Positions 1 through 64,000 of a stretch of DNA of 64,000 bases are shown here, piece by piece. Below the pieces are notes generated by a model. It was not told the origin of the DNA. It saw only the letters and a list, made by a program, of their open reading frames with translations, and searched no databases. The stretch is taken from positions 1 through 64,000 of the forward strand of contig JAQWTV010000016.1 of assembly GCA_029242545.1 (NCBI GenBank), given 5' to 3'. The stretch is from Roseibacillus sp. GTDB taxonomy: Bacteria; Verrucomicrobiota; Verrucomicrobiia; Verrucomicrobiales; Akkermansiaceae. The number at the start of each line of letters is the position of its first letter. The first letter of the stretch is position 1. The position numbers were made by a program, and so were the translations under genes.

Positions 1-1
1 G

Positions 2-646
2 GCGGGGAAACAAGGGTTTTCCACGGTGGTATGGTTTCACGGTGGAGGGTTACGCGGGGGAAACAAGGCGGTGCCGTGGCAGTTGCAGAAGAAGGGTATT
101 GCGGTAGTAGCGGTAAATTACCGACTGTTTCCGAAGGTAGAGTGCCCTGCATATATCGAGGATGCGGCTGCCGCGGTAGCTTGGGCGTTCAAAAATATTC
201 AGCGCTATGGAGGAGACCCCGGTGCCATCCATGTTTCGGGGCACTCGGCTGGGGGCTACCTCACCAGTATGGTGGGACTGGACAAGAGCTACCTTGAGGT
301 CCACGGGATTGATACAGACCGGATCGCCTCCCTCGTGCCGTTCAGTGGTCATACCATTACGCACTTCACTCCCCGGGAGGAGAAAGGAATTCGTGACACG
401 CGTGCGATTGTCGACAAGTTCGCTCCCCTGTTTCATGTCAGGAAGGACTCACCGCCGCTGGTGCTTATTACTGGGGACCGAGAGCTGGAGCTACTGGGCC
501 GTTACGAGGAAAACGCGTATCTCTGGCGAATGATGCGTGTTGCAGGACACAAGCGGACCCAACTCCATGAGCTGGGTGGATTCGATCATGGGGGCATGGC
601 CGCGCCAGCATTCGGAATTCTTTTGAAAGTTCTCCGTGGGAGGTAG
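2..646 (+). CDS. Alpha/beta hydrolase (esterase/lipase family), 5' end outside window
   Basis: The frame is open to the left edge, so the N-terminus is missing; a GTG at 26 is only an internal valine in the usual VVWFHGGG strand. Seen: the oxyanion-hole HGGG (about nt 38-49), the nucleophile elbow GHSAGG (about nt 236-253), an acid residue in LITGDRE and a histidine in FDHGGM near the C-terminus. These give a complete Ser-Asp-His arrangement as in the HSL/BD-FAE-like carboxylesterases. Substrate is not predictable; in this phylum such enzymes often de-esterify sugars or aromatic esters. The gene ends with TAG at 644-646, about 80 bp before the next gene on the same strand. Confidence is high for the fold and low for the substrate. 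Confidence 0.85.
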   Translation, partial: AGKQGFSTVVWFHGGGLRGGNKAVPWQLQKKGIAVVAVNYRLFPKVECPAYIEDAAAAVAWAFKNIQRYGGDPGAIHVSGHSAGGYLTSMVGLDKSYLEVHGIDTDRIASLVPFSGHTITHFTPREEKGIRDTRAIVDKFAPLFHVRKDSPPLVLITGDRELELLGRYEENAYLWRMMRVAGHKRTQLHELGGFDHGGMAAPAFGILLKVLRGR

Positions 647-729
647 GAGGGGCTCAGGGTGCAGGATAATGCAGTTTTTTGAGGTGGTAGATCCAACCCG
701 CAGGCAATTCCTTGTGAGTCAGGATTGAG

Positions 730-3700
730 GTGCTTAGCATTCCGACCGTGAAAGTTGTGAGTCACGTGGGGGCCATCATGGCCTGGATGTCCGTTTTGCT
801 TCCGGCGGGAGCCGCCGAGGTGCTTGAGCTTCGTAAGGGCGATGTCGTTGCCTTCGTGGGAGGAACAGATCTGGTTAATATCCAGAAGAAGGGGCGACTG
901 GAGTCTGCTCTTACCATGGAGTGGAAAGAGCATGCTCCGCTGTTCCGTGATTTTGCCTGGGACGGGGACACCGTATATCATCAGAGTGCGGAGAGGGAGA
1001 GATGGAGGCAGGATGCCTTTGGCAATTGGGATGCCCAGCTGAAGCGGGCCGGGGTAACGGTAGTAATTGCTCAGTTTGGTAAGATGGAATCCTTTGACGG
1101 GGAGGGGCGTCTCGATGAATTTGTTGAGGCCTATGGAGATTTCCTGAACCGGGTGGGAAAGGAAAGAAGACTCGTTCTACTCGAACCTGCTTCGATGCAA
1201 TGGAAGGACGCTGCCGAACGTGCCGCGCTTCCTTCCTATGTTGCTGCCATCCGGAAGCTAGCGAAGGAGCGGAAGATTCCTTTCGTCTCTAGGAGTGGAA
1301 AGGATATGGAGGCATCGTTCATTGAGCAGCTTTCCGGGAAGCCCGAGCCCGGGGGCAAGGCCTATGAGTTGATGTGCGCCACGGTTGCTGAAAAGCATCG
1401 GCTCTGGTGTGAATACTGGCGGCCTGCCAACTGGAAGTGCATCTTTGGTGATGACAGCAGGAGAATTTTCGCCAAGGCCGCGCATGGCTTGCCATCGATT
1501 CAGGAGGAATGGGCCAGCTATCCCGCACTGATCGCAGAAGTCGAGAAAGCCATCTTTTCCGGCAAGCCATGGACCGCGCCGGCAGCGCCAGAGTTGACGG
1601 GTTCCGGGGAGGCTGGGATTAAAAAAGAATTGGATAGTTTTGAAGTTCTCGAGGGTTTCGAAGTCAACCTCTTTGCCGACGAGTCCCTAGGCGTAAGGAA
1701 TCCCCTTTCGGTGCGGTGGGACGCTAGTGGCCGAATGTATGTGGCTTGCTCGGATGTCTATCCTCAGATTGAAGCAGGGGTGAAAGGGTATGATCGCGTG
1801 ATTGCACTGCGGGACACCGATCACGACGGAAAAGCGGATGAGTCGACAGTGTTCGCAAAGGATCTGATGATTCCGACTGGAATGGAGGTGGGTCCGGATC
1901 GGGTGTATATCGGGCAGGGGCCTGAGTTGCTCACCCTGAGAGATACGAACGGGGACGGGGTCGCGGATGAGCGGGTGACGCTTCTGACTGGATTTGGGAA
2001 CGGCGATTCTCATCAGACCAGTAATTCCTTTGTCTGGAGCCCCGGGGGAGAACTCTGGTGGTGCCAGGGAGATGGGATCGAGTCCAGGGTAGAGACTCCC
2101 TTTGGGGTGTCTTCCCTGTTCCAGGCTGGAGCGTACCGGATGCGGCCGCGGGAGTTGCGGCTTGATCCACTGCTGGATGATTTCATGGGGCCGGGGAATC
2201 CGTGGGGAATCGCTTTCGACGACTTTGGACAATCCTTCATTATCGATGGGGCAGGCGGGGTGTCGTTCCTTACGCCAGCATCGATCCCTGCGAAGCGCCG
2301 CCTGCGACTTCCGAGAATTGGTAATCCCGGAGGCTACTGCGGCATCGATTGTCTCGGGGCTGGGAACCTGCCCAGCGAGATGCAGGGGCAGTTTGTTATC
2401 GGGGACTATAAGAAGAATCAGGTTAGTCGTTTTGAGACCAAGGAGGATGGCGCCGGATTCAAACTGAATTGGAAGAGTCCGTTATTACGATCGAAGCATC
2501 GAAACTTCCGGCCTATCGATGTCAAGATGGGCCCTGATGGAGCGATTTATATTGTGGACTGGTATAATCCAATCACCTGTCACCAGGACGATTTTTATCG
2601 TCATCCCGAGCGGGATAAGACACACGGCAGAATCTGGCGGGTGACACCCAGCGAAGGAGCTGTGAAACCACCCGCACTCCTCGGTGCCAGCATCGCTCAT
2701 TTGCTTGAGTTTCTAAAGTCCCCGGAGCGCTGGACGCGACTGAAGGCCAAGCAGGTTCTTGCGACTCGCAAGCCCGAGGAGGTTCAGGAGGCAGTCAGAG
2801 AATGGAGTCGTTCACCTGACCTTGCGGGGCGAGATTTGCTTGAAGCGGTGAGTTTGCTCGAGTGGCTTGGGCGACCAGATGAGGAGGTTCTGCGCCTTCT
2901 TCTAGCATCTCCTGACCACCGTGCGAGGGCCTATGGGGTCAGGATTTTGGGGCGTTGGAGCCAAAAGCTTGGGAATCTCCATGAGCTTCATGTGGAAACG
3001 GCCCGAGACTCTCATCCGTTAGTGCGGATGGAGGCCGTGCTTGCCGCGGGAGAATCCTCGCTTGCCGAATCGGTTCTTGTTTCTGCAGCCGCGGCCGAGT
3101 CAAAGCGCGACCGGTGGATCGAGTATGCCTTTTCGCAGGCGGTTCATCACAGCAAGCGGTTCTGGTTGCCTGCTTTACGAGCTGGCCAACTGAATTTTGC
3201 CGGGGTCCGGGGAGGCTTGGCCGCGGTTCTGGGGGCTTCTGACTCGCGGGGAGTCCTCGAGGAAATTCGGAAAATTCTGGATGGCGACAATGTCGGCAAC
3301 GAGGCTTGGGATGGTCTTGCGCTGACTCTGGCAGCTCTCGGGGAGGAAGATGACCTGCGTGTGATCCTGAACTCCGACCAGATCAGTCTGGCCCTGTTGA
3401 GGGCGATGAGGGAACGAGAACGTCCAAGCTTTGACGTCATGCCGCCGCTTGGACGGGCCTTGTATCATTCTGATCTTGAGAGGCGCGTCGCGGCAGTGCA
3501 ACTGGCCGCTCATTGGAAAGTGAAGGAGTTGTATGAACCTGTCCTGAAATTAGCGGAAGGCGAAGGTGTTGATTCTGGATTGAGGAATGTCGCATTGCGG
3601 TCCCTTGGCTCTTTGGGTGAAAGAAGCACCGTGGAGTTTCTCAAATCTCAGGTTGGCTCTCCCAGTGAAGTTGATCCCTCCGCGTTGTTTTCCATTTTGC

Positions 3701-4434
3701 AACTTGCTCCGGAGGAGGGAACACGCATTGCGGCGGAGCTCCTTGAAGAACTGGAAGACAGGGAAAAGATCATGATCATTTTCAGGGACTTTACCAGTCG
3801 AGAGGGCGCGCCTCTGTTGCTTGCGCAGGCGCTGGAAGCGGCTGGCATTGAAGGGGATCAGGCTAAGAGGCTCCGGGAGGCCTGGGTCTCTACCGGACTG
3901 GTCGCGAGAGATTTGGAAGCGGTCCTTGATGAGTTGGCGGGAACCGGGATTGTACAGGAGTATGATGAAAGTGTCATCAAGCGGATGGTTTCCATAGCGC
4001 AAGAAGGGAGCGTCGAGCAGGGGAGAAAGATCTTTCACTCCTCGCAGGCCAGCTGCTCGGCTTGCCACAAGGCTGATCGCGGGGGGGATTCATTGATCGG
4101 GCCGAGCCTCAGCGCAGTGGGAAGTGGCCTCTTGCCGGATCGTATTGTCACCGAGGTCCTCTGGCCGCGACGGCAGGTCAAGGAGGGGTATGCCCTTAGT
4201 CGGATCATTACCCGGGATGGAGATGTCCAACAGGGATATATCCAAGCGAACCGTGATCAAAATTTGTTATTGCTCCGTGATTTCGCAACCAATTCACTCT
4301 TTGAGATTCCGCGGGAAAGCATCCTCAGGGAGGAGCAGGTAGGCAGCCTTATGCCGCCCACCGCGGCGGGCTTGAAGGAAGAGGAGTTGGCAGATCTTTT
4401 TGCCTATCTCTTCTCCCTCGGCGGAGAGGAGTAA
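730..4434 (+). CDS. PVC-type multidomain cytochrome: SGNH-like + beta-propeller dehydrogenase-like + HEAT + cytochrome c
   Basis: 1234 residues from a GTG start followed by a hydrophobic export signal ending near AGAA. Order: a SGNH/GDSL-hydrolase-like domain (about 25-285), a propeller of the 'membrane-bound dehydrogenase' type found in Pirellula/Verrucomicrobium (about 310-660; calcium-loop-like DTDHDGKAD and DTNGDGVAD), a helical HEAT-like stretch (about 670-1080), and a C-terminal haem domain with CSACH at residues 1109-1113 and a later methionine-rich end (SLMPPT). This order is characteristic of Planctomycetes and Verrucomicrobia. It is expected to be periplasmic and is often assumed to oxidise sugars, though the reaction is unproven. 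The SGNH block has GGTD where the catalytic GDS would be, so esterase activity is doubtful. It is a single gene with a 243-bp gap after it. Confidence 0.88.
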   Translation: MLSIPTVKVVSHVGAIMAWMSVLLPAGAAEVLELRKGDVVAFVGGTDLVNIQKKGRLESALTMEWKEHAPLFRDFAWDGDTVYHQSAERERWRQDAFGNWDAQLKRAGVTVVIAQFGKMESFDGEGRLDEFVEAYGDFLNRVGKERRLVLLEPASMQWKDAAERAALPSYVAAIRKLAKERKIPFVSRSGKDMEASFIEQLSGKPEPGGKAYELMCATVAEKHRLWCEYWRPANWKCIFGDDSRRIFAKAAHGLPSIQEEWASYPALIAEVEKAIFSGKPWTAPAAPELTGSGEAGIKKELDSFEVLEGFEVNLFADESLGVRNPLSVRWDASGRMYVACSDVYPQIEAGVKGYDRVIALRDTDHDGKADESTVFAKDLMIPTGMEVGPDRVYIGQGPELLTLRDTNGDGVADERVTLLTGFGNGDSHQTSNSFVWSPGGELWWCQGDGIESRVETPFGVSSLFQAGAYRMRPRELRLDPLLDDFMGPGNPWGIAFDDFGQSFIIDGAGGVSFLTPASIPAKRRLRLPRIGNPGGYCGIDCLGAGNLPSEMQGQFVIGDYKKNQVSRFETKEDGAGFKLNWKSPLLRSKHRNFRPIDVKMGPDGAIYIVDWYNPITCHQDDFYRHPERDKTHGRIWRVTPSEGAVKPPALLGASIAHLLEFLKSPERWTRLKAKQVLATRKPEEVQEAVREWSRSPDLAGRDLLEAVSLLEWLGRPDEEVLRLLLASPDHRARAYGVRILGRWSQKLGNLHELHVETARDSHPLVRMEAVLAAGESSLAESVLVSAAAAESKRDRWIEYAFSQAVHHSKRFWLPALRAGQLNFAGVRGGLAAVLGASDSRGVLEEIRKILDGDNVGNEAWDGLALTLAALGEEDDLRVILNSDQISLALLRAMRERERPSFDVMPPLGRALYHSDLERRVAAVQLAAHWKVKELYEPVLKLAEGEGVDSGLRNVALRSLGSLGERSTVEFLKSQVGSPSEVDPSALFSILQLAPEEGTRIAAELLEELEDREKIMIIFRDFTSREGAPLLLAQALEAAGIEGDQAKRLREAWVSTGLVARDLEAVLDELAGTGIVQEYDESVIKRMVSIAQEGSVEQGRKIFHSSQASCSACHKADRGGDSLIGPSLSAVGSGLLPDRIVTEVLWPRRQVKEGYALSRIITRDGDVQQGYIQANRDQNLLLLRDFATNSLFEIPRESILREEQVGSLMPPTAAGLKEEELADLFAYLFSLGGEE

Positions 4435-4606
4435 CTACCGGGGAACGTTGCGGAAGAGAGAATGAGGAGAGAAATCTGGGGCTTTTCCCGAATGGGAGTC
4501 TTCGGTAGATGAAGGAGGGCTGGAGCCGTTGAAACCCTAATAATAGCAGGGATTCCGAGTTCATGCTTGTCATGATATGGCTCCCGGCGTACCGCCAGAG
4601 ACAATT

Positions 4607-4636
4607 TTGACGGAAATTAAGAGAACAAATTATCCG
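4607..4636 (+). promoter_or_regulatory. Weak candidate promoter for the thioredoxin-like gene
   Basis: TTGACG (4607-4612) is followed after 17 bp by TTATCC, in an AT-rich stretch about 45 bp upstream of the ATG at 4678. The -35 match is good and the -10 match is poor. The rest of the 243-bp intergenic stretch shows no gene. Confidence 0.3.
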
Positions 4637-4677
4637 TTCGCCCCGTCATATCTGATAGTAACCTCGAGATAGAAAAT

Positions 4678-5367
4678 ATGAAGTCACTAAGAAGAATGAT
4701 GATGGGGCTGGCCGCAGGCGCCCTGATGATGAGCGCGCAAGCAGCTGACAAGATCGAACTTGAAGGAGCCTCAGTTGGAGTCTGGACAATGGACTTTGAT
4801 GCGGCCGTTAAGCTGGCAGGAGAAAAGAAATTGCCTCTGATGCTGAATTTCACCGGATCAGATTGGTGCGGATGGTGCAAGTTGATGGACAAGAATGTCT
4901 TTGCGGAAGAGGTGTGGAAAACCTACGCGAAGGAGAATATGCTGCTCGTAACCCTCGATTTCCCGCAGGATAAGTCGGTTGTTCCCGAGAAATATGTGGC
5001 GCGCAATAAGAAGCTACAGGAGCAGTTTGGAGTGCAGGGATATCCTACTTATGTCGTCCTTGATAATGATGGTAACACCAAACTCGGCCAGCTCGGGGCA
5101 GGTCGGGATAAGACGCCTTCCTCGTTCATCGAAGAGTTCAAGGGAGTTATTCGCATGAGCGCCGGGGCGATTGAGGCCTACGCAAAAGCCAATCCTGACA
5201 AAGCAGCAGCCTACAAGGCAGCCATCGCGGAGTTCCAAACTGCGAAGAAGGAGCTCACGGACTGGATTGAAACGAGGCCGAAACGGACAGACGAGAACAC
5301 AAAGCTGTTTGAAGGTTTCAACAAGCGTATTTCTGAGGCCGAAGTCGCGCTCAAGGCCTTTAACTGA
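4678..5367 (+). CDS. Exported thioredoxin-like protein
   Basis: 229 residues starting with a typical signal peptide (MKSLRRMMMGLAAGALMMSAQA, cleavage after about 22). A thioredoxin fold of the Thioredoxin_7/DUF255-like group follows, with the active-site pair in DWCGWCK (Cys64 and Cys67) and the cis-proline strand GYPTYVVLD. The final 70 residues (about 155-229) form a charged, helical tail rich in Ala, Lys and Glu that is not part of the fold. It is probably a periplasmic disulfide reductase or a redox partner of cytochrome maturation or exported proteins; the partner is unknown. It stands alone, with a terminator-like hairpin directly after it. Confidence 0.88.
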   Translation: MKSLRRMMMGLAAGALMMSAQAADKIELEGASVGVWTMDFDAAVKLAGEKKLPLMLNFTGSDWCGWCKLMDKNVFAEEVWKTYAKENMLLVTLDFPQDKSVVPEKYVARNKKLQEQFGVQGYPTYVVLDNDGNTKLGQLGAGRDKTPSSFIEEFKGVIRMSAGAIEAYAKANPDKAAAYKAAIAEFQTAKKELTDWIETRPKRTDENTKLFEGFNKRISEAEVALKAFN

Positions 5368-5393
5368 TCTCTTTGAAGCGAAGAAATCCTTTG

Positions 5394-5444
5394 CGGGGAA
5401 GGCTCTGCCGGATCGATCCGGGGTTTGAGTCCTTCCCCGTTTTA
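5394..5444 (+). terminator. Rho-independent terminator with nested hairpin
   Basis: Arms CGGGGAAGG (5394-5402) and CCTTCCCCG (5431-5439) are perfectly complementary, followed at once by TTTTA. Within the loop is a second perfect palindrome, CCGGATCGATCCGG (5408-5421). It lies 27 bp after the thioredoxin-like stop codon. Confidence 0.8.
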
Positions 5445-5594
5445 GTGTCCGGATGGGAAGGTGGAGTGCTGTCAGTCTGCTATGGAATTTGCGGCAGGTA
5501 GCATGGAGGGGTGATCTTAGGGGAGGAAGTGTGAAATAAGGGCTTTCCGAGGATGGCCAGATACGCCTTGATCGCATCCAGCAAACAGACACAC

Positions 5595-6662
5595 ATGAAA
5601 AAGAACGTCTCATTCCTGCCCACCATCGTTACCTCGATTGCCCTGCTGCTTCCGGTCGCTTCGCGAGCAGCGGACAACAATAAAGTTTGGACCGATCCTG
5701 CGAAGGCTGCCGACGAGGATCCTGATTTCAGTATTCAGGGAGAATATGCCACCGAAGGTGCTGGTGCGCAGGTCATTGCGCTGGGGAATGGGCACTTTCA
5801 GGCTGTTCTCTATCCCGGGGGTCTCCCTGGTGCAGGTTGGGATGGAAAGGGCAAGAGCCTGCTGGACGGAAAAATTGATGGAGAGAAGGCGGTCTTCACG
5901 GCCGCTTCCGGGAAGAAACGCTACATGGCCGGTGGCGGAACAGAGTTCAGTGCCACGCGGAAATTTCCGCCAGAAGGGCACAGCGAATATAATGGATCTA
6001 TCTCTGACGGAGCTCTTCATCTCAGTGGTAAGGGCGGGGTAAAGATGGAGCTGAAAAAGCTGGAGCGCAAAAGCCCGACTCTTGGTGCTAAGGCTCCCAA
6101 AGGAGCGGTGGTTCTTTTTGATGGAAGCAATGTAGACCACTGGAAGAATGGAAAGATTACTGACGGTCTGCTGGGAGCGACGAATGCGATCAGCACAAAG
6201 TTGTTCAGGGACTGCACTATTCACGTTGAGTTCCGCACACCCTATCGCCCTCATTCACGGTCGCAGGGCAGGGGCAATAGCGGAGTCTATTATCAAGGTC
6301 GCTGGGAAACCCAGGTTCTCGACTCCTTCGGTCTTGAAGGCCTGATGAATGAGTGCGGGGGGATTTACTCTATTGCGGCATCTCAATTGAACATGTGTCT
6401 GCCTCCCCTTGCGTGGCAGACCTATGACGTTGAATACACTCACGCCAAATTTGACAAGGATGGCAAGCGGACAGCCTGGCCACGGATGACAGTCAAGCTG
6501 AACGGGGTAACCGTTCACGATGACCAGGAGATGGGTAAAACCCACACCACGGCGGCTCCAGTAAGTGGCCCGCTCAAGCCGGAAGTCGGGGGACCAATCT
6601 TCCTGCAGAATCACGGCAATCCTGTATTTTACCGGAACATCTGGGTTCTTGCAAAGGACTAG
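5595..6662 (+). CDS. Exported DUF1080 (3-keto-disaccharide hydrolase-like) protein
   Basis: The ATG at 5595 was chosen because it begins a clean signal peptide (MKKNVSFLPTIVTSIALLLP..SRA); an in-frame upstream ATG at 5553 would add 14 residues before it. Residues about 30-165 form a beta-rich region without a recognised family. The DUF1080 jelly-roll domain runs from about 170 to the end, with VVLFDGSNVDHWK, GNSGVYYQGRWETQVLDSFG and a terminal FLQNHGNPVFYRNIW strand. The family is a concanavalin-like fold abundant in Verrucomicrobia and Planctomycetes; some members cleave 3-keto-glycosides produced by Gfo/Idh/MocA enzymes, and two such oxidoreductases occur later in this window. The next gene is convergent, 37 bp away. 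Confidence 0.87.
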   Translation: MKKNVSFLPTIVTSIALLLPVASRAADNNKVWTDPAKAADEDPDFSIQGEYATEGAGAQVIALGNGHFQAVLYPGGLPGAGWDGKGKSLLDGKIDGEKAVFTAASGKKRYMAGGGTEFSATRKFPPEGHSEYNGSISDGALHLSGKGGVKMELKKLERKSPTLGAKAPKGAVVLFDGSNVDHWKNGKITDGLLGATNAISTKLFRDCTIHVEFRTPYRPHSRSQGRGNSGVYYQGRWETQVLDSFGLEGLMNECGGIYSIAASQLNMCLPPLAWQTYDVEYTHAKFDKDGKRTAWPRMTVKLNGVTVHDDQEMGKTHTTAAPVSGPLKPEVGGPIFLQNHGNPVFYRNIWVLAKD

Positions 6663-6699
6663 AACCCTGCTCGAAAGTCGATTTTGCTGCTGTCGGTTG

Positions 6700-7293
6700 C
6701 TAGCGTTCGATCAGGATCTGGCAACCCACGGCCTTGGTCACGGCCGTGGCGGGCCTGCGTCCTTCCACCGCAGCCTGTAAGGCTTCCTGTAGGTCGTGAC
6801 TGGTCGCTTCTGGCCTGCGTTTACCGTAGGTCGCATAGGTGTTGTCGATACGCCCCCGGTAGATCCTGCTACCATCGGGAAGGTAGACGTGAGCCTCAGG
6901 AGTCACCTTAGCGTCATGCTTTCCTGCAAGAAACTGCTTAGCATCGAGGATCACGGGGCTCAGGACGCCATACTCTTTCGCGTGCGTCGCGAGAGCGCCT
7001 TTTTCTCCATCTGGATCCGGATGGATCTGGTAGAATCGAATTCCCGCGGGCTCGAAGGTCTGCGCCAGGCGTCTCAGGATAGGTTGGTAAAAATTAGCGA
7101 TCGGGCACGTGACATCAACGTAGACAAATACGACCGCAACCGTCTTCTGTGACTTCGCGGGGTCGTGGACAGCTCCTTCGATATCCACGATCTTCCCGAT
7201 ACGGACAACCTTTTCCTGCTGCCCCCAACCTGAAGGAACAAGGGCCACCAGGCTGAAGAGGAGGAATAGGAAAAGGTCTCCTTGGTTTCGCAT
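6700..7293 (-). CDS. Exported redoxin (AhpC/TSA-thioredoxin fold)
   Basis: 197 residues, with an N-terminal signal peptide (LFLFLLFSLVALVPSGWG). The core strand VVFVYVDVTCPIANFYQP carries one cysteine in TCPI in place of the usual CxxC, as in redoxins found beside planctomycete-type cytochromes. The cis-proline segment VTPEAHVYLPDG and the strand RIYRGRIDNTY follow. A second cysteine lies near the C-terminus (VGCQI). It sits 11 bp downstream of the cytochrome/monooxygenase gene and is evidently co-transcribed with it. A role as electron or thiol partner of that protein, or in copper loading, is inference. Confidence 0.8.
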   Translation of the reverse strand: MRNQGDLFLFLLFSLVALVPSGWGQQEKVVRIGKIVDIEGAVHDPAKSQKTVAVVFVYVDVTCPIANFYQPILRRLAQTFEPAGIRFYQIHPDPDGEKGALATHAKEYGVLSPVILDAKQFLAGKHDAKVTPEAHVYLPDGSRIYRGRIDNTYATYGKRRPEATSHDLQEALQAAVEGRRPATAVTKAVGCQILIER

Positions 7294-7304
7294 GGGAGAA
7301 GATT

Positions 7305-8852
7305 TTATCGCCGCCGGAAACCCCTGAGCATCGAGTCGAGGTATTTCTGAACCTCGGGTTGTTCGATCTTGTTCAGGGTCTTGTCACCGTCCTTGTCAAA
7401 GCGGTCAAAGATACGAGAGCGCATTCGGCCTGGAACCTCGTCATACTGAATCAACCCATCTCCGTTCGTATCGTAGTTTTTCACATTGAGAAACGATCTC
7501 GAGGCCTTCTGGATTGCATCGGCGGCGCTGGTGATGAGTTGAGACCTCTGCGCGTCCTTAATTGCCTGAATCTTACCATTATTCTCGGGAACCACGATCA
7601 GAGTGATACTTCCCATTTCGTCGTCAGATTCCTGACCCCAGGTGATACGCTGAGGAGGGCTATTCGGATTTTCTGGGTTACTTGCTGAGTTGTCGTAAAC
7701 GAGACGAGTTTTTAGAGTCGTGCCAGCAGGTAGATCGAGAGGTTTCTCGAACTGATAGCGGTCCTGCCAATCGAGATCCCAGTCCTCGATGTCCATCAAG
7801 ATGATCTTCTTACCATCAGGCAGCGTTGCAGTCATAGCCATCGATTTGCAGATATAGTGAGCGTGGCCACCTACTGAGACCGCTTTGACCGGGACTGGCA
7901 AGGTGATGCTATCTTCAACGATATAAGCCTCCTCCCCTGCGGGGATATTAATCCCCTTCGTGGCTCCAAATAATGGAGGAATCTGAATGGGCACGAGGTT
8001 TACCTCAGGAGATTCCTTGGCGAAGTAGAGCGCGAGCTCTGCTTCCTCGACCTCTTTCTTCCCAGAGGGATGAAAGTGTGTCTGCATGACGACATCCGAG
8101 CCACGGGGCAGGAACATGGCAAGATCGCCGGGGAGCCTTGCCGGGGTGGCTCCAGGAACATGACCACCAAGGCCTCCGTTGCCACCCCCAAAGGCTGCCG
8201 CAGGGTCAGTGATACCTCCAGCCTGTCGGAGAAACCCCATTCCGCTGATCCCGGCTTTGCCGTCCCGACCGTCCATTTTTCGCGCTGCTCCGTTCGAATC
8301 GATAAAGAAAAGAGCGTGGTGGACTGCTGACTTAGCCTTAGGTCGGAGCTCCACCGCCTTGACCCATTTGTCTTCCGGGAGCTGGAGCGGAAAAACGAAG
8401 GACCGATAGATATCCCTACCTTCTGCTGGGACCTCGAACTTCCCTTTCATCTTGATGACAAGATCAGGTTTCCCAAGATACCACCCGCTGGGATATTCCG
8501 GAACTTCCGGGTTTTTCGACGAAGTGCCCTCCGGCATTCCATCCTTCACCCATCTGCCGAAAAGCTCAATCTGTTCTTCGCTGAGGCGCCGATCGTTGGC
8601 ATAGTGCATCTCCTTGTTGGTGGGCTTCCATGGGGGCATGTAGCGGTCAAGGATCACATCATTAATCGTGAGCGCGCGTTTTTTGACGTCCCGGTAGCTT
8701 ATGAGATGAAAGGGGCCGTTCTGCCCGGGGCGGTGACAACCAGTGCAATTCTGGTGAATCAGTGGGGCAATGTGCTCATTGAACGTCACTTTGGCCGAGC
8801 AGGGGAGCAGCGGCCCGAGGAGCAGTAGGATAGAAAAGGCGGGTCTGGTCAT
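7305..8852 (-). CDS. Cytochrome c / copper type II monooxygenase-fold protein with EF-hands
   Basis: 515 residues with a signal peptide (FSILLLLGPLLPCSA). An N-terminal planctomycete-type cytochrome module has CTGCH (about 36-40) and the methionine loop DRYMPPWKP. The middle resembles the two-domain copper fold of ascorbate-dependent monooxygenases (PHM/DBM): AVHHALFF, then MQTHFHP, then GGHAHYICKSM provide histidine and methionine candidates for two copper sites. The C-terminus has two EF-hand-like calcium loops (DTNGDGLIQYDE and DKDGDKTLNKIE). Predicted periplasmic. It is first in a two-gene unit with the redoxin and is transcribed divergently from the tricorn gene. The substrate is unknown. 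Confidence 0.82.
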   Translation of the reverse strand: MTRPAFSILLLLGPLLPCSAKVTFNEHIAPLIHQNCTGCHRPGQNGPFHLISYRDVKKRALTINDVILDRYMPPWKPTNKEMHYANDRRLSEEQIELFGRWVKDGMPEGTSSKNPEVPEYPSGWYLGKPDLVIKMKGKFEVPAEGRDIYRSFVFPLQLPEDKWVKAVELRPKAKSAVHHALFFIDSNGAARKMDGRDGKAGISGMGFLRQAGGITDPAAAFGGGNGGLGGHVPGATPARLPGDLAMFLPRGSDVVMQTHFHPSGKKEVEEAELALYFAKESPEVNLVPIQIPPLFGATKGINIPAGEEAYIVEDSITLPVPVKAVSVGGHAHYICKSMAMTATLPDGKKIILMDIEDWDLDWQDRYQFEKPLDLPAGTTLKTRLVYDNSASNPENPNSPPQRITWGQESDDEMGSITLIVVPENNGKIQAIKDAQRSQLITSAADAIQKASRSFLNVKNYDTNGDGLIQYDEVPGRMRSRIFDRFDKDGDKTLNKIEQPEVQKYLDSMLRGFRRR

Positions 8853-9085
8853 GGATGGGTTGGAGACTGGTTACCACAGATAGACCGGCACAGGAATGGA
8901 GATTTGTTGAACTTGCCGGTCGTTTCTTGCTCCGGAGGAGCGAGGAGAGGGGCCTCACTGGTGTCAGCCTGAGGCCCGGAACACCGAATATATGGAGTAA
9001 ATCCCTTGCCGTTTTACGGATTGGGCATTGAACGTAGGGGAAAATGGGGGACAATGGAGCTTCACCCTTACCCCCTGCATCCTTG

Positions 9086-12000
9086 ATGAGACGATGTGCG
9101 CTGGCAGCGATCGTGCTGCTCTCCATGCCCGTATTTGGCGCGGAAGGCCTTCTGGGCTACTACCGACACCCCGCGATACACAACGAGACGATTGTCTTTT
9201 ATGCCGAGAGTGATCTCTGGAGGGTTCCCGTGGAGGGCGGAACCGCCCGGCGACTCACAACCCATCTTGAGCGTGAGCGCTTCCCGTGCATCAGCCCCGA
9301 TGGTAAAACTGTAGCCTTCACGGCGTCTTACGATGGGACTCATGAGATTTATGTCATGCCTCTGGAGGGAGGGCGCCCCTTACGCATCACTCACGAGGGC
9401 GTTAGTGGGCGTCGGGGCCCAAGGCCCGTCTCGTGGAAGTCCGACACGGAGCTGGTCTATGCGACCTGGTATTTTGCTACCCGTGACACTCATCAGCTCG
9501 CCGTGCTGAATGTTGAGAGCGGCAAGAAAAAACTGATTCCTCTGGAGCAGGCCAGTGATGGTGATTTTTCTGATGACGGGAAGACCTTGTTTTTTACTCG
9601 CCTGCCCCGGCAGAACAGTTTTGCAAAAAGGTATCGTGGCGGGCTGATTGAAAACCTCTGGCGTTTTCGTGAGGGAGATGGAGAGGCGGTTCCGCTTACT
9701 CCGGATTATGACGGCACAAGCCGCGATCCCATGGTGTGGAAGGATCGTCTTTACTTCAGCAGTGACCGTGATGGAACGATGAACCTTTGGTCAATCACCC
9801 TCGAGGGTAAGGACCCGGTTCAGCATACGTCCTTTGCAGGATGGGACCTTCTTTCGCCCTCGCTTCACAACGGGAGGATCATCTTCGGTAATCGCGCGGA
9901 TATCTGGATTTACGACATAGCGCAGAATAAATCGCGCAAGGTGGATATTCGCTTGGCTTCTGACTTTGACCAGAAGCGGGAGCGTTGGATCAGCAACCCG
10001 ATGACCTACCTCAAGTCCTGGTTTCTCTCTCATGATGGAAAGCAGGTAGGCCTCACTATTCGTGGGCGTGGCTATGTGTTGCCTGCGAAGGCTGGCCGGA
10101 TCATACGGCTCAGACAAGATAGTGAGAGTCGGACCAGAGATCTTCGCTTTTTGCCCGGAAGCAAGGATGTGATCTACCTTTCTGATCGTAGTGGAGAGAT
10201 GGAATTCTGGCGTGAGCCTGCAAATGGGTTGGGGGAACCATCGCCCATCACTTCCGGAGGGACAACCCTGCGGCATGATGGAATTCCCTCACCAGACGGG
10301 AAGCTGCTAGCTCACACGGATCGGAACCAAGTCCTCTGGATGCGGAATCTTGCCAGTGGTGACGAGTGGGAGGTGGCACGTTCAGAAGAGGGTAATGAAT
10401 GGGACTACATAGATCTGACATGGTCACCCGATAGTCAGTGGATCGCCTATACGGACACCATGGAGAATCAGGCCAAGAGAATCTTTCTCTATGACACCCA
10501 GAAAAGAAATGACCCTGTGGCTGTTACCACGGCACGCCTCGATAGCTACAGCCCTGTCTTCGGAGCGGAAGGGAAATGGCTGTATTTTCTTTCGGACCGG
10601 ACTTTCCGTTCCGTGCAGGGCTCTCCTTGGGGTGCCCGCCAACCTGAACCTCTTCTCGATAAGACGGCTGGGATTTATGCTCTCGATCTGGTCGGAGGAC
10701 AGCGCTCTCCCTTTGTGGCCTCGAACGAGGGGGAGCTCCCACCAGCTGGGGAGGAAGAGGAGAACAAGGAAGAGGTTAATCTGGAGAATCTCGATGGCCG
10801 CCTTTTTGTTTTGCCGGTGGAACCCAGTAATTACCGGTATCTTACAAGAGCCCGTGGAAACCTCTACTGCCTGTATTCTTCTCTCTCGCTAAGCCGTAAA
10901 TCATCGCTGGTGTCCTTTCCCATTACTTCGGATTCTGCCCGGCACAAGTGGACCACGATCATGACCGAGGTAAGAGGTTATGAGATTTCCGGTGATGGAA
11001 CAACCTGCCTGGTGCGGAAAGGAGACAGTTTTTATGTCTTCCCTGCCACCGGCAAGGCGCCGAGTAGCTCCACTCAAGGAAAGCTTAGTCTGAGTGGGCT
11101 CTCTCTCAGTGTGAGTCCTGCTGAGGAGTGGGGGCAGATGTTCCGTGACGCATGGCGCATGCACCGCGATTACTTTTACGACCCTAAGATGCACCGTGTG
11201 GACTGGGATGAAATGGGTCGCAGGCATGAGGCTCTGCTTCCGCGGCTCACAACCCGGTGGGAACTTGATCACCTTATCTCTCAGATGGTCGGAGAACTCT
11301 CGGCGATGCATACCGATATTTATGCGGGGGATATCCGCGATGCGACCGATGGGGCAAGTCTTGGACACCTTGGCGCGCAACTCTCAAAAGTAGAGGAAGG
11401 GTTCCGGATCGACCGATTGTATGAAACGGACCCAGATTACCCTGGAGAGGTGGGCCCCTTGCTCAAGGCTGGGGTGGAGATGGAGGTTGGGGACGTGATT
11501 CTTTCGGTAGATGGTGAGCCTGCTACAAGAGCCCCGGAGATCGGATCTTTGCTCAAGAACAAAGCCGGTCGAAAAGTTCTCCTAGAGTCCCGGAGGATCG
11601 GGATAGGAGGAACCAGAAAATCCATAGTGACTCCTCTGAGCTCGAGTGGCTTTCGCAATCTTAAGACGAGTTACTGGGAATATACCCGTCGACTTGAAGC
11701 TGAAGCGAAGGGCAAGGGGGAGATCGGATATTTCCACATGAGGGGAATGTCAGCTTCGAACTATGCGGAGTTCGTGAAGGGATACTACCCGGTGTTCAAT
11801 CGGAAGGGTCTCATTATTGATATGCGTCAGAATTACGGAGGGAATATCGATAGCTGGATTCTAAGCCGTTTGAGTAGAAAGCCATGGATGTATTGGAAGA
11901 CCCGGACAGGTCGCCCTTTTGCGAACATGCAGTTTGCCTTTGATGGGCACATGGCCGTCTTGGTGGACGCCTATACGATTTCGGACGGAGAGGCTTTTTC

Positions 12001-12340
12001 GGAGGGATTTCGAAGGCTTGGTCTTGGCCCCCTCATCGGAACGAAGACCTGGGGCGGAGGAATTTGGTTGCGGGGTGCCACGCGGCTCATGGACGGCGGT
12101 ATGGCGCGAAGTCCGGAGACGGGTGTTTATGCACCGGACCGGACATGGATCATCGAGGGAACAGGGGTTACCCCTGATATGGTTGTAGACAATCTGCCTC
12201 ACGAATCCTTTGGTGGCCGCGATGCCCAGCTGGAGGCTGCCCTGACCTATCTGCAGAGGAGGATTAAGGAAGATCCGCCCTCAAGGCCCGAGCCCCCGGC
12301 ACGGCCTGACAAGTCTTTCCGCTATCCCGCCCGTCCTTGA
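9086..12340 (+). CDS. Tricorn protease homologue (S41 family), exported
   Basis: 1084 residues from ATG 9086, chosen because MRRCALAAIVLLSMPVFGA is an export signal; an ATG at 9044 in frame would prepend 14 residues. Two TolB-like beta-propellers (about 20-330 and 340-660; repeated SPDGK, DGTMNLW) precede a helical C1 domain, a PDZ-like domain (about 765-840) and a C2 protease domain. The expected active-site residues are all present: His742 (AMHTDIY), Ser966-Asp967 (TISDGEAF) and Glu1024 (IIEGTGVTPD), numbering almost identical to the archaeal enzyme. Tricorn-type proteases cut oligopeptides; this one should work outside the cytoplasm. The C-terminus is proline-rich. It is convergent with the sugar-acid operon. 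Confidence 0.93.
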   Translation: MRRCALAAIVLLSMPVFGAEGLLGYYRHPAIHNETIVFYAESDLWRVPVEGGTARRLTTHLERERFPCISPDGKTVAFTASYDGTHEIYVMPLEGGRPLRITHEGVSGRRGPRPVSWKSDTELVYATWYFATRDTHQLAVLNVESGKKKLIPLEQASDGDFSDDGKTLFFTRLPRQNSFAKRYRGGLIENLWRFREGDGEAVPLTPDYDGTSRDPMVWKDRLYFSSDRDGTMNLWSITLEGKDPVQHTSFAGWDLLSPSLHNGRIIFGNRADIWIYDIAQNKSRKVDIRLASDFDQKRERWISNPMTYLKSWFLSHDGKQVGLTIRGRGYVLPAKAGRIIRLRQDSESRTRDLRFLPGSKDVIYLSDRSGEMEFWREPANGLGEPSPITSGGTTLRHDGIPSPDGKLLAHTDRNQVLWMRNLASGDEWEVARSEEGNEWDYIDLTWSPDSQWIAYTDTMENQAKRIFLYDTQKRNDPVAVTTARLDSYSPVFGAEGKWLYFLSDRTFRSVQGSPWGARQPEPLLDKTAGIYALDLVGGQRSPFVASNEGELPPAGEEEENKEEVNLENLDGRLFVLPVEPSNYRYLTRARGNLYCLYSSLSLSRKSSLVSFPITSDSARHKWTTIMTEVRGYEISGDGTTCLVRKGDSFYVFPATGKAPSSSTQGKLSLSGLSLSVSPAEEWGQMFRDAWRMHRDYFYDPKMHRVDWDEMGRRHEALLPRLTTRWELDHLISQMVGELSAMHTDIYAGDIRDATDGASLGHLGAQLSKVEEGFRIDRLYETDPDYPGEVGPLLKAGVEMEVGDVILSVDGEPATRAPEIGSLLKNKAGRKVLLESRRIGIGGTRKSIVTPLSSSGFRNLKTSYWEYTRRLEAEAKGKGEIGYFHMRGMSASNYAEFVKGYYPVFNRKGLIIDMRQNYGGNIDSWILSRLSRKPWMYWKTRTGRPFANMQFAFDGHMAVLVDAYTISDGEAFSEGFRRLGLGPLIGTKTWGGGIWLRGATRLMDGGMARSPETGVYAPDRTWIIEGTGVTPDMVVDNLPHESFGGRDAQLEAALTYLQRRIKEDPPSRPEPPARPDKSFRYPARP

Positions 12341-12414
12341 ATCTGAGCTCGTCTGTAGAGGTTGAACAGACAATGGGTCAGCTTCTCCAGAAATTCCAAA
12401 AGGGTGGGTAACGC

Positions 12415-13245
12415 CTAGAGGCGATAGGCCCTTTCGCAGTTCTCTTGCAGGATTGCATTCTGCTCTCCCGTAGTGAGGTCAGCAACGTAGCCGCGTACGG
12501 AGTTCGCCCAGTCCGCGTAGGAATTAATCCGGAGGAGGCAGACAGGCCAGTCCGTTCCGAAGCAAAGACGTTCGGGCCCGAATATTTCGAGGGACTCCTG
12601 GAAGTAGTTTTTCAGAGTAGCCTCATCGATCTGGTCGTCGGCCACCTCGGTTACCATGCCGCTGATCTTAACCGCGGTGACGTTGTCACGTTCCGCAAGT
12701 GCAGTCATGCCGCGCTGCCAGTCACTTTCAATTCGTCCGTTGTGGATGACGGGCTTGGCAATATGGTCGATGACGAAGGATTGGCCGGGGTGCCGGTCAA
12801 CAAATTCGATAGTTTGAGGGAGATGCCTTTGAAATATGAGGATGTCGTAGACGAGTTCATAATCCTTGAGCTTTGCGATGCCACGATTGAATTCAGGGCC
12901 GAGTATGAAGTGGTCATCCGGTTCGTCCTGTACTACGTGGCGCACAGCCTTGAACTTGCGATGTTGGGTGAGGCGGTCGAGGTGGTCGGTGACATCGGGA
13001 TCAGCGAGAGGAACCCAGCCCACCACTCCCCGGATGAGGTCGCATTGATCAGATAGTTCAAGAAGCCAGTCGGACTCCTCGAGAGTTTGACTGGCTTGGA
13101 CGGCGACGGTTCCGATTACCCCTGCGGCGGCAGTATTTTCGATGAGTTCCGGAAGAAGGTAGTCCTGTGCGAGAACAGATTTTCCTTCGATCCACGGATA
13201 CTGGGAAGCGTCGTATTTCCAAAGGTGGTGGTGGGCGTCGAGCAT
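12415..13245 (-). CDS. Amidohydrolase, L-fuconolactonase / sugar-lactonase-like
   Basis: 276 residues with no signal peptide. It is an Amidohydro_2 TIM barrel starting with MLDAHHHLWKY, whose His-x-His binds or replaces the metal site, and ending with the catalytic aspartate in CFGTDWPVC. Members that open with this HHHLW motif hydrolyse L-fucono-, L-rhamnono- or galactaro-lactones. It is the last gene of a four-gene minus-strand unit behind an aldo/keto reductase that could supply the lactone. The step (sugar lactone to sugar acid) is well supported as a class; which sugar is inference. The ATG start leaves 123 bp to the preceding gene. Confidence 0.82.
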   Translation of the reverse strand: MLDAHHHLWKYDASQYPWIEGKSVLAQDYLLPELIENTAAAGVIGTVAVQASQTLEESDWLLELSDQCDLIRGVVGWVPLADPDVTDHLDRLTQHRKFKAVRHVVQDEPDDHFILGPEFNRGIAKLKDYELVYDILIFQRHLPQTIEFVDRHPGQSFVIDHIAKPVIHNGRIESDWQRGMTALAERDNVTAVKISGMVTEVADDQIDEATLKNYFQESLEIFGPERLCFGTDWPVCLLRINSYADWANSVRGYVADLTTGEQNAILQENCERAYRL

Positions 13246-13368
13246 GACCTAGGGAGCTGGTAGGTGTTCAAGATTAGGCATTAGATCTTTTTGTCCAACC
13301 GGCAAGTCTGCCCTGCTTCGGTCTGCCCGGGGACCGGATATCGATCCCTATCATGAGGAGAAGAGTTT

Positions 13369-14619
13369 CTACCTTCCGAAAAGGGGCGCCATGTGACGCT
13401 CATAGATGTTCTCGCAGACGTTTTTTCCTATGACTTCGGAGTTGGCCTTGAGGGCGTCAAGGTATGTGTCCCCGAGTTGGGCTGCCACCTTGAAGCCAAC
13501 GTGGAGAAGCTGGCGGAAATGCTGGTTGTAGGCCGGGTTTTCCTGGTCGTGACGGAGGGCGCTGGTATACTGCTCGCTGGTCCATCCATCGACCTCTTCA
13601 GAGCTCGGAAGCTTTGCATTATCAACGTCGATGACAGTAGCGTAGGGCTCACATAGAGCCTCTTTTTTCTCCAGCGCGGTAGCATAGATCTGTTTGGCGA
13701 GAGCAAGAGCGTCCCCTCCTGCTTCAGCAAGGCCGATGAGTTCTTCCAGCCATGTAGTGCCAGCGGTTTTGATATGGAGGCCGGCTCCGGTGCGTGCGAG
13801 TGCACGTTTAATGGGCTCGTAGATGGAGAACTTGTCTGATCCGGAGTGGACGCTGAGCTTGAGAGTTTCGGGTAACCCGTAGGCCTTCACTGCATGGGCG
13901 ATGACGGCAAGGTCATCGTTGAACTCCTGCTCGAACTGGGCAATATCTCCTACATAATCAACACCCTTATTGAAGCGGCCGGTAAATTTTGGGGCGATTG
14001 TCTGGATCGGAAACTTCTGGTCTGCGATCGCGGCCAGAATGACAAGCATCTCGGGAGGAGTTTGAGGATCGTCGGTTTCATCCATGGACACCTCGGCAAT
14101 AAAATCCTCTCCGCCCTTTTCTGTTGCGATGTGCCTGTAGATACGGCCGGCGAGTTCGCAGGCCTTCAGGAATTGTCGTGCGGTTTTCTCAACCATCTCG
14201 CGGCTGATCTCCAGCGGGGTGGCGATGCCCTCGATTGTGATGGTGCCAGTCAGTTCCGGATGACGATTAACGAAGGCTTCAATTTCTTCTGGTGAAGCAG
14301 GAGTCCCGATATCGTCAGCGACATCGATAGTGTAAAAGTCACAGTGAGGCAGGTATCGGTCGACGGTTTCGAGATTGATGTGATCGGCATCGAGCAGGAA
14401 GCCTGCTTGCCAGTCGAGCTGGGCAATAGCGTTCTCAGCGGCTGCCCGAGTCCCAGCTGGATCCGATCCAACAATGAGATGCTCCCGGTTGGACTTGTTC
14501 CATACCGGAGTGACGGAGACTCCTTCGGACGCCAGCATTTGGAAAGCCCGGAGCTGGGGTGCAGCCTGGTGCGCGAAACGGTCGCCGACCCCGAAGGTGA
14601 ATTTATCGATTCTTTTCAT
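13369..14619 (-). CDS. Tagaturonate/fructuronate epimerase family (UxaE-like) protein
   Basis: 416 residues, cytoplasmic. I recognise the UxaE-type family by the MKRIDKFTFGVGDRF opening, IAPKFTGRFNKGVDYVGD, and the conserved LSVHSGSDKFSIYEPI, whose histidine and aspartate probably belong to the sugar/metal site. Characterised members epimerise D-tagaturonate and D-fructuronate; many relatives occur in operons for other sugar acids and ketoses. Here it sits between an aldo/keto reductase and a lactonase, so its substrate may be the 2-keto form of the sugar acid those enzymes make. The family call is good; the exact substrate is open. Confidence 0.75.
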   Translation of the reverse strand: MKRIDKFTFGVGDRFAHQAAPQLRAFQMLASEGVSVTPVWNKSNREHLIVGSDPAGTRAAAENAIAQLDWQAGFLLDADHINLETVDRYLPHCDFYTIDVADDIGTPASPEEIEAFVNRHPELTGTITIEGIATPLEISREMVEKTARQFLKACELAGRIYRHIATEKGGEDFIAEVSMDETDDPQTPPEMLVILAAIADQKFPIQTIAPKFTGRFNKGVDYVGDIAQFEQEFNDDLAVIAHAVKAYGLPETLKLSVHSGSDKFSIYEPIKRALARTGAGLHIKTAGTTWLEELIGLAEAGGDALALAKQIYATALEKKEALCEPYATVIDVDNAKLPSSEEVDGWTSEQYTSALRHDQENPAYNQHFRQLLHVGFKVAAQLGDTYLDALKANSEVIGKNVCENIYERHMAPLFGR

Positions 14620-14684
14620 TGGTAGACTTTTTTAATTATTGTTGAGGGGAAGTCACGTCGTGGAATATGACCGTGCGTCCGCTG

Positions 14685-15623
14685 TCAGTTGTTCTCGGGT
14701 AGCCCCTCGAGGTGACCGATATTTTTCACTGGATCGAAGATTTGAAGAACGGCGTCGAGGAGATCCCGAGGAAGAGGTTTGGCCAGCCATTCAGCCCATT
14801 TGCGAATATTTTCCGGGTTGGCTGATCCGGCTACGCAAGTAGCAATCTCTTCGTGTGCGCACGAAAACTGCAGGGCTAGCTGAGCGATATCAATACCCTC
14901 CTGACTGCAAATCTGGGCGGCTTTGCGGGCGGCCGCTTTGACTTCCTCAGGTTCCTTGAGCCAATCGGGAAGAGGTGCGTTGGTGAGCAGGCGGGCGGAG
15001 AAAGGTCCGGCGTTCATGACTCCCAGTTTCTTTTCACGGAGTCGCGGGAGCAGGTCATCTACCAAGGATGTATTCTGAAGGGTGTGCTGATTGTAGGAAA
15101 GAATGCAGTCGAGTTGCTCTTCTGCGTGGTCGAGCACTTCGTGAAAGGTTTTCATCGGGTAGCACGAAAAGCCTACAGCCCGAACCAGCCCCTTCTTCTT
15201 CAAGGCAAGGGCCGCAGGAATCGTCTCTTCCCAGATCTGAGGCAATTGCACGAATTCAACATCGTGAAGGAGCAGCACATCCAGATAGTCCGTTCCCAGA
15301 CGATGTAGGGAGACATGAACGCTCTCCTCGACTCGGGAGGCTGAAAAATCGAAATGAGTGAGTGAGTAGCGTCCCAGCTTGGATCCCAGCAGGTAGGATT
15401 CCCTCGGAACTCCCCGCAGTGCAATTCCCAGCAGCACCTCTGACATGCCCCTACCGTAGAACGGAGAGGTATCCATGAAGTTGATCCCATGGTCCAGAGC
15501 GACCCGGACAGAGGAGAGTGCTTCCTCAACAGGAACAGGTCGAAATTCCTGGCCCAGGGAGGATGCGCCGAAGCTCAGGATGGGAAGGTCCAGGCCCGTA
15601 TTTCCTAGGGGGCGTGATTGCAT
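14685..15623 (-). CDS. Aldo/keto reductase, L-fucose/L-galactose dehydrogenase-like
   Basis: 312 residues with a complete AKR (beta/alpha)8 barrel. Catalytic tetrad visible: Asp and Tyr in NFMDTSPFYGRG, Lys in LLGSKLGRYS and His in VLLLHDVEF. The opening MQSRPLGNTGLDLPILSFG and the barrel sequence resemble sugar 1-dehydrogenases (L-fucose, L-galactose or D-threo-aldose dehydrogenases), which make the aldonolactone. The lactonase two genes downstream fits this. Cofactor is NAD(P) by family. It is second in the operon, 39 bp after the TIM-barrel isomerase gene. Confidence 0.8.
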   Translation of the reverse strand: MQSRPLGNTGLDLPILSFGASSLGQEFRPVPVEEALSSVRVALDHGINFMDTSPFYGRGMSEVLLGIALRGVPRESYLLGSKLGRYSLTHFDFSASRVEESVHVSLHRLGTDYLDVLLLHDVEFVQLPQIWEETIPAALALKKKGLVRAVGFSCYPMKTFHEVLDHAEEQLDCILSYNQHTLQNTSLVDDLLPRLREKKLGVMNAGPFSARLLTNAPLPDWLKEPEEVKAAARKAAQICSQEGIDIAQLALQFSCAHEEIATCVAGSANPENIRKWAEWLAKPLPRDLLDAVLQIFDPVKNIGHLEGLPENN

Positions 15624-15662
15624 TACTTGGCGGGGGATCGTGGATTGGAAGAAGATGGGGGC

Positions 15663-16478
15663 TCAGCTGGTGAGGGCTCGGAAAGACTTGATTGTCTGCT
15701 CTGCGGCGGCCTCAGGGCTTGGGAGAGGGAAGATTTCCGCAGAAAGGTAGCCATCGTATCCAATCTCTTCTAGAGCGGAGAGGATGGACGTCATCTCTGT
15801 ATGTCCGAATCCAACGGCTTGGCGGTTGGAGTCCGCAAAGTGAACATGACCGACTCGTGATCCTGCGTCACGGATTGCCTGCCCGGCATCAGCCTCCTCG
15901 ATGTTCATGTGAAAAAGGTCGGCCAGGAGGACAGTATGATCCAGTCCATGTTCTTCGAGATATGCTGTCGCAGTGGACAGGTGATTGAATTGATTGGTTT
16001 CGTAACGATTAAGAGGCTCGTAGATGAACTTCACGTCGTTTTCAGCTGCTCGAGCGTCGGTTGCATGGAGCGCTTCAGTGAGCCAAGCGAGGGATTGCTC
16101 TCGGGAGAGATTTCCTCCCCACTTGCCCTGCATGGAACCTAGAATCGCCGGCGCGCCGACCTTGCCGCCAAAGTCGACCATGGAGAGGACGAATTCAAGG
16201 GCTCGAGATCGCTTGTCGGGGTCAGCGTCGGTGAGGGAAAGACCATGCTGGACCATGCCCGCTCCTGTGCCGACCGCTGCGATTGAAAGTTTGTGATCAG
16301 AGGCCATTGAATTCACGGTCTCGGGATCGATGAAGTCGGGCCCCGGCAGGAAAAGCTCTACCGCATCGAAACCCAATTCCGCTGCTTTCGAGAAGCTTTC
16401 AGGCAGAGGCTGATGAAAGACGAAGGGGCCGGCCTTGGCTTCTGCTACCTGAGCGAGGGTAATAGCTGACTTCATCAT
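15663..16478 (-). CDS. Sugar phosphate isomerase/epimerase (AP-endonuclease-2 TIM barrel)
   Basis: 271 residues starting MMKSAITLAQ (the second Met is equally possible). It has the xylose-isomerase-like TIM barrel of the IolE/hydroxypyruvate-isomerase/tagatose-3-epimerase group: metal ligands are expected in KFIYEPLNRYE (Glu), LLADLFHMNIEE (Asp, His), GHVHFADSNR (His) and LSAEIFP (Glu), all present. It is first gene of the four-gene sugar-acid operon and divergent from the DUF1592 gene, so the 155 bp between 16478 and 16633 should hold both promoters; no clear -10/-35 is seen there. The substrate is unknown. Confidence 0.8.
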   Translation of the reverse strand: MMKSAITLAQVAEAKAGPFVFHQPLPESFSKAAELGFDAVELFLPGPDFIDPETVNSMASDHKLSIAAVGTGAGMVQHGLSLTDADPDKRSRALEFVLSMVDFGGKVGAPAILGSMQGKWGGNLSREQSLAWLTEALHATDARAAENDVKFIYEPLNRYETNQFNHLSTATAYLEEHGLDHTVLLADLFHMNIEEADAGQAIRDAGSRVGHVHFADSNRQAVGFGHTEMTSILSALEEIGYDGYLSAEIFPLPSPEAAAEQTIKSFRALTS

Positions 16479-16632
16479 AATTTAGGGAGAATGGGTGGGC
16501 GCTGGCTGCATGGGAGTCAAGGGATTTCCGGGGATTACAATCGTTCTCGACGAGGAGGAGTCATGGAGTAGAAAGAACAACGAAAAATGAGTGTTACTTT
16601 TTCATCATTCCCCGCGTAGTGAGGCTAGGCGT

Positions 16633-18981
16633 ATGAGGTCATCAGGTCTTACATTGGCAGCTTTACTGGCGATAACGGTAACAGCATCCGGCGAAGTCGA
16701 AGTGGAGTTCAGGGAAAAGATAGAACCCTTTCTTCAGGACTACTGCTACGACTGCCATGGAGATGGAGCCAAGAAGGGAGATATTACGCTGGATGATTTC
16801 AAGGATCTCTCAAGTCACCTCGAGAACCACGAACTATGGTTGCGAATCTGGAGGAATGTCAGAACTCATCTCATGCCTCCCGTAGAGGGGGATTTTCAAC
16901 CTTCTCCCGAGGAGCGGGCGGAGCTGATGGCGTGGATAGAGAGTAATGTCCTGAAGCTGGATCCGGAAAATCCGGATCCCGGGAGAGTGACCATCCGGCG
17001 GCTCAATCGCGAAGAGTATCGAAACACGATACGGGACCTTGTCGGAGTCGAGTATAACGTAGATGAAAACTTTCCCCCAGATGATACCGGATTCGGTTTT
17101 GATACCATCGGTGATGTGCTGACAATCTCACCTATCCTCCTTGAAAAGTATCTATTGGCATCCGAGACCATTGCCGATCTTGCGCTTCCCTCAACGGCTG
17201 TGCGTCGGCGTCCAATTGTAATTGATGCAGGGAACTTTCGAGAAAAGGGGAATGATCAGCAGAGTGCTCGTTTCATGGAAGCAGACAAAGGGCATACAGT
17301 TGGAGCTGAGAGAAGATTTAGCAAAGCGGGGACATATGATCTGGAGGTGAGTTACCGGATTGAGAACGAGCGTGGTCGCCCCGAGGGGCAGACTGCCACT
17401 TGGCGTATTCTGGTTGATGGCAAGGAACTTGAGTCGGTGGAAGTCGATGGAGGCAATCGGTCGAGGGTCGAGTTCAGGACCGAGATCCAGTTGAGCGAGG
17501 GAAACCATCGCTTTGAGTTTTCCATTGTCCCCGGGAATCCTGGAGAGGGCAAGGGAACCTGGGGAGTCAGGGTGGAGGATTATAAGCTGGTTCGTCAGGC
17601 GGGCAGTGCCTGGGAGCTTTACCCGGAAACCTACCGGAAGATTTTTTTCAAGGGACTACCGCCCAAGGAGGAGTCAGAGCGGGAGGTCTACCTGCGTGAG
17701 ATCATAAGGGAGTTTGCGTCTAAGGCATTCCGGCGTCCCGCGGAGGCCCGTATTGTCGATGGGTTAACGGCCATGGCCCTGGCTCGCAACCGGGAGGAAG
17801 GAGCGAAGTTTGTAGATGGGGTTAAACTTGCCGTCACTGCAGTTCTTACTTCACCGCGTTTTCTTTTCCGAAGGGAGGTGCAGGCGGAGCCTGATAATCC
17901 CGGCAGGGTGGTTCCGGTTGACCAGTTCGCGCTGGCGTCACGCCTCTCCTATTTCCTCTGGAGCTCAACTCCTGATGAGGAGCTGCTCAGTCTGGCCTCT
18001 AAGGGCGAGCTACGTGCCAAGCTTCGTGCGCAAGTCGATCGGATGCTGTCTGATCGGAAGGCGGACCGCATGGTAAAGAATTTCGTGGGTCAATGGCTTC
18101 AGGCGCGAGATCTTGTGAGCTTGAATATTGATGTGCGTCGTATTATCGGGGAGAGCAACAAGAGGAGCGCCGAACGGGTTTTTGATCAGGAGATGCGAAA
18201 GGACATGGGGAAAGAGACGGAGCTTTTCTTCCAACATATTCTTAAAGAGAACCGGCCGATACTCGAGCTGCTCAATGCGAGATACTCTTTTCTTAACGAG
18301 AGTCTCGCCAAATTCTACGGGGTATCAGGCGTGAAAGGAGGTGCATACCGCCGGGTTGAGTTCGGTGAGGAACAGCAAGCCCGCGGTGGGATTTTGACAC
18401 AGGGGACTTTTCTGATCGTAACCTCGCAGCCAACCAGGACCTCTCCGGTGAAGCGGGGGCTCTTTGTTCTTGAGAATATCCTTGGAACTCCTGCTCCGCC
18501 CGCGCCTCCTGATGTTCCGGAGCTGGAAGATTCAGAAGAGGAGTCTGCCAAGGTCACAATGAGGGAGATCATGGTGGCACATCGGGAAAAGGCGCTTTGC
18601 AAGTCGTGTCACCAGCGAATGGATCCCATAGGCCTCGCGCTCGAGAACTTCAATGCCATCGGACAGTGGAGAGATGAGGACGCGGGTCAGCCGATCGACA
18701 GTGCGGGGCAGCTTGTTACCGGTGAGAAATTCGCTAACGTCATGGAGCTTAAGGAAATCCTGATTAGCTCCCGTAAAGAGGACTTTTACCGGTGCCTTAC
18801 CGAGAAGATGCTTACCTACGCGCTCGGAAGGGGCGTGGAGTATTATGATGCTCCAGCAGTCGATCGTATTGTTGGTCGCTTGCTCGCCCAAGAGGGAAAA
18901 ATGGCAGAGCTGATTTATGGAGTGGTGGAGAGCACCCCCTTCCAGAAGCGCCGGGGGGACGGAGACAGGCTGCAAAATTAG
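16633..18981 (+). CDS. DUF1592-family exported cytochrome-like protein
   Basis: ATG 16633 was chosen over an upstream GTG (16591) because it begins the signal peptide MRSSGLTLAALLAITVTASG. The 782 residues carry, in order, a PSCyt-type haem motif CYDCH (Cys38, Cys41, His42), DUF1587 (VTIRRLNREEYRNTIRDLVGV), a carbohydrate-binding-like insertion (about 190-330), DUF1592 (LASRLSYFLWSSTPDEELL), DUF1588 with a second CxxCH in LCKSCHQRMDPIGLALENF, and DUF1585 at the end (LTYALGRGVEYYD). The combination is specific to Planctomycetes and Verrucomicrobia. Function is unproven; these proteins are thought to be periplasmic or surface redox proteins and nearly always pair with a DUF1552 protein, as here. 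Confidence 0.9.
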   Translation: MRSSGLTLAALLAITVTASGEVEVEFREKIEPFLQDYCYDCHGDGAKKGDITLDDFKDLSSHLENHELWLRIWRNVRTHLMPPVEGDFQPSPEERAELMAWIESNVLKLDPENPDPGRVTIRRLNREEYRNTIRDLVGVEYNVDENFPPDDTGFGFDTIGDVLTISPILLEKYLLASETIADLALPSTAVRRRPIVIDAGNFREKGNDQQSARFMEADKGHTVGAERRFSKAGTYDLEVSYRIENERGRPEGQTATWRILVDGKELESVEVDGGNRSRVEFRTEIQLSEGNHRFEFSIVPGNPGEGKGTWGVRVEDYKLVRQAGSAWELYPETYRKIFFKGLPPKEESEREVYLREIIREFASKAFRRPAEARIVDGLTAMALARNREEGAKFVDGVKLAVTAVLTSPRFLFRREVQAEPDNPGRVVPVDQFALASRLSYFLWSSTPDEELLSLASKGELRAKLRAQVDRMLSDRKADRMVKNFVGQWLQARDLVSLNIDVRRIIGESNKRSAERVFDQEMRKDMGKETELFFQHILKENRPILELLNARYSFLNESLAKFYGVSGVKGGAYRRVEFGEEQQARGGILTQGTFLIVTSQPTRTSPVKRGLFVLENILGTPAPPAPPDVPELEDSEEESAKVTMREIMVAHREKALCKSCHQRMDPIGLALENFNAIGQWRDEDAGQPIDSAGQLVTGEKFANVMELKEILISSRKEDFYRCLTEKMLTYALGRGVEYYDAPAVDRIVGRLLAQEGKMAELIYGVVESTPFQKRRGDGDRLQN

Positions 18982-19064
18982 GGGTTGGAGACACGCGAAA
19001 ATCAGTCAAGAATTTCTGTGCGAATCACTTTAATATTAGCGTATACTGACAACGGATGAGGGAA

Positions 19065-20417
19065 ATGAAAATACTCCCGGGACGAAGAGCCTTTCTTAGG
19101 GGGCTGGGAGCGACTTTGGCCCTCCCCGGGTTCAGCTCGCTGGGTCTGGCAAAACCCTTGGCTGGTGCGCGTGGTATAACTGCCAGTGGAGCTCCACTGC
19201 GAATGGCATATCTCTGCCTTCCCAATGGGGTGATTATGGACAAGTGGAGGCCACAGGGGGTCGGTGAGAAGTTCGTGCTCAACGATTCCATGAAATCTCT
19301 CGAAGATGCCAGCCCGGACATTCAGATCGTCAAAGGACTTGAGCAGGCTAATGGCTGGGGTGGCAGAGATGGAGCCGGAGATCACGCCCGTGGAAACGCC
19401 ACCTTCCTGACCGGAACTCGTCCCCGGAAAACATCAGGGTCCGATATTCGTCTGGGAATTTCTGTGGACCAGATGGCGGCCAACTACCTCGCACAGGAAA
19501 CAAGACTGCCATCGCTTGAGCTTTCCTGTGATGGTGTGCGCAAGTCAGGTAGCTGTGACTCAGGCTACTCCTGCGCCTACCAGTATAACATCTCCTGGCG
19601 CTCATCGACACAGCCGATGACTCCCGAGTCAAACCCGCGCTTGGTCTTTGAACGATTGTTCGGGAGTGGATCCCAATCTGAGCGTGGTGAAAGCCAAGCG
19701 AGGCGACGAGCGGAAAAGCGCTCAATCCTTGATTTTGTTCTCGAGGACGCGAAAGCGATGGAAAAAAGCCTGGGCAGGAACGATCAGCAGAAACTGGACG
19801 AGTATATGACCGGCGTACGCGAGATTGAGAGGCAGATCGAGAAAGCCGAAAGTATAGGCCCCCCGCCCGATCCCGGTGTAGAACCTCCTGCAAACGGAGC
19901 CCCAAGGGAATACCACGAGCACATCCGGATCATGTTCGAGATGATGATCCTTGCTTTCCAGACAGATCAGACCCGGATTGCTTCCTTCCTGCTGGCTCAT
20001 GATGGAAGTAACCGAAATTTCCCGACGCATGGAGTGAGAGAAGGGCACCATGGCCTCTCACACCATGGAGGAAACAGGTCCAAGATCGAAAAGATCGCGA
20101 AAATCGATACCTTCTATCTCGAGCAACTCGCATACTTTCTCGAGCGAATGCGCAACACGAAGGATGTCGACGGTAAGCCGCTGTTGTATAACTCCATGAT
20201 CGTATGGGGCGGAGGCCTCTCCGATGGCGACCGCCATACTCACAACGACCTTCCGATTATCCTTGCTGGAAATGCAGGCGGTAAATTCCGGACCGGGAGG
20301 CACGTTGATCTGAAAGGGGATGTCCCCATGAATAATCTCTACCTGCGGATGCTTGACGAAATTGGAGCTCCAGCGGGAAGGCTTGGAGACTCTACCGGCA
20401 TTCTTAGTCAAGTATAG
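19065..20417 (+). CDS. DUF1552-family protein with Tat signal
   Basis: 450 residues from ATG 19065 (another ATG lies three codons upstream at 19056). A twin-arginine-like signal GRRAFLRGLGATLALPG opens the protein, followed by the DUF1552 body (MAYLCLPNGVIMDKW, ATFLTGTRP, WGGGLSDGDRHTHNDLPIILAGNAGG). The fold is related to the alkaline-phosphatase/sulfatase-like DUF1501 group. It is 83 bp downstream of the DUF1592 gene, the standard arrangement, so the two should act together outside the cytoplasm. No function is established. Confidence 0.88.
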   Translation: MKILPGRRAFLRGLGATLALPGFSSLGLAKPLAGARGITASGAPLRMAYLCLPNGVIMDKWRPQGVGEKFVLNDSMKSLEDASPDIQIVKGLEQANGWGGRDGAGDHARGNATFLTGTRPRKTSGSDIRLGISVDQMAANYLAQETRLPSLELSCDGVRKSGSCDSGYSCAYQYNISWRSSTQPMTPESNPRLVFERLFGSGSQSERGESQARRRAEKRSILDFVLEDAKAMEKSLGRNDQQKLDEYMTGVREIERQIEKAESIGPPPDPGVEPPANGAPREYHEHIRIMFEMMILAFQTDQTRIASFLLAHDGSNRNFPTHGVREGHHGLSHHGGNRSKIEKIAKIDTFYLEQLAYFLERMRNTKDVDGKPLLYNSMIVWGGGLSDGDRHTHNDLPIILAGNAGGKFRTGRHVDLKGDVPMNNLYLRMLDEIGAPAGRLGDSTGILSQV

Positions 20418-20503
20418 CTCTTGCGTCGACCCGGAGTGCCGGGCTTGAGAGTTTCGCCTGCAGGGATTTCCGATACGGGGAATCCTATTCCAATCATGGT
20501 AAG

Positions 20504-23500
20504 ATGAGACTCTCCACCAAGTTACTGCTTACGATCTGCGTTCCTCCGGCGCTCATCTGGTTAGTGGGAATGTATGTGGTCAAGATTTCACAGGATCAGA
20601 TCCGGGAATCTATCCGAATATCAGCGGGAGCGGAGGTTCGGTCGGTACAGGAGGAAATTGATCGCATTCTGGAAGCCCGCACCGAAACCTGGGAGGAATT
20701 TGTCAGGCAACGTGAAGTCATCGATGCGGTGACCAGATCGAACCGAGTTCTTCAAAATCAGGAAGGCCTTTTTGACCAAATCGCAGAGGCTTGGAAGGAT
20801 CCGGGGAAGAGAGATTCTTTGCCGGAAGGCAGTGTTGATGAGGCACTGATGACCGAACTTGAATCAACCGTTGTGCGAATGTCCGAATTCAGTGGAGGAG
20901 TTCAAATTTTTCGAGAGGTGCTTTTGACAAATTTCTTTGGGGGTATTGTGGCTGAGAGTGGCAGGAAAGGAGAGTATTTCCATGGATCAACCACTTGGTG
21001 GAATACGGCCAAGGCCCAAGGCCGTTACCTGGGATCCGTTCGGGTGGAACGGGACCAAAAGGGAGAAGAGATCGTGATTATTGATTTCTGCCAGAGGGTT
21101 GAGGATTCAGCAGGCCGCTTTCTCGGTGTTCTCAGGGTCGATATCAATCTCGAGGAAGTGCTCGAGATTGTTGATTCTCATGCAAGGAGAGGTGGGCGCG
21201 ATCGCGGGATGGTGCTTCTGAACCGAGAGGCCGAATTGATTCGGATTGGAGGGAGAGGGGGAACCCGCACCCTATCGGATGGGAGCCGCTACCTTGGGCA
21301 AAACCGCGGTGACATTGAGGATGGCCTTCAGTTTCTTGAGGGAGAGATCCCAGATGGGGAGCAGGTATTTACATACTCCAAGCCGTCTGAGGAAGGACTC
21401 ATGCGCGCCCTGGGATGGGTCGCTGTCCATACCGCGGAGGCAGATGCACTGCTTGCTCCGGTCAGACAGCTGCGAAACAGTGTAATTCTAGCGGCCGCGG
21501 TCGGGACTTTTCTCGGCGTCGCGGTCATGCTCTGGGTGGTCCTCCCGGTGTCATGGAGAATGGGAAAGTTGGTAGAGGCAACAAAGCAGATCGGGAAAGG
21601 AACCCACAGGGTTCCGATCGCGGTGGTGGGGCATGATGAGATCTCCGAGCTTAGTCACGAGTTCAATCAGATGCGGACTCGTCTGGGTGAGACTCAGGAG
21701 AACCTGCGAGAAGCCATGGAGCAGGCGAATGAGGCGAGTAAGGCCAAGGGTGATTTTCTCGCGAACATGAGCCACGAAATCCGTACTCCCATGAATGCCA
21801 TCTTGGGGATTACGGAGCTGACTCTGGGTACCGATCTTACCGAAGAGCAGCTTCATTATCAGGTCTTAGTGGAGCAGTCGGCGCATTCGTTGCTCATGCT
21901 TTTGAACGATATCCTTGACTACTCAAAGATAGAGGCGGGAAAACTGGAACTGGAGAGCCGTGACTTCGATCTCCGTGACTCCGTTGGAGATATTCTTCAT
22001 ACGCTTTCGCCCCGGGCAGTTGAAAAAAATATTGAACTAGCTTTCAGGATTGGTGGGGAAGTGCCTCGGATCCTTACTGGGGATCTCACCCGATTACGGC
22101 AGGTGATTGTAAATCTTGTGGGGAACGCCCTCAAGTTCACGGATAGTGGGGAGGTTGTTCTGGGAATTGAACAAGTGAAGGAGCTCGAGGGTCGGGTAGA
22201 AATTCTCTTTGAGGTAAGAGATACCGGGATCGGTGTCCGAGCGGACAGATTGGAAAAGATCTTCGAGGTCTTCGCGCAGGGCGACAGTTCAACTACGAGA
22301 GAATTCGGAGGATCTGGCCTGGGTTTGGCAATCTCGAAGCGGATTGTGAAAAAAATGGAAGGCGAGATCTGGGCGGAAAGTGCCATCGGCGAAGGGAGTG
22401 TCTTTCGTTTTACGGCGCGCTTGGGCGCCGGATCAGAGGAGAATGATTACGAAAGAGATCATCTGAAGCCGCTCGATGGTCTTCATGTGTTGGTCGTGGA
22501 GGATAATGCTACTCAGCGTGAAATCATTGGAGATATGCTGAAAAGTTGGGGTCTACGACCTAGCTTGACTCCAAATGCGGCGGCAGCCCTCGAAGCTCTC
22601 GGCCGAATAGAGTCGGAGGGAGAGGAAATAAAATTGATGATCGTTGATCGGGTATTGGGCGATGACGATGGAATTGAGCTCGCAGCACGAATACATGCCT
22701 ACCCCCACTGGAAGAACCTGCCTATGATCCTGCTTACCTCGGTCAGTGATGGAGCACCGGGGAAGGAAGTCAACGAGGTAGGAATCAGCAAGGTTGTCAA
22801 TAAGCCCATCAAGCAGTCACCACTCCTTGATGCGGTCATGCTGGCCACAGGAATGGGTAGGAGGAAGCCACAGGAAGGCCGAATAAAGTCCCGGCGGGAG
22901 AAGAGAGCAGTAGAGAGTATGAGTATCCTTCTTGCGGAGGACGGAAAAGTGAATCAGTTAGTAGCTGTGCGGCTCCTGAAGCGTAGGGGGCACCGGGTGA
23001 CGGTAGTGGAAAATGGAAAGGAGGCAGTAGATCGATCCCTCAAGCAAGAATTCGATGTGATCCTAATGGATATCCAGATGCCAGTAATGAGCGGGTATGA
23101 GGCCTGTCGGGAAATAAGAGATCGGGAAAAAAATGCCGAAGGGCACGTGACTATCATTGCGATGACGGCACATGCAATGCCGGGAGATCGGGAAGAGTGC
23201 CTTGAGGTCGGAATGGATGATTATATTTCGAAGCCAATTGAGGCCGAAGAGTTTTATGAGGTTGTTGAGAAATATGGTTCTCTTGGCGATAGGGAAATAG
23301 ATGGACCCGCAAGTCAGCGAGGTGCTCAATGTGAGAATGACGACTCACAGGTCGTTGAAAAGGAGTTGGATACGAGGGTATTTGATTCAGAAGCTTTCAG
23401 TCAGCGGATTGGGGACGAGGTTTTGATGTGTGAGCTTATCCAGATTTTTGAGGAAGAGATGGAAGCAATGTGGAGTTCACTACGGGAAGCTGAAGAGAGT

Positions 23501-23731
23501 GGGGATATGGAAACGATCCATGAGTCGGCACATCGGCTGAAGGGGCTGGTAGGAAACTTCTGCGCCAGTCGTGCCTGGGAAAGCGCGACCGAGTTGAATG
23601 AGCGGTCAGGGAAGGGGGGGCTTGATGATGTGAGTGAGGCGGTGAAAAAGTTCGAACGGGAGCTGAGATTGCTGGAATTATCCTTACGTGATTTCAGGGA
23701 GGTTCTTGAGCATAAGGCTCGCTCCCTCTGA
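20504..23731 (+). CDS. Hybrid sensor histidine kinase with two receiver domains and HPt
   Basis: 1075 residues. TM1 (about 8-26), an extracytoplasmic sensor domain of about 300 residues (Cache-like), TM2 (about 325-347), HAMP, HisKA with the phospho-accepting His424 in MSHEIRTPMNAIL, HATPase_c (VNLVGNALKF, DTGIGV, GSGLGLAISK), a first receiver with Asp715 in LMIVDRV (no DxxMP, so atypical), a second receiver with Asp856 in ILMDIQMP, and an HPt domain with His1010 in SAHRLKG. It is a complete internal phosphorelay resembling BarA/TorS-type kinases. No output regulator lies next to it, so its target must be encoded elsewhere. The Cache-like sensor suggests a small-molecule ligand; which one cannot be told. 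Confidence 0.93.
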   Translation: MRLSTKLLLTICVPPALIWLVGMYVVKISQDQIRESIRISAGAEVRSVQEEIDRILEARTETWEEFVRQREVIDAVTRSNRVLQNQEGLFDQIAEAWKDPGKRDSLPEGSVDEALMTELESTVVRMSEFSGGVQIFREVLLTNFFGGIVAESGRKGEYFHGSTTWWNTAKAQGRYLGSVRVERDQKGEEIVIIDFCQRVEDSAGRFLGVLRVDINLEEVLEIVDSHARRGGRDRGMVLLNREAELIRIGGRGGTRTLSDGSRYLGQNRGDIEDGLQFLEGEIPDGEQVFTYSKPSEEGLMRALGWVAVHTAEADALLAPVRQLRNSVILAAAVGTFLGVAVMLWVVLPVSWRMGKLVEATKQIGKGTHRVPIAVVGHDEISELSHEFNQMRTRLGETQENLREAMEQANEASKAKGDFLANMSHEIRTPMNAILGITELTLGTDLTEEQLHYQVLVEQSAHSLLMLLNDILDYSKIEAGKLELESRDFDLRDSVGDILHTLSPRAVEKNIELAFRIGGEVPRILTGDLTRLRQVIVNLVGNALKFTDSGEVVLGIEQVKELEGRVEILFEVRDTGIGVRADRLEKIFEVFAQGDSSTTREFGGSGLGLAISKRIVKKMEGEIWAESAIGEGSVFRFTARLGAGSEENDYERDHLKPLDGLHVLVVEDNATQREIIGDMLKSWGLRPSLTPNAAAALEALGRIESEGEEIKLMIVDRVLGDDDGIELAARIHAYPHWKNLPMILLTSVSDGAPGKEVNEVGISKVVNKPIKQSPLLDAVMLATGMGRRKPQEGRIKSRREKRAVESMSILLAEDGKVNQLVAVRLLKRRGHRVTVVENGKEAVDRSLKQEFDVILMDIQMPVMSGYEACREIRDREKNAEGHVTIIAMTAHAMPGDREECLEVGMDDYISKPIEAEEFYEVVEKYGSLGDREIDGPASQRGAQCENDDSQVVEKELDTRVFDSEAFSQRIGDEVLMCELIQIFEEEMEAMWSSLREAEESGDMETIHESAHRLKGLVGNFCASRAWESATELNERSGKGGLDDVSEAVKKFERELRLLELSLRDFREVLEHKARSL

Positions 23732-23825
23732 TCGGGCGTCTGTGAGGGGGTCAGGGGGTGATGACCCGAAGGAGATGGGGAGAGCCAGGGTTGCAAACAG
23801 CGCTTCGTTGTTATGTTCTTGGAGC

Positions 23826-24674
23826 ATGAAGCCTTTGGTTTGGATGAGCGGCTCACTCCAGTCCTCAGAAGAGATGCGTATTTCACCGTTTGATCACGGA
23901 TTTACGGTCGGGAATGGAGTGTTTGAGACGATGATTTGTCATGCGGGACATCCGTTCGCGTTCTCAAGGCACTATGAACGTATGGAGCGGTCGGCAGCTG
24001 TCATGGGGCTTTCACTGCGCCCGCGGAATGAGCTTCTGGAAGCAAGCTTGGAGGTTCTCCGTGCCAATGATTTGAGTGCCTGCCGGGCCCGCTTACGAAT
24101 TACGGTCACTGGGGGGCCAGCTCCGCTGGGGAGCGAACGGGGGAATTCAAATGAGACAACACTTGTTGCCGCCAGCCCCGCAGCAAAATGGAATGATACG
24201 GAGGACGTAATTGTGGTGTCTTACTCCCGCAACGAGAACGGCGCTCTCTCCGGAGTCAAGTCGACCTCCTATGGGGAGAATGTCGTTGCTCTGGAGGAGG
24301 CGAGATCCCTCGGAGCCGGTGAGGCGATCTTTCCCAACACGCGGGGTGAATTGTGTGAAGGCACGGGCTCCAACGTATTCCTTGTAAGTGAGGGGATTCT
24401 TTTGACACCTCCGCTGAAGGGAGGTTGCCTGGCTGGCGTCACCAGGGCCCTGGTGCTCGAGTTATGCGAACGGGAAGGAATTGTGGTCATGGAGAAAGCT
24501 GTTCCGGTGACGAGTCTGGCACGGGCGGAGGAAGCCTTCCTGACCTCTACCACAAGAGAGGTGCATGCCATTCGGTCCGTGAACGGACAAATTCTAGGCG
24601 GTGTGCCTGGTCCGGTGACTACAAGACTCGGGAGCGTCTTCCGGATATTGACGGAAACAGATCTTGACCCATGA
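23826..24674 (+). CDS. Class IV PLP aminotransferase (branched-chain aminotransferase / 4-amino-4-deoxychorismate lyase type)
   Basis: 282 residues from ATG 23826, which places MKPLVWMSGSLQ just before the conserved FDHGFTVGNGVFETM; the frame is open further upstream but would overlap the kinase gene. PLP lysine in GVKSTSYGENVVALEEA, phosphate-binding GTGSNVFLV, and LTSTTREVHAIRSVNG near the C-terminus are all class IV signatures. It could be PabC (folate), a D-amino-acid or a branched-chain aminotransferase; FET in GVFETM and TSTTREV lean to the PabC/D-AAT side. It begins 94 bp after the kinase and is convergent with the toxin gene. Confidence 0.82.
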   Translation: MKPLVWMSGSLQSSEEMRISPFDHGFTVGNGVFETMICHAGHPFAFSRHYERMERSAAVMGLSLRPRNELLEASLEVLRANDLSACRARLRITVTGGPAPLGSERGNSNETTLVAASPAAKWNDTEDVIVVSYSRNENGALSGVKSTSYGENVVALEEARSLGAGEAIFPNTRGELCEGTGSNVFLVSEGILLTPPLKGGCLAGVTRALVLELCEREGIVVMEKAVPVTSLARAEEAFLTSTTREVHAIRSVNGQILGGVPGPVTTRLGSVFRILTETDLDP

Positions 24675-24690
24675 GGTGACTCAGGTCACC
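24675..24690. terminator. Short hairpin shared by two convergent gene ends
   Basis: GGTGAC-TCAG-GTCACC is a perfect 6-bp stem with a 4-nt loop, starting one base after the aminotransferase stop and overlapping the toxin stop codon on the other strand. There is no T-run, so it may be only a weak bidirectional terminator. Confidence 0.35.
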
Positions 24691-25072
24691 AGACGCGCTT
24701 GACTCCATAGGAGTCAAAAATCTCATTGGGGCTGACAAGCGAAGCACTTTGCTCCAAGGCCTCTGCTGCCAAAAGGCGATCGAAGGGATCCCGATGGTGA
24801 CGGGGTAGTCGCGTAGTTCGAGCGAGAGCGGCTGGGCTCAGGGGGAGTAATTCGAGTCCTATGGACTCAATGGTGCTATTGAACTCTTCTCCAAGACCAT
24901 AGGGGATTCGTAGGCGACCTAGTCCGGTTTTCACTGCTAGCTCCCAGGATGTGACGGAGCTGACAAGGGAACGGGAATCTTCTTTCTCAATCAGGTCAGC
25001 CGCTGTTTCCGAAAGCTCGGGGGCACCCTCGAGAAACCAGACGAGCGCATTGGAGTCCAGGAGAAGGTTCAT
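24686..25072 (-). CDS. PIN-domain toxin (VapC-like)
   Basis: 128 residues from the ATG at 25072 (MNLLLDSNALVWFLEG), the classic PIN opening with the first catalytic aspartate; the frame is open further upstream but reads through a palindrome. Other acidic positions are in ELSETAADLIEKE and in HHRDPFDRLLAAEA, as in VapC ribonucleases of the PIN group paired with Phd/YefM antitoxins. It should cleave RNA when free. The cognate antitoxin gene lies upstream on the same strand but 255 bp away instead of overlapping, which is unusual. Confidence 0.86.
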   Translation of the reverse strand: MNLLLDSNALVWFLEGAPELSETAADLIEKEDSRSLVSSVTSWELAVKTGLGRLRIPYGLGEEFNSTIESIGLELLPLSPAALARTTRLPRHHRDPFDRLLAAEALEQSASLVSPNEIFDSYGVKRVW

Positions 25073-25117
25073 GGATTCAGAGGGGTGACTACTCAGTGAC
25101 CGGTTGAGTCTAGGAGA

Positions 25118-25147
25118 CCGGACCCCGGGACAAGTCCCGGGGTCCGG
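25118..25147. repeat. Perfect 14-bp inverted repeat between antitoxin and toxin
   Basis: CCGGACCCCGGGAC (25118-25131), two-base AA centre, GTCCCGGGGTCCGG (25134-25147): no mismatches and almost entirely G+C. In RNA it would form a 13-bp hairpin with a 4-nt loop. It lies 45 bp upstream of the toxin start and has no T-run. It could attenuate or process the toxin part of the message, or be the remnant of a small palindromic element. Confidence 0.8.
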
Positions 25148-25211
25148 CAAGGCAGGGGGTTTCAGGGCAGCAGTAAAGTGGGGGGGCGTGAGGACTTTTC
25201 AGATCGGGCCA

Positions 25212-25230
25212 GTTCATCCTGCTGATGAAC
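25212..25230. repeat. Small inverted repeat in the antitoxin-toxin gap
   Basis: GTTCATC-CTGCT-GATGAAC, 7-bp perfect arms. It is the second hairpin in the 255-bp gap (25073-25327), which otherwise holds no credible gene. Confidence 0.5.
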
Positions 25231-25327
25231 AAACCGGATATTTGAGGGTAAATTTTAGAAGTCCTTGAGTGCGTGGGGATCGTCTGGATCGACAGAGAAA
25301 AGAATGCATACAGAGAGGCGATTTCCC

Positions 25328-25537
25328 TTAGAGGGGTTCATCAAAATCGTCTGCCATCCAGAATCCAGACCCTCTCGCCATGCCTCGTCTGGGTAGATTT
25401 GGTTGGGGGCTGGGGGGGCGGATTTCAGCCACCGTGCGACCGTGCTTTGTAATCTGGAACACTTCGCCGTCTGTCATAATTTCTGCCACGATAGAGCTCA
25501 ACTTGGTCTTGGCCTCAAAGATTCCAATTCTCCTCAC
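25328..25537 (-). CDS. Phd/YefM-type antitoxin
   Basis: 69 residues from a GTG at 25537, giving MRRIGIFEAKTKLSSIVAEI, the usual N-terminus of the prevent-host-death family; a TTG at 25546 would add three residues. The DNA-binding N-terminal part continues with VFQITKHGRTVAEIRP, followed by an acidic toxin-neutralising tail (WMADDFDEPL). Phd-type antitoxins bind their own promoter, and an operator-like palindrome sits 8 bp before this start. Its partner is presumably the PIN toxin downstream on the same strand. Confidence 0.84.
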   Translation of the reverse strand: MRRIGIFEAKTKLSSIVAEIMTDGEVFQITKHGRTVAEIRPPSPQPNLPRRGMARGSGFWMADDFDEPL

Positions 25538-25545
25538 GGAAAACA

Positions 25546-25564
25546 AACTAGTCTAACTAGTTAG
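25546..25564. promoter_or_regulatory. Palindromic operator candidate for antitoxin autoregulation
   Basis: AACTAGT-CTA-ACTAGTT (25546-25562) is a perfect 7-bp inverted repeat, and CTAACTAGTTAG (25553-25564) is a second perfect palindrome sharing the same bases. Phd-family antitoxins recognise short palindromes exactly at this place. The AT-rich stretch 25565-25650 beyond it would hold the promoter; otherwise the 165 bp between the antitoxin and the aldehyde dehydrogenase gene are empty. Confidence 0.6.
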
Positions 25565-25677
25565 AAAGGGAAAGAGGAAACTATGCCGACTCAATTTTTT
25601 TCACAACTTGCTTAATATTAGTTTTTTAAAAAGATACGCTAATCCTAGCTCAGCACGGGTCCCTATCAATTTTGGGG

Positions 25678-25691
25678 CGAGGCGGGCCTCG
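25678..25691 (-). terminator. GC hairpin after the aldehyde dehydrogenase gene
   Basis: CGAGGC-GG-GCCTCG, 12 bp beyond the stop codon on the minus strand. The downstream run reads CCCCAAAATT on that strand, so it is not a classical U-tract terminator. Weak call. Confidence 0.35.
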
Positions 25692-25702
25692 ATATTCCTC
25701 GT

Positions 25703-27079
25703 TCAAGGCTTAAGAAGCCTTTTTAAGCGTGCGAGTTTGTTCCCATACGGTGGCTTCACCATGAAGGGGTCTCGGGTCAGCCAGCGGCGCGTAAAGGGGC
25801 GCTCGTGGCTGAACTGCTCGAATCCTGATCGGCCTCGATAGCGGCCAAGTCCACTTTTGCCGAGGCCGCCCATTGGGAGAAAGTGATTCGTCCCTGTCTT
25901 CATGACGTCATTGAAGCAAACCGAACCTGATGGGAGAGAGCCCGCGATTCGTTCACTTTCTCCTCGATCGTTCGAGAAGATATAGAGGGCCAGCGGAGAG
26001 GGAATGCCCTTCAGAGAGGCGAGAGCTTGAGTAAGGTTTTCGCAGGGAATTAAAGGAAGAAGCGGGCCGAAGATTTCTTCCTGCATGACGGGAGAGTCCC
26101 ATTGTGTGTTTGGGAGTAGACGTGGTGCGAGAGAGAGTTCCTCGGGGCAATCCAGTCCGATGGATACTGCATCTGGACCGGTGAGTTTTTGGAGTCGCTG
26201 GTAGTGGTGCTTGTTCGCGATCTTCGCCAAATCGCGATCAGCAGTTTTCCCGTATAACAGGCGGATCTCCGTCTCACAGAGGTGGAGGAAATCGTCATGG
26301 AGTTCAGAGGGAAGCACCACAAAGTCTGGCGCGATACATGTTTGTCCTGCGTTAAAGAATTTTCCGCTGATAATACGCTCGGCAGCTTTTGCCAGATTCG
26401 CATCTCGGCCGATCAGAGCGGGACATTTTCCTCCCAGTTCCAGAAGAACAGGAGAGAGATGCCTTGCTCCGGCCTCCGCGTAGAGACGTCCCACTTTCTC
26501 TCCACCGGTATAGCAAAAGAATTCAAATGGAAGATTGAGCAGGGCTTCTCCGGTTGCGGCTCCACCCGTGATCACGGTGGCATGGCCCGGATCAAATACA
26601 GATGCGATCAGGTCGGAAATAAAGGCAGAGGTTTGTGGCGCGTATTCAGAGGGCTTGATGATCGCGCAGTTTCCGGCCGCGATCGCGGAGATCAGGGGGC
26701 TTAGCGAGAGTTGCAGTGGATAATTCCACGGGGATGCGATCAGAACCCGCCCGAAGGGCTGTCTCCGGATTTCACTGCGTGCTGGCCAGAAATAAAATGG
26801 ATTTGCCGCCCGTTGGGGCCTCTGCCACCGTTTCAGGTGTTTGAGGCAGTGTCGTAGCTCGCACCTGAGAAAGTGTATTTCCGCCAGCCAGGCCTCCAGA
26901 GCCGGCTTGCCAAGGTCGGCTTGTAGAGCCTCAAGCGCCTCCTCAGTGCGCCTTTCCAGCTCCTGGGAAAGGTGGGACAAGCTATTGCGGCGGAGGGACA
27001 GGTCCTGAGACCTGCCGGTCTCAAAGAACTCCTTCTGCTTCTGAAATATCGCTTGAAAATCTTGGGGATATTCGGCCAT
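25703..27079 (-). CDS. Aldehyde dehydrogenase, probable diapocarotenal dehydrogenase
   Basis: 458 residues from ATG 27079 (MAEYPQDFQAIF); the frame is open to 27190 but that would run into the divergent crtP start. It is an ALDH superfamily member with SPWNYPLQLSLSPLISAIAAGN, the general-base Glu in LLELGGKCP and the nucleophile Cys in NAGQTCIAPDF. It is class-3-like with a hydrophobic, basic C-terminus (KPPYGNKLARLKRLLKP), suggesting membrane association and a lipid-like aldehyde. Beside CrtP, CrtQ and CrtO homologues, the natural role is oxidation of a C30 carotenoid aldehyde to the acid, as AldH/CrtNc does in staphyloxanthin-type pathways. The family is certain; the substrate is inferred from context. 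Confidence 0.85.
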   Translation of the reverse strand: MAEYPQDFQAIFQKQKEFFETGRSQDLSLRRNSLSHLSQELERRTEEALEALQADLGKPALEAWLAEIHFLRCELRHCLKHLKRWQRPQRAANPFYFWPARSEIRRQPFGRVLIASPWNYPLQLSLSPLISAIAAGNCAIIKPSEYAPQTSAFISDLIASVFDPGHATVITGGAATGEALLNLPFEFFCYTGGEKVGRLYAEAGARHLSPVLLELGGKCPALIGRDANLAKAAERIISGKFFNAGQTCIAPDFVVLPSELHDDFLHLCETEIRLLYGKTADRDLAKIANKHHYQRLQKLTGPDAVSIGLDCPEELSLAPRLLPNTQWDSPVMQEEIFGPLLPLIPCENLTQALASLKGIPSPLALYIFSNDRGESERIAGSLPSGSVCFNDVMKTGTNHFLPMGGLGKSGLGRYRGRSGFEQFSHERPFTRRWLTRDPFMVKPPYGNKLARLKRLLKP

Positions 27080-27228
27080 GTCCCGGACTACGCGTCTAGT
27101 GTGGCCGAGAATGGGGAAGTCCTCAACCTTTGTAGGCCCTGGAGGGGGTCGAAATCCGCTTTGCGGTTGAATCGTTGGAGATCTCGCCAATCATAGCGGT
27201 GGCTGAAACAGCCGATAGTAACTTCCCC

Positions 27229-28755
27229 ATGGCCGTCTCCTCTACGCAAAGAAACAAGTCTGTCCTCGTTATTGGGGCAGGGCTCGGTGGGCTTGCTGCA
27301 GCCATCTCCCTTCGTGCGGAGGGTTTTGATGTTCAAATTGTCGAAAAGAACGACCAAATTGGAGGTAAGCTGAACTTCAAGGAGATCGAAGGTTTTGGTT
27401 TCGATCTTGGCCCCTCCATTTTCACTCTGCCTCAGTTTTTTCAGAACCTCTTTGAGCGAGCTGGCAGGAAGATGGAAGACTACCTCGAGTTGGAGTCGGT
27501 GAGCCCGCATTGGCGGAACTTTTTTGAGGACGGCACGATTGTCGATCTCGATGAGGATCCAAAGATCATGCGTGAGGAGTTGGGTAAGTTACCAGGTGAC
27601 GGGGAGCATCATTGGCGCCAGTTTCAAGAGTTTCTCACCTATGCGAGAGGGCAATATGATTTGGTCAATGAGGGCTACTTCAGCAAGGGGTTGGATAATG
27701 TCTGGGAGTTTATCCGACATTACGGGTGGCGGAAATTGCTGTTTCAGATGGATCACCGCAAAAGCATGGCGGGCTCCATCGCTGATCACTTTGACGATGA
27801 ATATCTGAGAAGGATATTCGAATACTTTATCAAGTATGTTGGCTCCTCGGCCCTTGATGCCCCCGGCTACATGAACATGATGCCGGTGATCCAGTTCGAC
27901 TACGGGCTCTGGTACGTGAGAGGAGGGATGTATAATCTCGCACGAGGACTCGAGCGTCTCGTCCATGAGCTTGGGATCGGACTGCGGCTGGGGGAGGAAG
28001 TCCGGGAGATCAATCGGACTGGGGTGCGCAGCGTGAGCGGGGTAACGCTTGAGGGCGGTGAAGAGATCAGATCTGACTACGTTGTCTGCAACATGGAAGT
28101 CTTGCCCGCGTATCGTCGTCTGCTGAGTGAGCCGCCAGCCTTCATGAAGAAGCTGGAGCGCTTCAAGCCTGCCTGCTCCGGGCTGGTTCTCCACCTCGGG
28201 ACGGATCGTATCTACCCGGAACTGGCTCATCATAATTTCTTTTATTCACAGAAGCAGAGTGAGCATTTTAATTCGGTTTTTCAGGAGGGTAAGCTCCCTG
28301 AAGACCCCACAATTTATCTCGTTGCGCCCACTCGAACCGATCCGAGTAAGGCTCCGGAGGGCTACGATAACCTCAAGATTCTTCCCCATATCCCGCCAAT
28401 TAATCCAGAGAACCCTCATACCATGGAGGATTACCTTGGCCTCAAGGACAGGGTGATTGATAAACTGGAGAGGATGGGTCTTGAAAACCTCAGAAAGCAT
28501 ACGGTGGTAGAGGACCTGCTCACACCCGTTGATATCGAGGGGCTCTACAACTCCAACCAGGGTTCGATCTACGGGGTTGTCTCTGACTGGAAGCTGAATA
28601 AGGGGTTCAAGGCTCCGAAACAGTCCAGCAGGTATCGTAATCTGTTCTTTACCGGGGGAAGCGTCAATCCAGGTGGAGGGATGCCGATGGCGATTCTGTG
28701 TGGCCAGAAGGTGTCCGACAGAGTGGTCGCCTGTGATGATAAAAATCGCTCCTGA
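27229..28755 (+). CDS. crtP: Diapocarotenoid terminal oxidase, CrtP-like (FAD-dependent)
   Basis: 508 residues from ATG 27229. The FAD-binding dinucleotide fold is VLVIGAGLGGLAAAISLRAEG. From memory, the closest known protein is staphylococcal CrtP: shared blocks include GFGFDLGPSI, FEYFIKYVGSSALDAP, NMEVLPAYRRL, ELAHHNFFY, LPEDPTIYLV, LEKMGL-like LERMGL, and FTGGSVNPGGGMPM. CrtP oxidises the terminal methyl of a C30 carotenoid to the aldehyde, which the divergent aldehyde dehydrogenase could finish. The 149-bp gap to that gene should contain a divergent promoter. The gene is intact, unlike the related desaturase gene at 33480. Confidence 0.88.
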   Translation: MAVSSTQRNKSVLVIGAGLGGLAAAISLRAEGFDVQIVEKNDQIGGKLNFKEIEGFGFDLGPSIFTLPQFFQNLFERAGRKMEDYLELESVSPHWRNFFEDGTIVDLDEDPKIMREELGKLPGDGEHHWRQFQEFLTYARGQYDLVNEGYFSKGLDNVWEFIRHYGWRKLLFQMDHRKSMAGSIADHFDDEYLRRIFEYFIKYVGSSALDAPGYMNMMPVIQFDYGLWYVRGGMYNLARGLERLVHELGIGLRLGEEVREINRTGVRSVSGVTLEGGEEIRSDYVVCNMEVLPAYRRLLSEPPAFMKKLERFKPACSGLVLHLGTDRIYPELAHHNFFYSQKQSEHFNSVFQEGKLPEDPTIYLVAPTRTDPSKAPEGYDNLKILPHIPPINPENPHTMEDYLGLKDRVIDKLERMGLENLRKHTVVEDLLTPVDIEGLYNSNQGSIYGVVSDWKLNKGFKAPKQSSRYRNLFFTGGSVNPGGGMPMAILCGQKVSDRVVACDDKNRS

Positions 28756-28781
28756 GCGGGCCCATCGGATTGTCTGTTGTG

Positions 28782-29882
28782 ATGGAGGCTGCGCTTTGGA
28801 TTGTTACCGGGTTGAGCTTTCTCTCTTGGTTGGTTTCCTGGGGGCTGTTTGTCCGCTTTCGACGTGTTCCATCCGTTCCGGCGGGCTTCCGGGCAGCCCC
28901 GCGGATATCGGTGGTGGTTCCAGCCCGAAACGAAGAGGCTAACATTCAGGTGCTTCTGGATTCCCTCAAGGGGAGCAGGTTTCACGAGGTGATCGTAGTA
29001 GACGACCAATCGGAAGATCGGACAGAGGTGGTCGCCAGAGAGCTCGGGGCTCGCGTCCTATCTGGAGAAATTCCCCCTCGAGGATGGCTGGGTAAGCCCT
29101 GGGCCTGCCATCAGGGTGCGGGGGCCGCTACCGGGGACTGGTTGCTTTTTGTTGATGCTGATACCAAGTTTGTGAAGGGTGGCTTCGAAAGGCTCATGCG
29201 ATTAGCGGAAGGAGAACCCCGGGTTCATTCAGTCTGTCCCTACCATGAGATTCGGTTCCCCTATGAGCAGTTATCGGCCTTCTTTAACATCACGATGATT
29301 CTTGGGATGAATGCCTTCACGGCGAAGGGTGCATCCGCCCGTGATATTGGCTTATTTGGACAGCTCATGCTGGTTTCAAGAAAGGAATACGATCTCGTCG
29401 GGGGCCACTCTCAAGTCAAGGGGGACGTGCTGGAGAACTTTCAGCTATCGCGGTGTTTTGCCTCTGCAGGCATCGAGCGGTCCTGCTGGCTCGGTAAAGA
29501 TACGATTTCCATGCGGATGTTCCCCGGGGGAATCCGAGATTTGATCGCAGGGTGGAGTAAAGGCACGGTTTCAGGGGCGGCCAATACTCCGAAGGCAGCC
29601 TTTCTGGGGATTTCCTTATGGATGTCTGGCCTCTTCATGTCGGCAGTACCCGTTTGTTTCGGGGCCATAGCCTCTCCGTCTCTCATGCTTGCGATGGTCG
29701 CTCTGTATGTCCTCTGGACTCTGCAGTGCATGTATCTGTTTCGATCCTCAGGGAGATATTCCATTCTGACAGCCTTAGCTTTTCCTGTGGGTCTCATATT
29801 CTATCAACTCGTCTTCTTTCAGGCTGTGAGGCGGAAGAAAAAAGGAGGAACGGTCCAGTGGAAGGGGCGTGATGTTTATTGA
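28782..29882 (+). CDS. crtQ: Carotenoid-acid glycosyltransferase, CrtQ-like (GT2)
   Basis: 366 residues from ATG 28782 (a TTG at 28770 is also in frame). An N-terminal membrane helix is followed by a GT2 domain: ISVVVPARNEEAN, the DDQSEDRT strand, the metal-binding DAD in WLLFVDADT, and GWLGKPWACHQGA. Then come LVGGHSQVKGDVLENFQ and IAGWSKGTVSGA, typical of CrtQ, and C-terminal membrane helices. CrtQ esterifies the C30 carotenoic acid with a sugar (glucose in Staphylococcus); the sugar here is unknown. It starts 26 bp after crtP and overlaps crtO. Confidence 0.85.
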   Translation: MEAALWIVTGLSFLSWLVSWGLFVRFRRVPSVPAGFRAAPRISVVVPARNEEANIQVLLDSLKGSRFHEVIVVDDQSEDRTEVVARELGARVLSGEIPPRGWLGKPWACHQGAGAATGDWLLFVDADTKFVKGGFERLMRLAEGEPRVHSVCPYHEIRFPYEQLSAFFNITMILGMNAFTAKGASARDIGLFGQLMLVSRKEYDLVGGHSQVKGDVLENFQLSRCFASAGIERSCWLGKDTISMRMFPGGIRDLIAGWSKGTVSGAANTPKAAFLGISLWMSGLFMSAVPVCFGAIASPSLMLAMVALYVLWTLQCMYLFRSSGRYSILTALAFPVGLIFYQLVFFQAVRRKKKGGTVQWKGRDVY

Positions 29883-30375
29883 GGTTCCCAATGCCGTAAT
29901 CGTGGTCCTCAATCTTACCGTGATACCAATATGTCATTTGGTTCCCTCATGGCTCATTACACGGAAGGGGGGGGATAATTTTCGTCCGGAATCCTGCTTC
30001 TTTCGTGAGCGGAGGTGGGAAATGGGGGGTCGACTCTACGAGCGCTTTCTTGCAGTGCGGCTCTGGAAGGATCTTTTACCTGACGGTGCCCCCTGGCTTG
30101 GGGGATTTGCAAAAAAATCTCTCGTCGGTCGCGACTTGGATTACATATCCCGGTTCCGGATAGAAACCTGCCGCGGCGAACTAGCTCATCATATTCAGAT
30201 TCCGTGTGTGCTGGTGGCGCTCCTATGGAATCCTTGGCCTCTGGCCGCGATAATCATTACGGGATACGCCTTGATTTCGAATATCCCCTGTATCGTGGTT
30301 CAGCGGCATACCCGGCATCGCCTGTCCCGCCTGATGTCTCACCTCCAGCATGAAATTCACCAGAAGGAATCATGA
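29869..30375 (+). CDS. crtO: Glycosyl-carotenoate acyltransferase, CrtO-like
   Basis: 168 residues, nearly the length of staphylococcal CrtO. Matching blocks recalled from that protein: RLYERFLAVRLWKDLLPDG, IETCRGELAHHIQI, and YALISNIPCIVVQRHTRHRL. Two or three membrane helices are visible (near the N-terminus and at about 110-145). CrtO adds a fatty acid to the sugar of the glycosyl carotenoate. The start overlaps the crtQ end by 14 bp and its stop overlaps the next start by 4 bp, so the genes are translationally coupled. Confidence 0.85.
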   Translation: MMFIEVPNAVIVVLNLTVIPICHLVPSWLITRKGGDNFRPESCFFRERRWEMGGRLYERFLAVRLWKDLLPDGAPWLGGFAKKSLVGRDLDYISRFRIETCRGELAHHIQIPCVLVALLWNPWPLAAIIITGYALISNIPCIVVQRHTRHRLSRLMSHLQHEIHQKES

Positions 30376-32789
30376 GGAGAGCCCTTCCTGCAGCGATTGT
30401 CATTCTCATTGTGGTCATGGCGGTTCTCGCGATCGTACGAGTTCGCTTTTCATCTGATGTTTTTGAGTTGCTTCCAAATGACCTGCCAGAAGCGCGGGGA
30501 TTGGAGCAGATCAACCGGTATTTCAGTCGAGACGCCCAGTTAATCATCACTGTAGAGGGGCAGTCCGGTAGAGCTGTTAATGAGGCAACAGCTTCTCTGG
30601 CTAGTAAGCTTAGTGAGGAGAAGACGCTAATCGCCGACCTCTTTCGGGAGATTGATTTTGAAAAGATAGTCGTGGAGGGTGGTCCGCTTGTAGCTTGGGC
30701 GTGGTTTAATGGACCTCCTGAGCATCTTGCTTCTTTGGCAAGCAGGCTGGCTGCTCCTCAATCAAGGGAGACCCTCGAGGATTCGCTGGAGCAGATCAAT
30801 GATGCCTTTGACACCGAGAGCGCTTTGCTAAGGAGCTACGACCCACTCCGGCTTTCTCAGTTTGGATCCGGTTCTGGAGGAGAAAGTTCTCCGGCTCTGG
30901 ATCCAATGCGTTCCCCCTCTGGTAAGTTCGAAATCCTGTACGTAGAGGGGAGCGGAGTTGATTTTTCCGATTACAGGGAAGTTAGATTCTGGTTGCAGGA
31001 AGTGCGGGATCTGGTGAATGAATGGCTCAAGGGATGGAATGGAGAAGGAGGGAAGGAAGTTCAGGTGGATATTGGATTTACCGGGACCCCGGCTTTCATG
31101 TCAGAGGTCGGAGCTGGGATGGAACGAGACATGACCCTTTCGGTTTTTCTGACCCTCATTTTCATTTCAGCTCTCTTCTTTCTGGTTCATCGGCAAGTGA
31201 CTCCTCTCATCTGGCTTCTCACAGCGATGATGGGTATCTTGGCAATCACTCTTACCGTGGCTGAGCGGGCTCTTGGGGAATTGAGTGTGATAAGCGTAGG
31301 CTTTGCTGCCATCCTGATGGGTCTTGCGGTAGATTATGCGATTGTTCTTTACCGGGAGGCTCTTGGTAATCCGGAGTCTTCCCGGGCTCTTCGAAGGGCG
31401 GTTGGGCCCGGTATAGCGTGGGCCGCGGTCACAACTGCGGCGGTCTTTCTCAGCCTGAATCTGAGTTCCCTGCCAGGACTGGCTGAGCTTGGTAATCTTG
31501 TGGCCCTTGGAATACTGGTGGGTGCAGCCGTAATGCTGTTTGGGTTCGCTCCAGTCGCCGTGAAGTTCGCGAGAAAACGGTCCGGAGGTGCCGCTCGCGA
31601 CTGGGTTCCCTCCTCACTAGGAAAGAGGGTAGCAGGAGTTCTCGCAGTGCTTGTCCCGCTCGCCGCAATCGGGTCCGCGCTCATGATGGAAAAGTCCGTC
31701 ATCGAGGCGGAATTTCATCCATTCAGGATGAAGGAGAGCCCGGCCCTGATTGCTTGGAATCAGATGCGGGAAAAATTGCATGGCGAAAGCCAAGCCACCC
31801 CGGCGGTGATCACGGCAGGGAATTTCGGAGAATTGCACACCCAGCTCCAAGCCTTTAAAAAAAGGTCTTCCCGGGCGCAGGCGGCGGGGCTGATTGAGAC
31901 AGTTGTCCTCCCAGACTCCTGGGTGCCACATCCCGAATATCAACGCAGGAACGCCAAACTGCTGGGAGTCTTGATCAAGGAAGGACCTCGTCTTCTTTCA
32001 GAGATTGATGAGGTTGGATTCACGAAGGAGGGTATGGGCCTGACCCGCGAGGTCATGAATTCGTGGACGCAGTACCTCGAGCAGTCGGATGGGGAGCAGG
32101 TAGTTCGTCCGATAGGGAGCTTGGCGAAGTGGACGGTCGACCAGATCGTGACAGAAGGTGAGGATAGTGTTGCGGCCGTGGTCGCCGTGATGCCGGTGAA
32201 TCCGAGTGAAAGGGAGTGGGTGACTGCGATCTGCGACGACCATGCCAATGTCGCTAACCTGCCTTCGCTCGGAACGGCCTTGAACGAGCGAATCATTGAG
32301 GATTTATGGAGAATCTTCCTGCCAATGCTTGCCCTTTTAACTGCTGTGCTGGCTCTGGTCTATCGCTCATGGAGGGATCTGGTCCTCACTCTCCTTGCTC
32401 TTTTCTTCGGTGGGGCAGTGATCGTCATTCTTACTTTCTGGACGCCGTTGTCGTGGAACTCCTTCAATCTATGTGGAATCCCACTTCTTTTTGGTATCGG
32501 TCTTGATTTCAGTATCCACATGCTTTTTGCCCTCAGACGAAGCGGAGGAGATCTGGCGGCAGTACGAAAGGGAATGGGAAAGGCGGTGACCTTCTGTGGG
32601 CTCTCCTCGGCAATTGGCTTCGGCTCATTAGCCACGGCATCCGCGGATGGGCTCTCCAGCCTCGGAGTCGTTTGTGCGGCAGGAATTCTCGCTAATACTG
32701 TGGTCGCGGTAACCCTCTTGCCTGCTTGGTATTGTCTTCTGCACCCGGTTTCGAATTCCGCGGCTGACAGTGGGGATCAAGTTGATTAG
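30372..32789 (+). CDS. RND/MMPL-type exporter
   Basis: 805 residues with two repeats of one membrane helix, a large extracytoplasmic domain, and five membrane helices (first bundle about 250-430, second about 640-800), the MMPL/HpnN/SSD layout. Seen: FSSDVFELLPNDLPEARGL after TM1, LMGLAVDYAIVLYREAL and LFGIGLDFSIHMLFALRRSGGD as the conserved Asp-containing helix IV motifs of both halves. Such 'predicted exporters' lie beside LolA-like genes in aryl polyene and xanthomonadin clusters. Here it lies between crtO and a LolA-like gene, suggesting extraction of the pigment from the inner membrane; the cargo is inference. Confidence 0.87.
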   Translation: MRRALPAAIVILIVVMAVLAIVRVRFSSDVFELLPNDLPEARGLEQINRYFSRDAQLIITVEGQSGRAVNEATASLASKLSEEKTLIADLFREIDFEKIVVEGGPLVAWAWFNGPPEHLASLASRLAAPQSRETLEDSLEQINDAFDTESALLRSYDPLRLSQFGSGSGGESSPALDPMRSPSGKFEILYVEGSGVDFSDYREVRFWLQEVRDLVNEWLKGWNGEGGKEVQVDIGFTGTPAFMSEVGAGMERDMTLSVFLTLIFISALFFLVHRQVTPLIWLLTAMMGILAITLTVAERALGELSVISVGFAAILMGLAVDYAIVLYREALGNPESSRALRRAVGPGIAWAAVTTAAVFLSLNLSSLPGLAELGNLVALGILVGAAVMLFGFAPVAVKFARKRSGGAARDWVPSSLGKRVAGVLAVLVPLAAIGSALMMEKSVIEAEFHPFRMKESPALIAWNQMREKLHGESQATPAVITAGNFGELHTQLQAFKKRSSRAQAAGLIETVVLPDSWVPHPEYQRRNAKLLGVLIKEGPRLLSEIDEVGFTKEGMGLTREVMNSWTQYLEQSDGEQVVRPIGSLAKWTVDQIVTEGEDSVAAVVAVMPVNPSEREWVTAICDDHANVANLPSLGTALNERIIEDLWRIFLPMLALLTAVLALVYRSWRDLVLTLLALFFGGAVIVILTFWTPLSWNSFNLCGIPLLFGIGLDFSIHMLFALRRSGGDLAAVRKGMGKAVTFCGLSSAIGFGSLATASADGLSSLGVVCAAGILANTVVAVTLLPAWYCLLHPVSNSAADSGDQVD

Positions 32790-32801
32790 CGTTTCCTCGA
32801 G

Positions 32802-33467
32802 ATGCAGAGGTTCATAATTCAGTTTCTGACCCTCATGTCTCTCATGTCAGGGGGTAAGCTCATGGCGGATAGGGAGGGTGACGCGGAGCGGGTAATTCGA
32901 CGCTGGTTGTCCACCAATGCTGGCGTTGAGGCGCTGAAGGTCGAGTTTACCCAGATCAGGAAACTGACTAGTCTTAAATCCATGATCCGTCAGAATGGGA
33001 TCTTATGGATAGACCGGAGAACAGGCACGAGATTCCGGTGGCAGACGGGTAATCCCCCGCGGACAATTGTGACCCGGGTGAAAGATGAGTTGCTGGTGAT
33101 GCGACCTCGTTCCCTCCAATACGAGAAGACTGCGGCGGGCGAGAGTAAAAACAGCATGGCAATCTTGGCTGGAGGCTTCCCCCGAAACTGGGAAGAGTTT
33201 GAGCAAAAATACGATTTGCTTGGAGTTAAGAGTCAGGATGGAACTAGTCGAATTAATGTTCAGCCGAAGGGACAGCTGGCGCGAGGTGTCCGCGTTCTGA
33301 CTTTTGTCACCGGGAGCGCAAAAGGGGTGCTGCAATCCATAGATCTGACTCTTCGGGATGGATCCTCACAGCAGATCGTGTTTGACCGGGTGGTTACTGC
33401 CCCTCAACTGAGTGACAAGCTTTTCGATCCTGATCTGACAGGGTACCGGGCTACGAAATTCAAGTGA
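32802..33467 (+). CDS. LolA-like outer-membrane carrier protein
   Basis: 221 residues with a signal peptide ending near GKLMA and no lipobox. LolA-family pattern: LKVEFTQIRKLTSLKSMIRQNGILWIDR, TRFRWQTGNPPRTIVT, and a C-terminal FDPDLTGYRATKF. It belongs to the pigment/lipid-type LolA homologues that accompany MMPL exporters in polyene clusters, rather than housekeeping LolA. It begins 12 bp after the exporter gene and ends 12 bp before the damaged crtN. It presumably ferries a hydrophobic molecule across the periplasm. Confidence 0.8.
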   Translation: MQRFIIQFLTLMSLMSGGKLMADREGDAERVIRRWLSTNAGVEALKVEFTQIRKLTSLKSMIRQNGILWIDRRTGTRFRWQTGNPPRTIVTRVKDELLVMRPRSLQYEKTAAGESKNSMAILAGGFPRNWEEFEQKYDLLGVKSQDGTSRINVQPKGQLARGVRVLTFVTGSAKGVLQSIDLTLRDGSSQQIVFDRVVTAPQLSDKLFDPDLTGYRATKFK

Positions 33468-33479
33468 TTGGACCGCGCC

Positions 33480-34957
33480 ATGGCTGATTCAATCAAGAAC
33501 GCAGATAGGCACGTGGTGGTGGTGGGAGCTGGTCCCGGGGGGCTCACAGCGGCAATGATCCTCGCACATCGGGGCTATCGCGTCACAGTGGTAGAGAAGG
33601 CTGGACAGGTAGGGGGCAGGAGTGCCTGCCTGCATGCCGGCCCTTATGCCTTCGATTACCGGACCGACGTTCCTGCACCAGAAATTCACTCTTCAGGAAA
33701 TGTTCCAAGAGGCAGGACGGAATCTGGACGATGAGCTTGACCTCATCCAGTTGGACCCAATGACTCGCCTGAAATGGGGCCACCCGTCGATTGATACCAC
33801 CTCGGATCCAGTGAAAATGGCGGCGGAAATCGAGCGCGTGTTTCCCGGCGAAAGCGAGGGCTTTCATCGCTTCATGGCCGACCACGAGGAGAAGATTCGG
33901 TTGCTTGTCCCGTGTCTAACCGCTTCCTACAGTAAGTTCAAAGACCTCTTCCGAAAATGCCTGCTTGAAGCCTTTCCCTATGTAGCAACGAGGCACTCTG
34001 TCTTTTCGCTTCTGGGAGAATACTTTACGGATGAGCGCCTGAGACTCGCATTTACCTTCCAGTCAAAATATCTGGGAATGTCCCCGTGGAAGTGTCCGGC
34101 TCTCTTCAGTATCCTCGCTTTTCTCGAGTATCGATTTGGGATTTATCATGTTCAGGGAGGCATTAGCAGGATCTCAGAGAAGATGGCGGAAATTGCTGAG
34201 CAGGACGGAGCTGAGGTTCGTCTCAATACCTCTGTCAGGGAGGTGCTGAGTGAGGGGTGGGAAGCCAGTGGTGTGCTTCTGAAGTCTGGAGAGATAATCA
34301 AGGCCGATGCCGTGATACTGAATGCGGACTATGGTTATGCGGTTACCCAATTGTTAAATGGGCATAATGTTTCAGAGCATAAGGTGCGCCGGAAGGGATT
34401 TTCATGCTCTACCTTCATGCTCTACCTTCATGCTCTACCTCGGGCTCGATACGCTCTATGAGGACGAGCCGCACCACCAGATTCTTTTCGCTGACGACTA
34501 CCGGAAAAATGTCACTGAGATCCAGAATGAGCGCACTGTTTCGCAGGATATGTCAGTTTACGTCAGGAACTCTTCGGTAACGGATCCACTGGTAGCGCCT
34601 GCGGGACACTCCAATCTCTACGTTCTTGTGCCGACTATTAATACGCGGCATGAGGTGGACTGGCCCGGCATGCAAGCGGCCTATAGAGATAAGGTTCTGG
34701 ACCGGATCGAGGCGCAGACCGGCATGAGTGATCTCCGAGGCCGTATTGTGGAAGAGCGTATGATCACACCCCAGAACTGGCGGGAGGACGGCTCTATTTT
34801 CATGGGTGCGACGTTCAATCTGAAGCATACCCTCAACCAACTATTGTACCTGCGTCCGCACAATCGCTATTCCAGATTTCGCAATCTCTATCTGACCGGT
34901 GGAGGGACTCACCCCGGGAGTGGCTTGCCAACGATTTATGAGTCAGTGCGAATATGA
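33480..34957 (+). pseudogene. crtN: Frameshifted diapophytoene desaturase (CrtN-like)
   Basis: A CrtN-type FAD-dependent desaturase split over three frames. Part 1 (33480-about 33660) has HVVVVGAGPGGLTAAMILA and VGGRSACLHAGPYAFDY. Part 2 (about 33660-34428) continues GPTFLHQKFTLQEMF and ends at SCSTFMLYL. Part 3 (about 34441-34957) reads GLDTLYEDEPHHQILFADDY to THPGSGLPTIYES. The first break is one extra base (a C at 33659/33660 restores FDYGPTFL). The second is an extra 13-bp repeat unit (34401-34439). Each is a net +1 shift. The C-terminus is also shorter than usual. CrtN makes the C30 polyene that CrtP oxidises; as written, this copy gives no full protein. Sequencing error at the single base is possible. 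Confidence 0.88.
34401..34439 (+). repeat. Three perfect 13-bp tandem repeats inside crtN
   Basis: TTCATGCTCTACC three times in a row (34401-34413, 34414-34426, 34427-34439). Two copies encode FSCSTFMLYL in frame with the downstream GLD; the third copy adds 13 bp and throws the frame. It looks like slipped-strand duplication and would be reversible in principle. Confidence 0.95.
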
Positions 34958-35113
34958 TATCTGAGCAATTCGGATCGAAATATGAGCGGATTGACCTGAC
35001 CATGCCTCTCCTGACGGCAGGTTGCTGAGGGAAGGAGATTCAGTGCTGGTTTTAATAATCCTGGACGGATGAAGCCGTTTCGATCCCAGAAGATCCCCGA
35101 TTTATTTCTGGCA

Positions 35114-35149
35114 GGCAGGGAGGGCGCTTTGTAGCGTCCGGCCCCTGCC
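35114..35149 (+). promoter_or_regulatory. Hairpin in the xylA leader
   Basis: Outer arms GGCAGGG (35114-35120) and CCCTGCC (35143-35149), with an inner CGCT/AGCG stem and TTGT loop. It lies 38 bp before the xylA start and lacks a T-run, so it is more likely a structured 5' leader than a terminator for the preceding pigment genes. The 230-bp gap 34958-35187 holds no gene. Confidence 0.45.
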
Positions 35150-35187
35150 GCAGGAGCGGTTTGGAACATCGAACAACCTCGAATATC

Positions 35188-36507
35188 ATGTCAGACCACT
35201 TTCCCAACGTTTCCAAGATTGAATTTGAAGGTCCGGACTCGGACAACCCGCTCGCTTTCCGACATTACAATCCGGACGAACTGGTTGCTGGTAAAAGCAT
35301 GAAGGATCACCTGCGGTTCGGTGCTGCCTACTGGCATTGCATGCGTAATCCACTGGGTGACCCCTTCGGAGCAGGAACAGCTCACATGCCATGGGACGAC
35401 GGAAGTGAGTCCCTCGACAATGCGCTGGCTAGAGTTCCGGTTTTCTTTGAGTTTCTGGAGAAGAGTCAGATTGATTTCTATTGTTTTCACGACCGGGATG
35501 TATCTCCCGAGGGTTCCAGCTGGTCTGTGACGCACTCAAATCTTGAGAGGGTTACAGAGGAATTGAAGGGGGCCCAGAATAGTAGTGGCAAGAAATTACT
35601 CTGGGGAACAGCCTGCCTGTTTGCCCATCCGCGGTATGCTCAGGGAGCAGCTACTTCGCCGAGTGCCGATGTGTTTGCCTATGCCGCAAGCCAGGTAAAG
35701 CATGCGCTGGAAGCGACCCATGCCCTCGGAGGTGAAGGATATGTATTCTGGGGAGGAAGAGAGGGTTACGCATCTTTGATCAATACGGATATGAAGCGTG
35801 AGTTGGACCATCTCGCCCGGCTCCTGCACATGGCGGTAGATCATGCAAAGAAAATTGGATTTACCGGACAATTCTACATTGAACCGAAACCTCGAGAACC
35901 TTCTACCCATCAGTATGACTCCGATGCGGCGGCCTGTCTCAACTTCCTCAGGGAGTATGACCTGATGGACCATCTTAAGCTCAACATAGAGACCAATCAT
36001 GCAGAGCTGGCAGGGCACACAATGGAGCATGAATTGGACGTTGCTTCCGCTGCTGGAGCTCTAGGGTCGATCGACGCAAACCGTGGTGACCAACTGATCG
36101 GGTGGGATACAGATCAGTTCCCGACGAATATTTATCAGTGTGCCAATATCATGCTCAGGGTTCTTAAAATGAATGATGGCGTGGGCTTCACCACCGGAGG
36201 GCTTAACTTCGATGCAAAGAGACGGAGAGAGTCTCATCTTCCGGAGGATCTTTTCCACGCTCACGTCGGAGGCATGGATGCCTTTGCGAGGGGGCTCAAA
36301 ATCGCTGGACGTATCATAGCAGATGGGCGATTCGATGAATTCGTCCGGGTCCGCTACGGGTCCTTTGACTCCGGGATAGGGGCTGAGATTGAAGGGGGGC
36401 AGACAAGCCTTGAGTCGTTGGACGCCTATGCTCTGGGAATTGACGCGCCGGTTCTCGAAAGTGGTCGTCAGGAAATGCTCGAAAACCTTCTTAACGACTA
36501 CCTGTAA
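35188..36507 (+). CDS. xylA: Xylose isomerase
   Basis: 439 residues from ATG 35188 ([16 protein letters not shown]), the normal length of class II xylose isomerase. Catalytic histidine in [24 protein letters not shown], metal ligands in [29 protein letters not shown] and SIDANRGD...GWDTDQFP are all present. It converts D-xylose to D-xylulose in the cytoplasm and feeds the kinase encoded next. The two genes are separated by 466 bp containing a duplicated hairpin element. No transporter or XylR-like regulator is in the window. Confidence 0.96.
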
Positions 36508-36543
36508 ATCTTCCGGAGTTCCGTAGAGCTTGATCAAGATCTT

Positions 36544-36800
36544 GAGTGGCGCGGGCTACCTGCGTGGAAAACCCAAGATCACCGGCCGATCTTCCGCGCC
36601 ACTACTAGCTACACGGCAAAGTTTTTGCGCATTAGGCGTGCCAATTGGTCTGCGTGGTTGCCCCGGCGGAGGGTGGTAGAGAATTTTACCTCTGAGGTCC
36701 TGTCTGCTACCCGAGCCGTATGTGGCGAGTGGCGCGGATGACCAACTCAAGAAAACCCCAAGAATCTAGGGAGGTCACCGCGCCACTACTAGACACACGG
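36544..36800. repeat. Two diverged copies of a hairpin-forming element between xylA and xylB
   Basis: Unit 1 (36544-36616) and unit 2 (36727-36800) both start GAGTGGCGCGG and end CCGCGCCACTACTAG..ACACGG, 183 bp apart. In each, GTGGCGCGG (36546-36554; 36729-36737) pairs perfectly with CCGCGCCAC (36594-36602; 36778-36786). The interiors differ but share AAAACCC(C)AAGA; unit 1 has an inner AAGATC/GATCTT hairpin, unit 2 extends the stem with TGACC/GGTCA. Similarity continues weakly beyond (GTGCCAA.. and TCCTGTC(C)TGCTA). This fills most of the 466-bp gap 36508-36973, which has no credible gene. Function is unknown: structured RNA, leader of xylB, or an old palindromic repeat. Confidence 0.75.
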
Positions 36801-36973
36801 AGATTGAGATAAAGCATCTCCTGTGCCAACCGGGCTGAGACGTTGGTTGCTAAGCGCCTGATTTGAGGAATTCCAAAGAAAAGCCAAGACTCAGAGGTTC
36901 CGCTTCGGGTAAAATCTCGCAGTGTAATCCTGTCCTGCTATGAAAGCACCAGTTCCTATTAACGCGTAAAATC

Positions 36974-38548
36974 ATGCCCTTAGTCCTTGGTCTAGACTCT
37001 TCCACGCAGAGCGTTTCTGCAGTCGTTCTTGATACTGATTTGGATTCGATCGTCCATGAGGAGTCGGTCAGTTTCGGAAGTGACTTGCCGGACTACGGCC
37101 AGCCCTCAGGCTTCATCCCCGGTGGAGAAAATGGGGAAGTCCATAGTGATCCGATGATGTGGCTGGATGCTCTCGAGCTGGTATTTTCCCGCCTCGCGGA
37201 GAGCTCCGTAGAGATGTCGAAGATTGTCGCGGTTTCCGGCTCAGGTCAGCAGCACGGAAGTGTTTACCTTGACGAGGGGTTTGCCGATACAGTGGGTAGT
37301 CTGAATCCCGGGGAGACGCTCAAGGGTCAGATTCTTTCTCACCTGACTAGGCAGACAGCGCCGATCTGGATGGATAGCTCGACCTCCGGGGAGTGTGGGG
37401 AAATCACCCGGGCTCTCGGGGGTGATGCGGAAGTATGTCGCCGGAGCGGTTCCATTGCGATCGAACGTTTTACGGGTCCACAGATCCGTCGATTCGCGAA
37501 GACCACTTATGATGGGTGGGAGCTGACTGGAGTTGTTCACCTTGTGAGCTCTTTCATGGCATCAGTCCTTGCGGGTAAGAGTGTTGGGATTGATCACGGT
37601 GATGGTGCGGGGATGAACCTACTCAATCTCGCTTCCGGAGACTGGGATAACGAGTTGCTGGAGGCAACTGCCCCTGACCTGCGGACGAAGCTCCCTCAGC
37701 CGGAGCCATCTGCAACTGTAGCAGGAACCGTCAGCCCGTTTTTTGTGGAGAACTACGGGATGAATGCCAGCTGCAAGGTCGTCCTTTTCTCTGGAGACAA
37801 CCCCTGTAGCTTGGTTGGAATGGGTGCATCGAAGCCCGGCAAGGTCGTTATCAGCCTGGGTACAAGTGACACTCTTTTTGCGGCAATGCCAGAGCCCCGG
37901 ACGGACCCCAATGGATTTGGCCATGTGTTCGGTAATCCAATGGGAGGTTTCATGAGTCTGATATGCTTTTTGAATGGGTCGCTAGCTCGGGAGAGGGTGA
38001 AGGATAATCTGGGGCTGAGCTGGTCGGATTTTGACCGAGGGGGACTGGAACAGACGCCGGTCGGCAACCTGGGGCGTGGCATGCTTCCTTTCTTTGGATC
38101 AGAAATCACGCCTCGGGTAACCTCCTCTGAGGCGGTGTATTTCGGATGGGAGGAGGGACAGAGGGATCCAGCAGCAGTCGTCCGGGCTGTTCTCGAGGGA
38201 CAATTTCTTAATATGAAGGTATCTTCGAGGTGGCTTGGAGTCTCTCCGGAGACAATCTATCTCACCGGAGGCGCCTCGAAGAATATGGGAATCGCGCAGA
38301 CTGTAGCGGATGTCTTTGGAGTTCCCGTCTCCCGGCTGAGCGTAGCCGGTTCGGCGGCTCTGGGGGCGGCCATGAGGGCGGCCAACGCTGTTTGCGGAAT
38401 TTCCATGGACTCTCTCGAAACGGCCTTCTGTCAGCCTGATTCAGGTTCAACTGTGCTTCCCAGGGAGGGGACGGGAGAAATCTACGAGGAATTAGAGCAA
38501 AAATGGGTCTCAGCCTTGCACGAAGCGTTTCCGCTCCTTAAGGACTGA
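36974..38548 (+). CDS. xylB: Xylulokinase (FGGY family, eukaryote-like subgroup)
   Basis: 524 residues. ATP-binding opening VLGLDSSTQSVSAVVLD, substrate/catalytic region SGSGQQHGSVYLD, IDHGDGAGMNLL (catalytic Asp), GDNPCSLVGMGASKPGKVVISLGTSDTLFAAMPEP, and the C-terminal YLTGGASKNMGIAQTVADVFGVPV. It phosphorylates D-xylulose to xylulose 5-phosphate. The GDNP..SLGTSDT blocks resemble animal/fungal XYLB-type kinases rather than the E. coli enzyme. It follows xylA and lies 25 bp before the next gene. Confidence 0.93.
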   Translation: MPLVLGLDSSTQSVSAVVLDTDLDSIVHEESVSFGSDLPDYGQPSGFIPGGENGEVHSDPMMWLDALELVFSRLAESSVEMSKIVAVSGSGQQHGSVYLDEGFADTVGSLNPGETLKGQILSHLTRQTAPIWMDSSTSGECGEITRALGGDAEVCRRSGSIAIERFTGPQIRRFAKTTYDGWELTGVVHLVSSFMASVLAGKSVGIDHGDGAGMNLLNLASGDWDNELLEATAPDLRTKLPQPEPSATVAGTVSPFFVENYGMNASCKVVLFSGDNPCSLVGMGASKPGKVVISLGTSDTLFAAMPEPRTDPNGFGHVFGNPMGGFMSLICFLNGSLARERVKDNLGLSWSDFDRGGLEQTPVGNLGRGMLPFFGSEITPRVTSSEAVYFGWEEGQRDPAAVVRAVLEGQFLNMKVSSRWLGVSPETIYLTGGASKNMGIAQTVADVFGVPVSRLSVAGSAALGAAMRAANAVCGISMDSLETAFCQPDSGSTVLPREGTGEIYEELEQKWVSALHEAFPLLKD

Positions 38549-38573
38549 GGGCAATACGTAACTAACCAGAACA

Positions 38574-39626
38574 ATGGCACGACCAGTAACACTCTTCACC
38601 GGCCAGTGGGCCGATCTCTCTCTCCCCGATCTTCTGCCCAAGGTAAAGGATATGGGCTATGACGGAGTTGAACTCGCCTGTTGGGGCGATCACTTTGACG
38701 TTCGGCGGGCACTCAATGAGGAAGGTTACGTCGAAGGTCGTTGGGAACTTCTCGAGAAAAATGACATGGTCTGCTACGCGATTTCCAACCATCTGGTTGG
38801 ACAGGCGGTCTGTGACCTGATCGATGAACGGCACCAATCGATTCTTTCCCCAGAGGTCTGGGGTGATGGTGAGCCTGAGGGAGTAAGGCAACGGGCCGCG
38901 CAGGAGATGATTGATACGGGTAAGGCCTGTCGCAAATTTATTGATGCGGGAGCGTCCTTCATGGCTGACAAGCCAGCGGGATCGGGACGAGCAATGGTCA
39001 ATGGATTTACGGGATCCAGCATCTGGCACTCCATCTATGCCTTTCCCCCTACGAGTCAGGAGTATTACCAAAAGGGCTTTGATGATTTTGCGGCTCGCTG
39101 GAAGCCGATTCTGGATGAGTTCGATGCGGTCAATGTAGATTTCGGTCTCGAAGTTCACCCCACGGAGATCGCCTTCGATATCGCATCAGCAGCGCGGGCT
39201 GTTGAGGCCGTCGACGGGCACTCAAGATTTGGATTCAACTATGACCCCAGTCACCTCGGCTACCAGGGTGTTGACTACGTGAAGTTCATTCGTGACTTCG
39301 CTGACAGGATTTTCCACGTCCATATGAAAGATGCTTGGTGGGGGCATGGGGATGGAAGTGTTGGCGTCTTTGGTGGCCACACCGATTTTACCGATGCGCG
39401 CAGGTTCTGGGATTTTCGATCCGTCGGGCGGGGCGATACGGATTTTGAGGAAATCATGGTGGCTCTGAATGACATCGCTTATGCGGGTCCACTCTCCGTA
39501 GAGTGGGAGGATGGGCGGATGGATCGATTCCATGGTGCAGCCGAGAGCTGTGCCTTCACCAAGGATCTTGATTTTGCGCCCAGTGACGTGATTTTTGATT
39601 CAGCCTTCGATAAGGAAAACCAGTAA
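38574..39626 (+). CDS. Sugar phosphate isomerase/epimerase (AP-endonuclease-2 TIM barrel)
   Basis: 350 residues, cytoplasmic. It begins [38 protein letters not shown], the standard first strand of the IolE/xylose-isomerase-like TIM barrel. Metal-ligand candidates: Glu in FGLEVHPTE, Asp and His in [12 protein letters not shown], His in [13 protein letters not shown], and Glu in LSVEWED. It matches the group that sits beside Gfo/Idh/MocA oxidoreductases in inositol- or oxidised-sugar-using operons, as it does here. The substrate is unknown. Confidence 0.82.
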
Positions 39627-39646
39627 CATCTTAAAAGAGCGAAATC

Positions 39647-40723
39647 ATGGCAACAAGAGTGGGAGTCATCGGAGCGGGTGGCATGCTTCAGTATCACGCG
39701 CCCGGTTTCCGGCAGGGTGGTGGAGAGTTGGTCGCGATTGCTGACGTAAACAAGGAGGCCGCACAGGCTTCTGCGGACGAGTGGAATATTTCACAGGTTT
39801 TTGGGAATACCGCGGAACTTCTTGAATCGGACATTGATGCTGTGAGCATTATCGTTCCCAACAAGTTTCACGCTCCGCTAGCCATTCAGGCTCTGGAGGC
39901 AGGCAAACACGTTTTCTGTGAAAAGCCGCCCGCCCTCAACGCGGGAGAAGTTGAGGAGATGATCGCGGCGGCGGATAAGGCCGGGAAGGTCCTGATGTTC
40001 AATTTCAACAACCGCGCTCGTCCTGAGTCTCAGGCCATGATGAAGCGCATAGAGGATGGAACCGTCGGCCGAATTAACTCGGCTCAGGCACAGTGGATTC
40101 GGCGGACAGGAATACCGGGATTCGGAGGCTGGTTCACGACGAAGGAATTGTCCGGTGGCGGCCCTGTCATCGACCTGCTCCACATGATCGATCTGGCCCT
40201 GTATTTCATGGGATATCCTGAGCCTGCTCACGTCCTTGGCCGGACCTTCGACGATTTTATTACGAATACGGATTTCAAGGGTCCCTGGGGGATTCCTGAT
40301 AATGCGGATGGCAAAACTGATGTAGAGGCCGCCGCTCATGGGCTGGTAACATTCAAGAGTGGGCAGGTTCTTAGCTTGCGGAACTCGTGGGCCGAGATGA
40401 TCGAAAGAGAAGTAGTCTCCGTTGTGTTTCAGGGAAGCAGAGCGGGTGGGAAGGTTGAACGTCTTTTCGGTAGCGATGGCCTGGATGAGACTGCAATCGA
40501 TACCTGTGAGCTTTACGCTCAGGAAGATGGGAAATCGGTCAATCATCAGATCGAGACGGAACCTTGTGAGGACATGGGGCGGATTGCCTCTGCCGCGAAT
40601 TTTGTGGAGACAATCGAAGGCACCGCGGACCCTCTTAATACTCCGCAAGAAGCCCTGAAGCTCATGCAGATCATCGACGCTCTCTATCAGTCCGCGGAGA
40701 GCGGAGCCCCGGTATCGCTCTAG
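39647..40723 (+). CDS. Gfo/Idh/MocA-family oxidoreductase
   Basis: 358 residues with no signal peptide. Rossmann opening RVGVIGAGGMLQYHAPGF, the family motif EKPPAL (from HVFCEKPPALNAGEVEEM) with its catalytic lysine, and the histidine region GGPVIDLLHMIDLALYFMG. It oxidises or reduces a sugar or inositol with NAD(P). It sits 20 bp behind the TIM-barrel isomerase gene and 56 bp ahead of a second member of the family, a layout seen in operons that handle keto-sugars. Confidence 0.88.
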   Translation: MATRVGVIGAGGMLQYHAPGFRQGGGELVAIADVNKEAAQASADEWNISQVFGNTAELLESDIDAVSIIVPNKFHAPLAIQALEAGKHVFCEKPPALNAGEVEEMIAAADKAGKVLMFNFNNRARPESQAMMKRIEDGTVGRINSAQAQWIRRTGIPGFGGWFTTKELSGGGPVIDLLHMIDLALYFMGYPEPAHVLGRTFDDFITNTDFKGPWGIPDNADGKTDVEAAAHGLVTFKSGQVLSLRNSWAEMIEREVVSVVFQGSRAGGKVERLFGSDGLDETAIDTCELYAQEDGKSVNHQIETEPCEDMGRIASAANFVETIEGTADPLNTPQEALKLMQIIDALYQSAESGAPVSL

Positions 40724-40779
40724 GGTCAACACAGTTGGCCCTTCTTTTTCAGTAATCCACAAGCAACAGGACACATAAA

Positions 40780-41940
40780 ATGGCACTTAATAGAAAACTT
40801 CGAATGGGAATGGTTGGCGGTGGACGCGGTGCGTTCATCGGGGCGGTGCATCGCATGGCGGCCAACCTGGATGGGAAGATTGAACTGGTTGCGGGGGCGT
40901 TTTCCTCCGATCCGGAGAAATCAAGGCTGAGCGGGGAAGATTTTTTCCTGTCACCTGACCGGGTCTATGGATCCTACCAGGAAATGGCTGAGAAAGAGGC
41001 CGCGAGGGAAGACCGGATCGATTTTGTCACGATCGTGGTGCAGAACCATCTCCATGTGGCCGTTGCGAAAACCTTTCTGGAGGCGGGATTTAACGTCATC
41101 TGTGATAAGCCCCTCTCCAGCAACTTGGAGGATGCGAAGGATCTACAGAAACTTGTGCATTCGAGTGGGAAGGTCTTCTGCCTGACTCATAACTATACCG
41201 GCTACCCGATGGTGAAGGAGGCTCGGAGAATGGTTCAGGATGGCGAACTTGGCAGACTTCTCAAGGTTGTGGCGGAGTATCCTCAGGGATATGCGGTCGG
41301 GGATGTTGAGGGTGAAGGGCAGGGGCAGATCTCGAACTGGCGGGCAGACCCGGCAATTGCTGGGTCTTCTAATTGCATGGGAGATATTGGGACCCATGCC
41401 CATAATCTGGTTCGCTACATATGTGGAATCGAAGTTGATGAACTGGCTGCTGAACTCTCAGCCTTCATTCCGGGGCGTGAACTTGATGACGATGGAAACT
41501 GTCTTGTTCGATTCACCGAGGGAGTGAAGGGTATTATCTATGCCTCGCAGATTTCGAATGGTGACGAAAATAATCTCAATATTCGCGCGTATGGGACAAA
41601 GGCTTCGATCGAATGGCATCAGGAAGATCCCAATGAGCTGGTCGTGAAGTATGCGAATGCACCGCGGAAAACATATCGCCGTGGTAACGACTATCTGGGA
41701 GATGCGGCGTCTTCAAATTCGCGAACCCCGTTTGCGCACCCGGAAGGCTTTATCGAGGCTTTTGCCAACGTCTACCTTGCCGCTGCAGCTGCCATAGCTG
41801 ACCAGATCGAGGGAAACGATCCGCCCGCGGGAGGTTACGATTTTCCTACAGTTGACGATGGAGTTGCGGGTAATGCCTTTATCAAGGCGTGTGTGGACTC
41901 TTCCCGGAGCAACGCGGCCTGGACTAAGCTGGAGCCCTAG
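40780..41940 (+). CDS. Gfo/Idh/MocA-family oxidoreductase
   Basis: 386 residues. Rossmann motif LRMGMVGGGRGAFIGAVHRMA, catalytic CDKPLSSNLEDA and the MGDIGTHAHNLVRYICG histidine region. It matches the subgroup whose members start MALNRKLRMGMVGGG and act on sugars or inositols. It is distinct in sequence from the upstream enzyme, so the pair probably carries out successive or opposite redox steps. An imperfect hairpin covers its stop codon (GAGCCCT/AGGGCTC). Confidence 0.88.
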   Translation: MALNRKLRMGMVGGGRGAFIGAVHRMAANLDGKIELVAGAFSSDPEKSRLSGEDFFLSPDRVYGSYQEMAEKEAAREDRIDFVTIVVQNHLHVAVAKTFLEAGFNVICDKPLSSNLEDAKDLQKLVHSSGKVFCLTHNYTGYPMVKEARRMVQDGELGRLLKVVAEYPQGYAVGDVEGEGQGQISNWRADPAIAGSSNCMGDIGTHAHNLVRYICGIEVDELAAELSAFIPGRELDDDGNCLVRFTEGVKGIIYASQISNGDENNLNIRAYGTKASIEWHQEDPNELVVKYANAPRKTYRRGNDYLGDAASSNSRTPFAHPEGFIEAFANVYLAAAAAIADQIEGNDPPAGGYDFPTVDDGVAGNAFIKACVDSSRSNAAWTKLEP

Positions 41941-42045
41941 CCTCTGGAAAAGAGGGCTCGGGTTTCCCACAAGGTGGTCCTGCAATTGTGGGATTGCGGT
42001 TCTCCAGTTTAATCTTTAAGGTGAGTTAAATCATTAAAAATCAGT

Positions 42046-42945
42046 ATGAAACAGCGACTTTCAATCATCTTCCCAATCGCCCTAGCGGCGGCCATGGTCC
42101 CCCTTGCGATTGGCCAGAAAGACGGTAAGCCCAAGGGCAAGAATGCCGATAAGATTGCCCCCAGTCTACCGGGGAAGGCCTTCGCCGAGCCAAAGAAAAA
42201 GCGCAAGCTCCTTGTGTTCTCACGGACTACGGGATTCCGCCATGGATCAATTGCAACCGGGCTTACCGCGATGAAGATGATGGGCGAGAAGACTGGCGCA
42301 TTTGAGGCTATTCTAAGTGACGACTTGAATAATTTCGAGAGCGACAAGATCAACCAGTTTGACGCTATTCTTTTCCTCAACACCACAGGGGATCCTTTCA
42401 TGGAAAAAGGAAAGCCAGACGCTAAGACTCGCTCTGAGCGGTTGCAGAAAAACCTGCAGGACTTTGTAAAAAGTGGAAAAGGCTTCGCAGGTTTTCACTC
42501 TGCGACGGACACCCTGAAACCGGGTGGGGGAAAGACGCCGGAATACTCCAAGATGATCAACGGTGCATTTGACGGTCACCCCTGGGGAGGGGGGAGCAAT
42601 GTTACGATTGCGGTGGAAAAGGGCCAGGAGAAGCATCCAATCGTTGCCCACCTGGATGGTAAGAGCATGAGCTTTAAGGAAGAAATCTACCAGCTTCGGG
42701 ACCCATACGATTCCAGCAAGGTGCAGATGTTACTTCGTCTTGATCTGGAGAGGAGCGATAAGAAAAATTTGAAGCGCGCAGATCGTGATTACGGGGTGGC
42801 GTGGGTCCGGAAGTGGGGCGAAGGGCGCGTATTTTACTGCTCGCTGGGTCATAATGACGCGATGTACTGGCATCCTGAGGTTCTCAAGGTTTACCTCGGA
42901 GGGCTGCAATACGCCCTCGGCGACTTCGATGTGCCTTCAAAGTAG
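42046..42945 (+). CDS. Exported ThuA-domain protein
   Basis: 299 residues. An N-terminal signal-like stretch (LSIIFPIALAAAMVPLAIG) and a basic linker lead into a ThuA fold, a glutamine-amidotransferase-like domain: RKLLVFSRTTGFRHGSI, FDAILFLNTTGDPF, GFAGFHSATD, YQLRDPYD and a terminal GRVFYCSLGHNDAMYWHPE. ThuA proteins occur in sugar-use operons and are tied to trehalose/disaccharide oxidation; activity is unproven. The window's DUF1080 protein may act on similar 3-keto sugars. The gene ends the sugar operon, with a strong terminator 43 bp later. Confidence 0.88.
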   Translation: MKQRLSIIFPIALAAAMVPLAIGQKDGKPKGKNADKIAPSLPGKAFAEPKKKRKLLVFSRTTGFRHGSIATGLTAMKMMGEKTGAFEAILSDDLNNFESDKINQFDAILFLNTTGDPFMEKGKPDAKTRSERLQKNLQDFVKSGKGFAGFHSATDTLKPGGGKTPEYSKMINGAFDGHPWGGGSNVTIAVEKGQEKHPIVAHLDGKSMSFKEEIYQLRDPYDSSKVQMLLRLDLERSDKKNLKRADRDYGVAWVRKWGEGRVFYCSLGHNDAMYWHPEVLKVYLGGLQYALGDFDVPSK

Positions 42946-42987
42946 GCGTTTTTGTCATCTTTAATCCCGAAACCGTGGACCGAAGAG

Positions 42988-43018
42988 GCGGGAGCCAAAT
43001 GGCTCCCGCTATATTTTA
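42988..43018 (+). terminator. Rho-independent terminator after the thuA-like gene
   Basis: GCGGGAGCC (42988-42996), loop AAAT, GGCTCCCGC (43001-43009), then TATATTTTA. A perfect 9-bp GC stem and U-rich tail separate the sugar operon from the respiratory operon. Confidence 0.88.
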
Positions 43019-43160
43019 GGCCCTGCTGGCACTCTTGGGCGATAATTCGGAGTGAGTTGTGAAAATCACTTACGGGGCCCGATTTCTGAGAGGAAATTGA
43101 GAATTTGAAATGCGGCTTTTTCTCTACCAGGGCAGCCCCTGTGACTTTCTAGAGGAAGGC

Positions 43161-43201
43161 TTGTGAAAAATTTCACAAAGTCCTTGTGAAATTTTTCACA
43201 A
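43161..43201 (+). promoter_or_regulatory. Two tandem CRP/FNR-type operator palindromes ahead of the respiratory operon
   Basis: TTGTGAAAAATTTCACAA (43161-43178) and TTGTGAAATTTTTCACAA (43184-43201) each fit TTGTGA-N6-TCACAA, the consensus of CRP/FNR-superfamily regulators, and each is the exact reverse complement of the other. Starts are 23 bp apart, about two helical turns. The second ends 26 bp before the actA ATG. No -10/-35 is obvious. A related but shorter GTGA-AAA-TCAC lies at about 43059-43069. The remaining intergenic sequence (42946-43227) has only the terminator. Confidence 0.8.
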
Positions 43202-43227
43202 GGACTAGCTTTTAGCCAGTCAAGCCC

Positions 43228-43944
43228 ATGGCCAATTTCTTCCCGCGTTGGACGAACATTTTGCCGCTGAAGATAGCGGTGTGCCTAGGAGTTGCCGGTG
43301 CGAGCGTTGTAGTAGGGTTCACCTACTATGCCACTCCCAAAGCGCAACGAGTGGGCTACATGCCCTCGCAGCCGATTCCCTACGATCATGCATTGCACGT
43401 GAACCAGCTGGGTATGGATTGTCGCTACTGTCACAGCTTTGTGGAGCACTCAGGGCACGCAAACGTGCCCTCGGCCAGCACCTGCTGGAATTGTCACCAA
43501 CACGTCCGCAAGGACAGCGACAAGCTGCAACCCTTGCGCCGGGCTTTTGACAAGGATTACGAGAAGTATGACGGGGAACCGATCAAGTGGGTGCGAATTC
43601 ACCAGAGCCCGGACTACGTCTTCTTCAACCATTCGGCTCATGTAAACCGAGGAGTCTCCTGTGAATCCTGCCACGGCAAGGTGAACGAGATGAAAGTGGT
43701 CTACCAGGCCGAGGCCCACTCGATGGGTTGGTGCCTCGATTGTCACAGGAATCCGGAAAAGCATCTGCGGCCTCTCGAAGAGGTCTACAACCTTGATTAC
43801 GACGCGAAGGAATGGTTGGCCGAGAATAAGATGGTCCATCCCGAAACCGGGAAGGAGCTTAAGAGCCAGAAGGACTTAGGCCTCTATTTGAAGCAGCATT
43901 GGAACATAAAGGCGAAGGAGTCGTGCTGGACGTGTCACCGTTGA
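43228..43944 (+). CDS. actA: Alternative complex III subunit A, pentahaem cytochrome c
   Basis: 238 residues with an N-terminal uncleaved signal-anchor (LKIAVCLGVAGASVVVGFTYYA). Five CxxCH haem sites: CRYCH (Cys65), CWNCH, CESCH, CLDCH and CWTCH at the very C-terminus. This is the ActA pattern. It faces the periplasm and passes electrons out of the quinol:cytochrome c/oxidase complex. It is the first gene of an operon at least 17.8 kb long, only 3 bp before actB. Confidence 0.95.
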   Translation: MANFFPRWTNILPLKIAVCLGVAGASVVVGFTYYATPKAQRVGYMPSQPIPYDHALHVNQLGMDCRYCHSFVEHSGHANVPSASTCWNCHQHVRKDSDKLQPLRRAFDKDYEKYDGEPIKWVRIHQSPDYVFFNHSAHVNRGVSCESCHGKVNEMKVVYQAEAHSMGWCLDCHRNPEKHLRPLEEVYNLDYDAKEWLAENKMVHPETGKELKSQKDLGLYLKQHWNIKAKESCWTCHR

Positions 43945-43947
43945 GAA

Positions 43948-46900
43948 ATGAGTAAGCGAGTTTTCCACCACCCTGAAGTGTCGGCCGATGATTCGGGCGT
44001 GGCATCTTGGCGTAGTGTGGGAGAATTGGAGCGCACCCCTTCTTTCAGGGCGCACGTGGAGCGCGAATTTCCCGAGGGCTCCGGGCATCTCAGCCCGGAA
44101 GATCAGAAAGCGACGCGTCGGAGCTTTATGAAGCTCATGGGAGCCTCGTCGGCGCTAAGCGGCCTCACTCTGGTCTCCTGCCGCCGGCCGGAATCCTACA
44201 TTGTCCCTTACAAGAAAGCTCCTGAGTGGGTGATTCCCGGTAAGCCGTTATATTATGCCTCAACCCGGCCCCGTGCAGAAGGATCAGTCCCGTTGGTGGT
44301 AACGACCTATGAGGGGAGGCCCACAACCCTGGCGCCCAATGGTGACCACAATGACGGATGCGGTGCTGACGCGCTGACTCAGGCCTCGGTCCTCAACCTG
44401 TATGATCCGAAGCGATCGAGGAATTTTCTGCGCGACGGCAAGAAGGCATCGCAGCGAGATTTTGAGGGGGTCCTGGGCTCTCTCGCTCGGGAAGGGGCCA
44501 AGTTGGCAGTGGTGGTAGGCGAGGATGACAGCCCAACTCGAAATCGCCTGCGCGACGAGATCGTGCAGGCCTACCCAGAGTCGAAGTTCTATACTTATGA
44601 GGCTCTCTGTGGCGAAGCTCGGCGCAGGGTCCAGAACGAGGTCTTTGGCGAGGGCAGCCAGACCGTTGTAGATTTTTCGAAGGCTGAGCGCATTCTCTCC
44701 CTCGATTGCGATTTCCTGGGAGTTGATCCGGTTGGGAGTGCGTCAGATTTCTCCAGAAAGAGGCAGGGTGGTGGCGAAACCTACCACCAAGACGTCGCAG
44801 CTGATGCCATGAACCGGCTCTACATGGTAGAATCGGTCTTCAGTCTGACGGGGGGCATGGCCGACCACCGCCTCCGTGCAAAACCGAGCCAAATGGCCGC
44901 CATAGCGGCTCAAGTTGCTATCGGATTGGGGATTACGGTAGACGGGTATGATGCCGGATGCCTGTCGGATGAGGAGAAGGCCGAGTTGCTTGGAACTGCG
45001 GCAACTTTTGACTCATGGATTTTAGAATGCGTTGCGGATCTCAAAGCCCATAAAGGGAGCGCAGTTGTCCTTGCGGGAAGCAGACATGAAGAGGACCTGC
45101 AGCGAATCGTGATCGCGATCAACAGAGAGATCGGATCTTACGGAGGCCCCATGGTAGTCTATGAGACAGGTCGAACGGGGTATGGCACTATTGCTGATTT
45201 TGAGGCGGATGTTGATGAGGAGACAATCGTATTGCTTTTGGGCCCTTCCAATCCCGTATACGACCGCCCGGGTGAGCAGTTCAGGAGAGGGCTCAGCAGA
45301 TCGAAACTGAGCATTCATCTCGGGGTGAGAACCGATGCGACTGCGTTGGCATGTGACTGGCATATTCCGGCAGCTCATTACCTTGAGAGCTGGGGCGATA
45401 CTCGAACCGCCACGGGGACATATTCTCTGACTCAGCCAATGATTCTTCCCCTGTATGGGGGTTTTTCAGAACTGGAAATTCTCTCCCAGCTATTGAGTTG
45501 GAGACAATTCGACTGGGATAGCCTCGAGTCCGAGGGAGCGGAGGAGCAGGTTGTGCCGCCCACTCTGATTGCCGGCGAGGGTATGGGTGGGGCCCCTTCT
45601 CCAGCCCTCGCTGAGGTAAGGCAAACGTTCTCCCTCCCTGAAAATGCCAACGATGATGGCGATGTGGCATGGAAAGAGGCTCTCAAGGGTGGATATCTCC
45701 AGAGTAGTTCCTACCAGACTGTTGACGCGGATGGTGCCGGAGATCCCACACCCAAGCTAAGTTCCCGCGAGAATACTGGCATCGAAATTAATCTTCTTCC
45801 GGATGCTTCAGTCTGGGATGGACGTTACATCGACAATGGCTGGCTTCAAGAGGCTCCGGACCCAATCTCCAAGCTTTCGTGGGACAATGCGGCTCTGGTA
45901 TCGCCGAAAACGGCCAAAGAGCTTGGCGTTTACGAGTCGGTAGAGCAACTAGAGCCCGAAACCGAGATTCCTCTCCTCGGGAAGGTCAAAAATGCCCCTC
46001 AGCCTTCCATTGGAGAAGGAAAAGGAGCGAAGGCGCCGATGGCCCTGATCAAGACGCGCTCAGGACGAATGGAAATTCCGGTTCTGGTGGCGTTTGGCCA
46101 TGCAGATGACTGCATCTCCATCGCTTTGGGGTATGGACAGGGCGCATCTGATGGACGTGATGGTGTTCGGGTTGTTCGAGAGGAGGACCCGCTGGCCACT
46201 GTGAGTCCGGTTGGGATTAACACGGGATTTAATGCCAACCAGTTGAGGGGAGATGCCTCCTTCAGTATCGAGGCGATTGAGGTCACCAAAACTCAGGGGC
46301 GTTACCCAGTAGCTCTGGTCCAGGAGCACAACGCGATGAATGGACGAGCTCTTGCCCGGGAAATTTCTACGAATGACGTGGAGCACCACGGCCACAAGGT
46401 TTCCTTCGAGGACCAAGTCGCCAAGGTGCGGGAGCAAGGTCCGGTGGATTCTCACGCGCCTGAAAATGTATCTCTCTACAAACGGCGTGGTTCCACTACG
46501 TGGGAAGGTGACAAGGACAAGCAGGATGACCTGATCAGCGATAAGATCCACCAGTGGGGGATGACCATTGATCTCAACACCTGCGTGGGGTGCAACGCCT
46601 GTCTGATTGCGTGTCAGGCCGAAAACAATATCCCCATCGTCGGGAAGGAACAGGTGGCCATGGGCCGGGAAATGCACTGGGTTCGGATGGACCGGTATTT
46701 CGCGTCACCGATGACCGAGATGGACGAAAAGACTCACAAGAAAATAGCGACCCCTGACTGGGTTCAGCAGAACCCCGAGATGATTCCGCAGCCGGTGTCC
46801 TGCATGCAATGCGAGAATGCTCCCTGCGAGACCGTTTGTCCGGTGAATGCAACCGTGCACAGCGAGGAGGGGTTGAACACAATGGCCTACAATCGCTGTA

Positions 46901-47508
46901 TCGGGACTCGGTATTGTGCGAACAACTGCCCTTACAAAGCGCGGCGCTTCAATTATTTCGACTATAACAAGCGCAATCCGCTTGTCGCCCATAACCTCTA
47001 CAAGGGGCCTTTCGGTAAGAAGCAGGTCGGAGAGGCTCCTCATTTACAACGCAACCCCAATGTGTCTGTTCGGATGCGAGGGGTGATGGAGAAATGCACT
47101 TATTGTGTGCAACGCCTTGAGAGCGCGAAGATCAAGCAGAAGCAGATCGGTCGGATGAAGACTCTGCAAGCAGGCAGGAAATCTACCGACGTCCAGATCA
47201 AGCCAGAGGATTTAAGGGTGAAGGCAGACTCAATTAAAGTGGCCTGTCAGGATGCCTGCGAGGCGAATGCAGTGAGTTTTGGAAACCTTTTGGACAAGGA
47301 AGACGCTCAAGTCTGGAGGGCCAAGTACAAGGGCGAGAAGAAAACAAAGAGCGGAGCGTTCGAGCTCGTGCACAACCCTCGCAACTACGATGTTCTTCAG
47401 TATATCGGAACCGCCCCCAGAACCAGCTATCTTGCTCGAGTGAAGAACCCGAATCCTACCATGCCCGATGCTGTCTATCGGGGGTTGGCGACCATTAATA
47501 CCGCCTGA
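43948..47508 (+). CDS. actB: Alternative complex III subunit B (MopB-like + Fe-S)
   Basis: 1186 residues. A twin-arginine-like signal TRRSFMKLMGASSALSG lies unusually far inside (about residue 54), the 'TAT-variant' seen in ActB. A molybdopterin-oxidoreductase-like domain follows, which in this family has lost the cofactor. The C-terminal 310 residues hold ferredoxin-type clusters: CVGCNACLIACQAE (from Cys879), CMQCENAPCETVCPVNAT, CIGTRYCANNCPYKARR and CTYCVQRLE...CQDACEANA. It carries electrons from the quinol site to ActA/ActE. The fused MopB/FeS form is normal for this complex. Confidence 0.94.
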   Translation: MSKRVFHHPEVSADDSGVASWRSVGELERTPSFRAHVEREFPEGSGHLSPEDQKATRRSFMKLMGASSALSGLTLVSCRRPESYIVPYKKAPEWVIPGKPLYYASTRPRAEGSVPLVVTTYEGRPTTLAPNGDHNDGCGADALTQASVLNLYDPKRSRNFLRDGKKASQRDFEGVLGSLAREGAKLAVVVGEDDSPTRNRLRDEIVQAYPESKFYTYEALCGEARRRVQNEVFGEGSQTVVDFSKAERILSLDCDFLGVDPVGSASDFSRKRQGGGETYHQDVAADAMNRLYMVESVFSLTGGMADHRLRAKPSQMAAIAAQVAIGLGITVDGYDAGCLSDEEKAELLGTAATFDSWILECVADLKAHKGSAVVLAGSRHEEDLQRIVIAINREIGSYGGPMVVYETGRTGYGTIADFEADVDEETIVLLLGPSNPVYDRPGEQFRRGLSRSKLSIHLGVRTDATALACDWHIPAAHYLESWGDTRTATGTYSLTQPMILPLYGGFSELEILSQLLSWRQFDWDSLESEGAEEQVVPPTLIAGEGMGGAPSPALAEVRQTFSLPENANDDGDVAWKEALKGGYLQSSSYQTVDADGAGDPTPKLSSRENTGIEINLLPDASVWDGRYIDNGWLQEAPDPISKLSWDNAALVSPKTAKELGVYESVEQLEPETEIPLLGKVKNAPQPSIGEGKGAKAPMALIKTRSGRMEIPVLVAFGHADDCISIALGYGQGASDGRDGVRVVREEDPLATVSPVGINTGFNANQLRGDASFSIEAIEVTKTQGRYPVALVQEHNAMNGRALAREISTNDVEHHGHKVSFEDQVAKVREQGPVDSHAPENVSLYKRRGSTTWEGDKDKQDDLISDKIHQWGMTIDLNTCVGCNACLIACQAENNIPIVGKEQVAMGREMHWVRMDRYFASPMTEMDEKTHKKIATPDWVQQNPEMIPQPVSCMQCENAPCETVCPVNATVHSEEGLNTMAYNRCIGTRYCANNCPYKARRFNYFDYNKRNPLVAHNLYKGPFGKKQVGEAPHLQRNPNVSVRMRGVMEKCTYCVQRLESAKIKQKQIGRMKTLQAGRKSTDVQIKPEDLRVKADSIKVACQDACEANAVSFGNLLDKEDAQVWRAKYKGEKKTKSGAFELVHNPRNYDVLQYIGTAPRTSYLARVKNPNPTMPDAVYRGLATINTA

Positions 47509-47530
47509 AATCCACACTTAAATTCAGAGA

Positions 47531-49024
47531 ATGGCAGATACCGCTACAAAGACCACGAGTGAGACGTCCACACCCCGGGAGGTAAAAATCCCGGTGTTGG
47601 AGCGTGAGACGCTCGTGCTCAACAAGCGGTCCTACCACTGGATTACAGAGCGGGTCTGTGGCGTTATCGAGAACAAGCAACCTGCCTTCTGGTGGCAGTT
47701 GTTCATTCCCTGTGCCATCATGGCAGCCATTGGAGTGGGTGGAGGATTAATTTACCTCGTCAGTACAGGAGTGGGGGTATGGGGAAACACCAACCGTGTG
47801 ATGTGGGGTTGGCCAATTGTGAACTTCGTCTTCTGGATTGGAATCGGCCATGCGGGCACCCTAATTTCCGCTATTCTTTTCCTCACCAGGCAGAACTGGA
47901 GGACCTCTATCAATCGAGCGGCGGAAGCCATGACGATTTTTGCGGTAGTCTGTGCCGGTATTTTCCCGGCCTTCCACGTCGGACGTGTCTGGATGGCGTG
48001 GTATCTTGCTCCGATTCCGAACGCGAATGCGATCTGGCAAAACTTCAAGTCACCGTTGCTTTGGGATGTGTTCGCGGTTTCCACCTATTTTTCGATTTCA
48101 CTCGTTTTCTGGTTCCTTGGAATGGTCCCGGACCTTGCAACGATCAGGGATCGCTGCAAGCGGGGAGTGAAGAAGCTCCTCTATGGGATCTTCTCCCTCG
48201 GTTGGCGTGGGAGCAATCGCCACTGGAGTCATTACGAGATGGCCTACCTTCTCCTTGCCGCTCTCTCCACCCCATTGGTGCTGTCGGTGCACTCGGTGGT
48301 GAGTTTTGACTTTGCCACTTCAGTAGTGCCCGGATGGCACACCACCATCTTCCCGCCCTACTTTGTTGCCGGGGCCATTTTTGGAGGATTCGCGATGGTG
48401 CTGACAATCATGATCCCCGCCAGGTTTATCTATGGTCTGGGGGACATGATTACGATGAAGCACATCGATAACATGGCCAAGATCATCCTGCTGACTGGGA
48501 CGATCGTGGGATACGCCTACCTGATGGAGCTGTTTGTAGCCTTCTACTCGGGTGCTAAGTACGAGATGGCTGCGTTTACCTACCGGATCACGGGCCCCTA
48601 CTGGTGGGCCTACGTTGCGATGATGAGCTGCAATGTGCTCTCTCCACAGCTTTTCTGGTTCAAGTGGTGCCGCGAGAACCTGTGGGTCGTAATGGGTGTA
48701 TGCATGGCAGTGAACGCTGGGATGTGGTTCGAGCGCTTTGTGATTATTGTGACGACCCTCGCTCGTGATTTCATGCCGGCGAACTGGAAGTATTACAACC
48801 CCAGCTGGGTTGATATAATTCTCTTTCTCGGTACGATCGGGCTATTTGCCGCGCTGTTTCTCCTCTTCCTCCGTTTCCTTCCATGCATCAACATTGCAGA
48901 GGTGAAGTGGGCAAAGAAGGAGAGCGATGTGCACTATGACGATAAACAACAGCATCCTGATGAAGGGACGGTAGTTGAAGCCGCCTATCAGCAGGAAGTT
49001 GAGAAAGGAACTGCCGAAGTCTGA
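47531..49024 (+). CDS. actC: Alternative complex III subunit C, NrfD-like membrane protein
   Basis: 497 residues, about ten membrane helices, NrfD/PsrC family. Seen: [17 protein letters not shown] at the N-terminus, a quinone-site-like helix [55 protein letters not shown], and a hydrophilic C-terminal tail. It is predicted to bind menaquinol or ubiquinol at the periplasmic side. It is followed without a gap by actD (TGATG overlap at 49022-49026). Confidence 0.94.
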
Positions 49025-49581
49025 TGAGTAGCTCTGTCAAACGCGTCTACGGCTACCTCGCCGAGTTCGAAAGTGCATCCGCCCTCTATAAGGCTGCGGA
49101 AAAGGTTCGTGATGCAGGATTTCGAAAGTGGGACTGCTATACTCCTTTCCCAGTTCATGGGCTGGACGACGCCATGGGCATCAAGAGATCGATCCTCCCC
49201 TACTTTGTCTTCTTCGGGGGGCTTACCGGTCTCATTACGGCGTTTCTTCTATCCTATGTGACGCAGGTCGGGATCTATCCGACAACGGTTCAGGGAAAGC
49301 CATCCAACATCTTCACGGTTCCTGCATTTTTCCCGATCATGTTTGAACTCACCGTTCTGTTCTCAGGGTTTACCACGCTCTTTGGCTTTCTGGGGCTGAG
49401 CCAACTGCCCCGCTGGAACCATCCGATTTTTGCAAGTCGCCAGATCCATCGAGCAACTGATGACGGCTATTTCATCGAGATAGAGGCCAAGGATCCGAAA
49501 TTCTCTGCGGAGGGAACAAAGGGATTTCTGGATGAAATAGGTGGAGAGAACATTGAACTGGTGGAGGACGACGGAACCTAG
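49024..49581 (+). CDS. actD: Alternative complex III subunit D (DUF3341)
   Basis: 185 residues. An N-terminal cytoplasmic part VYGYLAEFESASALYKAAEKVRDAGF...DCYTPFPVHGLDDAMG is the DUF3341 hallmark. Two membrane helices follow (ILPYFVFFGGLTGLITAFLLSY and FFPIMFELTVLFSGFTTLFGF), then a charged tail. It has no cofactor and is a structural subunit. It starts inside the actC stop codon. Confidence 0.92.
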   Translation: MSSSVKRVYGYLAEFESASALYKAAEKVRDAGFRKWDCYTPFPVHGLDDAMGIKRSILPYFVFFGGLTGLITAFLLSYVTQVGIYPTTVQGKPSNIFTVPAFFPIMFELTVLFSGFTTLFGFLGLSQLPRWNHPIFASRQIHRATDDGYFIEIEAKDPKFSAEGTKGFLDEIGGENIELVEDDGT

Positions 49582-49590
49582 GCTGAACCC

Positions 49591-50289
49591 ATGAAATACT
49601 TCTTTCTCGTTCTTGCTGGATTGATCACCCTCACTTTTGGGGTGTTCGGGTTTCGTGGTGCTAAGAGCGCCAAGACACCAATCGAGATTTTTCCGGATAT
49701 GGACAGGATGGATTTCGTGAAGAGCCAGAAGCCAAACGACTTTTTCCACGATGGGCAGGGAGCTCGTCTGCCGGTGCCCGGAACAGTGCCTCACTCCAGT
49801 GACGATGGAGTGTTCCCGGTAGAATTCGGAGAGGGTAGAACAGGGCATTATTACACCGGAGCGATCAATGATTACTTCGCGAGCGGCCTCCCGCTGGAGG
49901 AGCTCGGACTCGTCGGGGATGAGGGGGCGACGGACATGCAAGCACTGCTGAGACGCGGGCAGGATCGATACGCGGTCTTCTGCGCGATCTGCCATGGGGC
50001 CCCAGGGGATGGAACCGGCACGGTCAGTAACTATATGGCGGCGAAGATTGCCAATCTCCATGAGCCACGGTTTGCCAGCGGGGAGTATCCAGACGGCAAG
50101 CTTTATCATGTTATCACTTACGGTCAGGGACTGATGAGTGGCTACGGGGCAAGTATTCCGGTTCGGGACCGGTGGGCTATCGTGGCCTACGTTCGGGCCT
50201 TGCAGGATGCCAAGAAAGCGCCGGCCTCACCGGCAACCGCATCTGTCCCCGCGGCAAATGAGGAATCGGCAGGAGGGCCAAGTAACTAA
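49591..50289 (+). CDS. actE: Alternative complex III subunit E, monohaem cytochrome c
   Basis: 232 residues. An N-terminal membrane anchor (YFFLVLAGLITLTFGVFGF, no lipobox cysteine) precedes MDRMDFVKSQKPNDFFHDG, then one haem site CAICH (Cys131) and axial methionine candidates in LMSGYGASI. The C-terminus is Ala/Pro-rich. It is a membrane-tethered cytochrome within the complex. Confidence 0.92.
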   Translation: MKYFFLVLAGLITLTFGVFGFRGAKSAKTPIEIFPDMDRMDFVKSQKPNDFFHDGQGARLPVPGTVPHSSDDGVFPVEFGEGRTGHYYTGAINDYFASGLPLEELGLVGDEGATDMQALLRRGQDRYAVFCAICHGAPGDGTGTVSNYMAAKIANLHEPRFASGEYPDGKLYHVITYGQGLMSGYGASIPVRDRWAIVAYVRALQDAKKAPASPATASVPAANEESAGGPSN

Positions 50290-50297
50290 AACTCGTC

Positions 50298-51635
50298 ATG
50301 GCACATCATCTGGTTACATCCGCAGAGATCCCGGAAGAAGGCGAAAGGCTGGAAGTCGACAGACTCAAGAAAATCAGAACGATTTGCCTGATCGTTGCGG
50401 GTGCAGGAGGGCTATTAAGTATGCCTGCATTGTTTGGATGGTTCGGGGACGGGGTTCAGGGTTCCTATAGCTTTTCATGGCTCTACGGTTTCTTCTTTTT
50501 CACCACCCTCGCCATGGGTGGGTGCTTCTGGACATTGCTCCATAATGTGTCCAATTCCGGATGGGGTGTTTCAGTGCGGCGGGTCATGGAAAACGTTGGG
50601 TATGTGTTTCCGTGGATGTTTATTCCCATGCTTCCTCTGCTGCTGCCTGAAGTTCAAACCTACCTCTATGAATGGATGGATAAGCACCGTCTGGCTAAGG
50701 AGGCTGGGGGAGGATCTACTAGCTATGGACTCCACCATGGCCCCACCGCGGACCATCTTCTCCACGTCAAGTACTGGTATCTCAATCTCGAGTTTTGGTA
50801 TGTGAGGATGCTCTGCTACTTCCCACTGCTGGGATTCGTCATCTATTTTCTTAGAAAGCTCTCGGTCGACCAGGATACCGATCCTACCCCTGGCACCTCG
50901 AGGCTCAAGAGGGCGCGCTTCCACTCCTGCTGGGGTGTCCCGGTTCTGGCGGTTGTGCTGACCTTTCTCGCCATCGACGTCGTCAAGACGCTCGACTACA
51001 AATGGTTCTCTACGATGTGGGGAGTCTACGTGTTCGCAGGAAGTGCCTTGAACGCGATGGCGGTGATTATTCTGGTTACCATCGCGCTCCGACGGATGGG
51101 GTATTTGAAAAACGTGGTGGGTCCCGAGCATGATCACCTCATGGGCAAGCTGATCTTCGCCTTCACGGTCTTCTGGGCCTATATCTCCTTCGACCAGTAC
51201 TTTCTGTATTGGTATGCCAATATCACGGAGGAGACTCGTTACTTCATTCTTCGGAACACCGCAGGATGGAACTACGTTAGTATCGTCTTGGTATTCGGGC
51301 ACTTTGTTGCGCCTTTCCTTCTCCTGATCAGGCAGGATCTCAAGCGGCGCAATGGCTACATGATCGTGATGGCCTGTTACCTGCTCTTTATGCACATGAT
51401 AGATCTTTATCATATGATCATCCCCGAACGTGGGCCATCTGTGACTAAGGTGCTCCACCCTCACAGCCCGGACAGCTGGGCTCTCTGGCTTAATGGGTCA
51501 ATTGTGGGGGACGTTGTGGCATTTGTCACCGTAGGGTGTTTTTTCGTCTATATCCTCCTTCGAAATATAGGGTCTGTCGCGCTCTACCCGCACCGCGACC
51601 CACGCATCCTCGAATCTGCGAATGTTCATAACTGA
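50298..51635 (+). CDS. actF: Alternative complex III subunit F, NrfD-like membrane protein
   Basis: 445 residues, about ten membrane helices, the second NrfD-type subunit: LYGFFFFTTLAMGGCFWTLLHNVSNSGWGVSVRRVMENVG near the N-terminus, FSTMWGVYVFAGSALNAMAVIIL, FWAYISFDQYFLYWYANITEET and YHMIIPERGPSVT. In this family the helices may conduct protons. It ends in a TGATGG overlap with the following cytochrome gene. Confidence 0.92.
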   Translation: MAHHLVTSAEIPEEGERLEVDRLKKIRTICLIVAGAGGLLSMPALFGWFGDGVQGSYSFSWLYGFFFFTTLAMGGCFWTLLHNVSNSGWGVSVRRVMENVGYVFPWMFIPMLPLLLPEVQTYLYEWMDKHRLAKEAGGGSTSYGLHHGPTADHLLHVKYWYLNLEFWYVRMLCYFPLLGFVIYFLRKLSVDQDTDPTPGTSRLKRARFHSCWGVPVLAVVLTFLAIDVVKTLDYKWFSTMWGVYVFAGSALNAMAVIILVTIALRRMGYLKNVVGPEHDHLMGKLIFAFTVFWAYISFDQYFLYWYANITEETRYFILRNTAGWNYVSIVLVFGHFVAPFLLLIRQDLKRRNGYMIVMACYLLFMHMIDLYHMIIPERGPSVTKVLHPHSPDSWALWLNGSIVGDVVAFVTVGCFFVYILLRNIGSVALYPHRDPRILESANVHN

Positions 51636-52465
51636 TGGAATCCTCGCCACAAAATAGTCCTGATTCTCCGGGATCTCCTCGACAGAAGGATGTGAACAAC
51701 ACCCTCAAGCGGTTCTCGACTTTTTGGATTGGATGTATTCTCTTTGTGGCCTTCGGATTAGCCAGTCTTGTGCTGGGAATTGGATTCAACAAGCCAGTCG
51801 TCAACAACATCGATAAGGTGAATGCGAAACGGAGAGCAATGATCAAGAGGGGAGTCGACAAGTCCCATGCGGGAGCGCGTGAAAAAGCCCTTCTGAGCTT
51901 CGAGCGAGTCGGCTCTCACTTTCTCAACACTGCGCCGGCACCGGACGAGAAGCCGGAATTTGTTCTTCCCGGATCGGCAACCCAGAAGAGGAAAGCTTCG
52001 GGCGGTTCCGGGATTGTGGTTCCTGCTGGCTTTCCGACGATTGATCCGGATGCTCCAGTGGATGTGGCAGTGATGGAACAGGGAAAGGCGATGTTTGCGA
52101 TATGTTCCGCCTGCCACGGGCCCGAGGGAAAGGGAATGTATCACATCAACAAGACAGGTCCCCCCTTAGCCAACTCGGAGTGGGTCACCGGCCCGGTTGC
52201 TAATTTGATCGCGATACAATTCCGTGGGCTGAGTGGTCCGATCGAGGTCAATGGCGAAAAATATACTCCTGTGGCACCAATGGCACCTTTGCCCTTGGAC
52301 AATAATTCTATCGCTGCAGTTCTGACCTACATCAGGAATAGTTTTGGTAATAAGGCATCCCCGGTCACTCCGGAGCAGGTAGAAGCCATGAGAGGGGAGC
52401 TCGGCAAGCCGATGTTGAGTCCCGCAGATCTCATTCCTCCAACTGCGGCGGCTGGTTCAAATTAA
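51635..52465 (+). CDS. Membrane-anchored cytochrome c
   Basis: 276 residues. One N-terminal membrane helix (about 28-50; FWIGCILFVAFGLASLVLGIGF), a basic linker, and a class I cytochrome c domain with CSACHGPEGKG (Cys157) and methionine candidates in PMAPLPLDNNSIAAVLTYIRNSFG. It is translationally coupled to actF. It resembles the cytochrome c domain encoded at 54732, so the two may have come from duplication. It probably links complex III to the oxidase. Confidence 0.88.
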   Translation: MESSPQNSPDSPGSPRQKDVNNTLKRFSTFWIGCILFVAFGLASLVLGIGFNKPVVNNIDKVNAKRRAMIKRGVDKSHAGAREKALLSFERVGSHFLNTAPAPDEKPEFVLPGSATQKRKASGGSGIVVPAGFPTIDPDAPVDVAVMEQGKAMFAICSACHGPEGKGMYHINKTGPPLANSEWVTGPVANLIAIQFRGLSGPIEVNGEKYTPVAPMAPLPLDNNSIAAVLTYIRNSFGNKASPVTPEQVEAMRGELGKPMLSPADLIPPTAAAGSN

Positions 52466-52479
52466 GATTACGATTTCCC

Positions 52480-53976
52480 ATGACCTCCGAGAGCTGCACC
52501 GGGACGCCAGATCAGAATGATCTGAAGCTACGGGCGAGTATCGACCGCTCCCTCCGCCACCCCGTGATGTTCTTTTTTGCGAGCGGTGCGGCCTGGCTGG
52601 CTGTTGCAATCATCCTCGGTTTCATCGCTTCCTATAAGAGTCACGACTCCGACTTTCTCTCCGGAATCGAGTTTTTGAACTACGGGAGGGCCTATCCCGC
52701 GCATATCAATCTTCTGTTTTACGGATGGGGTTGTCAGGCTGCCTTCGGACTGATCGTATGGCTTCTAGCGAGGCTGTCCCGGAGCGAGTGCCGATCCACT
52801 GGGATTATTCTTACCGCCGGACATCTCTGGAATTTTGGCATTATGGCCGGGACGCTGTCTATTCTAGCAGGCCGCGGGTCGGGAAAGCCCCTCATGGAGT
52901 TTCCGCCTGCAATCTGGCCAGTCCTCCTGTTGTCCTATGTCTTCATCACAGTATGGTCCTTCATTCAGGTTCGTTGTAGCTACGGCGGTAAAACCTATGT
53001 GGGCCAGTGGTATCTCCTTGCAGCGGTCTTCTGGTTTCCGTGGGTGTATCTCACCGGGCACCTGTTTGTATTCGTTTTTAATGGGCATCCCGTCATGGCT
53101 GCAGGGATCAATGCTTGGTACAAATACGCGCTCATTCTTCTCTTTTTTACACCGGTCGCGCTTGGGACAGCCTACTATCTTGTGCCTAAAATCACGGGGC
53201 GTCCGATCTACAGTTATTCCCTTGCCCTCTATGGGTTCTGGGCCCTTGCGGTGATTGGCCCATGGGCAGGAATGCAGAAGCTTGCCGGGGCGCCGCTTCC
53301 ACAGTTCATGCCCTACGTTGGCGCGACTGCTACCACCCTCATCCTCATTCCCGGAATTGCGGTCGGAGTCAACCTCCTCATGACACTGCGCGGGCACCAG
53401 GCGCACATTGTGGCAAGCCCTTCGTTACGTTTCACAATTGCAGGGATCGTAGGATTCCTCCTCCTAGGGCTCACAGGGATGGCTCTCAACACTCCAGCTA
53501 CCCTAAAGATGACCCAGTTTGCCCTGACCGGTTACGGGTTTGAGGTTCTTGCAGTCTGTGGGTTTTTCAGCATGTGCGCCTTTGGAGGCATATACTTCAT
53601 TGTACCCCGGATCACTCGACGGGAATGGCTTTCCCGCCGGTTTATCGGATGGCATTTTTGGTTAACGACTTATGGAATCCTGACTGTAGTGGTCTGCTCT
53701 ATCATGGGTGGACTGTTCCAAGGGGCTGCGCAGGAAGCATACCGAAGCTCGTGGAGTGATGCAGCGTCTCTGAGTTACGCCTACAATGTGGGAACCACTG
53801 TGGCCTGGGGCTTGATCGCGCTGGGGAGCTTTTTCTTCCTGGTTCATCTTCTTCTGATGTGGGCTCGCCTAGGGAAACGGAGCCAGCACCCAACTCTTTT
53901 GGATGGAGGTCATCATGAAGAGTCTCCCCATGGCCCAGACCATGAGGCAGAGGAACTCCAACCTGCAGAAGCCTGA
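52480..53976 (+). CDS. CcoN-fold (haem-copper oxidase I-like) membrane protein lacking CuB/haem ligands
   Basis: 498 residues, about twelve membrane helices. CcoN ancestry shows in AYYLVPKITGRPIYSYSLAL and IYFIVPRITRREW and in the order of the helices. Yet the metal ligands are gone. Compared with CcoN: WYGHN is WYKYA (His to Tyr216); PHHLH is MQKLA (His pair to Gln266-Lys267); GHVH is GYGF (His to Tyr352 and Phe354). Only the first low-spin-haem histidine (His75, PAHINL) remains. It cannot reduce O2 or NO by the known chemistry. It is co-operonic with a CcoO-like cytochrome, so it may serve as that protein's membrane partner. The ligand loss is seen directly; the role is inference. Confidence 0.85.
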   Translation: MTSESCTGTPDQNDLKLRASIDRSLRHPVMFFFASGAAWLAVAIILGFIASYKSHDSDFLSGIEFLNYGRAYPAHINLLFYGWGCQAAFGLIVWLLARLSRSECRSTGIILTAGHLWNFGIMAGTLSILAGRGSGKPLMEFPPAIWPVLLLSYVFITVWSFIQVRCSYGGKTYVGQWYLLAAVFWFPWVYLTGHLFVFVFNGHPVMAAGINAWYKYALILLFFTPVALGTAYYLVPKITGRPIYSYSLALYGFWALAVIGPWAGMQKLAGAPLPQFMPYVGATATTLILIPGIAVGVNLLMTLRGHQAHIVASPSLRFTIAGIVGFLLLGLTGMALNTPATLKMTQFALTGYGFEVLAVCGFFSMCAFGGIYFIVPRITRREWLSRRFIGWHFWLTTYGILTVVVCSIMGGLFQGAAQEAYRSSWSDAASLSYAYNVGTTVAWGLIALGSFFFLVHLLLMWARLGKRSQHPTLLDGGHHEESPHGPDHEAEELQPAEA

Positions 53977-53980
53977 ATCG

Positions 53981-54712
53981 ATGACATTCAAATCCTTCAT
54001 TGTAGCGTTGGGGTTGAGCTTCGGCATTCCCTGGTTTCTGATCATCCTCGTTCCCTTCGGCAAAATGCGAAACTTGGAGCCGGTTTATTTTGAGACGGAA
54101 AACGATGGGAAAGACGAGATTTACGTTCCTCGGCGCTCGGGGCTGATAACCACGGGTTCTTCGGTGTATGGTGCCAACGGTTGTTATATCTGTCACACAC
54201 AGCTTATCAGAGCTGGGTATGCTGGATCAGAGCTTGGTCGCGCGGATTGGGCTGGTTTTCAGATCAAGGATGAAAACGGAGTCAGTGTGAATACCACCCG
54301 TGAAACCACTCCCTTCGACTACGGTGATGAGCCATTTGCCCATATCGGGCTCATGCGCATCGGGCCGGACCTCACAAATGTTGCCGGACGTATTGAGAAA
54401 TATCTGAAGGAACCCCTGACCAAAGCCAAGTCTCCGGAGAGCTGGCTCTATCTGCACCTCTTTAATTCCTCTTTGAAAACTAAGACCCTGAACAATTCGT
54501 TCGCGTGTCCTCCACAGCCTCACTTTTTCAAGGAACGGCCACTTTACGGGCAAGGAAGTCCCAACGCTGTTCCCGGCTTGAGCCAAGAGGGCAAGGAGGT
54601 TCTCCCCACGCCAAAGGCTAAGGCTCTCGTCAGTTATCTGCTATCTTTGCGAAAAGACGATGCAGTACCCTATTCCCTGAATTATAGTCGCGATAAGAAG
54701 AAGGCGGACTAA
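53981..54712 (+). CDS. CcoO-like monohaem cytochrome c
   Basis: 243 residues from ATG 53981, 4 bp after the previous stop; an in-frame ATG at 53903 would add 26 residues and overlap the CcoN-like gene by 74 bp. One membrane helix (FIVALGLSFGIPWFLIILVPFG), then YGANGCYICHTQLIRAG, the CcoO haem signature, with GLMRIGPDLTNVAGR and WLYLHLFNSSL as in CcoO. The C-terminal part is proline/charge-rich. It is the expected partner of a CcoN subunit, here beside a ligand-less one. Confidence 0.85.
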   Translation: MTFKSFIVALGLSFGIPWFLIILVPFGKMRNLEPVYFETENDGKDEIYVPRRSGLITTGSSVYGANGCYICHTQLIRAGYAGSELGRADWAGFQIKDENGVSVNTTRETTPFDYGDEPFAHIGLMRIGPDLTNVAGRIEKYLKEPLTKAKSPESWLYLHLFNSSLKTKTLNNSFACPPQPHFFKERPLYGQGSPNAVPGLSQEGKEVLPTPKAKALVSYLLSLRKDDAVPYSLNYSRDKKKAD

Positions 54713-54731
54713 TGACCGACCAGATTAGCTG

Positions 54732-55499
54732 ATGGCGAATTCACAGCATACGAACAAGATTGATCGACCCGATCTCGAAGACTCGACCAACGTGGTAGAG
54801 AAACACGAGAAGTTGGTGGAAATCAGTGCCTCACAGGCCAGAGAGAATCAGATATCCGAGACCGGGATGGAGCCTGTTTCGCTCTGGGTCTTCCTTGCCA
54901 GTGCGATTGTTCTTCTTATAGGCGGCGGTGTTCTTGGGGCAGGAGGAAAACTCTTCAGCTACAGTCCTCACCCGGAGGGTTACACTCGGCCAGATTTTGC
55001 GAGCGATGCCGATACGGGGCCAACTATTGGTCCGATTCTGGAAGCCCTTACAAAACGGGGAAAAAATATCTACGCCAAGTGCAGCGGTTGTCACGGATCG
55101 ACCGGAAATGGGGATGGAAATCAATATCCGCCCCTTGCCGGCTCGGAGTGGGTTACTGGAAATACCGGGCGGCTTGCGCAAATTATTCTGAATGGCCTCA
55201 GTGGTCCAATCGATGTCGCCGGTAAGACCTACAATGGAAACATGCCGGCCCAAGCTCCGCTCACGGCGGCAGAATTGGCAGCTGTCATGACTTACATCAG
55301 GAATGAATTTAACGATGTTGGTGATGTGGTTAGCATGGAGCAGGCGGCTAGTGCCATAAAAGTCCATGAAGGCCGCCCCCAGGGCGCAATTACTGTCAAG
55401 GAGCTGGATGCGGACCACAACCAGATGCTCGAAGGAGAAGCAGTCGATCCTTCCACGAGTGTGAACTTCGAAACGCTACAACCCGAAGCGGCTGAATAG
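54732..55499 (+). CDS. Membrane-anchored cytochrome c
   Basis: 255 residues. A charged N-terminal cytoplasmic segment, a membrane helix (VSLWVFLASAIVLLIGGGVLGAG), then a class I cytochrome domain with CSGCHGSTGNGDG and NMPAQAPLTAAELAAVMTYIRNEF. The N-terminal layout recalls CcoP-type subunits, but only one haem is present. It lies between the CcoO-like gene and coxA, a fitting place for a donor to the aa3 oxidase. Confidence 0.88.
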   Translation: MANSQHTNKIDRPDLEDSTNVVEKHEKLVEISASQARENQISETGMEPVSLWVFLASAIVLLIGGGVLGAGGKLFSYSPHPEGYTRPDFASDADTGPTIGPILEALTKRGKNIYAKCSGCHGSTGNGDGNQYPPLAGSEWVTGNTGRLAQIILNGLSGPIDVAGKTYNGNMPAQAPLTAAELAAVMTYIRNEFNDVGDVVSMEQAASAIKVHEGRPQGAITVKELDADHNQMLEGEAVDPSTSVNFETLQPEAAE

Positions 55500-55521
55500 A
55501 ATTACCCCCCAACGAAGGACG

Positions 55522-57408
55522 ATGAGCGCAGAAGCGGCAGCAACAGATCATGGGCACGATCACGAAGATCATCATCACGATCTTCCCTTCTACAAAAAGT
55601 ACATCTGGTCCACAGATCACAAGGTGATTGGGATTCAGTATGCCATTACGGCATTACTCTTTCTCGCCTTTGGCTTCTTCCTGATGATGGTCATGCGGTG
55701 GAGCATCGCATATCCGGAGGAGCCGCTTCCTGGATACCTCAGCTGGATTTTCAGCGATGAATGGAAGGCTCGGTGGCTTCAGGATGGTCGAGTTACCGGC
55801 GAGACCTACAACATGTTCGGGGCCATGCATGGCACCATCATGGTCTTCCTCGGAATTGTGCCGCTTGGATTTGCCGCTTTTGGAAATTACGTTACGCCGC
55901 TGCAGATTGGGACCGTCGACATGGCTTTCCCGAAGCTCAACATGGTGAGCTACTGGCTCTACCTTGTTGGAGGGCTTACCATGTGCGCCAGTTTCTTCAT
56001 GGAGTCCGGAGCAGCAAAATCAGGGTGGACGAACTACGCGCCCCTGGCGAACTTTGCGGATGGTCAGATTGTGAATCAATTTCTCGCGGGCCAGACCCAG
56101 TGGCTATTGGGAATGGTATTCCTGATTTCGTCCTCTCTTCTTGGTGCAGTGAACTTCCTCACCACTCTCATCAACCTTCGAGCAAAGGGGATGACATGGA
56201 TGCGGATGCCCTTTTTCTGCTGGGCCATGCTTGTTACCGGCTTCCTTCTGCTACTTGCCTTTCCTCCTCTTGAGGTGGCAGCAATCATGCAGTTGATGGA
56301 CCGGACAGTCGGTTCCAGTTTCTTCACGCCCAGTGGTCTTTATACCTCTACAGCCGGGGTGATCGAAGCTTCTGGAGGGGGCAGTCCTCTTCTCTATCAG
56401 CACCTGTTCTGGTTCCTCGGACATCCAGAGGTGTATGTCCTTCTTCTCCCCGCTATTGCTTGTGTGGCGGAAATCATACCAGTCAACACTCGAAAGCCTC
56501 TTTGGGGCTACAAGCCCATGGTGTGGTCGATAGTCATCCTCGGCTTCCTCAGTTTCATCGTCTGGGCTCACCATATGTATCTCACTGGGATGGGGCCGGT
56601 AATCTCCACGTGGTTCCAAACCACGACTGTATTGATTTCTGTGCCATCGGTGATCTTACTGACTTCACTGATCGTTTCCCTGTGGGGCGGTTCGATCCGG
56701 TTTAATCTGCCGATGCTCTGGGCCGCGGCCTTTCTTCCGATGTTCGGGATAGGAGGGCTGACCGGTCTTCCGTTAGCCTTCAACCTGGTTGATCTGCATT
56801 TGCACGACACCTATTATGTAATTGGGCACTTCCACTACGTGGTCGCACCAGGAATTCTCTTTGGACTGTTCGGAGGTCTCTATCACTGGTTCCCGAAGGT
56901 TACCGGGAGGCACATGAATTCCTTCCTCGGACACCTTCATTTTTGGCCCTCTCTGGTCTTTATGAATGTGCTCTTTTTCCCAATGCTCATCCAGGGCATG
57001 GCTGGATTTCACCGGCGGTGGTATAATGGGGGAGACGCCTATCTGTCCAAGGCTGCTGACAGTGCGAACGTGTTTGGTAATACCGTCGCGGAGTGGATTC
57101 ACCTCAATCCCGTGATGAGCTTCGGGGCCTTCGCGCTCGCCTTGGCCCAAATTCCGTTCTGCATCAACTTCTTCGTGAGTATGTTCGCAGGGAAAAAGAT
57201 CAAAAATGACAACCCTTACGATGCGACAACCTTGGAATGGGCCACGCCTACGCCTCCGCCGCACGGGAACTTCACTTTTGATGTCGCAGCTTACCGGGGC
57301 CCCTATGAATACAGCCGAGATGATCATGAGGGTGATTTCTTCCCTCAGTGGGAGGAACCGAAAAGGAACAAGCCAGCCCAAGAGCCCAAGACCTCGCCTG
57401 TTTCCTAA
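55522..57408 (+). CDS. coxA: aa3-type cytochrome c oxidase subunit I
   Basis: 628 residues, twelve helices plus tail. All ligands present: His103 (MHGTIMVF) and His438 for haem a; His301 (with Glu303 and Tyr305 in GHPEVY), His350-His351 for CuB; His436 for haem a3 (VIGHFHYVV). Glu in HPEVY marks an A1-type proton path. The N-terminus is histidine-rich (HGHDHEDHHHD) just before the first helix. It is the true oxygen-reducing centre of the operon, in contrast to the CcoN-like gene upstream. Confidence 0.97.
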   Translation: MSAEAAATDHGHDHEDHHHDLPFYKKYIWSTDHKVIGIQYAITALLFLAFGFFLMMVMRWSIAYPEEPLPGYLSWIFSDEWKARWLQDGRVTGETYNMFGAMHGTIMVFLGIVPLGFAAFGNYVTPLQIGTVDMAFPKLNMVSYWLYLVGGLTMCASFFMESGAAKSGWTNYAPLANFADGQIVNQFLAGQTQWLLGMVFLISSSLLGAVNFLTTLINLRAKGMTWMRMPFFCWAMLVTGFLLLLAFPPLEVAAIMQLMDRTVGSSFFTPSGLYTSTAGVIEASGGGSPLLYQHLFWFLGHPEVYVLLLPAIACVAEIIPVNTRKPLWGYKPMVWSIVILGFLSFIVWAHHMYLTGMGPVISTWFQTTTVLISVPSVILLTSLIVSLWGGSIRFNLPMLWAAAFLPMFGIGGLTGLPLAFNLVDLHLHDTYYVIGHFHYVVAPGILFGLFGGLYHWFPKVTGRHMNSFLGHLHFWPSLVFMNVLFFPMLIQGMAGFHRRWYNGGDAYLSKAADSANVFGNTVAEWIHLNPVMSFGAFALALAQIPFCINFFVSMFAGKKIKNDNPYDATTLEWATPTPPPHGNFTFDVAAYRGPYEYSRDDHEGDFFPQWEEPKRNKPAQEPKTSPVS

Positions 57409-57429
57409 AGATTTTCAAATCCTTCTATC

Positions 57430-59316
57430 ATGGAGATTCCATATACAGTCACTGCCCGTAAAGACACCGGTCTTTTCAACTCAAAGGTTGGAATCTGGCT
57501 CTTTCTGGCGTCCGAGGTGATGCTGTTTGGCGGACTCTTCTCAGGCTATGTCTTTCTGAGGATTTATGCGGACTATCCTTGGCCGGAGCGGGCGCTGCCA
57601 ATCGTGCCTGGACTAATCAATACGTTTGTATTGATCGGGTCTTCTGTGACCGTGGTCTTTGCGTGGGCTGCCCTCAAGATGAGGGAATGGCGAAAATTCC
57701 AGATCTACATGGGCATTACGATCGCTTGTGCGGGGATGTTCATGGTTCTCAAGGGGATTGAGTATAAGGCGAAGCTGGAGCACCAGGCCGTCCGGATGGA
57801 TGACTTTGCGATTATTGAGGGGCATGCGCACTACGCTGCGATCGGAGATGACGGTAAACTTATTCATGCCGACACTAAGGCGAAGGCGAAGAAAATGGGT
57901 GGTTCCGGTGAGAAACCATTCAAGGCCAACGCGATTCTCTTCAAACCTGACACAGTTGATTTCTCGGTAGCAAGGGCCCACGAGCCGTGGGTTGAAGCGG
58001 TGCTCGAGCAGGCTGCCAAGAGGAAGGCCCAACTCCTCACCGCTGAGAATCTCTTTCTTTATGGGAGTATTGAAGACTACGCCGGGACGGAAGATGCCCC
58101 GCTTTCAAGTAAGGAGCGCGCCAGTAAAGAGGCGGCGCTGGTAACTAAGTATGCCAACGCGGAGGACAAGGTGGAGCGCAAATTTGGAGAGAGCTCTCTC
58201 TTCATTCCCGCGAGGACGGCTCTCAGTTACGATCTCATTAAAAAGGCGAGGGCAGCCTACGTTGGAGGTCGGTCTCATAATGCGGCGGCGAGGACTGCGA
58301 TTCTGAAAGACAATTGGGAAAAGGTGAAAGCCGAGCGCCCAGATGATAAATACTGGGAGCAGGCGCCTGATACAAAGATTGATGCGGCCACCCAACTCGA
58401 TGAACAGTTTGACTCTGAGGGGAATTGCACTGCGGGTAGCAAAGTAATGTCGGTAATCTCTACTCTTTCCTTCAAGATGGATCCTCCCCAGCCCATCGTG
58501 ATCAGCAGGGGCTGGGTCAAGCGGCCAGTCAAGGCGAAGGAGGGGAAAGCTGAGCTCAGGGACGACACCTCCTTTAATGCAGGTGAGGGTGAAGGGTCAG
58601 CGCAAGGACTAATGGATAGTTCTCTTATTCTTGCGGTCGATGCCATCGATCTGCGGTGGATGGTCCAGAAGGCAGAAGAGGCCGGGAAAGAGCCCCTAGA
58701 AGTGATCGAGAAGAGTTGGATTTTCTCTGAAGGAAACAAGAATCACAAATACTACAAAAGGATCTGGAAGAGCCATAAGGCCCGAATCGCCGCTCTCGAG
58801 GAGAAGCTTCTCGAAGACTATGGCAGAGATAAGGAGGGGAATCCCAAGCGAGTCCCTACGGAAACTGACCGTTACCGGGTTGCTTGGCAGGATCTGGTTC
58901 ATTATGCGAGAGCAGATCAGCAGGAGGGACGCCCTCTCCGGCCCGGTGATCCTGGTTACGATGAGCTTCGCCCGAAGTTTTGGAATGGATTTGCAGGCCC
59001 TAACCACAAGGATGAGGAAATCCATGACTTGCACGCGTTTCCAGAACTTGAGATTCCTCACGAGAAGGTGGCATTGCAATCGATGTTCACGCCGAAGTGG
59101 AACACCTATTACGCCGTATATTTCACCATTACGGGCTTACATGGTCTCCACGTGATTGGAGGAGCTATCGTGCTGGGCTATTACCTCTTTTTCAGTAAGG
59201 GCCTGTATCGTCGAAATCCGGAATGGCTTGCCAACCGGGTAGAGGTGGGCGGGCTTTTCTGGCATTTCGTTGACCTGGTCTGGATCTTCCTGTTCCCAAT
59301 CCTTTACCTCATGTAA
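57430..59316 (+). CDS. coxC: Cytochrome c oxidase subunit III with large internal insertion
   Basis: 628 residues, about three times the usual size. Residues 1-117 are the first three helices (VGIWLFLASEVMLFGGLFSGYVFL; GLINTFVLIGSSVTVVFAW; IYMGITIACAGMFMVLKGIEY). Residues about 552-628 are the last two (MFTPKWNTYYAVYFTITGLHGLHVIGG; LFWHFVDLVWIFLFPILYLM). Between them are about 430 hydrophilic Lys/Glu/Ala-rich residues with no membrane helix and no family I recognise. With the N-terminus inside, this domain would lie on the periplasmic face. The reading frame is uninterrupted. Confidence 0.93.
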   Translation: MEIPYTVTARKDTGLFNSKVGIWLFLASEVMLFGGLFSGYVFLRIYADYPWPERALPIVPGLINTFVLIGSSVTVVFAWAALKMREWRKFQIYMGITIACAGMFMVLKGIEYKAKLEHQAVRMDDFAIIEGHAHYAAIGDDGKLIHADTKAKAKKMGGSGEKPFKANAILFKPDTVDFSVARAHEPWVEAVLEQAAKRKAQLLTAENLFLYGSIEDYAGTEDAPLSSKERASKEAALVTKYANAEDKVERKFGESSLFIPARTALSYDLIKKARAAYVGGRSHNAAARTAILKDNWEKVKAERPDDKYWEQAPDTKIDAATQLDEQFDSEGNCTAGSKVMSVISTLSFKMDPPQPIVISRGWVKRPVKAKEGKAELRDDTSFNAGEGEGSAQGLMDSSLILAVDAIDLRWMVQKAEEAGKEPLEVIEKSWIFSEGNKNHKYYKRIWKSHKARIAALEEKLLEDYGRDKEGNPKRVPTETDRYRVAWQDLVHYARADQQEGRPLRPGDPGYDELRPKFWNGFAGPNHKDEEIHDLHAFPELEIPHEKVALQSMFTPKWNTYYAVYFTITGLHGLHVIGGAIVLGYYLFFSKGLYRRNPEWLANRVEVGGLFWHFVDLVWIFLFPILYLM

Positions 59317-59330
59317 CCCCTGTATCGCCC

Positions 59331-59708
59331 ATGGCTGACACACCTGAAGCAATCCAGAAGGCAAAGAAGCAGTATCTACTGATAGGCCTCATCCTGTTCG
59401 TTTTCACAGTGGTGACGGTTGCAGTGGCAACTGTGCCGTGGCTGGATTTCGGCGACCATGGCTTTGACTCGAGAGACGCGATCATTGGTCTCCTCATTGC
59501 CACCTTCAAAGCCAGTCTCGTGGCCTCGATCTTCATGCACCTCAACCATGAGAGAAAGACGATCTACGTCGTTCTTTTGATCGCCGCGGTAATGGGCATC
59601 GTGTTGTTTTTTCTGACGGGTTGGGCCTTCGTAGATCCGATTGAGTATGGCAACACCGTCGAGGGGGATCGGTTTTACAACCCCGAGAAACCAATTACCT
59701 CAGACTAA
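59331..59708 (+). CDS. Cytochrome c oxidase subunit IV (prokaryotic type)
   Basis: 125 residues with three membrane helices (YLLIGLILFVFTVVTVAVATV, AIIGLLIATFKASLVASIFMHL, TIYVVLLIAAVMGIVLFFL). The KASLVASIFMHLNHE stretch is the COX4_pro/CtaF signature. A small accessory subunit, 14 bp after coxC. Confidence 0.88.
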   Translation: MADTPEAIQKAKKQYLLIGLILFVFTVVTVAVATVPWLDFGDHGFDSRDAIIGLLIATFKASLVASIFMHLNHERKTIYVVLLIAAVMGIVLFFLTGWAFVDPIEYGNTVEGDRFYNPEKPITSD

Positions 59709-59715
59709 AACAGCA

Positions 59716-59919
59716 ATGTCACTTCGCGGATTTCATATCGTTTTCGTCATCGTGACGACCCTTCTCAGTCTCTTCCTGACGGGTTGGGCTCTTTTCCTTG
59801 CTCCGGTCACGGTAGGAGTCATTCGTCCCATTCTAATGGTGGCCGGAATAGCAGGAACGATTGGATTTCCTGTCTATGGGGTCTACTTTTACCGGAAGGC
59901 ACGAAAGTTAATTCTCTAA
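59716..59919 (+). CDS. Small membrane protein of the oxidase operon
   Basis: 67 residues from ATG 59716. Two membrane helices (FHIVFVIVTTLLSLFLTGWALFLA and PILMVAGIAGTIGFPVYGVYFY) and a basic end (RKARKLIL). No family recognised. It starts 7 bp after the subunit IV stop, so it is probably an oxidase-associated protein. Confidence 0.75.
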   Translation: MSLRGFHIVFVIVTTLLSLFLTGWALFLAPVTVGVIRPILMVAGIAGTIGFPVYGVYFYRKARKLIL

Positions 59920-59937
59920 GATCAAACCATCCAAGTC

Positions 59938-60132
59938 ATGCTTCCTGAATCCCTCCACATCGCCTGCACCACCTGTGCCAAGTCCTTTCAGGAAGGTGGG
60001 GGTGATGCTGCGGGCTGGTCCATATTTTTCCTGCTGGCAACGGTTATTCCTGTGCTTGGAGCAACAGGGGTCTGCATGGTTCGAATCGTACGACGTGAGC
60101 GGGAAGCGCTGGACCCCAAGTATGCCGACTAG
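59938..60132 (+). CDS. Small membrane protein with CxxC motif
   Basis: 64 residues: a short N-terminus with CTTC (residues 10-13), one membrane helix (WSIFFLLATVIPVLGATGVCMV) and a charged C-terminus (RIVRREREALDPKYAD). Not recognised. Position between oxidase subunit genes and the CxxC suggest a role in copper or subunit assembly, or a minor subunit; this is inference. Confidence 0.7.
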   Translation: MLPESLHIACTTCAKSFQEGGGDAAGWSIFFLLATVIPVLGATGVCMVRIVRREREALDPKYAD

Positions 60133-60171
60133 AGGGGCATTTTAAATTTCGTTTATACAACTTGAGCACCC

Positions 60172-61062
60172 ATGCCGATTCTCGCCAAGACCATCGTTGA
60201 ATACCTAGGTATTCCGGAAAATTTTTCGGAACACGGAGGAAGTGTCGACCACCTGATTGATCTTGTTCACTGGTTCATGCTGGCGCTCTTTGTAGGGTGG
60301 ACGGGGTTTTTCCTGCTCGCGTGCTGGAGGTTCTGGCGCAAGAGGAATCCCAAGGCGTCCTATCATGGGGTGCAGAACCACGTCACCACTCACCTCGAGG
60401 TCGGAGTAGCGATCTTCGAGGCGGTGCTTCTACTCGGGTTTGCTTTTCCTCTCTGGGCAGAAAGGACCGACCGGTTCGAGGACATTCAGGCACAGGACCC
60501 AGTTCGGGTCAGGGTGATTGGATATCAGTTCGGTTGGAACTACCACTATCCTGGACTGGACGGGAAATTCGGAAGGATTGACCGTCACTTGGTGGAAAGG
60601 GCTGGGGATCCCTGTATCGACCCGGAAGACCCAAATGGCTGGGACGACTTTGTTTCACCGATTCTCAAGCTCCCAGTATTGGAGCCGGCAATTCTCCAGA
60701 TAACATCTACGGATGTGATTCACGGCTATGCTATTGTGCCCATGCGGATTCAGCAGGATGCCATACCCGGAACCGATATTCCCATGTGGTTTCGTCCCCT
60801 CAAGACGCTGGAGACCAGTGTGGTCTGTGCCCAGTTGTGTGGAGAGGGACATGGGGACATGGTTGGAATAATGGAAATCGTGGGCAAGAGTGCCTTCAAC
60901 TCCTGGGTGGAGGAGCAAAGCGGTGCTGCCTATACGCGCAACTCCAAGAATATGGATCCCGCCGACTCTGATGAGCAGGAGCCCTCGGAGGTATCTGCCG
61001 AGCCTGCCTCGGAAGCGGGCGAAGGGGACGATGATTCCGCCGGCGGGGAAGTTGCAGAGTGA
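60172..61062 (+). CDS. coxB: Cytochrome c oxidase subunit II (CuA)
   Basis: 296 residues. Two membrane helices (WFMLALFVGWTGFFLLACW; HLEVGVAIFEAVLLLGFAFPL), then a cupredoxin domain with His184 (VIHGYAIVP), Cys219, Cys223, Glu225, His227 and Met230 (CAQLCGEGHGDM), a complete CuA site. No haem c is fused. The last 45 residues are acidic (DSDEQEPSEVSAEP..). No lipobox signal. It is placed last in the operon, after coxA and coxC, rather than first as in many bacteria. Confidence 0.95.
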   Translation: MPILAKTIVEYLGIPENFSEHGGSVDHLIDLVHWFMLALFVGWTGFFLLACWRFWRKRNPKASYHGVQNHVTTHLEVGVAIFEAVLLLGFAFPLWAERTDRFEDIQAQDPVRVRVIGYQFGWNYHYPGLDGKFGRIDRHLVERAGDPCIDPEDPNGWDDFVSPILKLPVLEPAILQITSTDVIHGYAIVPMRIQQDAIPGTDIPMWFRPLKTLETSVVCAQLCGEGHGDMVGIMEIVGKSAFNSWVEEQSGAAYTRNSKNMDPADSDEQEPSEVSAEPASEAGEGDDDSAGGEVAE

Positions 61063-61192
61063 CGTCTGGTGGTTCCAGAAATGAGTAGGATCCCCTGAAT
61101 GGGGTGGAGATGCTGCATGAGAGGCAAATTGCAGCTGCAAAACACAGGATAATTAACTGTTCAAAAGAACATCCCTAGGCTGCCATTGTGAG

Positions 61193-61915
61193 GTGGCGAT
61201 TAATGACCTTCCCGATGGCGCGCGGCCCAGGGAAAAAATGGAAGCGGCGGGACCAGAGGTTCTGACCGATGAGGAGTTGGTCGCGGTGTTCCTTAGAGTG
61301 GGGGTCAAGGGTCAGAGTGCGGTTGATCTAGGTCGAAAGTTGCTGGACGAATACGGGAGTCTTATGGCCCTCGGAGGTCTTGGCGTGACGCAACTGTGCA
61401 GCCACCATGGTCTGGGAATAGCCAAGGCCGCCCAACTGGTAGCCTCATTTGAATTGGGAGCACGGGTTGCCCGTGAGAAAATGGTTCTAAAGCAACTGGA
61501 TTGCCCGAGGGCTGTTTTCGAGATTTTCTTTCCTCAGGTCGGACACCTCCAGCACGAGACACTCCGGATTGCTCTGATCGATGCTCGCTTGCGGATTACC
61601 CGATCGCTTGTTCTCACCGAGGGGAGCTTGAGTGAGACAGTTGCACACCCGAGAGATATCCTGCATCCGGTTGTTCTCCATAAGGCCTATGGCTTTGTCC
61701 TGATTCATAACCATCCCTCAGGAGATTCTTCCCCGAGCGGAGCTGACCTGAAGCTGACTGAGCGGGTCGCTCGTGCCTCAGGCCTTCTAGGAGTCGACTT
61801 TCTTGATCACATAATTATCGGACGACCTGCCGAGAATCATGAGGGCTTCTTCTCATTCAGGGAGGCCGGTTTGTTGACAACGGCCTCCCTGTCAGACGCC
61901 TCGCCGAGGACGTGA
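61193..61915 (+). CDS. radC: RadC-family JAB protein
   Basis: 240 residues from a GTG start (MAINDLPDGARPREKM). An N-terminal helix-hairpin-helix-like region (EELVAVFLRVGVKGQSAVDLGRKLL) and a JAB/MPN domain with the metal motif HNHPSGDSSPSGADLKLT and the upstream Glu in VLTEGSLSETVAHPRDI. UPF0758/RadC proteins are widespread; a DNA-repair role is uncertain. It follows the respiratory operon after 130 bp and is convergent with oppC. A GGAGGCCG/CGGCCTCC inverted repeat (61861-61888) lies in its last codons. Confidence 0.93.
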   Translation: MAINDLPDGARPREKMEAAGPEVLTDEELVAVFLRVGVKGQSAVDLGRKLLDEYGSLMALGGLGVTQLCSHHGLGIAKAAQLVASFELGARVAREKMVLKQLDCPRAVFEIFFPQVGHLQHETLRIALIDARLRITRSLVLTEGSLSETVAHPRDILHPVVLHKAYGFVLIHNHPSGDSSPSGADLKLTERVARASGLLGVDFLDHIIIGRPAENHEGFFSFREAGLLTTASLSDASPRT

Positions 61916-61941
61916 GAATGATCTCGCGAGGATTGTGGAAT

Positions 61942-62928
61942 CTAATCCTTGGAGGCCTTGGGGTCCAAGGCGTCGCGCAGGCCATCGCCAAGGAAGTTCA
62001 AGGCGAAGAGAGTCAGGGTGAAAAAGATGCCGGGTAGGATGAGAAGTTGAGGGTTGGTCTCGAGATAGTTGGCGCCCTCCTTGATGAGGATTCCCCACGA
62101 ACTGTTCGGTGATTCCACCCCGAGGCCCAGGTAGGAAAGAGTTGCCTCATACATGATAAAGCCAGGAACGGTAAGGGTCGCGTAGACTACGGTCGGTCCG
62201 AGCGTGTTGGGAATAATGTGACGGAAGAGCACCCGGAGCTTGGAAAAGCCGAGGGAGGTAGCGGCCTCGACAAATTCCCGCTCTTTGATGCTCAGCACTT
62301 GGGCCCGGACGATGCGGGCCAGTGTCAGCCAGCCGAACAGGCCGAGGGCAAAGAAGAGCGGAAGGACATTGGTGGCCCTGTTGGTGAACTCCTTGCTCCA
62401 GCCCCAGGTATCGACAATCCATTTTGAGGCATTTCCCGACCACTCTGAGAGCACCGCTTGAAGGACGATGACGACCATCAGGAAAGGAATTGAGAGCAAA
62501 GTATCTACGGTGCGCATCATGAGTGCATCAACGCGGCCCCCATAGAATCCAGAGATCGCGCCGTAGGCGACACCGATGGTGACGGCTACAAAGGTGGCGA
62601 CTAGGCCAACGAGAATAGATACCTGCCCGCCGTAGAGGATGCGGGAAAACAGGTCCCGCCCCATGGCGTCGGTTCCCAGCCAGTGCTCTCCCGAGGGTGA
62701 AGCAAACTTATTGGTCAAATCCTGCTGGATGGGGTCCTTGCAGAACCACGCAAACCCGAAGCAGAGCAGGCAGGTAATGACGAAGAGCACCAAGCTGACA
62801 ATCGCGACCCTGTTCTTGCCCATGCGAACCCAGGCATCCCGCCACAATGACGAGCCGCGCTCTGCATGGACTAGCAAGTCGCGGCCTTGGCTTTCTGCGT
62901 CTTCGGTGCCTTGGGTTGCGGAAGTCAT
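61942..62928 (-). CDS. oppC: Oligopeptide ABC transporter permease, OppC/DppC type
   Basis: 328 residues. N-terminal soluble segment, then six membrane helices; the extracytoplasmic start FASPSGEHWLGTDAMGRDLFSRILYGG and the EAA loop EAATSLGFSKLRVLFRHIIPNTLGP are class signatures. It imports peptides with OppB and the ATPases (outside the window). It follows oppB after 3 bp. Confidence 0.94.
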   Translation of the reverse strand: MTSATQGTEDAESQGRDLLVHAERGSSLWRDAWVRMGKNRVAIVSLVLFVITCLLCFGFAWFCKDPIQQDLTNKFASPSGEHWLGTDAMGRDLFSRILYGGQVSILVGLVATFVAVTIGVAYGAISGFYGGRVDALMMRTVDTLLSIPFLMVVIVLQAVLSEWSGNASKWIVDTWGWSKEFTNRATNVLPLFFALGLFGWLTLARIVRAQVLSIKEREFVEAATSLGFSKLRVLFRHIIPNTLGPTVVYATLTVPGFIMYEATLSYLGLGVESPNSSWGILIKEGANYLETNPQLLILPGIFFTLTLFALNFLGDGLRDALDPKASKD

Positions 62929-62931
62929 TAG

Positions 62932-63864
62932 TTATCTGGAAGAGTCTCCGGTAATGCGTACCCGCGGGTCGAGAATGCCGGTCAGGAGGTCGGCGGCAAG
63001 GTTCATGATCACGATCAAAACACCGAAAAAGAGGGCTACTCCGAGGAGAAGGAATTCATCTCGTGAGATAACGGCATTCACAAAATGCTGACCCATGCCC
63101 GGGACCTGGAAGATGGTCTCGACGATGAAGGATCCGCTGATCAAGGCGGCAAAGGCTGGCCCAATAAAGGCCACGGAGGGGAGGATCCCCCCGCGCAGGG
63201 CGTGGCGCATGATGACCTTGCTCGCAGGAATGCCCTTGGCGCGTGCTGTGCGGATGTAATCCTGGGAAAGGATCTCGAGCATTCCACCACGGGTCAGGCG
63301 GGCCAGATAGGCCGCGGTGGAGATTCCGAGGGTAAAGGCCGGCAGCAGAATGTCCTGCGGGTTGCCCCAGCCGGCGACCTTGATTCCCGGGAGATTTGCA
63401 GCAATGAAAATTTGCAGCAGGGGACCAATGGTGAATGCCGGGACACAGATGCCGACCATGGCGATGGTCATGGTCCCCCAGTCCACCCAGCTGTTCTTTC
63501 GCACTGCGGAGATGATGCCGATCGGGACACCAATGCAGATGGCAATGCCAAGGGCGCTAAGGCCGAGAATGACCGACACCTTGAAGGACTGGGAGATGAT
63601 GTCCTTGACCGGCCGGCCCTTGCTGGTGGAGATCGCTAATGAGCCCTCGGTAATGATGTTTTTCGGGTAGATGAGATATTGGTGAAGAAGGGGTTTATCG
63701 AGTCCGTAGAGAGCACGCTGATAGGACTTGGATTCCTCGGAGAGATTTTTTTCTCCAGTGAAAGGTTCTCCCGGCATTGCCTTGGACAGGAAGAAGGTGA
63801 TCGTGTAGAGGGCGAAAAGGACAAAAAGGCCCTGCAGGAGTCGGCTGGCAATAAAACGAAGCAT
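62932..63864 (-). CDS. oppB: Oligopeptide ABC transporter permease, OppB/DppB type
   Basis: 310 residues, six membrane helices. MLRFIASRLLQGLFVLFALYTITFFLSKAMPGEPF, GLDKPLLHQYLIYPKNI, the EAA-like loop YIRTARAKGIPASKVIMRHALRGGILP and IVETIFQVPGMGQ are typical. Its start overlaps the upstream gene's stop by one base (TGATG). Confidence 0.94.
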   Translation of the reverse strand: MLRFIASRLLQGLFVLFALYTITFFLSKAMPGEPFTGEKNLSEESKSYQRALYGLDKPLLHQYLIYPKNIITEGSLAISTSKGRPVKDIISQSFKVSVILGLSALGIAICIGVPIGIISAVRKNSWVDWGTMTIAMVGICVPAFTIGPLLQIFIAANLPGIKVAGWGNPQDILLPAFTLGISTAAYLARLTRGGMLEILSQDYIRTARAKGIPASKVIMRHALRGGILPSVAFIGPAFAALISGSFIVETIFQVPGMGQHFVNAVISRDEFLLLGVALFFGVLIVIMNLAADLLTGILDPRVRITGDSSR

Positions 63865-64000
63865 CAGCGAACGGGGTTCTGCAATGAAAGGTTCCGGCTT
63901 CGGTCAAGCTGGAGGAATTTGTAGGGATGGTTGTCCAGGATCAGTGGGTCCCAGCCCTTGACGTCGGGGTGAATGAGATAGTTGCGTGTATACCAGTAGA
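63864..64000 (-). CDS. Peptide-binding protein (OppA-like), C-terminal 44 residues only
   Basis: Reading leftward from the window edge gives YWYTRNYLIHPDVKGWDPLI...SLQNPVR and a TGA at 63866-63864. The W-x-P-x-x-x-D-x-H end followed by YKFLQLDR is the usual OppA/DppA-family C-terminus, and the position ahead of oppB fits. The rest lies beyond the window, so no signal or ligand site can be judged. Confidence 0.7.
   Translation of the reverse strand, partial: YWYTRNYLIHPDVKGWDPLILDNHPYKFLQLDRSRNLSLQNPVR

Follow-up and report, generated by a model that had tools for sequence, protein, structure and literature searches.

The window analysed here, a stretch of 64,000 nucleotides from a Roseibacillus sp. 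genome, carries an operon-like run of genes in which ActABCDEF, the subunits of alternative complex III (ACIII), are followed by a monohaem cytochrome c, by three genes that we denominate CcoN*, CcoO* and CcoP*, and by the oxidase genes CtaD, CtaE, CtaF and CtaC. The features are as follows:

43228..43944, + strand: ActA, pentahaem cytochrome c of ACIII, with five CxxCH motifs (assigned by position and motif count)
43948..47508, + strand: ActB, molybdopterin-like/iron-sulfur subunit of ACIII (family assigned from the known ACIII architecture)
47531..49024, + strand: ActC, NrfD-like membrane subunit of ACIII (a homologue is present in 137 of the 145 family genomes)
49024..49581, + strand: ActD of ACIII (order conserved)
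49591..50289, + strand: ActE, monohaem cytochrome c of ACIII (PF13442; distal Met retained)
50298..51635, + strand: ActF, NrfD-like membrane subunit of ACIII (order conserved)
51635..52465, + strand: extra monohaem cytochrome c, a CcoP* homologue with the motif CSACH (PF00034), at the same place in most Akkermansiaceae loci compared
52480..53976, + strand: CcoN*, CcoN-fold subunit of 498 aa, putatively cofactor-less (PF00115, AlphaFold/Foldseek, ligand columns)
53981..54712, + strand: CcoO*, CcoO-like membrane monohaem cytochrome c of 243 aa (FixO 27 bits, just under the cut-off; PDB profile matches to CcoO only)
54732..55499, + strand: CcoP*, membrane monohaem cytochrome c with the motif CSGCH, distal Met retained (PF00034/PF13442; alignment)
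55522..57408, + strand: CtaD, aa3-type oxidase subunit I, all ligands present (PF00115, 439 bits; TIGR02891)
57430..59316, + strand: CtaE, oxidase subunit III, with a large internal insertion (PF00510)
59331..59708, + strand: CtaF, oxidase subunit IV (PF03626, TIGR02229)
60172..61062, + strand: CtaC, oxidase subunit II, with the CuA motif CAQLCGEGHGDM (PF00116, TIGR02866)

The start of CcoO* is taken to be the ATG at 53981, five bases past the CcoN* stop; the ORF as mechanically called starts at 53903. The order ActF-CcoN*-CcoO*-CcoP* is conserved across lineages, being found in nearly every locus examined. The CtaE of the window is 628 aa long, with its insertion lying between the helices of subunit III, and among relatives the length varies from about 263 aa in Methylacidiphilaceae-like genomes up to 448-536 aa. 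Separately, one Akkermansiaceae genome (G244) has a second, divergent ACIII-oxidase operon that does not include CcoN* (L203, 5152-15796).

The reading frame of CcoN* is open and undamaged, and its product belongs to PF00115 (148 bits). It scores 111 bits with the curated equivalog for ccoN, TIGR00780, and so does not reach the cut-off of 583, on a scale on which its ligand-bearing relatives also attain only about 234 bits. In sequence and profile searches its PDB matches are solved CcoN structures only. The AlphaFold model (pLDDT 85, pTM 0.87) has the 12-helix haem-copper oxidase fold and, in Foldseek, matches P. stutzeri CcoN (3mk7_A) with a TM of 0.90 over 460 columns, while NorB, ba3 and the A/B-family oxidases rank lower. 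The original prediction had described an intact frame inside an operon, encoding a CcoN-type fold in which five of the six expected histidines are gone, and alignment to bona fide CcoN agrees with it: the low-spin haem b ligand H75 is still His, the CuB His is Tyr216, the CuB HisHis pair has become Gln266-Lys267, the haem b3 His is Phe354 and the second low-spin haem b His is Val356. Only the numbering of the GHVH motif had to be corrected, because the positions first given for it (Tyr352/Phe354) were two too low. In P. stutzeri CcoN a tyrosine, Y251, is cross-linked to the CuB His; the corresponding residue is Gly260 in CcoN* and, across the family, Ala, Gly or Met. We found no conserved histidine that takes over a former metal site; H392 and H456 are well conserved, and neither is a ligand position. 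Thus, a feature that defines CcoN, six metal-ligand histidines, was looked for and one (His75) was found, and, judged by these residues, CcoN* is not a functional CcoN. The missing ligands would exclude oxygen reduction by this protein and suggest that it folds free of both haem and copper. NorB was also considered as its identity and was rejected, as the FeB/haem histidines are absent and the structural match is weaker than that to CcoN. The genome of the window, which is 93% complete, contains only two COX1-family proteins, CtaD and CcoN*.

The nearest named relatives, at 93-97% identity, are Akkermansiaceae/Roseibacillus sp. genomes, the source being probably a marine member of this family close to Roseibacillus, and the same five ligands are missing in 75 of 75 Akkermansiaceae homologues, which is far beyond chance. 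The gene that encodes this protein is nonetheless still under selection. NG86 estimates of dN/dS are 0.03-0.12 in Roseibacillus-type pairs, the lineage of the window, and 0.05-0.16 in other degenerate pairs, values comparable to those of ActF and CcoO*, with some dS near saturation. Among 145 Akkermansiaceae genomes, ActC is present in 137 and CcoN* in 122, and the gap corresponds to one genus (g2, discussed below) and a few incomplete genomes; that genus aside, CcoN* is kept in about all members of the family that have ACIII. The frame is open in nearly every full-length copy, with a single in-frame stop in each of two matches of the class-wide profile search (in G102 and G544). The ratio of CcoN* to ActC protein distance, on the other hand, rises once ligands have been lost: it is 2.1 in the intact group, 2.9 in Akkermansiaceae, 3.1 in f4 and as much as 5.9 in clade B. 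Relaxation thus accounts for some of the change, with CcoN* partly relaxed after ligand loss and constraint persisting. The acceleration, strongest in clade B, together with the differences among degenerate lineages in the residues that replace the ligands, is what one would expect if CcoN* were a vanishing relic, kept only by its position in the operon. Such decay is very improbable in view of the open frames, the low dN/dS, the almost universal retention with ACIII and the near-invariance of the residues now found where the metals used to bind. The proposal that CcoN* is a functional, repurposed and non-catalytic subunit is therefore supported, and relaxed selection, which would have counted against it, is seen as a faster rate on top of persisting purifying selection.

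A search of the phylum retrieved about 60 orphan homologues of approximately 460-510 aa, all of them from class Verrucomicrobiia and distinct from the bona fide CcoNO fusions (700-900 aa) that are present in many of the same genomes; of 236 genomes from this class, 184 have a match to the CcoN* profile, a count that includes ordinary CcoN. Other short CcoN proteins (about 455 aa, with all ligands; L063-L070) occur in other classes of the phylum, unlinked to ACIII. In a maximum-likelihood tree computed without the ligand columns and hence blind to them, 65 orphans form one clade and share common descent. All six histidines and the Tyr are present in 21 of these 65, and the remaining 44 have lost some or all ligands. 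Since the outgroup is intact, the direction of change is loss, and the ligand state changes at least three times on the tree, whose long branches leave the exact placements uncertain. A degenerate sequence on a long branch, L019, is nested in the intact clade (support 99/85), and a tree constrained to a single degenerate clade was rejected (delta lnL 73, p-AU 0.004); the losses were therefore repeated. We also considered whether the aa3 genes downstream had caused them. This holds partly: L024 keeps all its ligands with Cta genes downstream, and ligands are gone in clade B, f6 and L019, where no aa3 genes adjoin. Replacement by a neighbouring aa3 oxidase, then, cannot have been the sole cause.

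The degenerate lineages have been emptied to different degrees. (i) In Spartobacteria/Udaeobacter-type members the b3 and CuB ligands are gone and both low-spin haem histidines are usually kept (H75 in 76% and H356 in 84% of 13 sequences), with L171 and L169 having lost both. (ii) In clade B and in Methylacidiphilaceae-like genomes nearly all ligands have disappeared, His75 included in most of clade B. (iii) In the 75 Akkermansiaceae sequences H75 is invariant (100%) and the replacements are nearly so: [KR]215 96%, Q266 98%, [KR]267 98%, Y352 100% and [ED]355 98%. The invariance of His75, and the usual survival of both low-spin histidines in the Spartobacteria type, raise the idea that a single haem b, or else a quinone, is still bound through His75, in which case CcoN* would conduct electrons or act as a sensor. 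We regard this as unlikely: the partner position 356 is always Ile, Val or Leu in Akkermansiaceae, with no other conserved His nearby, and His75 itself has been lost in most of clade B and in the Methylacidiphilaceae-like genomes. The charged and polar residues conserved at and around the former haem and CuB positions could alternatively line a proton or ion pathway through the emptied cavity, by which CcoN* would add proton translocation to ACIII. This is an improbable reading, because the set of residues is lineage-specific, with different ones in the other degenerate clades, and because buried salt bridges that fill the cavity account for them equally well.

The haem-c motifs of the partner cytochromes have been retained. 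CcoO* has an intact CYICH in the window, and a CxxCH wherever it is complete; some of its ORFs appear very long (for instance 684 aa in L189), and these we attribute to mechanical extension of the ORF across CcoN* rather than to fusion. Its distal Met has become Cys (Cys176 of 243 aa in the window), and Cys occupies this position in 75 of 75 Akkermansiaceae sequences (the alignment has 76 rows, one of them a duplicate of the window). By contrast, the distal Met of the SxMP motif is present in 21 of 21 loci with an intact CcoN*, and Lys, His or Arg is found in 5 of 18 loci of clade B. In profile alignments with solved CcoO the Cys falls exactly on the Met of SxMP; PDB profile matches are to CcoO chains only, and Foldseek, with weak matches (best E 0.0096), places CcoO in its top three. 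ActE, CcoP* and the extra monohaem cytochrome c have the Met in nearly all aligned loci. From its position the Cys is a putative haem ligand. In TsdA and SoxAX the active sites are made up of c-haems with His/Cys ligation, whose potentials lie at about -185 mV and at -400 mV or below (PMC6879331), and the fixation of the Cys throughout Akkermansiaceae and in the fusions described below would suit a functional centre in CcoO* of that family (redox, thiol or gas sensing, or TsdA/SoxA-like sulfur chemistry), to which CcoN* would be a mere anchor. We consider this rather unlikely, given that ligation by the Cys is putative, that the nearest structures are CcoO and not TsdA or SoxA, and that degenerate lineages elsewhere have Met, or Lys, His, Arg or Ala.

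The fate of the module in genus g2, which is probably Akkermansia, bears on its association with ACIII. Most genomes of this genus have ACIII, and none of the 16 that we searched has a COX1-family protein. Five loci yielded a single fusion that closes the ACIII operon immediately after ActF:

L090, 4345-6786, - strand: CcoN*-CcoO*-CcoP* fusion
L198, 5432-7900, - strand: CcoN*-CcoO*-CcoP* fusion
L199, 9209-11947, + strand: CcoN*-CcoO*-CcoP* fusion
L200, 12540-15050, + strand: CcoN*-CcoO*-CcoP* fusion
L201, 11475-13832, + strand: CcoN*-CcoO*-CcoP* fusion

The fusions have two haem-c motifs and share the distal Cys of CcoO*, their ORFs measure 785-912 aa (some over-extended upstream), and hhalign finds homology between CcoN* and their N-terminal membrane portion (probability 96, E 4.5e-9). 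The module has therefore outlived every haem-copper oxidase in these genomes and is now covalently one unit. The bridge between complex III and the aa3 oxidase that had first been envisaged as one possibility is supported in part only: with many relatives having no adjacent aa3 genes, and the fused form present where there is no haem-copper oxidase, a part of ACIII fits better.

We think it probable that CcoN* is a pseudo-oxidase, a membrane scaffold devoid of haem and copper that would hold the c-type cytochromes CcoO* and CcoP* on ACIII; synteny and the fusion suggest that it assembles physically with this complex. In an ancestor of class Verrucomicrobiia, the ccoNOP genes of a C-family (cbb3-type) oxidase would have joined the ACIII operon. 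Several lineages, that of the window included, would have lost first the binuclear centre and next the low-spin haem, with CcoN* retained as the anchor or docking piece and with charged replacements probably filling and stabilising the empty cavity. Electrons could then pass from menaquinol through ActB, ActA and ActE to the membrane c-haems of CcoP* and the extra monohaem cytochrome, and from there to the CuA of the aa3 oxidase or to another acceptor, bypassing CcoN*. Three observations sit uneasily with the scaffold: (i) the invariant His75 of Akkermansiaceae would be superfluous; (ii) the distal Cys of CcoO*, if it does ligate the haem, lowers its potential, which is awkward for a simple relay; and (iii) lineages that have lost ligands show a higher rate of CcoN* relative to ActC (2.9-5.9 times, compared with 2.1 in the intact group). 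More tentatively, the ACIII of Verrucomicrobiia may be a hybrid with a permanent pseudo-oxidase module, in which the CcoO* haem of Akkermansiaceae would be His/Cys-ligated and have a role other than feeding an oxidase, the latter suggested by the persistence of the fused module in genomes that have no haem-copper oxidase.

To our knowledge, the metal ligands have been taken to fix the identity of subunit I in haem-copper oxidases. In the present case, one orthologous and still-selected gene has lost them several times independently, and the ligand-bearing, half-stripped and fully stripped forms that coexist today constitute a natural series from an enzyme to a structural part.

The module resembles a cbb3 oxidase, CcoNOP, in the subunit I fold, the CcoN landmark motifs, the N-O-P order and the presence of a haem-c motif in both O and P. 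It differs in that (i) CcoN* has one of the six ligand histidines and no cross-linking Tyr; (ii) CcoP* carries a single haem c, not two, and the distal Met of CcoO* is Cys; and (iii) it is located in the ACIII operon. As in the ACIII-aa3 supercomplex of Flavobacterium johnsoniae, for which direct transfer without a soluble cytochrome c has been proposed, ActABCDEF adjoins an A-family oxidase; there, however, contact is made through oxidase subunit III, and the parts of that account available to us mention no CcoN-like subunit (PMC8361435). The cbb3 variant of Nitrospina gracilis also has odd residues around CuB in its CcoN homologue, but, unlike CcoN*, it retains all three CuB histidines, which were termed universal in the family (PMC3578206). 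We found no earlier description in the literature of a ligand-less CcoN in an ACIII operon, nor any proteomic or structural study of the ACIII of a verrucomicrobium; a remark in Refojo et al. 2010 is possible.

In verrucomicrobial methanotrophs and in Opitutaceae, cbb3-type genes have been placed beside ACIII (PMC8498564, PMC6688271, PMC11102522); all three studies treat the locus as an oxidase, and one of them ties it to high oxygen affinity. Five pmo-bearing genomes from a single family, probably Methylacidiphilaceae, have an ACIII-linked CcoN without ligands, and these five have no other CcoN: nothing else in them fits ccoN more closely than do aa3 and CcoN*. The published ACIII-adjacent 'cbb3' is very probably the same locus and, in the methanotrophs, its ligand-less form, an identity with the published strains that we infer, and on the evidence of its residues the protein invoked for the oxygen affinity of methanotrophs would very probably be incapable of reducing O2. 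Annotation by similarity to CcoN would overcount high-affinity oxidases throughout class Verrucomicrobiia. A 476-aa COX1-family protein of a Methylacidiphilaceae-like genome was considered as a true CcoN and rejected, being NorB-like with NorC upstream. A NorC-NorB pair, whose NorB-like protein matched no NCBIfam model at the default threshold, lies at L196, 2798-4903, in a Methylacidiphilaceae-like genome.
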